NCBI GenBank assembly: GCA_003577105.1
Contig: QEUQ01000021.1
Coordinates: 1-36,485 of the forward strand
Direction of reading: 5' to 3'
Origin: Acidobacteriota bacterium
GTDB taxonomy: Bacteria > Actinomycetota > Acidimicrobiia > ATN3
Length of the DNA stretch: 36,485 nucleotides
Made by a program: the position numbers and the translations under genes. How positions within the stretch are numbered: position 1 is the first letter of the stretch; each line of letters begins with the position of its first letter. The notes beneath the pieces were generated by a model that made no database searches, was not told the origin of the DNA, and was given only the letters and a program-made list of their open reading frames with translations. Positions 1 through 36,485 of this stretch are shown here, in pieces.

Positions 1-686
1 GCCATTCCAGTGACCGCTCGCCTGAAGACCTCCGAGCCTTCCATCTTGAGGAAGTGCCCGCGCGACTTGATGGTCGAATCACTCGCGGGCGACTCTGCCA
101 TCCCGGCGGGCACGGTAAGCAGCTCGGTGAATCTGGCGTCGGAGAGAAGCCGACTCGAGAGGCAGCCGAGTTGTTCCTCTGTGGCCTCCAAGACCAGTGC
201 TCCTGCGCCGTCGCCAAACAAGACGCAGGTGGAACGATCTTCGTAGTCCGTGAAGCGGGTGAGACCTTCGGCCGCCACAAGCAGAAGCCTTTGCGAAACA
301 CCCGTTTGTACCAGGCTGGTCGCGGTCTGCAAGCCGTAGATGTATCCGGAGCAGCCGGCATTGAGATCCATCGCACCGGCCTGATCATTGCCCAGGCGGT
401 GCTGAAGATAATTCGCAGTGGCCGGAATCGAGCGATCGCCAGTACAGGTCGTGACGACGATCATGTCGATGTCCGCAGGGGTCAGCCCAGCACATTCCAA
501 TGCCTTCTCTGCTGCCCGTGCTCCAAACATTGATGGCGTCTCGCCGGCCGAGAGAACATGGCGCTCCTTGATGCCTGTGCGCGAGGTAATCCACTCTTCG
601 CTGGTCTCGACCATTGCCTCAAAATCGGCGTTGGTCAGTGTCTTTTCGGGCACAGCCATGCCCCATCCGGTTATGGCGGCGAACAT
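1..686 (-). CDS. fabH: 3-oxoacyl-ACP synthase III (FabH), 3' end cut by window edge
   Basis: Condensing enzyme that starts type II fatty acid synthesis by joining an acyl-CoA primer to malonyl-ACP in the cytoplasm. My translation of the minus strand from ATG at 686 gives 228 residues, about two thirds of the usual 320-330. It opens with the family-typical ITGWGMAVPEKTLTN and has EEWITSRTGIKER near residue 30-42 and DLNAGCSGY, with the catalytic Cys at residue 112, the same number as in E. coli FabH. GDGAGALVLE follows near residue 150. The catalytic His and Asn lie beyond the window. The start overlaps the fabD stop by one base (TGATG), so the two are translationally coupled. acpP and fabF would be expected next, beyond the edge. 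The identity is secure; primer preference (straight or branched) cannot be read here. Confidence 0.95.
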   Translation of the reverse strand, partial: MFAAITGWGMAVPEKTLTNADFEAMVETSEEWITSRTGIKERHVLSAGETPSMFGARAAEKALECAGLTPADIDMIVVTTCTGDRSIPATANYLQHRLGNDQAGAMDLNAGCSGYIYGLQTATSLVQTGVSQRLLLVAAEGLTRFTDYEDRSTCVLFGDGAGALVLEATEEQLGCLSSRLLSDARFTELLTVPAGMAESPASDSTIKSRGHFLKMEGSEVFRRAVTGM

Positions 687-1660
687 CAAGCTCGCACCGC
701 CGGCTGGTCCTGCTCTACAGCGGCCTCTACTGGCCCGGCAGACGCGGCAGCCTCGGCAGTCTCCAGGCGCACGATCTTTTCTCCGTCGGCGATCCGCCTG
801 ACCATGCCTGCGATCGCGTCGCCCGGGCCGAGACAGACGAGTTCATTTGCGCCGGACTCAAGGATTCCGCGGACGCATTCGGTCCATCGGACCGGCGCAG
901 TCAACTGCTCGGCTAGGAGCGCCTTGATCTCTTCGGGAGAACCGTGAGGCCTACCGGTGACATTCGACCAGACGGTGAAGGCGGGCCCCGAGACCGGAGT
1001 GGCGCTCAGGGCTGCGGCCAAACGCTTAGCAGCTGGTTCCATGTAGGGCGAGTGGAATGCACCACTGACCGAAAGTCGAATCACCCGTTTCGCGCCCACT
1101 TCTTTGCCGTGCTCGGCAAGCCAATCGAGATCGTCATTGGATCCGGCAACTACTGACTGACCTGGCGCATTTTGGTTGGCAGCCCAGATCTCGCCTCCTT
1201 GGCCGCGGCGTGATGAGCAAAGATCTTCGATTGCGCTCCAGTCCGCTCCAAGAATTGCCGACATGCCCCCAGGATTGGCCTCGCATGCCTCTGCCATGGC
1301 ACTCGCGCGCTCTGATACAAGTGCGACGGCATGAGAAAACTCAATTGCCCCAGCAGCGGCCAGCGCCGTGTACTCACCAAGGGAATGCCCTGCCGCCGCG
1401 TACACTTCACCGGTCCGCTCATGTGCCAATCGCAAGAGGCAGTAGCTCGTCACAAATATCGCGACCTGGGCATATTCGGTCTTCGCCAGCTCTTCTTCTG
1501 GACCATCGGCGCACAGTCTGAAGATGTCGGTCCCGACCGCACTAGATGCTTCGGCGAAAGTGCTCTGAGCCCATTCGTAATCGGCCAAACCGGCAGTCAT
1601 GCCAACGAAATGACTCCCCTGCCCGGGGAATAGGAGTGCCTGCCTCGTCAATCCGCTCAA
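686..1660 (-). CDS. fabD: Malonyl-CoA:ACP transacylase (FabD)
   Basis: Transfers malonyl from CoA to acyl carrier protein, supplying extender units to FabH and FabF. The 324-residue protein is normal length for the family. It begins with LLFPGQGSHFVGM (residues 9-21), has the nucleophile motif GHSLGEY with Ser at residue 93, and GAFHSPYM near residue 200 carrying the catalytic His. The start is TTG at 1660, preceded by GGAG five bases upstream; no better start is seen. The C-terminal 25 or so residues are Ala/Glu-rich and unlike the conserved core. It lies 84 bp downstream of the 2-hydroxyacid dehydrogenase gene and overlaps fabH by one base, so fabD and fabH are read as one operon. Confidence 0.95.
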   Translation of the reverse strand: MSGLTRQALLFPGQGSHFVGMTAGLADYEWAQSTFAEASSAVGTDIFRLCADGPEEELAKTEYAQVAIFVTSYCLLRLAHERTGEVYAAAGHSLGEYTALAAAGAIEFSHAVALVSERASAMAEACEANPGGMSAILGADWSAIEDLCSSRRGQGGEIWAANQNAPGQSVVAGSNDDLDWLAEHGKEVGAKRVIRLSVSGAFHSPYMEPAAKRLAAALSATPVSGPAFTVWSNVTGRPHGSPEEIKALLAEQLTAPVRWTECVRGILESGANELVCLGPGDAIAGMVRRIADGEKIVRLETAEAAASAGPVEAAVEQDQPAVRA

Positions 1661-1744
1661 GAAATCTCCGCAATCAGAAAGCGCCTCCGACCCAATCGGC
1701 AGGCGTGAGGTTACATGCGCGACCCTGCGACATCGCCGTGCGCC

Positions 1745-2722
1745 TCAGTCACTCACCACGCCATTGACCACATTGAGGGGCTCCTCACCCTTGGCCGCCC
1801 GAGCGAGATTCTCGACGGTCGCAGCCATGATTCTCCGCCTCGACTCAGCGGTCACACCGGCGATATGCGGCGAGAGGATCACGTTTTCAAGACCGAAGAG
1901 GGGGTGCCCGGAATCGGGGGGCTCCTCAGTGAAGACATCGACTGCCGCGCCACCAAGCTTGCCGGACCTAAGTGCTTCAACAAGGTCGTCTTCGACGATT
2001 ACTTCGCCACGGGCGACATTGATGAGAAAACCTGCCGATCCGATCTTGGCGAGTGCCTGTGAATCAATGAGGTTCCGAGTCTCATCGGTCAGCGGACAGT
2101 GCAGCGAAACGACGTCAGACTTCTTCAGAAGGGCGTCGAGATCGACCTCGCTCACTCCCAATTCGGACTGAACATCTTCGGATGGCGGAAACGGATCGCT
2201 GAAGAGGACCGTGCAGCCGAATCCACTGAGCCGCCTGGCGACTTCCCTTCCGATGCGTCCAAAGCCGACAATCCCCCAGGTCCGCCCGGCCAGCTCAACC
2301 CCACCTATCTCCAGCTGCGGCCAGCTGCCCTCTCGAGTCGCCTTGTCTGCTTCCCGCAGATGCTTGATCAACGCGAGTCCACTCATGACCGTGTGCTCGG
2401 CAACCGCGATGTCGTTAGCCCCGCCCGAGTTTGCGACCGGAATACCCTTTGAAGCCGCGTACTCGATGTCGATGTGCTGATATCCGGCTGACGGTTGCTG
2501 AATCAGCCGGCAGCCTTCCATGGCGTCGATGACCGCCCGATCTATTTCGAGTTCGAATGTGTAATCCCCGACAACAAGGTCCGCGCCGGCTACCGCGTCG
2601 ACAAAGGCTGTCTGCGTCCGCTCCGACGGCACCGTCACCTCTAGGTCCTCGATCCCTGCAGCCCCCAATGTCCCTTCGAAGAACTGAGGTGGCATGGGCG
2701 CGCTTGATACAACTCTGGTCAT
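1745..2722 (-). CDS. D-isomer-specific 2-hydroxyacid dehydrogenase, NAD-binding
   Basis: Cytosolic oxidoreductase of the phosphoglycerate / glycerate / formate dehydrogenase superfamily, 325 residues from ATG 2722. The frame is open 28 codons further upstream, but that stretch would overlap the preceding gene; ATG 2722 has AAGGAAG about 11 bases upstream and begins MTRVVSSAPMPPQFF. The Rossmann motif GFGRIG is at residues 153-158. The catalytic set is present: Arg238 in NVARG, Glu267 in FTEEPP and His286 in SPHIAG. There is no C-terminal ACT domain, so a full SerA-type regulated phosphoglycerate dehydrogenase is unlikely. Hydroxypyruvate or glyoxylate reductase or another 2-ketoacid reductase is possible; the substrate cannot be told from sequence. 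It sits just upstream of fabD in the same direction, but that does not prove a role in lipid synthesis. Confidence 0.9.
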   Translation of the reverse strand: MTRVVSSAPMPPQFFEGTLGAAGIEDLEVTVPSERTQTAFVDAVAGADLVVGDYTFELEIDRAVIDAMEGCRLIQQPSAGYQHIDIEYAASKGIPVANSGGANDIAVAEHTVMSGLALIKHLREADKATREGSWPQLEIGGVELAGRTWGIVGFGRIGREVARRLSGFGCTVLFSDPFPPSEDVQSELGVSEVDLDALLKKSDVVSLHCPLTDETRNLIDSQALAKIGSAGFLINVARGEVIVEDDLVEALRSGKLGGAAVDVFTEEPPDSGHPLFGLENVILSPHIAGVTAESRRRIMAATVENLARAAKGEEPLNVVNGVVSD

Positions 2723-2763
2723 CTTCGACTGGCTTCCTTGGGTTGCGGGTTGGGGGGCTGAGC

Positions 2764-3795
2764 CTAGCTCATTGCCCCCGACACCCGAACGCCACCAGTG
2801 AACCAAGGGTCGTAGGCGAAGAAGGTCGCCACTGTTGTTACCCCACCGGTTAGATTCAGAACTCGTACGTTGGGACCGCCACCGGGGCCGGCACCTACTA
2901 TCAGCTCATCTTTGGCATCAGCGTTCTTGTCAACCGATGCCACCCATACTCCGCCTGTGAACCACGGGTCGTAAACGAAGAAATTGTGCAGAACGACGCC
3001 GCCATCGCCATTGCGGAAGATCCTCACGTGAGGTCCACCGCCTGGGCCTGGACCTGTAATCACGTCGGCCTTACCGTCACCGTTGACGTCTCCCGCCGCG
3101 ACGTGGACTCCGCCACTCCAGCCTGCGTCGTATGCGAAGAAGTTGTTGATGAGTGATCCGTCGGCTCCGCTGAAGATCTTCACGTGCGGGCCCCCACCGG
3201 CTCCCGGACCGGTGATGATGTCATCGTTGCCATCACCGTTGACGTCGCCTGAGGCAACGAAGAGGCCGCCCCTCCAACCAGGGTCATAGGCGAAGAAATT
3301 GTGCAGCTCGCTCAGGTCCGTGCCACTGAACACCTTGACGTGAGCACCGCCACCCGGCCCTACTCCCGTGATGATGTCGTCGTGGCCGTCATTGTTGACG
3401 TCTCCGGATGCCACCGTGACTCCGCCTCTCCAGCCTGAGTCGTACGCGAGGAAACTGTGGAACAACCCCCCGTGAACGGGATTCTCAGCCTTGACATGAG
3501 GACCGCCGCCTGCACCCGGGCCAGTGATGAACTCGTCGAATCCATCGCCGTCAACATCGCCGGCAGCAACAAAGACCCCTCCGGAGAAACCTCCTCCGTA
3601 GGCGTTGTAGCTGCTGAAAGGGCCGCTGCCATGTACATCGAAATCACGGACATTCGGTCCTCCGCCTGGGCCGGGAGCCGTGAAGATCGTCGGCGACGGG
3701 GTGGTTGCGCTTGCTCCGGTCACGAACATCGACATCATGGCCATTACCAGCGCGGCAATCACTGCCGCACGCAAGACAAGCTTTCGCGAACCCAT
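2764..3795 (-). CDS. Secreted FG-GAP/VCBS-repeat beta-propeller-like protein
   Basis: A 343-residue exported protein. Residues 1-30 form a clear Sec signal peptide (basic MGSRKLVLR, hydrophobic AAVIAALVMAMMSMFV, cleavage after ASA). The rest is built of about six units of 52 residues. Each has GPGGGPxVK(I/V)F, then NFFAYDxGWxGGVxVASG, then a Ca-binding-type loop DVNGDGxDD. The loops start at residues 80, 132, 184, 236 and 289; the last (DKNADAKDE) has lost its Gly/Asp spacing residues. Six or seven such blades usually close into a propeller. No catalytic domain or C-terminal anchor is seen, so a surface binding or adhesion role is an inference only. It ends 41 bp before the dehydrogenase start and may share its transcript, but no functional link is evident. 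Confidence 0.85.
   Translation of the reverse strand: MGSRKLVLRAAVIAALVMAMMSMFVTGASATTPSPTIFTAPGPGGGPNVRDFDVHGSGPFSSYNAYGGGFSGGVFVAAGDVDGDGFDEFITGPGAGGGPHVKAENPVHGGLFHSFLAYDSGWRGGVTVASGDVNNDGHDDIITGVGPGGGAHVKVFSGTDLSELHNFFAYDPGWRGGLFVASGDVNGDGNDDIITGPGAGGGPHVKIFSGADGSLINNFFAYDAGWSGGVHVAAGDVNGDGKADVITGPGPGGGPHVRIFRNGDGGVVLHNFFVYDPWFTGGVWVASVDKNADAKDELIVGAGPGGGPNVRVLNLTGGVTTVATFFAYDPWFTGGVRVSGAMS
2770..3690 (-). repeat. Tandem 156-bp coding repeats in FG-GAP gene
   Basis: The Asp-rich loops recur at a constant 52-codon step, so the gene is a tandem array of about six 156-bp units. The three middle units (protein residues about 120-270) are the most alike; the terminal units have diverged. Close similarity of the middle copies suggests fairly recent duplication or ongoing recombination, and copy number could vary between strains. 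Confidence 0.75.
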
Positions 3796-3819
3796 ATTGA
3801 GCCTCCCCGCTCCTGAACT

Positions 3820-3953
3820 ACCGGCCGGCGCTTCCAGCCAAAGCTGCCGTCATATCGGCAATTTGAACGCAAACCCTAAGCCGAGGCCGGACTCGACGTG
3901 AAATTACCCTTCCGGGTTCCGTAGCATTGGGCAGTAATCCACCGGCCGGCGCT
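3820..3953. repeat. 13-bp direct repeat in divergent intergenic region
   Basis: ACCGGCCGGCGCT occurs at 3820-3832 and again at 3941-3953. Each copy contains the palindrome CCGGCCGG. The copies sit near the two ends of the non-coding stretch (3796-4023) between the divergent FG-GAP gene and the CoA-ester lyase gene. They could be paired regulator sites, but CCGGCC-rich words are common in this genome, so chance is not excluded. I see no convincing -35/-10 pair in either direction. Confidence 0.35.
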
Positions 3954-4023
3954 GACGACGCGCGCATGAATCGTGTTGCCGTACTGCGTGCCCGCCATAT
4001 CGAGAGACCAACCGGAGGTACGC

Positions 4024-4974
4024 GTGGGCGTTCTCAGAGCTCGCAGATCCTGTCTATCCGTTCCCGGATCGAGCCCGAAGATGATGGCAAAGGCACCTTC
4101 ACTCCCTGCTGACGAAGTCTTCCTGGACCTCGAAGACTCAGTTGCCCCAAAAGAGAAGGAAGCCGCCAGACCAAACGTGGTCGAGGCGCTGAAGGCAGGC
4201 GAATGGGGAAACAAGACCGTCGTAGTGCGGATCAACGCGATCGATACTCGCTTCTCATACGGAGACATCATTGAGGTTGTCTCGGGGGCAGGGGACATCA
4301 TCGATTGCGTCATGGTTCCAAAGGTCCAATCACCTGAGGAAATCAGCTTTGTTGACACCTTGCTGCGCCAGGTCGAGGAGACCGCCGGAATCGAGAAGCG
4401 CATAGGAATCGAGGCTCAGATCGAGAACGGACCGGGCCTGAAGAACATCCACGCGATCGCTAGCGCATCTGATCGCCTAGAGACTTTGATTTTCGGTCCG
4501 GGCGACATGGCGGCGGCAATGGGCATGCCGCACCTGACGGTAGGAGGAATCCAAGAGGACTACCCGGGCGATCATTGGCACTGGATTCTCATGGAGATCC
4601 TCGCCGCTGCCAGAGCCGCCGGCCTCCAGGCAATTGATGGCCCATACGCGAAGATCCGCGACCCCGAGGGCTACAGAGAAGTCGCCCGCCGATCACGAAT
4701 GCTTGGCTATGACGGAAAGTGGGTTCTCCACCCCGACCAGGTCGCGATTGCAAATGAGATTTACACGCCAGATCAGGAGTACTACGACAGGGCCGAGGCG
4801 ATCCTTGAGGCTTACGAACACGCGACTGAAGTCGAGCGAAAAGGCGCGGTCATGTTTGGCGAGGAGATGATCGATGAGGCCAGCCGGAAGATGGCCGTCG
4901 TCACTGCCGAGCAGGGTCGACGCGCCGGCCTGACCCGTCAGAAGAAACTCGAGGACTTCACCGGAGAAGCCTGA
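4024..4974 (+). CDS. HpcH/HpaI (CitE-like) CoA-ester lyase
   Basis: A 316-residue TIM-barrel lyase of the CitE / malyl-CoA lyase family, which splits or forms beta-hydroxyacyl-CoA esters using a divalent metal. The start is GTG 4024, preceded by a perfect GGAGG with a 5-base spacer; the open frame extends 17 codons further up but has no such site. Family motifs are RARRSCLSVPGSSPKM at the N terminus, FLDLEDSVAPKEKEAAR near residues 33-48, IGIEAQIENGPGL with a metal-binding-type Glu, IFGPGDMAAAMG and KWVLHPDQV. The stop overlaps the acyl-CoA dehydrogenase start (TGATG). The companion dehydrogenase and MaoC genes resemble, as I recall, the M. tuberculosis Rv2498c-Rv2499c-fadE19 group, where the lyase acts in leucine and itaconate breakdown. 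Citramalyl-CoA, HMG-CoA-type or malyl-CoA substrates are all possible. Confidence 0.88.
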   Translation: MGVLRARRSCLSVPGSSPKMMAKAPSLPADEVFLDLEDSVAPKEKEAARPNVVEALKAGEWGNKTVVVRINAIDTRFSYGDIIEVVSGAGDIIDCVMVPKVQSPEEISFVDTLLRQVEETAGIEKRIGIEAQIENGPGLKNIHAIASASDRLETLIFGPGDMAAAMGMPHLTVGGIQEDYPGDHWHWILMEILAAARAAGLQAIDGPYAKIRDPEGYREVARRSRMLGYDGKWVLHPDQVAIANEIYTPDQEYYDRAEAILEAYEHATEVERKGAVMFGEEMIDEASRKMAVVTAEQGRRAGLTRQKKLEDFTGEA

Positions 4975-6158
4975 TGTTTGAAGTCGAAGGTCTTACGGAC
5001 CTACAGGAAGAGATTGTCAGCACTGTAAGGAAGTTCGTTGACAACGAGGTGATCCCCGTCGCCGACGATCTCGAGCACGACGATGTATTTCCCGACGAAC
5101 TCGTCGACGGAATGCGCGAGATGGGCATCTTCGGCCTCACGGTGCCTGAGGAATTCGGCGGACTCGGAGAGGGAATCCTTACCTACGTTCTTGTCGTAAT
5201 GGAGCTCGCCCGCGGCTGGATGAGCCTGGCCGGCATCATCAACACCAACTTCATCGACATCTACCTCCTCAATCAGTACGGGACCGACGAGCAGAAGCAG
5301 CGCTATCTACCGCGGATCGCGGCTGGCGAAATTCGGGGAGCATTCTCCATGTCCGAGCCTGGTGTTGGATCAGACGTCGCCAACATCAAGGCGAAGGCGA
5401 TTCTTGACGGTGACTCATACAAGATCGATGGCGAGAAGATGTGGGTCACCAACGGCCTTCGAGCTGACTTCGTCACCGTGCTTACGAGGACCAATCTCGA
5501 CGCCGAGACCCCGTACAAAGGCATGAGCGTTCTCATAGTTGACAAGGAACCGGGCGTCACAGAACTGCCGGGCCTGACAGTCTCAGCGAACATCCCCAAG
5601 ATGGGATACAAGGGCGTCGAAACCACTGCTATCAACTTCGACGGGTTCGAGTGCCCGGCCGCCAATCTCCTAGGGGGCGAGGAGGGCAAAGGCTTCTATC
5701 AGATGATGGACGGCATCGAGGTCGGGCGAGTCAACGTCGCCGGCCGGGCGGTGGGCCTGGGTACGAGAGCATTTGAAGAGGCCGTCGAGTACGCGCAGGT
5801 AAGGGAGGCGTTCGGGGTTCCGATTGCCAATCACCAATCCGTCTCGAACATGATCGCCGACATGGCAACCCAGCTCACAGCGGCCAAAACCATGGTCGTC
5901 AACGCTGCTCGCAAGAAGGACGCCGGTGGCCGGGTCGACCTCGATGCGGGCATGGCCAAGCTCTTTGCCTCAGAAGCCTGCCACAAGATCGTGACAGAGT
6001 CGCTGCGGATTCACGGAGGGTACGGGTACTCGAAGGAGTACACGATAGAGCGCCTTTACCGGGATGCGCCCTTCCTGTTGATCGGCGAAGGCACAAGCGA
6101 GATCCAGAGGAACATCATCAGCCGTGCGGTTCTAAAACAGTACAAGGTGGAGACCTGA
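4974..6158 (+). CDS. Acyl-CoA dehydrogenase (FAD-dependent)
   Basis: Flavoenzyme forming a 2,3-double bond in an acyl-CoA, passing electrons to ETF. At 394 residues it has standard length and all three domains: an N-terminal helical domain, the beta domain with GAFSMSEPGVGSDVANIK (FAD/substrate loop) and GEKMWVTNG, and a C-terminal helical domain with REAFGVPIANHQ and LRIHGGYGYSKEYTIERLYRDA. The catalytic base is the Glu in IGEGTSEIQR (about residue 372), the position used by short/medium-chain and glutaryl/isobutyryl-type enzymes; in isovaleryl-CoA dehydrogenases the base is elsewhere. It overlaps the lyase and MaoC genes by one base at each end, so the three proteins are made together. Substrate chain length is not readable. 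A branched-chain or C5 dicarboxyl acyl-CoA is inferred from context. Confidence 0.93.
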   Translation: MFEVEGLTDLQEEIVSTVRKFVDNEVIPVADDLEHDDVFPDELVDGMREMGIFGLTVPEEFGGLGEGILTYVLVVMELARGWMSLAGIINTNFIDIYLLNQYGTDEQKQRYLPRIAAGEIRGAFSMSEPGVGSDVANIKAKAILDGDSYKIDGEKMWVTNGLRADFVTVLTRTNLDAETPYKGMSVLIVDKEPGVTELPGLTVSANIPKMGYKGVETTAINFDGFECPAANLLGGEEGKGFYQMMDGIEVGRVNVAGRAVGLGTRAFEEAVEYAQVREAFGVPIANHQSVSNMIADMATQLTAAKTMVVNAARKKDAGGRVDLDAGMAKLFASEACHKIVTESLRIHGGYGYSKEYTIERLYRDAPFLLIGEGTSEIQRNIISRAVLKQYKVET

Positions 6159-6655
6159 TGCAATTCGGAAGATGTCTTGAAGATTTCACTGTCGGCGACG
6201 TCTACAAGCACTGGCCCGGCAAGACGATTACCGAAGCAGACGATCACCTCTTCTGCATGATCACCATGAATCACCATCCGCTCCACACGAACCTGCACTA
6301 TGCCGAGAACGAATCACAGTTCAAGAAGAACGTCGTCGTGGGCAATCTCGTCTATTCGCTCGCCCTCGGAATGAGCGTTCCCGACGTATCAGGGCGCGCA
6401 ATCGCCAACCTAGAGATCGAGAGCCTGAAGCACCCCGCTCCCGTATTCCACGGAGACACGATCTACGCCGAGACGGAAGTGCTTGAGGTCTCCGAATCGA
6501 AATCGAAACCCGACCGCGGGATCGTCAAGGTGCACACCATCGCCTACAACCAAGGCGGAACCATCGTCTGTGAGTTCACCCGTAAGGTGATGGTGCCAAA
6601 GAGGGAGGCCTACCCCGACGATCAGCCAGGACGGCCCGAGCCTCGCAAGGCCTGA
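6158..6655 (+). CDS. MaoC-family (R)-specific enoyl-CoA hydratase
   Basis: A 165-residue single hot-dog domain protein that would add water to an enoyl-CoA made by the preceding dehydrogenase, giving the hydroxyacyl-CoA cleaved by the CitE-like lyase. The hydratase region is ITEADDHLFCMITMNHHPLH. In classic R-hydratases this motif has a catalytic Asp five residues before the His; here that place is Asn38, with His43 kept. From memory, MaoC proteins paired with CitE-like lyases share a TMN form, so this may be a subfamily trait and not loss of function. FHGDTIYAETEV and AYNQGGTIVCEFTRKVMV are typical of the fold. The gene starts on the TGATG overlap with the dehydrogenase. Its last 34 bases overlap the 3' end of convergent mtaB. 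Confidence 0.88.
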   Translation: MQFGRCLEDFTVGDVYKHWPGKTITEADDHLFCMITMNHHPLHTNLHYAENESQFKKNVVVGNLVYSLALGMSVPDVSGRAIANLEIESLKHPAPVFHGDTIYAETEVLEVSESKSKPDRGIVKVHTIAYNQGGTIVCEFTRKVMVPKREAYPDDQPGRPEPRKA

Positions 6656-7920
6656 TCGTCGATCGGGGCGGCTCGCACATGGCTGGGCATGACAGTCTCG
6701 ACTTGTAGCTCAACATACTCCCCTAGATAGCCGGCAGGACCGCTGCTCAGAACCTTCATGTAGTTGTCGGTAATGCAGTGCAATGTGGGCCGCCCAGGAT
6801 CACCTTGGCTCGCCGCACCGACCGCTTCGACCAGCGCCGTCAGGGTTTGAGGCCGTAGTGCGTGCCGCTCATGAAACCTCAACCGGAGTTCGTCTCCCAG
6901 GCGCCGGAGCTCCTGAGAACGATCCCGCTGCGCCTCCGGTCCAATTTGATCGGGCATCTCTGCAGCCTGCGTTCCGGGGCGTCGGGAATATCGAAAGACG
7001 TGAAGCTTCATGAATTCTGAAGCGCGAACCACGCGAAGCGTGTTCTCAAACGCGTCATCGCTCTCACCGGGAAAACCCACCATGACGTCTGTTGTGAGCG
7101 CGAGCCCGTCGATTCGCTCTGAAGCCATGGCCGCTCTTTTCAGAAACTGGTCGACCGTATACGGACGGCCCATAGCCCTGAGCACACGGTCATCACCTGA
7201 CTGAAGTGGGATGTGCAGATGGCGGCAGACTCGTGCTTCATTGGCAAGTAAGTCAATCAGCTCATCGGTGACGCACGACAACTCAATCGAACTCAAGCGC
7301 AACGCGACGGTCGATGGGAGCGCGCTCAATAGCTCCTTGACTAGCAGCGCAATGCCCGTCGAATCTTCGAATCCGTACTTGCCGAGATGGACTCCCGAGA
7401 GGGTGATCTCCCTGACGCCCGCCGAAGCGAGCTTTCCGGCAGCCTCCACAACATCACCGAGCGGTCGAGACGAAGGCTCTCCTCGCGTCTCGGGGACAAT
7501 GCAGTAGGTGCACAACTCGTCGCACCCCGTCTGAACCTTCAGCGTGCGTCGCACCCTGCGCTCGAGGCCGACGCTCGCTCCCGGAACCACCTTTCCGAAA
7601 AGACGATCTGCTATTTCGTCTTTGTCCTTGTTCGGAACCACCGTCGTCACGCCCGAAATCGCGCCGACTTCGTCGGGCGCTGCGACCGCGTAGCACCCTG
7701 TCACGATCACCTCGGCATCGGGATTCTCTGCGACCGCTCTGCGGATCAACCTTCTAGATGTCCTGCTCGACTCCGAGGTCACGGTGCAGGTATTGACCAC
7801 AACTACGTCGGCCGCGGACTCGACGAGGTTGGCACCCCTCGCCTGAAACGCGTCGACCAACTCGGTGCTCTCGGCCTGATTTAGCCGGCATCCCACAGTC
7901 TTGAGGAGAACAGAACTCAT
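6622..7920 (-). CDS. mtaB: tRNA t6A37 methylthiotransferase, MtaB type
   Basis: Radical-SAM enzyme that adds a methylthio group to modified A37 of tRNA. The 432-residue protein has the three-domain MiaB/MtaB plan. The N-terminal UPF0004 domain has cluster cysteines at 11 (TVGCRLNQAES), 45 (NTCTVT) and 76 (TGCYA). The radical-SAM domain has Cys133, Cys137 and Cys140 in TGCDELCTYC, plus LRLSSIE and HIPLQSGDDRVLRAMGR. A TRAM-like C-terminal region starts around residue 360. GCRLNQAES and the loop sequences fit MtaB (t6A) better than MiaB (i6A), but that call is by eye. The start is ATG 7920, with only a weak ribosome-binding site. It lies 35 bp after the BldD-like gene in the hrcA-dnaJ direction. 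Confidence 0.9.
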   Translation of the reverse strand: MSSVLLKTVGCRLNQAESTELVDAFQARGANLVESAADVVVVNTCTVTSESSRTSRRLIRRAVAENPDAEVIVTGCYAVAAPDEVGAISGVTTVVPNKDKDEIADRLFGKVVPGASVGLERRVRRTLKVQTGCDELCTYCIVPETRGEPSSRPLGDVVEAAGKLASAGVREITLSGVHLGKYGFEDSTGIALLVKELLSALPSTVALRLSSIELSCVTDELIDLLANEARVCRHLHIPLQSGDDRVLRAMGRPYTVDQFLKRAAMASERIDGLALTTDVMVGFPGESDDAFENTLRVVRASEFMKLHVFRYSRRPGTQAAEMPDQIGPEAQRDRSQELRRLGDELRLRFHERHALRPQTLTALVEAVGAASQGDPGRPTLHCITDNYMKVLSSGPAGYLGEYVELQVETVMPSHVRAAPIDDQALRGSGRPG

Positions 7921-7955
7921 CTTGGCGCTACGAAAAGACGCCGGACCTGCCGGCC

Positions 7956-8510
7956 TCAGGCTCCAAGGTCTGCGAGAAGCCCCATCTCGCCGAGGCGCTC
8001 GACGAAATCATCAAGATCTAAGTCGAGAAGATGGCCGATCGTTCTCAGGTCATCGCGGCGTATCGTCAGCACTCGGCCATTGAAGTCCTGCCGCTCAAGC
8101 TGAATGCGAGTTAGGTACCGCTCGAGAACGGCCATCTCGGCAGAGCCGTTGCGCCTCAGGACCCTCAGATCGATAGCAACCGTCTCGCTGCCTCCCCGGG
8201 TCTCTCTTCCATGGATGACTCCGTCTTCACCGGGAAGCAGCTGATCCACGCTGACCGAATAGAACTCAGCTAGGCGCGACAGGCGCGGAACTGAAATGGA
8301 GCGCTCCCCCCGCTCGTACGCGCCGAGAACAGAAGCTTTGAATTCCTTGCCGGACTGGGCCTCGACGTCATGGAGGGACATCCCCTGCTGGCGGCGGATT
8401 TCCCTCAGCCGACTGCCTACCCGCCGGGCGTACTCACCGCGATCGGCGCTGTTATCGAGTTCGGCCGAGTCCTCTGTGATGTCGATATCTGTGCTCAATT
8501 TCCTGCCCAT
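7956..8510 (-). CDS. BldD-like XRE transcription regulator with c-di-GMP-binding signature
   Basis: A 184-residue DNA-binding regulator. An N-terminal XRE helix-turn-helix (residues 27-95: YARRVGSRLREIRRQQGMSL, then VLGAYERGERSISVPRLSRLAEFYSV and QLLPGEDG) closely resembles Streptomyces BldD as I recall it. The C-terminal domain has RYLTRIQLERQDFNGRVLTI followed by RRDDLRTI. This gives Arg140-Gln-Asp142, eight residues, then Arg151-x-x-Asp154, an exact fit to the RxD-X8-RxxD motif by which BldD binds tetrameric c-di-GMP. About 25 extra residues precede the BldD-equivalent start. I chose ATG 8510 because a possible promoter (8547-8574) lies upstream of it and because the longer frame from 8579 would begin before that promoter. 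BldD represses development genes with c-di-GMP as co-repressor; the regulon here is unknown. Confidence 0.85.
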   Translation of the reverse strand: MGRKLSTDIDITEDSAELDNSADRGEYARRVGSRLREIRRQQGMSLHDVEAQSGKEFKASVLGAYERGERSISVPRLSRLAEFYSVSVDQLLPGEDGVIHGRETRGGSETVAIDLRVLRRNGSAEMAVLERYLTRIQLERQDFNGRVLTIRRDDLRTIGHLLDLDLDDFVERLGEMGLLADLGA

Positions 8511-8546
8511 GCCTAGTCGCCATCGGCTGCGCCGCCCGCCGAAAGT

Positions 8547-8574
8547 GTTATCGCTTTGCACTCTAGCAAGGCAA
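8547..8574 (-). promoter_or_regulatory. Candidate promoter of the BldD-like gene
   Basis: On the minus strand TTGCCT (8574-8569) and GATAAC (8552-8547) are 16 bp apart, each matching four of six consensus bases. Transcription would start about 30 bases before ATG 8510. The spacer contains the dyad TTGC-N6-GCAA, preceded by two more TTGC words, a possible operator for autoregulation. The evidence is weak and positional only. Confidence 0.35.
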
Positions 8575-8618
8575 TGCAAGTCCCGCGGCGCCGCGTAGGC
8601 AGCGGGAGCAGAGCTTGT

Positions 8619-9710
8619 CTAGAGCTTCGAGGACCTCCGGCTCCGGCTCTCGCCTCCAACCTTCTCGCCCCTGAGCTCCGCGAGTTGACGGATCAGATCC
8701 GATTCGGCCTCAGAGAGATCGGTCGGCACGGTCACGTTAATCGTTACCACCAAGTCTCCCCTCCCTCGCCTGTGGATCCTCGGAACTCCGGCACCCTTGA
8801 TCTTGATCAGTGTGCCGTGCTGGGTACCAGGTTCGACAATAACCTCGGTGTCGCCATCGAGACTCGGAACCACGAGTGCCGTGCCGAGGGCAGCTTGTGC
8901 AATGGATATGTCGGCGCGATAGAACAAGTTAATGCCGTTGCGTTCTAGCACCGAGTGAGGGCGCACCCTCAGAGTCACGTACAAGTCACCCGGCCGGCCT
9001 CCCCGGCGCGCGGCGTGGCCGCGGCCTTCGATTCGAAGCTGAGACCCGTCTTCTATGCCGGCAGGAACCTCCACAGAGATTGTCCTGGCATCTTGAATTC
9101 TTCCCTCGCCTCGGCATGTCTGGCACGGACTCGTGATTTCCTCACCGGTGCCGCTGCATTGCTGGCATGGATACGCGACGGCGACAGGTCCGAGGAAAGT
9201 TCTGCGGACATCCCTTACTTCCCCCGTGCCACCGCAGCGGCTGCACCTACCGGGATGCGTGCCCGCCTCGGCACCCGATCCCGAGCAGCCCTCACAGGAA
9301 ACAAGCATTTCGATCGGGGGCAAGTCCAAAGTCGTACCGAAGACTCCCTGCTCGAAAGAGAGCTCTGCCTCGACGACGACATCGCCGCCCGAGGCGCGCC
9401 CGCGCCTTGAACCCGGGCGGCCAAAAGCATCGCCAAAGAACATATCGAAGATGCTGCCGAAGTCCGCGGGACCACCACCAACACCACCGGCGCGCTGACC
9501 GAACATGTCGTACTGCCGGCGACGCTCCGGATCCGAGAGGACTTCGTAAGCCTCGGCTACCTCTTTGAATCGCTCTTCGGCCTTGGGATCATCGGGGTTC
9601 GCGTCGGGGTGATACTCACGCGCCAGACTTCGAAATGCCGACTTGATCTCACGCGCGTCCGCATCTCGCCTGATGCCGAGGACTTCGTAGTAATCGAATT
9701 CGGCCCTCAC
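8619..9710 (-). CDS. dnaJ: Chaperone DnaJ (type I Hsp40)
   Basis: Co-chaperone that delivers unfolded clients to DnaK and stimulates its ATPase. The 363-residue protein has a J domain (DYYEVLGI at residue 6, HPD at 34-36, [10 protein letters not shown]), then a short glycine/phenylalanine-rich linker ([21 protein letters not shown]). The zinc domain has four CxxCxGxG repeats ([32 protein letters not shown]), followed by C-terminal substrate-binding domains. The start is GTG 9710 with GAGAGG five bases upstream. It lies 19 bp after hrcA, so it should be under the same CIRCE/HrcA heat-shock control. Many actinobacteria carry a second dnaJ beside dnaK; this one corresponds to the hrcA-linked copy. 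Confidence 0.97.
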
Positions 9711-9729
9711 CGGTGCCTCTCAGACTCGT

Positions 9730-10803
9730 TCATGCCAGAGGTCGACGCGAGCGCTTTGACGCAGAGCCATATTCGAGCAGATATCCCAGCCGACTTGATA
9801 TCTCGGCAACACCGGAGATCACCGTCGAGTAGTCCATTCTCGTAGGGCCAACTACCCCAATGGTGCCGAGATTCTGTCCGCCGGCCCCGAAGCCAGTCGC
9901 CACCAGTGTGCAGTGACGCAGCGCATCGAGGGGAATCTCGCCCCCGATCAGAACCGCGACCGGCTCGGCATCTACCGCGCTCCTAAGCAGTCCCACCAAC
10001 GTCGCCTGCTGCTCGAGGAGTTCGAGTACTCGATGAATGTCGGCCGGATCTCTGAATGAGCCCTCGGCTGCGGTCCTGTGCGCCCCACCGAGATAGTAGG
10101 GAGCCTGTGCCTCGAAGTCGTCGGCGTCAAAGGCCCGGGCCAACGCCGCGATGATCACCAGGGCTCCCTCGGCAGGCGGGTCCTTCGGGGCTCCCGCAAG
10201 ACTCAGGGCGGCTAGCTCGTTCAATCCCTCTAATGCCGTTTGCCCAACCATCGCGGCCTTGAATCTGCCGGCAGCCTCCTCTACATCGGCGACCGAAACC
10301 GCGTCTCCTAGGTCGATTCTCCGACTCTCCACCTGTCCGGTATCTGATACCAACGTCGCGAGGATCAGCGTGTCGCCAAGGCGATCGAGATGCGCGCCAC
10401 GTATGAGGCGCTGGCTCGCAACCGGCCCGACAACCACGGCGGCATGGTCGGTGACCTCGGCAACAAGGCGTGATGTCTCGGCGAGCAGGGTTCGCATTTC
10501 GGCCCGGGCATGTGAGAAGAAGCGCTCGACCATGCGCTTCAAAGCGGGACGAAGGTGAATCAAGTGCTCGACGTTGTCGACATACTGGCGATAGCCGAGG
10601 TCGGTCGGTACACGACCAGCCGAGGTGTGCGGCTGCTCTATATAGCCCTCACGCTCGAGCTGCTTCATGTCATTTCTTACCGTTGCAGCCGAGACGCCGA
10701 GATTGCGCGTCATTACAACGGTCTGCGAACCAACTGGTATTCCGGTCGAAATGTACTCCTCGACAATCGCCGAGAGGATCGCCTGTTTACGTTCGTCGAG
10801 CAT
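9730..10803 (-). CDS. hrcA: Heat-inducible transcription repressor HrcA
   Basis: Repressor that binds CIRCE operators and shuts off chaperone genes until heat titrates its folding by GroEL. The 357-residue protein has the N-terminal winged helix (MLDERKQAILSAIVEEYIST, then GVSAATVRNDMKQLEREGYI and QPHTSAGRVPTDLGYRQYVD). The central region and the C-terminal GIVGPTRMDYSTV-type core (here TIGVVGPTRMDYSTVISGV) are also present. The start is ATG 10803. A CIRCE-like element lies 37 bp upstream (10841-10867), so the gene is predicted to be autoregulated. The hrcA-dnaJ pair follows hemW, the normal actinobacterial order. Confidence 0.97.
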   Translation of the reverse strand: MLDERKQAILSAIVEEYISTGIPVGSQTVVMTRNLGVSAATVRNDMKQLEREGYIEQPHTSAGRVPTDLGYRQYVDNVEHLIHLRPALKRMVERFFSHARAEMRTLLAETSRLVAEVTDHAAVVVGPVASQRLIRGAHLDRLGDTLILATLVSDTGQVESRRIDLGDAVSVADVEEAAGRFKAAMVGQTALEGLNELAALSLAGAPKDPPAEGALVIIAALARAFDADDFEAQAPYYLGGAHRTAAEGSFRDPADIHRVLELLEQQATLVGLLRSAVDAEPVAVLIGGEIPLDALRHCTLVATGFGAGGQNLGTIGVVGPTRMDYSTVISGVAEISSRLGYLLEYGSASKRSRRPLA

Positions 10804-10840
10804 GTAACGAGCCTGTCAAGAACCTAGAGCAGCGCGGATT

Positions 10841-10867
10841 TTAGCACTCAGACCCAGCGACTGATAA
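10841..10867 (-). promoter_or_regulatory. CIRCE operator (HrcA box) overlapping hemW stop
   Basis: On the plus strand TTAGCACTC (10841-10849), a 9-base spacer, then GACTGATAA (10859-10867). This fits the CIRCE pattern TTAGCACTC-N9-GAGTGCTAA, with the left arm perfect and the right arm seven of nine. It lies 37 bp upstream of the hrcA ATG. On the minus strand TTATCA (10867-10862) and TAAAAT (10843-10838) are 18 bp apart and could be the -35 and -10, so bound HrcA would cover the promoter. The hemW stop codon (10843-10841) is part of the element. Confidence 0.85.
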
Positions 10868-11992
10868 CAGCCGGATCACGATTTCGTTACCCAGCGCAAA
10901 GCCCTTGGCGGTGGGTCTCAACCTGCCATCAGTGGCCAGGACGAGCCCGGCTCCGCTCAGGAAGTCGATGGCTCCCTCGCAACCTCGGGGCAGTTCAGAG
11001 ATCGAGACCCCCGCCGCCCTTCGCATGCCAAGCGAGACGCGATCGAAGACCTCGATTTCTGATGTGATCCGTTCAGATCCGGCGCTCAGCACCCCGAGAT
11101 CCGACAAATACGAGCGAGGATCCCGGTGATTCCAGAATCGAGTGCCGCCAATATGGGAATGTGCGCCAGAGCCAAAACCGCGATACTCGCCCCCACCCCA
11201 GTACATGAGATTGTGCCTGCAGGCCTCACCCGGTTTCGCCCACGCCGACACCTCATATCGCACATAACCCGCGTTGGCGAGAATCTCGGCCGCAACAGAC
11301 ATCTTCTCGGCCTGGCTGTCATCGTCAGGTGCTCGGCAATGGCCATCTCGGACTTGTCGCCACAGCTTCGTACCCGCCTCGACCGTTAGGGAGTACGCCG
11401 ATATGTGGCCGGGGTCGAGCGCGATCGCAGCATCGAGTGACTGGCGCCAGTCAGCCAGCGCTTCTCCGGGAGCGCCATAAATCAAGTCGAGGTTGAGCCG
11501 ACCAATCCCTGCACCACGGGCTGCATCGACAGCGGCGGCAACTGCACCGAAATTATGCCGGCGGCCCAGGCTCTTCAGGACGTGCGGAAGCGCCGACTGC
11601 ATGCCAATTGAAATGCGATTGGCGCCGGCGGCTGCAGCCGCGATCGCGACGTCAGCTGTAAGGCTCTCCGGATTTGCCTCAACCGTCACCTCGGCCTCAT
11701 CGCTGCGAGGTATGGCGGCAATGAGCTTGCCGAGGAGGTCTGGCCCCAGTGACGTCGGGGTTCCCCCGCCAACAAAGACCGTGTCGCACGAGCTGATGCC
11801 CGATTTCGAAACTTCCTGGCAGAGACCTTCGACGTAGGTTCCCGCCAGGTCAGACATTCCATCAAAGGAAGCGAAGTCGCAGTAGCCGCACTTGGCCGTG
11901 CAGAAGGGAACATGCACGTAGATGCCGAATAGTCCGGCGCAGTAGTCGGCCAGCTCTGGCGCATCGGGATGCACGGGAGTCGTCGCAATCAT
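10841..11992 (-). CDS. hemW: HemW-type radical-SAM heme chaperone (HemN-like)
   Basis: Member of the family once called oxygen-independent coproporphyrinogen oxidase, now regarded as a heme carrier/insertase. The 383-residue protein has Cys31, Cys35 and Cys38 in CTAKCGYC for the 4Fe-4S cluster. It lacks the fourth-position Cys that marks true HemN (CxxxCxxCxC), since Asp follows the third Cys plus none further, which supports HemW. Other motifs are YVHVPF, VFVGGGTPTSL, VEANPES, RISIGMQS, LDLIYGAPGE and SAYSLTVEAGT. The C-terminal winged-helix-like region follows the HNLMYW segment. The start ATG 11992 overlaps the lepA stop by one base (TGATG). The stop codon lies inside the CIRCE element that controls hrcA. 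Confidence 0.93.
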   Translation of the reverse strand: MIATTPVHPDAPELADYCAGLFGIYVHVPFCTAKCGYCDFASFDGMSDLAGTYVEGLCQEVSKSGISSCDTVFVGGGTPTSLGPDLLGKLIAAIPRSDEAEVTVEANPESLTADVAIAAAAAGANRISIGMQSALPHVLKSLGRRHNFGAVAAAVDAARGAGIGRLNLDLIYGAPGEALADWRQSLDAAIALDPGHISAYSLTVEAGTKLWRQVRDGHCRAPDDDSQAEKMSVAAEILANAGYVRYEVSAWAKPGEACRHNLMYWGGGEYRGFGSGAHSHIGGTRFWNHRDPRSYLSDLGVLSAGSERITSEIEVFDRVSLGMRRAAGVSISELPRGCEGAIDFLSGAGLVLATDGRLRPTAKGFALGNEIVIRLLSVAGSEC

Positions 11993-13803
11993 CAGCTGTC
12001 GATCCTCAACGCCGAAATGAATGCGTCCTGAGGCACTTCGACCGACCCAATTTGCTTCATCCGCTTGCGACCCTCCTTCTGGCGTTCGAGTAGCTTTCGC
12101 TTTCTCGATACGTCACCGCCATAGCACTTGGCCAGGACGTCTTTGCGCTTAGCCTTGACGGTCTCGCGTGCAATGACCCTGCCCCCAATTGCCGCTTGAA
12201 TCGCGATATCAAAGAGTTGGCGCGGGATCAGCTCTCGCAGCTTCGAAACCATCGCCTTCCCGTAGGCATACGCCTTTTCCCGATGCACAATCGATGAAAA
12301 CGCGTCGACTGGGTCTCCGGCGAGGAGCACATCTACCCTCACGAGATTTGCCGCCTCGTGGCCGGCCGGTTCGTAGTCGAGGCTCGCGTATCCGCGGGTT
12401 CGCGACTTGAGAGCATCGAAGAAGTCCACGACGATCTCTGCGAGCGGGAGTCGATAGACAATCTCGACCCTGGCTTGCGACAGGTATTCGAGGCGCTCCT
12501 GCTCCCCGCGCCTCGCCTGGCAGAGCTCCATCACCGGGCCGAGGTACTCGCTCGGCGTCAGGATCGTCGCTCGCACCATCGGCTCTTCGACCGCGTCCAA
12601 TTCGCCGGACGACGGCAGATCTGTCGGAGTTCGGACTACTCTCGTATCTCCGTTGCGCATGACCGCCCGGTATTCGACCGTCGGAGCCGTGGTGACGAGT
12701 GCCATGCCGTACTCTCGCTCGAGGCGCTCCTTGACGATCTCCATGTGCAGCAGGCCAAGGAATCCGCACCTGAAACCGAATCCAAGTGCCTTTGATGTCT
12801 CGGGTTCGTAAGTAAACGATGCATCGTTTAGAGAAAGCTTCTCGAGGGAGACTCGCAACTCCGGGTAGTCGCCGCCATCGATCGGATACAGGCCGCAGAA
12901 CACCATCGGCTTGGGCTCCTGATACCCCGGCAATGGAGCCGATGCCGGGTTCTCCGCGAGTGTGACCGTATCCCCGACCTTGGCTTGAGAGACGTCTTTG
13001 ATACCCGCGATCAGATAGCCCACCTCCCCAGGCCCGATGGATTTCACGGGCGTCATCGCCGGTGTGAGTACTCCGATTTCCTCGGCTTCGTGGCTCGCAC
13101 CCGTGGCCATCATCTTCACGCGAATCCCGGATCGAAGCTCACCCTCGACGACCCTGATCGAGCTAATCACCCCTCGGTACTGGTCGTAATAGCTGTCAAA
13201 GATCAGGGCCCTGAGTGCCACGTTGGCCTCACCCGATGGACTCGGGATCCGTTCAACAATGGCCTCGAGAATTTCGGGGACTCCCTCTCCGGTCTTCGCA
13301 CTCGCCAGGAGAATCTGAGATGTGTCGATCCCGAGGAGTCCGGAGATCTCGGCTGCAGCCGTCTCCGGGTCCGCCGCGGGCAGATCGATCTTGTTCAGCA
13401 CAGGCACGATCTCTAGCCCTGCACCGACTGCCAGGTAGGAGTTCGCCAGCGTCTGGGCCTCAATGCCCTGGGCGGCATCGACTAGCAGGAGCGCGCCCTC
13501 ACAAGCGTCGAGACTCTTTGAGACTTCGTAGGAGAAATCCACGTGACCAGGAGTGTCGATCAAGTTGAGGATGTACTCCCGACCATCTGGCGAGGTGTAG
13601 GGAATCCGGACGGTCTGGGCCTTTATGGTGATCCCTCGCTCACGCTCAAGATCCATGGTGTCGAGCACCTGATCGCGCATGTCCCGCTCGGAGATGGCGC
13701 CGGTGATCTCGAGAAGACGGTCGGCGAGGGTCGACTTGCCGTGGTCAATGTGGGCGATGATAGAAAAGTTGCGAATTCGTTCTGTACGGGGCAAATGAGG
13801 CAA
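11992..13803 (-). CDS. lepA: Elongation factor 4 (LepA) back-translocase GTPase
   Basis: Ribosome-binding GTPase that can reverse translocation and is linked to stalled ribosomes and initiation-stage assembly. At 603 residues it is full length. G motifs are [10 protein letters not shown] (G1, residues 17-26), [17 protein letters not shown], and NKIDLP; the EF-G-like domains II, III and V follow. The LepA-specific C-terminal domain includes [20 protein letters not shown] and [16 protein letters not shown], which is diagnostic. The start is TTG 13803, with AGGA only a base or so away; TTG 13794, three codons in, has better spacing and may be the real start. It is divergent from rpsT with 86 bp between them, and overlaps hemW by one base. 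Confidence 0.97.
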
Positions 13804-13889
13804 TTCCTGTGAGCTGGGAGCTTTCGAGATTGTAGCTTCCGTGTGATACCCTCCACGCTCCCCTCAAAGTCCACCACGGAGCAAAATAC

Positions 13890-14156
13890 GTGGCCAACAT
13901 CAGGTCTCAGATCAAGCGAAACCGCCAAAACGAGAAACGCAGGTTGCGCAACAAGCAGGTTCGTTCCGAGCTCAAGACGCGCACTCGGCGCGTGCGTGAA
14001 GCGATTCAGTCCGGTGACAGCGAATCCATCGAAGCGGCCCTGCGCAGCGCTGGGAAGGCATATGACAAGGCCGCAGCCAAGGGTGTGATCCACAAGAACA
14101 AGGCAGCCAATGCCAAGTCACGCCTCGCCAAGCAGGTCACGAGAGAAACTACCTGA
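13890..14156 (+). CDS. rpsT: 30S ribosomal protein S20
   Basis: Primary 16S-rRNA-binding protein of the small subunit. The 88-residue protein is highly basic and fully typical: [21 protein letters not shown] at the start, [12 protein letters not shown], then the [20 protein letters not shown] signature near the C terminus. The start is GTG 13890 with GGAG eight bases upstream. It is the only plus-strand gene between 6655 and 25035. Its last eight bases overlap the 3' end of convergent holA, so the two terminate against each other without a visible hairpin terminator. Confidence 0.97.
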
Positions 14157-15123
14157 CTGCTCGCGCAGAAGCGCCGCTCAAGCCGCATAGCCTTATCACC
14201 AGTAGTTCAAGCACCGTTTCGGGTTGTTGAGCGCTTGCTCCCTTGAGGTCCAGATCTGCCTTGGCCAGTAGCGAGATCGCTCTTCGGACCCCTTTCACGC
14301 CAAGCCGAGACGCTTGAGCTAGTGCCTTCTCGGCTGGAAAGGCCTTGATTCCAAGCTCCTTGGCTGCCTCGCCTGAACTCAGATCACGCCCTGCGACCCG
14401 GGCGAGACGCCTGTAGTGCCCGTGCAGGAGCGCGAGGAGCTGAAGCGGATGACTTCCCTCAGCAATGGCTCCGGAAAGATACGCGAGCGAGCTCTCGGTA
14501 GCCCCCCGGTCAATGGAATCTGTCAGGTCCCAGGCGGCTCCCTTTCGGGGACCGCTTGCGGCCGATGCGACCTCGTCGATTCCGATGTTGGTCTCGCCGG
14601 GGTAAGCGACCTGGAGCTGACGCAAGAAGGGCCCGACCGCGGTCACTGAGTCACCTAGCAACTCTGCTATGTAGACCGATGCGTCACGAGACAAGACGAG
14701 TCCAACTGATCTCGCGCGCTCGGCAACCCACTCACCTCGCTTGTGAGGTGGCGGGACGGCCGTGGAAATGAGCTCGCCGGACTCCTTGAGGGCTGCAGAA
14801 AGATCACGAGGCAGCCGGCCACCTGCCGATATCAAGAGCACCGCGTCTGGAGATGGCTGCTTCAGATAGTCGGCGATCGCGGACCCTTCCGACGAGCTGA
14901 TCGAGGTGAGGCGGGCTAGGAGAATCCGTTGACCGTCGACAAATGCCGGCGTCCACGCAGCACTGAGCATCTCTTCAATTGCGTTCTCGCCCTCAAATTC
15001 CGAAACGACCATCTCGGGATTCCTGTCGCCGAGGAGCTCCTGGCGCGTGGCATCAATAGCCTCGCTGACGAGATGACTATCGGAACCCTGTACCAAATAT
15101 GCGGCAGGCCGTTTCTCTTCCAC
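14149..15123 (-). CDS. holA: DNA polymerase III delta subunit (HolA)
   Basis: Clamp-loader subunit that opens the beta sliding clamp. The 324-residue protein matches family length. N-terminal AAA+-like region: [37 protein letters not shown] and [13 protein letters not shown]-terminal helical region: [41 protein letters not shown] and [16 protein letters not shown]. Delta does not bind ATP, and no P-loop is present. The start is GTG 15123, overlapping the ABC permease stop by one base (TAGTG), so it is coupled to the exporter genes. In many actinobacteria holA directly follows comEC; here two ABC genes stand between. Confidence 0.93.
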
Positions 15124-15998
15124 TACTCAACCTGCCGGAACGTCAAGACCGACACGCTAAGGGCGAGCGCTCCAAATATGGCTACGACGAGCAAGAGCAT
15201 CCAGGTAGGCAAGACCCAGCTCCCCCAGGTGATGTTGAGTCCAGCGGCCTGAGCGGCATCAGGCGGAAGCGGATCGGCGGAGAACATCACTCTTCGAAGG
15301 GCAACCACCGCATAGGTCATCGGATTCGCTCGAACAAGCACACTGAGCCAGCTCGGCAACGAGCCAATCGGGAAGAGGGCACCTGAGAGAAAGAAGATCG
15401 GCATCAAGAAGAACTGCATTACAGCTTGGAACGACTCGATTCGCTGCATTCGCGACGCGACGACGATTCCCAATGAAGTAAGGCAGAACGCCAACAGCGC
15501 CATGATTGCGAGGGCCTCGATCACGATCAGCGGGGTAAGACGTATGCTGGCGAATGGGGCAAGAACGAGAACCAGCGCACCTTGGACCGTGGCAACCGAA
15601 GCACCACCGAGAGCTTTGCCCATGACGATTCCGCTTCTTGGTACCGGCGCCACGAGCATTTCGCGCAAGAAGCCAAACTCACGATCCCAGACGATTGAGA
15701 CTGCCGAAAACACGGCCGAAAAGAGCACGGTCATGCCCAGAACACCAGGAAAGAGAAACATCTTGAAATCGAATCCGACACTTGCGCGGCCTACCAAGGA
15801 GCCAAGGCCGGTACCGAAAACAAACAGGTAAAGAATCGGCTGAGCGAAGGATGTGACAACTCGCATCTTCGAGCGGCCGAACCGAATCAACTCGCGCTGC
15901 CACACGGTAGTGATTGCCCTTACGGTGTTTGCGAGACTCCTGTCCTCGGGAGTCACCGCAGCTCTTTCCGAAAGCGCGCTGCCGCCTTTCGTGCTCAC
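15123..15998 (-). CDS. ABC-2 type exporter, membrane subunit (DrrB-like)
   Basis: Permease half of an ABC exporter, 291 residues with six hydrophobic segments. After a hydrophilic 20-residue N-terminal tail comes TVWQRELIRFGRSKMRVVTSF, then SFAQPILYLFVFGTGLG, the FLFPGVLGMTVLFSAVF segment, FLREMLVAPVPRSGIVMGKALGG (a family-typical cytoplasmic loop), PIFFLSGALFPI and the ANPMTYAVVALR segment. The fold resembles DrrB, NodJ and polysaccharide/antibiotic exporters. It starts at GTG 15998, overlapping the ATPase gene by four bases (GTGA), and ends one base into holA. Cargo is unknown; drug, lipid or glycan export are all possible. Confidence 0.9.
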   Translation of the reverse strand: MSTKGGSALSERAAVTPEDRSLANTVRAITTVWQRELIRFGRSKMRVVTSFAQPILYLFVFGTGLGSLVGRASVGFDFKMFLFPGVLGMTVLFSAVFSAVSIVWDREFGFLREMLVAPVPRSGIVMGKALGGASVATVQGALVLVLAPFASIRLTPLIVIEALAIMALLAFCLTSLGIVVASRMQRIESFQAVMQFFLMPIFFLSGALFPIGSLPSWLSVLVRANPMTYAVVALRRVMFSADPLPPDAAQAAGLNITWGSWVLPTWMLLLVVAIFGALALSVSVLTFRQVE

Positions 15999-16987
15999 GC
16001 AGACCGCCTAGTGGTTGAGCGAATCCAAGGGTTGTCCCGGTTGATCTGAGTCGAGTCCGCGTCGGCGTCGCGAATGGCACGTCCGGTGTACTTCACGAAG
16101 ACATCATCTAAAGTCGGCTTGCGGGTCGAGATCGAGCGCACTCCAATATCTAACGCCTCAATCAGGCGCGGAATGAAGGCCTCACCGTCGGGAACCATGC
16201 ACGTAAGCCGGTCTCCCTCCAGCGCGGCCTCCACGCCGAGACGCTCCTTGATCTGACGCCATGATTCCGGGTCGTCTTCGGTCTGAAGAGTCACACAATC
16301 CTCACCCACAGATGCCTTGAGAGCAGCCGGAGTGTCAATTGCGACAATTTTTCCTGCGTCGATGATCGCGATCCTCGAGCAGCGCTCGGCCTCTTCGAGA
16401 TAGTGAGTAGTCAGAAAGATCGTGATGTCTTCGGTCCGGCTCAACTCGTCAATGTAATCCCAAATGTGCAGGCGAGTCTGGGGATCGAGTCCTACCGTCG
16501 GCTCATCGAGAAACAGCACTCTTGGACTGTGCATCAGCCCCCTGGCAATCTCGAGCCTTCGCCTCATGCCCCCCGAGAACGTGCGCACAAGATCGCCTCG
16601 GCGGCTTTCAAGCTCGACCATCTTCAGGACCTTGGTCATGCGATCTTTGAGATGCGCTCGGCCAAGTCCATAGAGGACACCGTGAAATCGCAGATTCTGC
16701 TCAGCCGTGAGGAGCTCGTCGAGGGTTGGGTCCTGAAAGACAAGCCCGATGTTCTTGCGGACTCGCTCACGCTCTGAGACGACATCTCTCCCTGCGACTA
16801 TCGCCGAGCCAGAGGTCGGTTTGACCAGAGTGCAGAGCATCGAGATCGTCGTTGTCTTGCCTGCGCCGTTTGGACCAAGGAATCCAAACATCTCTCCGGC
16901 GTCAACTTCGAATGTGATGCCGTCGACGGCGCGAAGCTTTCCGTAGGCCTTTGCTAAGTCATGTACTTCAACAGCATTCGTGGACAT
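15995..16987 (-). CDS. ABC exporter ATP-binding subunit (DrrA-like)
   Basis: ATPase that powers the adjacent ABC-2 permease. The 330-residue protein has Walker A GPNGAGKTT at 38-46, Q-loop VFQDPTLDELLTAEQN at about 84-98, signature FSGGMRRRLEIARG at 137-150, Walker B VLFLDEPTVGLD at 157-168 and the H-loop LTTHYLEEAE. A C-terminal extension of about 100 residues contains the RKPTLDDVFVKYTG segment typical of DrrA-type ATPases (daunorubicin resistance family). That resemblance defines the family and does not show a drug substrate. It lies 7 bp downstream of comEC and overlaps the permease by four bases, so it appears to be part of the comEA-comEC-holA transcript. Confidence 0.93.
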   Translation of the reverse strand: MSTNAVEVHDLAKAYGKLRAVDGITFEVDAGEMFGFLGPNGAGKTTTISMLCTLVKPTSGSAIVAGRDVVSERERVRKNIGLVFQDPTLDELLTAEQNLRFHGVLYGLGRAHLKDRMTKVLKMVELESRRGDLVRTFSGGMRRRLEIARGLMHSPRVLFLDEPTVGLDPQTRLHIWDYIDELSRTEDITIFLTTHYLEEAERCSRIAIIDAGKIVAIDTPAALKASVGEDCVTLQTEDDPESWRQIKERLGVEAALEGDRLTCMVPDGEAFIPRLIEALDIGVRSISTRKPTLDDVFVKYTGRAIRDADADSTQINRDNPWIRSTTRRSA

Positions 16988-16994
16988 CGCCCGA

Positions 16995-18623
16995 TTATGC
17001 CCCCTTACCCGGAAGATCCCGGTCTATGGCTGAGCGAGCAGTCAAGGCTCGCACGGTGACCGCCATCAACAGGTACGCGAGTGCAACCACTGCCCAATCA
17101 GGCCTTCCAATCTCGGCCTCGGCGATCCTCAGACCCCCGACGGTGTCAGCAACCCCGCGGATCCACCAAAGCGGAAGCCTCGTACCTAAGTGCACAAGGC
17201 CGCCGAGACGGGGGGCGACCGCCGATACAGCGCTCGCTACATAGCCCCAGACCGAGACGAAGCCTGCCACCGGTACTGCCAGTAGATTCGCCGGGACTGA
17301 GAGTACTTGCACTGTTCCAAAATGTGCAGCTATCAGAGGCGCCACTCCCATCTCGGCGCTGAGCGCGACAGCCGTGGGTAGCGCAATCGCTTTCGGAATG
17401 CGCGCGAACTTAGCGACGCATCCGGAAAGTGGAACGGCCCAATACGCAATAGCCACGGTCGCCGCCACAGAAAGCTGGAAGCCCACCGAGAAAACAAGCA
17501 TTGGATCGCCGATGAGGGCTACAAGACCCGCAACCGAGACAAGCTCGGCGAAGCTCGGTCTGATTCCAGCGGAGAGTGCAAGAAGGAGAACGATCGCCAT
17601 TGCTCCAGCCCTCAGAACCGAAGGCTCCCAACGCGTCAGTCCCATGAACCAGAGCGCGGCTGATACCAGAATTGCCGTGCGCAGGCGGCGCCTGTGCCAG
17701 AGAGGAGGAATCAATCTGAGCAGTGCGGCGATTGCCCCCATTACGAGCACGAAGTTCTGCCCGCTGACAGCCGTCAGGTGAGACAGTCCTGCTCGGCGAA
17801 ATGCTGCCTCACCGTCTTGAGACAACCCTCGGGTGTCCCCGTACATCAGTCCAAGCAAGAGTCCCGACTGCTCAGCGCCAAGTGATGCCTCCGCCCCTCG
17901 CCTGAAGAAATCGCGGACCGCTGTCGTGGCACCTAACCACCTCGGCGCGGCTCCGGTGATCCGGTAGGCCCGGACCTTCAAGACGCCAAGCGATCGAGAG
18001 CGAAGAGCTCTTTCTCGATACTCAGGATCAAGCCCTGAAATCACCCCTTCGGCTTCGATCTCGATCCCCGTATCCAGGGCCTCACCGCCGTCATCTTCGA
18101 GAGCGCCACGTGTGATGGCAGCTGTCAGTCGCTCCTCGGTGCGCTGCGAGTCAAGGCCAGTCCTCACCTCGCTCAATCGGAGAGTAAAGCGATGTGATCC
18201 AGACGCCACCTTGACCTCCGAGGCAACGCGCCCCCGCACCGTCACCCATGCGCCCGACCCTGCAAGCCTGGTCACTACTCCCCTCTCAACCCCAAACCGA
18301 GCTGAAGCCGCGCGGCCGGCTGTGACCCCGAAAGCCGTCAAGACCAGGAGCAGGTAAATAGGAACCCACGCTCTCCGGCGCCTGGCGAATAGCCGGCCTG
18401 CCAGTCCGAACCAAGGGAATAGCCGGCCTGCCAGTGCGGACCAAGCGAATAACCGGCCTGCCAGTGCGGACCAAGCGAATCCCGCCGCGAGGAACAGCGC
18501 GCCGCAGACGGTGACCGGCCATCTGCCCCACTGATTGAGTACCTCCCAATGGTGGTCACCAAATACGCATCCGAGTGCCCCTCCAACGCCCACTGCGACG
18601 CGACACGTGCGGGGCCCCCTCAT
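16995..18623 (-). CDS. comEC: ComEC/Rec2 DNA-uptake channel, without C-terminal hydrolase domain
   Basis: Inner-membrane channel for transport of single-stranded DNA during transformation. The 542-residue protein has an N-terminal membrane segment, a DUF4131/OB-like extracellular region (residues about 105-225) and the polytopic competence domain. The hallmark HLTAVSGQN is at residues 282-290, preceded by GLLLGLMYGDTRGLSQD. The C terminus ends soon after the last membrane segments, so the metallo-beta-lactamase-like domain found in longer ComEC proteins is missing; many actinobacterial ComEC proteins are short like this, or the hydrolase is separate. A threefold 10-residue repeat sits at residues 49-78. 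The start is ATG 18623, 13 bp after the comEA terminal stop. Confidence 0.92.
   Translation of the reverse strand: MRGPRTCRVAVGVGGALGCVFGDHHWEVLNQWGRWPVTVCGALFLAAGFAWSALAGRLFAWSALAGRLFPWFGLAGRLFARRRRAWVPIYLLLVLTAFGVTAGRAASARFGVERGVVTRLAGSGAWVTVRGRVASEVKVASGSHRFTLRLSEVRTGLDSQRTEERLTAAITRGALEDDGGEALDTGIEIEAEGVISGLDPEYRERALRSRSLGVLKVRAYRITGAAPRWLGATTAVRDFFRRGAEASLGAEQSGLLLGLMYGDTRGLSQDGEAAFRRAGLSHLTAVSGQNFVLVMGAIAALLRLIPPLWHRRRLRTAILVSAALWFMGLTRWEPSVLRAGAMAIVLLLALSAGIRPSFAELVSVAGLVALIGDPMLVFSVGFQLSVAATVAIAYWAVPLSGCVAKFARIPKAIALPTAVALSAEMGVAPLIAAHFGTVQVLSVPANLLAVPVAGFVSVWGYVASAVSAVAPRLGGLVHLGTRLPLWWIRGVADTVGGLRIAEAEIGRPDWAVVALAYLLMAVTVRALTARSAIDRDLPGKGA
18387..18480 (-). repeat. Three 30-bp tandem repeats inside comEC
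   Basis: Three copies of a 30-bp unit at 18387-18416, 18417-18446 and 18447-18476, plus four more bases. The last two differ at one base; the first differs from the second at three. They encode FAWSALAGRL, FAWSALAGRL and FPWFGLAGRL in reading order (residues 49-78), lengthening the N-terminal membrane region. The unit is a multiple of three, so copy number can change without breaking the frame. Confidence 0.95.
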
Positions 18624-18636
18624 CTCCAGTTCCCAG

Positions 18637-19377
18637 TCAGCTCACCGTGGCGTGTGGCGCCAACTGCCTGAGTTTCGCCTCGCCGATTCCATCAATTCGC
18701 TGTAGTTCATCGACCGACCTAAACGGGCCATTGGCTTTTCGAAAGGCAATGATCTTCGCGGCGGTGCTCGGCCCCACGCCCGGGAGTGTCTCAAGCTGAT
18801 CGGCGTCGGCCTTGTTGATATTGACTCTCTGAGATCCCGACTTCTGGGTACTCGCTCCCCCTCATCCAACTGTCGACGAGCCTGCTCCTGTTGCGTCGGG
18901 ACTACTCCGGCTTGGAACAAAGATTTGTTCGCCGTCGGCGATCTCAGCAGCCAGATTGACAGCAGCGATCTCGGCATCGGCACTTGGACCGCCGGCTGCG
19001 GCAAGGGCGTCGTTTACTCGGCTCCCGGGAGCCAACGCGTATACCCCAGGATTCGCGACAGCTCCGGCCACATGCACCCACGCCTCTCCGACCGCCGACG
19101 AAGCCTCAGAACTCGTGCCGGGCAAGGTGCCAGCCGTCTCGGAAACCCCTAGATCCCCGCGACTTGACGGCACACCTCTAGCTCCGCCCGGTGCCGACGC
19201 AAGCCAAATTGCCCCGACGAGCAGCACCAGAGTCACCACCAGCCCCACGCCAATGCGCTTTGGGCTTGAATGCAGCAAATCTAGAGCGACGCGGCCCGCG
19301 CCGGCGCCCGCTGGATTGAGATCGGCGTCAGACGACCGGCCGGCGATCCCGCCAAGCTCTTCGCGTTTCAAAGCCAT
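18637..19377 (-). pseudogene. comEA: comEA, interrupted by an in-frame TGA between SLBB and HhH domains
   Basis: DNA receptor of the competence system. From ATG 19377 (GGAGG five bases upstream, preferred to GTG 19383) the frame encodes a short cytoplasmic tail, one membrane helix (VGLVVTLVLLVGAIWLAS) and an SLBB domain (VHVAGAVANPGVYALAPGSR). It then meets TGA at 18864-18862, after 171 residues. Reading on in the same frame gives a Gly/Ser linker and an intact helix-hairpin-helix domain (VNINKADADQLETLPGVGP, then TAAKIIAFRKANGPF and IDGIGEAKL), ending at a natural TGA at 18639-18637. The whole gene would be 246 residues, normal for ComEA. So one codon separates this from an intact gene. A nonsense mutation, a sequencing error, or readthrough are possible; no restart codon in frame is seen directly after the TGA. 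The truncated product would lack the DNA-binding domain. Confidence 0.85.
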
Positions 19378-19534
19378 TTCCACCTCCGAGGCTCATCAGT
19401 ACCATCGGGAAGTGGGGGAAGCGAAAGATAATCCGTTGCGACTGCCGCTACTGCCACGGCTGCGACCTACAGCCGGTTAGATCCGAGTCGCTACCGGCAT
19501 CGCCAACCGTATCAAGGCGGTATGACATTCACAA

Positions 19535-19572
19535 TGGCTTAGAAGCCACTGGCGCGACTGCGCCCTCGGGCG
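19535..19572 (-). terminator. Candidate terminator after the 770-residue secreted protein gene
   Basis: Two adjacent inverted repeats immediately follow the stop at 19574: CGCCC/GGGCG at 19561-19572 and TGGCT-TAGA-AGCCA at 19535-19548. There is no good run of T after either, so an intrinsic terminator is only possible. The rest of 19378-19534, up to comEA, shows no gene. Confidence 0.3.
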
Positions 19573-19573
19573 T

Positions 19574-21886
19574 CTACGGCGGAAGAGTCTGATCGATGGC
19601 CGACGCGGGCGCAGAGATATCGGTTGCCCCAGTGAAGCCAACGGAATTGGAGTACCAACGAGTCTGTCCCGCAGGCGGAATGAACCTCACCCGGTACATA
19701 TCTCCGGATACTGCGGTAGACGGAACCTTAAGAGTGTACTGACCACTGGAATTGGTAATCGCGTTTTGCGGCGTCTTACAGCCACAAGACGTATATGCAG
19801 AAACGTAGGCGTTTGCCAGCGGCTGACCCGACTGCGTGGCTGTGCCCGAAATGAAACCGGCCGGCCTGAGCGAGAAATTGGCTGACCCCGGCGCAGTGGC
19901 TGAAGCTTCCTGATAGCCGGACGCCCCATCCCACCATTGGTTTTCGTGCAGGGCCTCTTGGGCAAGAACCTTGTAGGTGCCGGTCGCATCTACCGCTACC
20001 TGATATCGACCCAAACTATTGGTCTTGGCAGACGCGACGAACTGGCCGGCGGCGTTATAGACGTAGATGAATGTGTTAGGAAGATCTGCAGCGGTCAAAG
20101 CATCCTTCGCGTATCCCTCTAGAAACGCAGTGGCTGGAACGACCGAGAAATTGGCCGTCGCCGGCGCGACCGTCGGAGAAGCGGCGCTATAAGAATTGGC
20201 TCCGTCAAACCACATCGCTCCATATCCCGATGGAGGCTCAACCTTCATTCGGTACGCGATGCCTGGCTCAAGTGGAATCGAGTAGCGCCCCGCTCCGGCG
20301 TTTCCGCTTGTCGCCCATCCGGCAAAGGTTCCGTCCGGCCTGTAGGCGTACACGCTGGCACCGTTGATGTCAGCCGCGGTTGTCGCGTCTTTCACGTAGC
20401 CGGTGATAGGCCCAGATGCGGGGAGTGTGAGCAGGTTGCTGCTCGAAGGCGAATCAAGGCAAGAGGCTAAGGCGTAGTTGGTCGCCGACTGGTACCACGT
20501 TGGGCGGTAGCCAGCTGGTGCTTCCGCGTAGACCTTGTAGCCGCCACCTGCTGACCCACAAGGCGACATCGTGACCGGATAGGACCAATTGCCCGAAGGA
20601 TCAGTGAAACCAGTAGCCACTTGTGAGCCATCGGAGACTCGAAATACGGAAACTCGCCGACCCCCCGAATTTGTCACTTTGCCGCTTATTGCGCTCGTAC
20701 ACGGACCACCCGAAACCTCTTGGGGCACAATCTGGGTCGATGCGACCGTGTGTCCGGGGAATGTGACTCGATCAGAATAGGAAGCCCCGACCGAGTGGCT
20801 CCCGCCGCAAGCAGACCACGTATGGCCTACCTCAACTGCGCCACCGAGATCGAATTGAAGCGCCATTTCGTGGGTTGTTCGGCAAGGATTTGGCGGCGTC
20901 GTCGTGATCAGTCCACAAGACTTGAATCCGTCTCCCCAGGTGCCCGAAGCAATGGCACCCAAACGTTCGTCCGCACCCCACATGAGTGAAAGCGTCCACG
21001 CCCCAGGGTATGGCTCGTCTTTGTAAACAAAGATTGATCGCTCAAAGGTGCTTTGCTGGTTGCCCCCGAGAGCTCCAACCGTGATGCCTCCGCATGTGAC
21101 GGCGGTCCAGCGCGCATACGCCCACTTCTGCCGTCTGACGTCCCAAAGCCTCCCGTTCGGATGAGCGTAGTCGGCCGGGTCTCCCGTACCACCGGGAATT
21201 GGGCCCCAGGTTCGGTTCACGGGGCCCGCGTCATTTGTCATCAGGGCAATGTGTGGGGTTCCGTCTAGGGGTTGGAAGCCGTACATTGCCTCCGCTGTCG
21301 TGTTGTGGCCGGGACAGAAACCCGCCCCAGGGCCGGCATCTCCGGACCGAGCCTCACGCATCCACCTGCACGTATCGCTAAATCCACCAATGAATACGCC
21401 CGAATAGCAGATATGTATCGTCTCGGTACCATAATCAGGCGCACCGGAAATATTCACAGGGTTCATCGCCGAATTACCTGGCCGGCCACCCCTTCCGGCG
21501 AACTTGAAGCCGATCGGTAGCGCTGTACCCGAGAGGAAATCAAAGCCGTCACCCGCCCCCGATCCCGGACCGATCACCACAGTTGTCTCCGCGTGCCTTA
21601 CTGACGAATCCTGATGAACCCCGCTAGTGCACGAGTATGCTCCGCCGCACATCTGAATTCGAGTCAAGAAAGACTTGTTGGTGTAATAGAACTTCAGCGC
21701 TGCCGGAGATCCTGCTGGCGGAACGTAGTCGGGCGTCGCCGTACTGGTCATCAGGAATTCATATGACCCGACGATCCCACCGCTCCGTAGGTCGCCCCCG
21801 TCGGCGGCCCGTTGATCCAAGACTGGAACGAGGGCGATCATAAGCAATGCTGCCAGGACCAACTGGATCTTGCGTGCCGCGACCAC
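19574..21886 (-). CDS. Large secreted protein with carboxypeptidase-regulatory-like repeats
   Basis: A 770-residue exported protein. I place the start at GTG 21886, nine bases after GGGGAG; the frame opens at TTG 21895, which lies too close to that site. The signal sequence is RKIQLVLAALLMIALVPVL. Residues about 25-420 match no family I recognise: they are rich in Gly, Thr and Trp and hold about a dozen Cys in pairs, suggesting disulfides outside the cell. Residues about 420-770 form four beta-sandwich repeats of the carboxypeptidase-regulatory type, with recurring ITGYVKDATTAADINGASVY, GRYSIPLEPG and YRMKVEPPSGYGAMWFDGA patterns. The recurrent W-Y/W-aromatic end of each unit is shared. No sortase motif or terminal helix is visible, so release or non-covalent attachment is likely. 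A carbohydrate or adhesion role is speculation. Confidence 0.8.
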   Translation of the reverse strand: MVAARKIQLVLAALLMIALVPVLDQRAADGGDLRSGGIVGSYEFLMTSTATPDYVPPAGSPAALKFYYTNKSFLTRIQMCGGAYSCTSGVHQDSSVRHAETTVVIGPGSGAGDGFDFLSGTALPIGFKFAGRGGRPGNSAMNPVNISGAPDYGTETIHICYSGVFIGGFSDTCRWMREARSGDAGPGAGFCPGHNTTAEAMYGFQPLDGTPHIALMTNDAGPVNRTWGPIPGGTGDPADYAHPNGRLWDVRRQKWAYARWTAVTCGGITVGALGGNQQSTFERSIFVYKDEPYPGAWTLSLMWGADERLGAIASGTWGDGFKSCGLITTTPPNPCRTTHEMALQFDLGGAVEVGHTWSACGGSHSVGASYSDRVTFPGHTVASTQIVPQEVSGGPCTSAISGKVTNSGGRRVSVFRVSDGSQVATGFTDPSGNWSYPVTMSPCGSAGGGYKVYAEAPAGYRPTWYQSATNYALASCLDSPSSSNLLTLPASGPITGYVKDATTAADINGASVYAYRPDGTFAGWATSGNAGAGRYSIPLEPGIAYRMKVEPPSGYGAMWFDGANSYSAASPTVAPATANFSVVPATAFLEGYAKDALTAADLPNTFIYVYNAAGQFVASAKTNSLGRYQVAVDATGTYKVLAQEALHENQWWDGASGYQEASATAPGSANFSLRPAGFISGTATQSGQPLANAYVSAYTSCGCKTPQNAITNSSGQYTLKVPSTAVSGDMYRVRFIPPAGQTRWYSNSVGFTGATDISAPASAIDQTLPP

Positions 21887-21997
21887 TTGAGCCAACTCCC
21901 CGTGAGGCCAGCGATCAACTCATACTAGGTGAATTCAAATTCTAAGGTCGGCTCGAGTCCGACGGCATCGCGGCTTGCCAGAAACGACGCTGCTTGA

Positions 21998-22408
21998 CTA
22001 CCGAAAATGCCTTGCTGCCCGCTCGCGCGCTTCAGCCTCGGCGGGGACTTCCTCATAAGCATCCCAGTGCCCTTTGCCGGCAAGGCGGGATCGGAGGTAG
22101 CTGTCGAGGTACCAAACCCCAAAACCAAGAATCCCGCGATCTCGCCACTGCTCGACGTGAACCGCCTCATGGGCCATGAGTTCGCACCAGCCGACATCAC
22201 CCTCACGCCTTGGATCGGTCAGCACCCACCGCCACAGCGTCGTTGCCGACGCTCCCCAATATCTCGGCAGCGGAGTGAAAACGACAATCAGCTCATCGAG
22301 GTCAGGATCACCGACTATGCCTTGACAAGCTGATCTCTCGTCGTCGGTCAGCCTCCGCCAACGCGGAATCCAGCTACCGAGGGCACTCAAGAGTCCGTCA
22401 CCGCTCAC
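21998..22408 (-). CDS. Small HExxH (zincin-like) protein coupled to leuS
   Basis: A 136-residue protein of unknown function. Its centre has [16 protein letters not shown], with HEAVH at residues 80-84, the zinc-binding pattern of gluzincin-type metalloproteases. Further Glu residues in [13 protein letters not shown] (about 118-130) could be the third ligand. The layout recalls small DUF4157-like HExxH proteins, in which peptidase activity is often unproven. [23 protein letters not shown] and the HEAVH region look conserved in style, and there is no signal peptide. The GTG start overlaps the leuS stop by four bases (GTGA), so it is made with leucyl-tRNA synthetase. Confidence 0.7.
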
Positions 22409-24867
22409 GGGACTACGTTGACTAATTTCGGCGGGCGCGCGATCACACGAGTCGGCTCTAGACCTCCGAGCTCTTCGCGAACCTTCTCGGAGGCGAGGGC
22501 GAGATCTCTCATGGCGTCTTCTGAGATGTCCGAATCAACCTCGATACGATCGCGCACCTTCCCCTTGACCTGAACGACCATGACGACCCTGTCGCGCCTT
22601 ACCAGATCGGGATCGACCGATGGCCATGGACAGCTATGGACATCCCCGTCAAAGCCCAAGCGCTCCCAGATTTCGGCTGTGACGTGGGGAATCATCGGCG
22701 CAAGCATCGGCAGGAAGATCGACATGATTGCCTCGAAGGTCGCCCGCCGCGGCGGCGCCTGATCGCGTTGCGCCCACTGATAAAGCGAATTCAGGAACTC
22801 CATGGCTGCCGCTGCAGCTGTGTTGTAAGCAAACCCCTCAATGTCAGCGGTGAATTTTTCGAGCGTCCTATGCGCCTCACGCAAGATCTCGAGGTCTGCT
22901 TCGTCTTCGTCCCGCTCGACCAACTCTGCAACTTCGCCGTTGGCGATGCGCCATAGGCGCTGAATGAAGCGGAGCATGCCTTCGACGCCGCGGTCGTTCC
23001 AATCGAAATCATCTGACGGCGGGCCGACAAACAAGTTGTAGAGACGAAGAGCGTCGGCTCCATGCGAGACGAAGTACTCGGTCGGGGTCGCGACATTGCC
23101 GAGAGACTTGGACATCTTCTGTCCGTCTTTGCGGACCATGCCCTGAGTGAAGAGCCGCGAGAACGGCTCGCGGACCCCGACGAGCCCCATGTCCGCGATC
23201 ACCTTGGTGAAGAAGCGCGCGTACAAAAGGTGAAGAATCGCGTGCTCAACGCCTCCTATGTATTGGTCCACCGGCATCCAGTGGTCCACCTTGGCCCTCT
23301 CGAAGATCTCGTCTTGATTCTGCGAATCGCAGTAACGAAGGAAATACCAAGACGAATCGACAAAGGTGTCCATGGTGTCGGTCTCACGCCGGGCGCGACC
23401 ACCGCAAGTCGGACAGTGCGTTGAAAGGAATCCTTCGTTGTCGGCCAGCGGAGACTCGCCTGTCGGCTTAAACTCGACTCCTTCCTCAGGCAGGAGTACC
23501 GGCAGGTCAGCCTCGGGAACCGGGACGGTGCCGCAACCATCGCAATAGACAATTGGGATTGGGCACCCCCAGTAACGCTGTCGGCTAATGAGCCAGTCAC
23601 GCAGGCGGAAGTTTGTCTTGGCCGCCCCGATACCTCTGCTCTCGAACCATTCGGTGACAGCGACCTTTCCTTCATCGGATGAGAGGCCATCGAATTCCCC
23701 CGAATTCACCATGGTTCCGGGGCCGGTAAACGCCTCTTCGAGGTTCTCACCGCTCCAACCGCCCGCAGCAATCACCACTTCGATCGGAAGGCCGTGGAGC
23801 TTCGCGAATTCAAAGTCACGCTCATCGTGAGCTGGGACGGCCATGATGGCTCCCGTCCCGTAAGTCATGAGTACGTAGTCGGCTATATAAAGAGGTATTT
23901 CACGCCCATTCGCGGGGTTGACGACCGTGCGCCCCGTATCAATGCCGCGCTTATCAAGGGAGCGTTGTGTGGATAACCGCTCGACCTCGGTAGCAGAGCG
24001 AACCTCTTCGACAAAGCGCGCGACGTCCGCTTCGGCTGAAGTACCGGCAACCAATGGCCCGACCAACGGATGCTCGGGCGCCAATACCGCGTAGGTCACG
24101 CCGAAGACGGTATCGGGACGAGTTGTATACACCCGAATAACTTCACTGGACCCCGGGATCTCGAGATCGAATTCGCAACCCTGAGAACGGCCAATCCAGT
24201 TGAGCTGCATCGTCTTCACCCGCTCAGGCCACTGCAGGTCTTCGAGATCATCGATGAGTTGCTGGGCATATCTGGTGATAGCGAAGAACCATTGCTCGAG
24301 GTCGCGTTTGGTGACCGCAGTTCCACAGCGCTCGCAGACTCCGTCTTCACCTTGGACCTGCTCGTTGGCTAGAACCGTCTGGCACGACGGGCACCAGTTG
24401 ACCGGGGCCGTATCGCGATAGGCGAGTCCGGATTCAAAGAACTTCAAGAACAACCACTGGGTCCACTTGTAGTAGGCGGGATCAAAGGAGGAGACCTCGC
24501 GCCGCCAGTCATAGACCGCCCCTAGCCTGCGTATCTGGGATTTCATGGACTCGATACGCTCGCGACTGTAGGTCGCAGGGTGAATACCGGTCTTGATTGC
24601 TGCGTTCTCTGCGGGCAGACCAAATGAATCCCATCCCATCGGAGAAAGCACTGCGAAACCGCGCATCGTCTTATAACGGCAGAGCACGTCACCCAGCGTG
24701 TAGTTGCGCACATGCCCCATATGCAAATCGCCTGAGGGATATGGGTACATGCATAAGTCATAGAACTTCGGGCGGGGGTCGTCTTCATCTATGTAGTACA
24801 TGCGCGACTCAGCCCAGTGCCGCTGCCATTTCTCTTCAATTGAGACGAAGTCGTACTTCCCTGTCAT
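22405..24867 (-). CDS. leuS: Leucyl-tRNA synthetase
   Basis: Class Ia synthetase charging tRNA-Leu. From ATG 24867 the protein has 820 residues, a normal bacterial length; a frame open to 24930 adds 21 unlike residues, while ATG 24867 has GAAGG just upstream and starts with [18 protein letters not shown]. The class I HIGH-type motif is [10 protein letters not shown] at 43-52, and the KMSKS loop is [11 protein letters not shown] in the C-terminal half. The CP1 editing domain includes the [12 protein letters not shown] threonine-rich motif and [15 protein letters not shown]. Cysteine pairs in WCPSCQT, CERCG, CDGCG and CPTCGG suggest zinc sites. The stop overlaps the HExxH gene. No T-box leader is visible in 24868-25034. 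Confidence 0.97.
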
Positions 24868-25034
24868 GTCACCTTCGTGCCTATGGTTTGCCACTACACC
24901 GAATCTGCAGATCCCGATAGGATCATGCACAGGCGGCTACGAGAGCATACGCGGCGCGCTGTGACAATCGAGATCTCCAACGCTTGTCAACCTCGCCTGC
25001 GAGCACCCGCCAACAATGCTTTTCTGGAGGAACT

Positions 25035-26765
25035 TTGGCAGAGGGTTCGCGGATCCTGATCGTTGATGACGAGCCAGGGATCAGACAAGTAATCAACACG
25101 AACCTGGTCATGCAGGGATACGAGACGCTCGAGGCGAAGAACGGGCGGCAGTGCCTCGATATTCTCGCCGAAGAAGAGGCGATCGACCTCGTGATCCTAG
25201 ACGTGATGATGCCAGGGACCAACGGGTGGGAAGTCCTTGAGTCCATGAGGGATCAGCCGGAGATGGCCGGGATATCGGTGATGCTCCTCACGGCGGTGAG
25301 CACAGAGGAAAGCAAGGTCAAAGGATTTGAGCTTGGCGCCGCCGACTATCTCGTCAAGCCGTTCGCGATCGGTGAGCTTCTCGCTAGGGTGCAAAGAATT
25401 CTGAGCGAGAAGCAGGAGCGCGAAGCCCTTGCCGAGTTTTCGATCACCGACTGGGTAACCGGCCTATTCAACCGCCGCTACCTCGAGCTGCGCCTCGGGC
25501 AAGAAATTGCGAGATCACTCAGGTACAAGAGTGCGCTCTCGGGCATTTTTTTCGATATCGATCAGCTGCCCGCAATAAACGAACACGACGGGCCAAAGCT
25601 GATCGACGCGCTGCTCGGACAGCTTGCCTCATTGCTGCGCGGGCAAATCCGGGCCTGCGATCTAGTCTTCCGCTACGACGGCGATTTCTTCTTCTTGCTG
25701 CTGCCTGACACCGACGGAGTCGGAGCCTTCGAAGTCGCAGAGCGAATCAGGCGAACGATCTCCTCAGAGGAGTGGACTGAGAACAAGCAGCTGACCGCAT
25801 CGATCGGATTGGTGGAACTTTCCCAAGGCGAGACGCCCGAAGGCTTCGTCAGTCGGGCAGAGGAGGCCCTTCATCAGGCCAAAGCACTTGGCGGCGACGC
25901 AACGTGGTCGGCATTTGCCACCGCAGGCGGGAGAGCTCCGGAGCCGGAGCCGATCTCGGCTGCCGAGCCCGAACCCGTTGTGGCTGCCGAGCCCGAACCG
26001 GGCTTTGCGCTGCCGGAGGTCTCAGTCTCAGAGCAGCCTCTCCCAGAGGTGCCGGTATCGACTTTCTCAGGAGTTGCGCCGCCTGAATATCTTGAGCCAG
26101 CTGCTACCGAGGCGCCTATAGCTGAACCTGTCGATTCTCAACCGGCTGCCGGGCCCGCCTCGCAGGCATCGATTCCCCTGCCGACCGCGCAAACTCAGGT
26201 GATGCGGGCTGGGGACCTCTCCGCACTTCGTGAGAGCCTCACCACCCCGGATACTGCGGCGCCCGGGCCGTCGGAACTACAAGGGTCACCCGATAACGAA
26301 ACGCCTCCGCCCGCCCATGAGCCCGAGCCGGTTGTGGCTCCCGAGCCGGTCATGACTCCCGAGCCGACGCCGGCCCCCGCGCCCGCACCTCCCTCATATG
26401 AGCCCCAACCCCAACCCCAACCCCAGTACGCTGAGCCGGTACAGCCGGCATATCAGCCAGCATCACCGACCTATCCGGCCGCAAGCACGGCTTCAGGATG
26501 GGGCACTCAGCAGCCACCGGCCGCTCAGCCAGCCCCGGCCGACGCTCAGCCAGCCCCGGCCGCAGGCCAGCCAGAGCAGCTCCAAGAGCAACCGCAAGCC
26601 GCTCCCCCCGGACCAGCCAGCTGGGCTGACGCCCAAATGATGGCAGCCACCCAATTCACAGCAGCGCCGGCAGCTCAGGCCGCACCGCCTGGTGCCGAAG
26701 CTCAGCTGGAACAAGCCCAACCTGGCGAACAGACGTATCCGCCTGACCAGCAACCCCGGCAATAG
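25035..26765 (+). CDS. Receiver plus degenerate GGDEF protein with long Pro/Ala/Glu tail
   Basis: A 576-residue cytoplasmic protein starting at TTG 25035, which follows GGAGG by four bases; the frame extends 17 codons upstream without such a site. Residues 4-122 are a response-regulator receiver with phosphoacceptor Asp56 (VILDVMMP), Asp11-Asp12 and Lys108. Residues 135-290 are a GGDEF domain: WVTGLFNRRYLELRL, FFDIDQLPAINEHDG, then DGDFF at 215-219 where active enzymes have GGDEF or GGEEF. The metal-binding Glu is replaced by Phe, so cyclase activity is unlikely. The product-binding inhibitory motif RxxD (RACD, 206-209) is kept at the right distance. Residues about 300-576 are low-complexity, rich in Pro, Ala, Glu and Gln (PEPEP, PQPQPQ, QPAPA), probably disordered. 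It is divergent from leuS. A c-di-GMP effector role is inferred. Confidence 0.85.
   Translation: MAEGSRILIVDDEPGIRQVINTNLVMQGYETLEAKNGRQCLDILAEEEAIDLVILDVMMPGTNGWEVLESMRDQPEMAGISVMLLTAVSTEESKVKGFELGAADYLVKPFAIGELLARVQRILSEKQEREALAEFSITDWVTGLFNRRYLELRLGQEIARSLRYKSALSGIFFDIDQLPAINEHDGPKLIDALLGQLASLLRGQIRACDLVFRYDGDFFFLLLPDTDGVGAFEVAERIRRTISSEEWTENKQLTASIGLVELSQGETPEGFVSRAEEALHQAKALGGDATWSAFATAGGRAPEPEPISAAEPEPVVAAEPEPGFALPEVSVSEQPLPEVPVSTFSGVAPPEYLEPAATEAPIAEPVDSQPAAGPASQASIPLPTAQTQVMRAGDLSALRESLTTPDTAAPGPSELQGSPDNETPPPAHEPEPVVAPEPVMTPEPTPAPAPAPPSYEPQPQPQPQYAEPVQPAYQPASPTYPAASTASGWGTQQPPAAQPAPADAQPAPAAGQPEQLQEQPQAAPPGPASWADAQMMAATQFTAAPAAQAAPPGAEAQLEQAQPGEQTYPPDQQPRQ
26400..26570 (+). repeat. 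Short direct repeats in the low-complexity tail
   Basis: The C-terminal tail is coded by short imperfect repeats: CAACCC units near 26403-26425 and two copies of a CTCAGCCAGCCCCGGCCG-type word around 26524-26563. These give the PQPQPQ and AQPAPA segments. Such stretches readily expand or contract, so tail length may vary between strains. Confidence 0.6.
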
Positions 26766-26800
26766 GAGCTACTCGCTCACGTTGCTAGACTCAAGGCATT

Positions 26801-26874
26801 GGGGCTGTAGCTCAGTTCGGTAGAGCACTTGCTCGGCAGGCAAGGGGTCAGGGGTTCGAATCCCCTCAGCTCCA
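26801..26874 (+). tRNA. tRNA-Ala (GGC anticodon), with C at position 33
   Basis: Full cloverleaf: acceptor GGGGCTG/CAGCTCC with the G3-U70 pair that marks alanine tRNAs, D stem GCTC/GAGC, anticodon stem CTTGC/GCAAG, T arm AGGGG-TTCGAAT-CCCCT and discriminator A. The anticodon GGC is at 26835-26837. The anticodon loop reads TCGGCAG, so the nearly universal U33 is C. No 3' CCA is encoded. A short palindrome GCCGATCGGC follows at 26892-26901 and may be a weak terminator. Confidence 0.93.
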
Positions 26875-26961
26875 CAAATCCCATTTAGCTCGCCGATCGG
26901 CCTTTCGCAACTCAGGCGACCCCCACCACTTGGTCCGCTGTGCCCAAGCGCCAACGCAGAA

Positions 26962-29319
26962 TCAACAACAGAACTTGTGCTTGCCCGCCTCAATCATGTG
27001 CACCTCACCCGACGGCATGATCACTTCGGCGACGGTCCCGCCTGGCACATCCACCTCGACAGAAACCGCACCGCCCTGACTCTCCCACCTGGCATTGATC
27101 GTACCAAACGGGCAGGTGTGGTATGTCTCGGCCCAATCGAGGGAGTCGTGCGGCTTGGGCGCCACCCGAAAGCGGCGCCACCCGGGCCCAATCAGCTGCA
27201 GCCCGCCGATGTACCCATGCAGGAACGAAATGACCGAACCCTTGCCGTAGTGGTTGAGTGAGTGAGAGACGGTTCCGTCTGGCTTGACGCCATCCCAGTC
27301 TTCCCAAATCGTCGTGCCGCCCGTGTCAATCATGTACATCCACGACGGCTCGGTGTCTTGGTAAAGCAAGTCGTAGGCGACATCAAGATGGCCATGATCC
27401 GCCAGCACAGGAAGGAGAAAGACGGTCGAGAGGAAGCCCGTGCCAAGGTGATTTCCGGCCTCACGAATCAAGACGACCAGATCTTCGGCCGCCTGATCGC
27501 GCGAAGCTTCAGGCAGCAAGCCAAATGCCAGCGCGCGAACGAGATTCGCCTGGGTCGCCGGTGTGACTCGCCCGTCGGCGTCAATGAACTCTGTGCGCCA
27601 AGCGTCACGGGCATTTGCGCTCAGCTTGGCATAGCGCTGTGCGGCCTCCCCATCGCCCAATAGCTCGGCAATCCGGGCTAGTTGACCAGCCGAGCGAGAC
27701 AAGTAGGCAGTAGCGACAGGCCCGTGATCCGCGATTGCCAGCGTTGGAAAGACCTGGTCCATATCTACGCCAGGCTCAAGCCACTCGCCAAAGTGCCAGC
27801 CCGTATCCCACAAATATCGCTCATGCTCAAGTGGCTCAGCGCTGCGCTCAATGCGCGAGCGATGCCGGCCGCCTGCCGCGCTCGCAGCCGCGAAGTCGAC
27901 CCAGCGCTTCATCGACTCGTACTGCCGGCCAAGCAATCCGGTCTCGCCCGTAGCGAGATAGACCTCCCACGGAACGTGCACCGCCGCATCACCCCACCCG
28001 GAGGATCCATGCGCCTCCTTCCACAAGGGAGCGTCCGGACTCGGATCGGGCACGATGTTTGTAACCGCGCCGTTCTCGAGTTGGTCAGCTGCGAGGTCTG
28101 CCAGCCACTTGGCCGAGAACGTGCTCACGTCATAGAGATAAAGCGCCGCTGCGACATATGTTTGCCAGTCCCCAACCCAGCCCGAGCGCTCGCGGGTCGG
28201 GCAGTCGGTCGGAATGTCGCAGGCATTGGAGCGAAAGCTCCACTCGGCTGCAGTATGCAGGCGGTTGATGCGCTCATTCGAACATCGAAAACCGCCTACT
28301 CTCGGCAAGTCGCTATGCACAACTACACTCTTTAGGGATGCGCAGTCGAGCTCTCCCTCGTAGCCTTCGACCCTGACGTAGCGGAACCCCTTTGTGCTGT
28401 GTCGGGGCTCAAATGAATCACCTTCACCAGCTGATATCGCCCGGTCGGTCTGGAATGGTGGCGGCTCGTCGCTCGGTGGAGCGAACGGACCCAGTGCGAC
28501 ATTCGCCTGAATCACATCGCCGTCAGGATCCAGCCACTCTCCGTACGAGATAACGATCTCATTTCCTTCTGGGCCGAGATCGGAGATGCGAATCCACCCA
28601 TTGCTGTTCTGCCCGAAGTCCACCACGAATCGCCCTGGAGCAATCTCGGTGACCGATTCGGCGTCGAGTTCTTCTATTCTCCGGACCGGCGGGCCCTCCA
28701 TTGGTACGAGCTCGTCGTAGCCATAGTCGCCGACGGTGACCGGAGACCAATCGCTTCTATCGGTTCCGGATTCGATCCAGGCTTTGACGCGCTGCCGATT
28801 GTCGTGGACCTCTCCGCAAATGAGGTCGGCTGCCAGAATATGACTCGGTTTGGACCGCCAGTCAGGGCCGGTGCCAAAGACGAGCACCTCACCAGAGGCC
28901 AGCAACACGTGGAGCTCGGCGAGAAAGGCAGACTTGGACCCATAGGCGTCAACTCCTCTGACAACTCCGTGTTGACCGCGCCACCAGCCGTCGCTCAGCA
29001 CCGCCCCCCAGGCATTTGCGCCTTTAGAAAGCAAGTCCGTCACATCGAATTGCTGTACTTGAACTCGTTTCCGATACGCCGTGAACCCTGGGGTTAGCTC
29101 GAAGTCACCCACCCTCTTACCGTTGATGAATGCCTCGTAGACACCATGGGAGGTCGCGAAGAGCACGGCCGAGTCAATCTTGTCGCCGGCTATGTAGAAC
29201 TCGGCCGCCAGGTAATACGCAGGACGCTGTACGCGCGGACCGTTGCCAGTCTCGGCCGGCTCGACCCATTGACCGACCCAGGATTCGGGCGCCGGGAACT
29301 GCAACGGGCCTCTCGCCAC
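26962..29319 (-). CDS. Alpha-L-rhamnosidase, GH78 family
   Basis: Inverting glycosidase removing terminal L-rhamnose from glycans, plant glycosides or bacterial polymers. The 785-residue protein has N-terminal beta domains (FYIAGDKIDSAVLFATSHGVYEAF, LSDGWWRGQHG, FVVDFGQNSNGW, KGFRYVRVEGY) then the (alpha/alpha)6 catalytic barrel. Family signature DCPTRERSGWVGDWQ begins at residue 372, with Glu377 as the likely general acid. Glu673 in TIWEDWDG is the likely base. The C-terminal beta domain ends in an unusual CC. GTG 29319 is preceded by GGAG at 7 bases. There is no signal peptide, so the enzyme acts inside the cell on imported material, or uses another route out. No transporter or rhamnose catabolic gene is nearby, so it is an orphan here. 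Confidence 0.92.
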   Translation of the reverse strand: MARGPLQFPAPESWVGQWVEPAETGNGPRVQRPAYYLAAEFYIAGDKIDSAVLFATSHGVYEAFINGKRVGDFELTPGFTAYRKRVQVQQFDVTDLLSKGANAWGAVLSDGWWRGQHGVVRGVDAYGSKSAFLAELHVLLASGEVLVFGTGPDWRSKPSHILAADLICGEVHDNRQRVKAWIESGTDRSDWSPVTVGDYGYDELVPMEGPPVRRIEELDAESVTEIAPGRFVVDFGQNSNGWIRISDLGPEGNEIVISYGEWLDPDGDVIQANVALGPFAPPSDEPPPFQTDRAISAGEGDSFEPRHSTKGFRYVRVEGYEGELDCASLKSVVVHSDLPRVGGFRCSNERINRLHTAAEWSFRSNACDIPTDCPTRERSGWVGDWQTYVAAALYLYDVSTFSAKWLADLAADQLENGAVTNIVPDPSPDAPLWKEAHGSSGWGDAAVHVPWEVYLATGETGLLGRQYESMKRWVDFAAASAAGGRHRSRIERSAEPLEHERYLWDTGWHFGEWLEPGVDMDQVFPTLAIADHGPVATAYLSRSAGQLARIAELLGDGEAAQRYAKLSANARDAWRTEFIDADGRVTPATQANLVRALAFGLLPEASRDQAAEDLVVLIREAGNHLGTGFLSTVFLLPVLADHGHLDVAYDLLYQDTEPSWMYMIDTGGTTIWEDWDGVKPDGTVSHSLNHYGKGSVISFLHGYIGGLQLIGPGWRRFRVAPKPHDSLDWAETYHTCPFGTINARWESQGGAVSVEVDVPGGTVAEVIMPSGEVHMIEAGKHKFCC

Positions 29320-29890
29320 CGATTCACTCCAGTCTCTCGAGGGATCCCGAGTGCAGCCGGGTGAACGCAGGCACGCAGGAGGGGCTCGGCGATACTACCT
29401 GCCGAGAGATGCGCGCAACCGATGGCCGGAAGCACCGCGAGGCCGGGCTGTGTGGCAACTTACACGGATAGGAATCTTGCTGCTCCGCTATGTGAACCAC
29501 CCAAATGGGCTATTGCCGTCAGTAACGCTGCTACATATTCTTTCGGCGGCCGGGGTCTGCCCGGAGAGCAACCCCCCACTCCGGGGATTCCAGACTCCGG
29601 CCACAATTCGATTCAGCTAGCGGACTAGTTACCTGCGAAACAACCGGCAAGTGCTGAGGCGAGCTTGAAGCCGGACTGGTCGCCAAGGACCCACGGTGAC
29701 TAGTCCGAATTGGCCAAATTTCGCCTCGGCAGCAGATTCAGTTCAACTTGAGAACTCGACTGCCGACTAAACTTGCCAGCTAGTACAGTTGGCGACGCGC
29801 TTATTGAGCGTGTTCGTCAATCGGCGTTGCAGTCATTTGACATCGGGCTGGGGCCACGTCAACGACAACACACGGATCTTCGGGGGTACC
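29320..29890. other. Divergent intergenic region with 13-bp inverted repeat and CTAG cluster
   Basis: A 571-bp stretch between the divergent rhamnosidase and histidine-kinase genes with no convincing gene; short open frames here lack family features. It holds an inverted repeat: CGGACTAGTTACC at 29621-29633 and GGTGACTAGTCCG at 29695-29707, 12 of 13 bases complementary, 61 bp apart. CTAG, normally scarce in such genomes, occurs at 29617, 29625, 29700 and 29780. An imperfect dyad GCCAGC-N7-GTTGGC lies around 29775-29793. These may be operator sites for one or both flanking genes. I saw no riboswitch that I recognise. Confidence 0.5.
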
Positions 29891-31951
29891 GTGGGCAACA
29901 TCGAAGTCGCGATAACTAACAGCGATCGGGGTGATGATCGCCTGAGTTGGCGCGCACCGGTATTCCGATACTCGGTCGCTATTTCCACGGTTATTGCGTG
30001 CCTGGTGCTCGTCGGCCATTTCGCAGGAATCGAGTGGCTGACGACGCTCTACCCCGCCGGCGCACCGACGTCAATCACGGTCGCCTTCCTCGTCTTGGCC
30101 CTGGAGGCTTCAACCGGACTGGCATGGCATGGTCGGCATCGGCCAAACCTGAGAAGGGCAAGCTTCGTTGTCGCTGGCCTGGTCGTAGCGGCGGGCATAG
30201 TCATGTTCGCAGCCGGAGAAATTCGCGACTTGCCAAGTTCAGCCGGAATCCCGCGATCGCCAGATGAGATTGCGGCGCAACTAGACGTTGCTGCTATGCC
30301 TGCCGGCACTTCTCCCCTGGCGCTGCTCGGAATCACCGCTCTAGGGCTTTCGGTGATCTTGACATCGAAGAAGACGGCCGCCTTCGCCCAGATATTGGTG
30401 TTTGCCGCGGCTGCTATGACGTTGTCGGCTGCCGTGGGGTATCTACTCGGATCGAGCTCAATCTACTCAAGCATGCCAACCTTTGCGATCATCGGGTTCC
30501 CCACGGTGATCATGTTCTTCTCGGCATCGGCAGCCATCATCGCCGCAAACGGAGATCGCGCCGTGACCGCTGAAGTCTCGTCAGGCCTGGTCGGTGGGCG
30601 GCTCGCCCGGCGGGTTCTCCCAGCGGTCTTGATCGCGCCCATCGTAATCGGCTGGCTGCGAGTTTTCGGCCAAAACCTCAACCTCTATGGGACCGCGTTT
30701 GGCATTTCTCTAATGGTGACATCGCTAGTCGTGACCCTCGGAGCGATGCTCCTAGTCGGCACAATTTGGCTCAACAAAGTCGACCGCGAGCGGACGCAGG
30801 CCGAAGCGGAATCGATCGAACGCGCCTCTCGTATCGCAGACATTCTCGAAGGGGCAGCAGAGGGTGTAGTCACAATCAACTCCAACGGCGTGATCACTAT
30901 GGCCAACCCACGGGCCAAGCTTGCATTCGCGCGTGACGACTTGATGGATGTGAAGATCAAGGACCTGATACCAAGTGGACTTGAAGCCCTTGACGTTCTC
31001 GACGGGTCCTCATCAAGAACGGGATTCAAGAGGGATCTCCGGATGGTTGGCGAGACGTCATCGGGACGACTATTTCCAATTGAAGCCTCGCTCTCTAAGC
31101 GTGTCATCAGGGGCGAGACGACATTCACATTGATCTTCAGGGATGTCTCAGAGCGAGTCAGAGCCGAGAATCGCATCCGTGCGCTGAACGAGCGCCTTGA
31201 AGGCCAGGTGCGAAGGAGAACTGAGCAACTCAACAGAACCGCTGGAGACCTCGAAGCCTTCTCCTATTCGGTCTCCCACGACCTGCGGGCACCACTTCGC
31301 GCAATGAGCGGTTTCGCACGGATCATCGCCGACGACTTCGGCGGCGACCTTCAACCCGAGGCACGCCATTATCTGGATCGGATTCAGGCTAATGCCGCAC
31401 ATATGTCCAACCTGATCGACGGCCTGCTTGAGTTTTCCAAGATCGACCGGGTCGCTGCCTCACGCCACGACGTGGACTTGGCCAGGCTTGTCCAGGAAGA
31501 GATCGAGCTGCTCGAACCGGCCATCGACGGGCGGGCTGTCAATTTCGAGGTCGCGGAGATGCCTTCGTGTAATGCAGATCCGGTCCTCATGCGCCGGGTA
31601 GTCGCGAACCTCCTCTCAAACGCACTGAAGTTCACTGAAGGCTGCGATCCGGCAAAGATAGCGATCGGGTTCGATGAGGATTTGGCGGCATACTTCATCA
31701 GTGACAACGGCGTGGGATTCGATGATCAGCGGGCAGACAAACTCTTCGAGGTGTTTCAGCGCCTTCACTCACGTGACAAGTTCCCAGGTGCTGGCATCGG
31801 GCTTGCCCTGACAAGACGCATAGTTGAAAAGCACGGCGGGAGTATCTGGGCAAAGTCACAACCGCACAGGGGGGCAACCTTTTACTTCTCGGTCGACGAG
31901 GGCAAGCCTGCAAATCAGACTCAAGTAGCACGCGCCGGAGTAGATGCGTGA
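29891..31951 (+). CDS. Multi-pass membrane PAS sensor histidine kinase
   Basis: A 686-residue sensor kinase from GTG 29891, chosen because GGGGG lies four bases upstream; the frame is open 34 codons further up. About eight membrane helices fill residues 25-295, without a large outer domain, so the signal is probably sensed in or at the membrane. A PAS domain (about 314-420: ADILEGAAEGVVTINSNGVI, then LIFRDVSERVRAE) is followed by a coiled linker and HisKA with the phosphoacceptor His463 in SVSHDLRAPLRAM. The ATPase domain has the N box NLLSNALKF, DNGVGF and GAGIGLALTRRIVEKHGG. This H-box style is common in kinases paired with Rcp1-like regulators, and such a regulator follows with a four-base overlap (GTGA). 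The ligand is unknown. Confidence 0.9.
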   Translation: MGNIEVAITNSDRGDDRLSWRAPVFRYSVAISTVIACLVLVGHFAGIEWLTTLYPAGAPTSITVAFLVLALEASTGLAWHGRHRPNLRRASFVVAGLVVAAGIVMFAAGEIRDLPSSAGIPRSPDEIAAQLDVAAMPAGTSPLALLGITALGLSVILTSKKTAAFAQILVFAAAAMTLSAAVGYLLGSSSIYSSMPTFAIIGFPTVIMFFSASAAIIAANGDRAVTAEVSSGLVGGRLARRVLPAVLIAPIVIGWLRVFGQNLNLYGTAFGISLMVTSLVVTLGAMLLVGTIWLNKVDRERTQAEAESIERASRIADILEGAAEGVVTINSNGVITMANPRAKLAFARDDLMDVKIKDLIPSGLEALDVLDGSSSRTGFKRDLRMVGETSSGRLFPIEASLSKRVIRGETTFTLIFRDVSERVRAENRIRALNERLEGQVRRRTEQLNRTAGDLEAFSYSVSHDLRAPLRAMSGFARIIADDFGGDLQPEARHYLDRIQANAAHMSNLIDGLLEFSKIDRVAASRHDVDLARLVQEEIELLEPAIDGRAVNFEVAEMPSCNADPVLMRRVVANLLSNALKFTEGCDPAKIAIGFDEDLAAYFISDNGVGFDDQRADKLFEVFQRLHSRDKFPGAGIGLALTRRIVEKHGGSIWAKSQPHRGATFYFSVDEGKPANQTQVARAGVDA

Positions 31952-32364
31952 GCTGTCTCTTCTACGCAATCGAAGACAATCCCGACGATGTCATCTTCCT
32001 GAAGCGCGCATTTGATAGCTCGTGCTGCGACCTCAAGGTCTTTGGTGATGTCCAAGCTGCAATCGGTGCGATCAACGATCCAGAGCTGGAGTACCCGAAT
32101 GTGCTGCTAGTGGACCTCAATCTCCCCGGGGCGACAGGGATTGAATTGATCAAAGCAGCAAGGAACCACAAGCGGACCAAGACGGTGCCGGTAGTCGTGC
32201 TCTCCTCGTCGTCGTATCAGGGTGACATCGACAGCGCTTACGCGGCCGGAGCGTCGAGCTACGTAGTAAAGCCCGTTGACTACGCCGAGCTTGAAGCAGC
32301 TATCAAGACTATCGCCGAGTACTGGGGAACCATCAACGCACCCGCGAACGGAGATGCGCGTTGA
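31948..32364 (+). CDS. Single-domain response regulator (Rcp1-like)
   Basis: A 138-residue receiver with no output domain. It has the acidic pocket EDNPDD (residues 9-14), phosphoacceptor Asp56 in LLVDLNLPGATG, Ser/Thr in VVLSSSSY and Lys108 in YVVKPVDY. Such stand-alone regulators of the Rcp1 type usually relay phosphate or act by protein contact. It begins with GTG overlapping the kinase stop by four bases, and its stop overlaps the next gene's TTG start by four bases (TTGA). It is therefore the likely partner of the upstream kinase, and could shuttle phosphate to the next protein. Confidence 0.92.
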   Translation: MSCLFYAIEDNPDDVIFLKRAFDSSCCDLKVFGDVQAAIGAINDPELEYPNVLLVDLNLPGATGIELIKAARNHKRTKTVPVVVLSSSSYQGDIDSAYAAGASSYVVKPVDYAELEAAIKTIAEYWGTINAPANGDAR

Positions 32365-33530
32365 TCGACGTACTCCTACTTGAAGACAGCTCAGATGACG
32401 CGGCCTTGCTCAGCGCGGAGCTGAGACGGTCGGGGTTCGAGGCCACCATTCGCCGCGTCGACGAGCGCAGTGACTTCCTCGATGAACTGAACGATCCCCC
32501 GGAAATCATTGTTGCCGACAATCATCTCCCTCAGTACTGCGCGCTCGAGGCGTTGGAAGATGTTCGAGAACGCGACAAGTCGATTCCTTTCATCATTTTC
32601 TCAGGTGCGATCGAAGAGGAAACTGCGATCGAGGCTCTCAAGAAAGGAGCCGACGACTTCGTCATGAAGGACCGGCCAAGGCGCCTCGCGACTGCAATTC
32701 AGTTTGCTCTTGACCGAGCAGCCAAGCGGGCTCGCGAACAAGAAGATGCCGAGGCCATGAGGGCGATGGTCGATGCGCTGCAGTCTCTGAGCGAGCAGCG
32801 CAGACGGCTGCTCGATCGACTCGCATCAGCCCAGGAAGACGAGCGAAGACGGATTGCCGGCAATGTCCATGACGATCACATCCAGATGATGACGGCCATT
32901 TCGTTGAGGATCCAACTACTCGCAGAGGATCTCTCCCGCCCGGATGTGAAGGAGGAATTGGAGGAGATCACCGACCTCCTCGCGCAAGGTATCACCCGGC
33001 TGCGACGATTCATTTTCGACTTGTACCCCGACAGTTTGATCGACGAGGGCCTGGCCAAGACCCTTCGGCCATATATCGAAACACTGTCAGAGGAGTGGGG
33101 AATTCGAATTGAAATCGCGATTCGCCATGACGGGGAGCCCGATCGCGACATCGAGGTGATTGCGTTTCGGATTCTTCAAGAGGCCCTGACAAACGTGCAC
33201 AAGCACGCTGAGGCAAACCGAATCGAGATTGAAGCAATGATTGCGGCCTCCGGTACTCGCTTCGTGATTGAAGACGACGGGTGCGGCATTGGTGCACCCG
33301 TGCCTTCTGACCCAAGTCACATTGGTCTGAGAACCATGAGAGACCGAGCTGAGCTCGCTGGGGGTTTCCTCGAAATCGGAGAGGCGAGCATAGGCGGTAC
33401 AAGGGTCGAATACTGGATTCCGAGTGGCGAAGTCAAGGGCGTGGCGAGCGCCCACGTCGAGAGCGGTAGCGACGGCTCGGGTAGAATCGACGCACCATGC
33501 ATGGAAATCAAGAAATCATCAATGTTCTAA
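32361..33530 (+). CDS. Receiver-histidine kinase hybrid with HisKA_3 domain
   Basis: A 389-residue soluble protein with an N-terminal receiver (residues 1-115; Asp53 in IVADNHLP, Lys103 in DFVMKDRPRRL), a coiled-coil (about 118-158) and a NarX/DesK-type HisKA_3 region, DERRRIAGNVHDDHIQMM, with His170 as phosphoacceptor. The ATPase domain has ILQEALTNVHKHAEA and IEDDGCGIG. The start is TTG 32361 with GGAG about ten bases upstream. The kinase class normally pairs with NarL-type regulators, yet none is present in the window. The C-terminal 30 residues run past the ATPase domain into the bacterioferritin gene (34-base overlap) and may be non-conserved. The receiver makes it a possible acceptor from the upstream kinase. 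Confidence 0.9.
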   Translation: MIDVLLLEDSSDDAALLSAELRRSGFEATIRRVDERSDFLDELNDPPEIIVADNHLPQYCALEALEDVRERDKSIPFIIFSGAIEEETAIEALKKGADDFVMKDRPRRLATAIQFALDRAAKRAREQEDAEAMRAMVDALQSLSEQRRRLLDRLASAQEDERRRIAGNVHDDHIQMMTAISLRIQLLAEDLSRPDVKEELEEITDLLAQGITRLRRFIFDLYPDSLIDEGLAKTLRPYIETLSEEWGIRIEIAIRHDGEPDRDIEVIAFRILQEALTNVHKHAEANRIEIEAMIAASGTRFVIEDDGCGIGAPVPSDPSHIGLRTMRDRAELAGGFLEIGEASIGGTRVEYWIPSGEVKGVASAHVESGSDGSGRIDAPCMEIKKSSMF

Positions 33531-33991
33531 ACGAAGTACTCGCCGCTGAACTGCAGGCAGTCAATCAATACATGGTCAACTCCAAGCTCTACGCGAGCTG
33601 GGGGCTGGACAGCCTCGCTGCTAAGGCACGCAGCGAGTCAATCGACGAAATGCAGCATGCAGAGGCGCTAATCGACAGGATCCTCTTCCTCGACGGTGAG
33701 CCGAACCTATCCGGTACTGGCGGGATCACCACGACAAAGAGCGTGGCGGACCAGTTTCGCGGCGACATCAAGATCGAAGTCGACGCCATAGCAACGCTCC
33801 AGCGCGGGATTGCCCTCTGTCTCGACGTTGCTGACCACGGCAGCCGCGCCCTATTTGAAAAGATCCTCGCTGATGAGGAATCTCATCTCGAGTGGCTCGA
33901 GACTCAGGTAGCGCTCATCGAGCGGGTAGGTGAGACCCAGTATCTGGCCCAGCAGCTTCGCCCGGCGGCTCCTCAAGCCCCCGCCGGGTAA
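33497..33991 (+). CDS. bfr: Bacterioferritin
   Basis: Iron-storage protein forming a 24-mer shell with a di-iron ferroxidase centre. The 164 residues match the family. Ferroxidase residues are Glu18, Glu51, His54, Glu94, then Glu126 and His129 in ADEESHLEWLETQ (one position earlier than in E. coli owing to a one-residue deletion). Met52 in DEMQHAE is the heme ligand of bacterioferritins, so heme binding is expected, and Tyr25 is kept. The C terminus is a short Pro/Ala-rich tail. It starts at ATG 33497 inside the end of the receiver-kinase gene, with a poor ribosome-binding site, so translation may depend on coupling. No separate iron-responsive operator is seen upstream. Confidence 0.95.
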   Translation: MHGNQEIINVLNEVLAAELQAVNQYMVNSKLYASWGLDSLAAKARSESIDEMQHAEALIDRILFLDGEPNLSGTGGITTTKSVADQFRGDIKIEVDAIATLQRGIALCLDVADHGSRALFEKILADEESHLEWLETQVALIERVGETQYLAQQLRPAAPQAPAG

Positions 33992-34104
33992 CGAGTACAT
34001 CGCTTAATTCAGATCCGCCGGAAGGCCGCGGCGACGGGGGCGCTTTTGGCGAGTGGGCTTACGACGAGCATGGCCTCCCATGCTTCGACTACAACCCCCC
34101 TAGC

Positions 34105-36342
34105 GTGCCGCTGGTGCTGCCGCGCGAGAGAGCCGACAAACCCTGGCACCTGATCGCGAACCCTCGGATCACCGCACTTGCACACGCCGGGGGTTGGATT
34201 GACATCTATTCCGCCACAGCAGGCCTGATTAGGCTGACGACGGGATCCAACCGGCGCAGCCAGTGGAGGATCACCGACCGCAATGGAGTGGTGATCAGAC
34301 CACAAGACGTAGGAACACGCTTTGGGATGTCCTACGCCGAGTGGCAATACGAGGATCACGAGATCAAGGTCCGGCGGCGAGTCCATGTGCTCCCCGACGG
34401 GCCCCCTGCGCTCAAGATCGAGACCGAGATCGACTCTGACATCAGGGGTAACTTCTGCGAGGACTTCTCTCTCGATCCCCTTCCCTTACTCATCGGTGGG
34501 CTGATGAGTCGCTACACGAGGGCATCGAGTGAGGCTTCCCTGGCTGAGAAGATCCAATGGGATGCAACCCTCGTCGTCACATCCATTTCCAGAAGCGTCA
34601 CCGATCTGTATCGAAGCGCTGCTTCGAAGCTAATGCGATATCGGTTCGAGGCCTCAGATTACCGGGTCGTGGCATTTCCCAATAGATCGCCGCGAGGCGA
34701 TGGACCCACGCTCATGCAAATCGGCATGCCGGTTGTCTACATGACATCGGCAGGCGACGACTCGCTCGCACCCAGTCGTGACCCCAGATCGCTTCAATTG
34801 GCATCTGGCTTCGAAGGGGATGCGCGATTTGCTGTTGTGGTAGGCCTCGGCGACGGCCATGACAGCATCGACGAATACGTCAAGTCCATGTCCAGGGCGA
34901 GTCGGGCCGAGACCGCCTCAGCCCAGAGACAAGCTTGGTCCCTCTCGTTTGAAGCCAGCTCCGGCGATGACCTGCCGAAGGCCATCGAGCGTGAATCAGC
35001 GTGGCATGCGACCTACCTCAAGAGCCTTCAAGTGCACGACGACTACTTCGACGCCAGATATCCGTCGCAGGCCTCGGCTTACGGTTTCATTCACGGCCTT
35101 CAAGGCGCGCCTCGCGACTACGCGATTTCGACCGTGCCGTTGACCCTTATCGATCCAGCCGGAGCGAGAGAAGCGCTCGAGGTGATAATGCGCATGACCC
35201 GTCCATCAGGGGCAATGCACTACGCGCACACGGGGCGCGGCCAGGTGGTATCTGGCGGAATTCACAGCTACCCGTCAGACCTCCCGATCTTCTTGCTCTG
35301 GGCCCTCACTGAATATGTCTGGGCCACCGGTGACTTCGAGTTTCTGAGCAGGGAAATCCCCTTCTACCCCAAAGAACGGGAGACGGCCTCTACTGTCGCT
35401 GAGCGAATCGAGCTTGCCTTTCGCTATCTCCGAGATGAGCTCGGATGTGGCGAGCACGGCCTGCTGCGCGTCGGCAGTGGCGATTGGTCGGATCCGATTA
35501 CAGCAATGGCACCTGACCGCAAGGCATTTCACGAACGCGGCGAATCGGGTTTCAACACGGGCTTTGCAGCATATGCACTGCCGAGGGCCGCAGCACTCAT
35601 GCAAGGCCGGACCGCCGAGGAGATGCGAGATTTCGCGAACATCCTCAGCGCGGCGATGGAGCAAACCTGGAACGGCAATTGGTTCTATCGGGGCTTTGAC
35701 GGGCGCGGAGTGCCGCTGGGGAACGACCACTTGTTCCTTGATGGCCAGGTCTTCTGCCTTATCGCAGACATTGGTGGCCGACGTGAGGAACTCGCCTCGG
35801 TGATCAAAGAACGACTCATGGATCCGTCGAAGATCGGTCCAACTATTCTCGACAAGCCTCACCGCGTGCGCTTCGGAATTCTCCCTCCGGGCTGGGACTG
35901 CAACGGGGGTGTCTGGGCTGCGATCAACGGCCTCGCTGCATGGGGACTCTCGCTGGCCGATGCCTCAATCGGGTGGGAGTGCCTTTCAAAGCAACTCCTG
36001 CGCGCTCACGCAAGGGCGTATCCCCACATCTGGTACGGAATTTGGTCTGGACCCGACGCCTACAACTCGTGGATGGGAGATCGAGAGGGCGAGACATTCG
36101 TTCAACCGGCGACCCCAATGGCTGAATTCCCCCAGCCGAACTCCAATGCCCATGCGGGACCGCTCCTCGGACTCATGAGAGTCCTGGGGATCGAGGCCGG
36201 TCCCAACGGACTTGAGGTGCGGGGGCGCCCAGGCGCGGATAACCTCCCGTTTGACTCCTGGCGACTGTCGTGTCATCTCACTAGGCTTGGATCTCACGCT
36301 GAAATTGGCCATTCTCAGTCAAGGAACGGGATGCACAATTGA
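34105..36342 (+). CDS. GH94-like glycoside phosphorylase/hydrolase
   Basis: A 745-residue protein (from GTG 34105) of the cellobiose-phosphorylase type. N-terminal beta-sandwich: WHLIANPRITALAHAGGWIDIYSA. The (alpha/alpha)6 barrel has HSYPSDLPIFLLWALTEYVW then ATGDFEFLSREIPFY (387-421), GSGDWSD at 457-463, comparable to the GDWND catalytic region of GH94, and GWDCNGGVWAAINGLA near residue 600. There is no signal peptide, so it is intracellular. Phosphorylase or hydrolase activity, and the sugar, cannot be told. Oddity: the reading frame upstream, from 33934, stays open and encodes GEWAYDEHGLPCFDYNPPSV just before 34105, which looks like the family N terminus, but has no ATG, GTG or TTG. GTG 34105 has no ribosome-binding site. 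The codon at 33988-33990 is GTA, in GTAA with the bfr stop. The true start is uncertain. Confidence 0.75.
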   Translation: MPLVLPRERADKPWHLIANPRITALAHAGGWIDIYSATAGLIRLTTGSNRRSQWRITDRNGVVIRPQDVGTRFGMSYAEWQYEDHEIKVRRRVHVLPDGPPALKIETEIDSDIRGNFCEDFSLDPLPLLIGGLMSRYTRASSEASLAEKIQWDATLVVTSISRSVTDLYRSAASKLMRYRFEASDYRVVAFPNRSPRGDGPTLMQIGMPVVYMTSAGDDSLAPSRDPRSLQLASGFEGDARFAVVVGLGDGHDSIDEYVKSMSRASRAETASAQRQAWSLSFEASSGDDLPKAIERESAWHATYLKSLQVHDDYFDARYPSQASAYGFIHGLQGAPRDYAISTVPLTLIDPAGAREALEVIMRMTRPSGAMHYAHTGRGQVVSGGIHSYPSDLPIFLLWALTEYVWATGDFEFLSREIPFYPKERETASTVAERIELAFRYLRDELGCGEHGLLRVGSGDWSDPITAMAPDRKAFHERGESGFNTGFAAYALPRAAALMQGRTAEEMRDFANILSAAMEQTWNGNWFYRGFDGRGVPLGNDHLFLDGQVFCLIADIGGRREELASVIKERLMDPSKIGPTILDKPHRVRFGILPPGWDCNGGVWAAINGLAAWGLSLADASIGWECLSKQLLRAHARAYPHIWYGIWSGPDAYNSWMGDREGETFVQPATPMAEFPQPNSNAHAGPLLGLMRVLGIEAGPNGLEVRGRPGADNLPFDSWRLSCHLTRLGSHAEIGHSQSRNGMHN

Positions 36343-36485
36343 GTAGGTCAATACCGCTCCTTTTCGACTCGGTAAATGACAACACCGGGGACCGGGCAAT
36401 CGGACAGGTGATGGCCGACTTCGTAACGGCCCACGGCGGCCAGCCCGTGATCGTGGATCCGCTGAACCATGAACCGCTTGAAGCG
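36339..36485 (+). CDS. Possible polysaccharide pyruvyl transferase, 5' part only
   Basis: The first 49 codons of a gene leaving the window. Translation from TTG 36339, which overlaps the preceding stop by four bases (TTGA), gives IPLLFDSVNDNTGDRAIGQV then MADFVTAHGGQPVIVDPLNH. The NTGDxAI pattern after a short beta strand resembles the N terminus of CsaB/WcaK-type polysaccharide pyruvyl transferases, which decorate surface glycans. The stretch is short, so the family call is tentative, but coupling and open frame support a real gene. The GH94-like neighbour fits a glycan context. Confidence 0.5.
   Translation, partial: MSRSIPLLFDSVNDNTGDRAIGQVMADFVTAHGGQPVIVDPLNHEPLEA

Follow-up and report, generated by a model that had tools for sequence, protein, structure and literature searches.

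The reverse-strand gene at 7956-8510 of the window (the whole 36,485-nucleotide stretch of DNA that was analysed), which we call BldD-A, encodes a DNA-binding regulator of the BldD family, and we consider it highly probable that this regulator is gated by c-di-GMP. BldD-A represents a familiar type of regulator well and is no oddity; it belongs to an old, dnaJ-linked branch that is probably separate from the one to which Streptomyces BldD belongs. The BldD-c-di-GMP switch is best known for its control of Streptomyces spore formation. The window comes from an Acidimicrobiia metagenome-assembled genome of 2.87 Mb in 104 contigs, and the relatives named below are likewise assembled genomes of Acidimicrobiia and other Actinomycetota. 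The features to which we refer are these:

7956-8510, reverse strand: BldD-family regulator gene of the dnaJ-linked type, BldD-A (open reading frame and translation, Pfam, PDB sequence and fold matches)
8238-8408, reverse strand: XRE-type helix-turn-helix DNA-binding domain, residues 35-91 (HTH_3, 2ewt, model match)
7974-8180, reverse strand: BldD-like C-terminal domain, residues 111-179 (PF21179; model matches 4oaz, 5tzf and 5khd)
8049-8093, reverse strand: c-di-GMP signature RQD-X8-RRDD, residues 140-154 (regular-expression match; alignment to S. coelicolor R114/D116/R125/D128)
8619-9710, reverse strand: dnaJ, conserved upstream neighbour of BldD-A (open reading frame; order kept in relatives)
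9730-10803, reverse strand: hrcA, conserved neighbour beyond dnaJ (open reading frame; order kept in relatives)
6622-7920, reverse strand: mtaB-type tRNA methylthiotransferase gene, downstream of BldD-A (open reading frame; same gene order at L055, in a relative from the same taxonomic order)

Both halves of the protein support the family assignment. Pfam matches were found to HTH_3 (PF01381, E 2.2e-10) and to BldD-like_C (PF21179, E 6.6e-17, 61.5 bits against a cut-off of 27), and a PDB sequence search returned 2ewt, the DNA-binding domain of BldD (E 2.6e-19), together with chains of the BldD C-terminal domain, among them 4oaz and 5khd, which are complexes with c-di-GMP (E about 5e-8). The AlphaFold model has a mean pLDDT of 76, with both domains mostly above 70 and low values in the N-terminus and linker. 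Its helix-turn-helix domain fits the BldD DNA-binding domains 4ob4 and 2ewt with an rmsd of 0.6-0.7 Å, and the best fold matches of its C-terminal part are BldD-c-di-GMP C-terminal domains (4oaz, 5tzf, 5khd). The preliminary description had called the protein a BldD homologue, and this agreement of both domains with solved Streptomyces structures, in sequence and in predicted fold, bears it out.

BldD-A shares the two-domain layout and the RXD-X8-RXXD signature with the BldD proteins of Streptomyces coelicolor and S. venezuelae (2ewt, 4oaz, 5khd, 5tzd), and its helix-turn-helix is 55% identical to theirs over the solved domain. Overall identity, however, is 46%; BldD-A reads EFKAS where the Streptomyces protein reads RWKAV before the recognition helix, it has a threonine at the K84 position, its gene is linked to dnaJ and not to nusB, and it lacks a box before its own gene. 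The open reading frame starts with an ATG at 8510 and encodes 184 amino acids. Because a possible alternative TTG start at 8496-8498 (residue 5) lies behind a better purine-rich stretch, the exact translation start is uncertain; the roughly 25 extra N-terminal residues claimed earlier amount to about 24 relative to Streptomyces BldD if the ATG is used.

The C-terminal domain carries RQD-FNGRVLTI-RRDD at residues 140-154, so that the earlier numbering (Arg140-Gln-Asp142, eight residues, Arg151-Arg-Asp-Asp154) is exact. This match is not a matter of chance, because it falls at the homologous place of a BldD-like_C domain behind HTH_3. The published c-di-GMP contacts of Streptomyces BldD are R114, D116, R125, D128, R130, K84, I110, N118 and S123 (PMC4151990), and they align, in the same order, with R140, D142, R151, D154, R156, T110, I136, N144 and T149. 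Eight of the nine are therefore kept or conservatively replaced, with R140, D142, R151, D154, I136, N144 and R156 (the last three equivalent to I110, N118 and R130) unchanged and S123 represented by T149. Only K84 has no equivalent: it aligns with Thr110, neither lysine nor arginine, whereas this phosphate-contacting residue is K or R among the homologues surveyed in PMC4151990. As the four guanine-reading residues are intact, c-di-GMP binding by BldD-A is likely.

The genome also appears to supply the ligand. It contains 11 GGDEF matches, and five cyclase domains, encoded on contigs C1 (two), C73, C68 and C85, keep a GGDEF, GGEEF or AGDEF motif; a single EAL domain (E 7.7e-80) is fused to an AGDEF domain. 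These five intact domains and the EAL domain indicate that c-di-GMP is probably made and, as far as motifs can tell, the genome is not one devoid of active GGDEF enzymes. The remaining GGDEF matches are degenerate, including one within the window: a receiver-GGDEF protein (24984-26765, forward strand) whose active site reads RYDGDFFF (YDGDFF) and which has a long Pro/Ala/Glu-rich tail is probably inactive as a cyclase. Taken with the fold and the class-wide conservation of the signature described below, these cyclase genes support the c-di-GMP control considered in the preliminary description: BldD-A very probably senses c-di-GMP.

If BldD-A works as Streptomyces BldD does, then at high c-di-GMP two C-terminal domains would clamp a c-di-GMP tetramer through RQD-X8-RRDD, bringing the helix-turn-helix domains together on palindromic BldD-box DNA. 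By this analogy the bound dimer would most likely repress its targets, and a fall in c-di-GMP would let it dissociate and release them. A role related to stationary phase, the surface or lifestyle seems more likely than one in mycelial sporulation.

The preliminary description had also placed the gene between dnaJ and mtaB, near the heat-shock genes, which is correct, and had presented it as lying outside the usual developmental context. The latter holds in that the gene belongs to an Acidimicrobiia genome in which no flagellin match was found, but the situation is neither unusual nor new. A bldD orthologue was reported in 2013 in Acidimicrobium, a member of the same class, by Chandra and Chater, who suggested that BldD dates back to very early actinobacteria and acts in growth or stationary phase in the simpler members (PMC4255298); their study appeared before the c-di-GMP discovery and does not cover the signature, the two copies or the upstream boxes in this class. 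BldD matches occur in 138 of 198 Acidimicrobiia genomes sampled and in 156 of 246 genomes across the phylum, the weakest of these matches covering the helix-turn-helix domain only, and signature-bearing BldD proteins are found in several other Actinomycetota families. The usual gene order, hrcA-dnaJ-(often an rsmE-like gene)-bldD, is conserved in relatives, and mtaB is also close to bldD at L186 and L188. A position adjoining dnaJ is thus ordinary for the dnaJ-linked branch and the norm in deep-branching Actinomycetota, and the BldD-c-di-GMP switch is an old one, common among simple Actinobacteria, most of them non-mycelial.

We read 100 dnaJ-linked orthologues from the class: RXD-X8-RXXD is intact in 87 of them and lost in the other 13. 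Genomes lacking a strong GGDEF domain make up nine of these 13 as against two of the 87 with the signature (Fisher p 2e-8, uncorrected for the tree); eight of the nine belong to a single family, f10, and with only two to four independent events the co-loss is not significant after tree correction. Within f10, the C-terminal signature is eroded or lost at L065-L071, L073 and L074, as it is at L072 (genome G074); most of these genomes lack strong GGDEF domains or have few of them, whereas L063 and L064, from two further f10 genomes, keep both signature and domains. Four genomes (G006, G085, G009 and G079) have lost the signature and retained GGDEF domains. Among these, G006 is the only sampled relative from the same order: its syntenic orthologue (L055:4745-5257, gene order as in the window) has a broken motif 1 (RGS) and an intact motif 2 (RRED), in a genome with 10 GGDEF domains. 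Conservation of the signature close to the window BldD is therefore not to be assumed.

To look at the DNA target, we searched the 160 bp that precede residue 26 at 106 dnaJ-linked bldD loci for TYAC-N5-GTRA, the Streptomyces BldD box being TNAC-N5-GTNA (PMC4151990). Exact boxes stand at 10 loci, which represent nine families or more, and six control patterns gave none. Boxes with at most one mismatch were found at 37 loci against 1-10 for the controls; control windows from the same loci gave 0.35% exact and 6.6% when one mismatch was allowed. The signal is specific to a spacing of five, as TCAC/GTGA with a spacing of four gave no exact site and with a spacing of six gave one, and an N(C/G)AGN core was present in 19 of the 37 sites where about two were expected. 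This strong, class-wide enrichment of a Streptomyces-type box upstream of dnaJ-linked bldD genes is new, parallels the arrangement of Streptomyces BldD, and suggests that self-control through the box is probably old. Upstream of the window BldD-A itself there is no BldD box, even if one mismatch is allowed, and no exact box occurs anywhere in the window; a promoter scan of 8400-8760 found nothing. As a predictor of a regulon, a genome-wide scan for TCAC-N5-GTGA failed: the reversed pattern had 21 sites and the box 45, yet 39 of these 45 lie inside predicted genes, as often as a coding fraction of 0.87 would lead one to expect, and the excess is therefore not regulatory. A perfect TCACTCTTTGTGA palindrome at L209:1486-1498 (G000:C32:138285) falls in a gap left by the gene predictions, in front of an rsmH-like gene, and could possibly be a box at a cell-division cluster.

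The window genome contains a second BldD (G000:C30:67464-67910; L054:5453-5977), upstream of lysC-asd-like genes, with an intact signature (RGDFNGKILTIRGAD) and a lysine at the K84 position. That such a copy exists, and that it lies nearer to Streptomyces BldD than BldD-A does in the best tree, is likewise new. In that tree, whose root placement is not fixed, six of eight second copies, including this one, grouped with Streptomyces BldD (branch 99/96), and BldD-A fell in a separate dnaJ-linked clade on a fairly long branch (1.05). Both types also occur together in single genomes (G244, G385) of family f59, probably Nitriliruptoria. This suggests two ancient BldD branches, although trees constrained to keep the Acidimicrobiia copies together are not rejected by AU tests (p 0.08 with every Acidimicrobiia row in the constraint, p 0.24 for a wider grouping). 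Those p values leave some room for BldD-A being a plain one-to-one orthologue of Streptomyces BldD, with the second copy a later duplicate specific to Acidimicrobiia, and the two copies are nearly equally like the Streptomyces protein (46% for BldD-A, 50% for the second). We regard that history as unlikely though far from negligible, given the placement of the second copies apart from the dnaJ-linked type, the f59 genomes, and the nusB-efp context of Streptomyces bldD (L158). A fuller account, which we advance tentatively and at a little short of an even chance, is that two signature-bearing branches are older than the class split, that the dnaJ-linked one is a self-regulated c-di-GMP switch of non-mycelial lineages, that cells like the present one run the two switches in parallel, and that Streptomyces later took one branch for sporulation.

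The second copy also bears on whether BldD-A itself responds to c-di-GMP. BldD-A could bind DNA after its lineage lost c-di-GMP dependence, leaving the input to the copy beside lysC-asd; the loss of motif 1 in G006 despite its order and synteny, the replacement of Lys84 by Thr110 in a genome whose second copy keeps both signature and lysine, the long branch and the missing self-box would all fit. Set against these are the four intact specificity residues, most of the secondary contacts and the conservation of the signature across the class, and we find such a loss doubtful. It is very improbable that BldD-A simply controls genes at its own locus, either the heat-shock operon or the neighbouring RNA modification genes, as might be supposed from its conserved position beside hrcA-dnaJ and from the rsmE-like genes or mtaB close by in some genomes. 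Linkage to housekeeping genes is no proof of regulation, the boxes in relatives stand upstream of bldD itself, and the window holds no exact box; moreover, a near-consensus CIRCE directly upstream of hrcA (10841-10867, an inverted repeat with two mismatches) already accounts for heat-shock control, and our CIRCE search found this one site and none before bldD. We retain c-di-GMP gating as the preferred reading of BldD-A.

A comparable case is the RsiG-WhiG c-di-GMP switch of Rubrobacter, in which a Streptomyces developmental device serves type IV pili in unicellular actinobacteria (PMC8325347). The window genome likewise has strong type IV pilus/secretion ATPases and a WhiG/FliA-type sigma factor gene (L240:3886-4704, G000:C70, E 2e-84), which adjoins a run of genes resembling rpsB-tsf-pyrH-frr, the names being read from translations. 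The RsiG-WhiG switch is, however, unrelated to BldD-A in protein family and mechanism, and an RsiG-type motif was not found in the three stretches searched (L240-L242). SsgA gave no match in the genome, and as control genomes were likewise without a match, this absence is not usable.

These results have implications that concern the family more than the single gene: beyond the mycelial actinobacteria there is a BldD-c-di-GMP system that is old and probably has two branches. The natural losses of the signature, in f10, in G074 of family f25, in G006 and in f9, provide ready comparisons. If BldD-A binds c-di-GMP as predicted, the BldD-c-di-GMP switch would be older than mycelial sporulation, and the role of BldD before Streptomyces would become a directly testable question.
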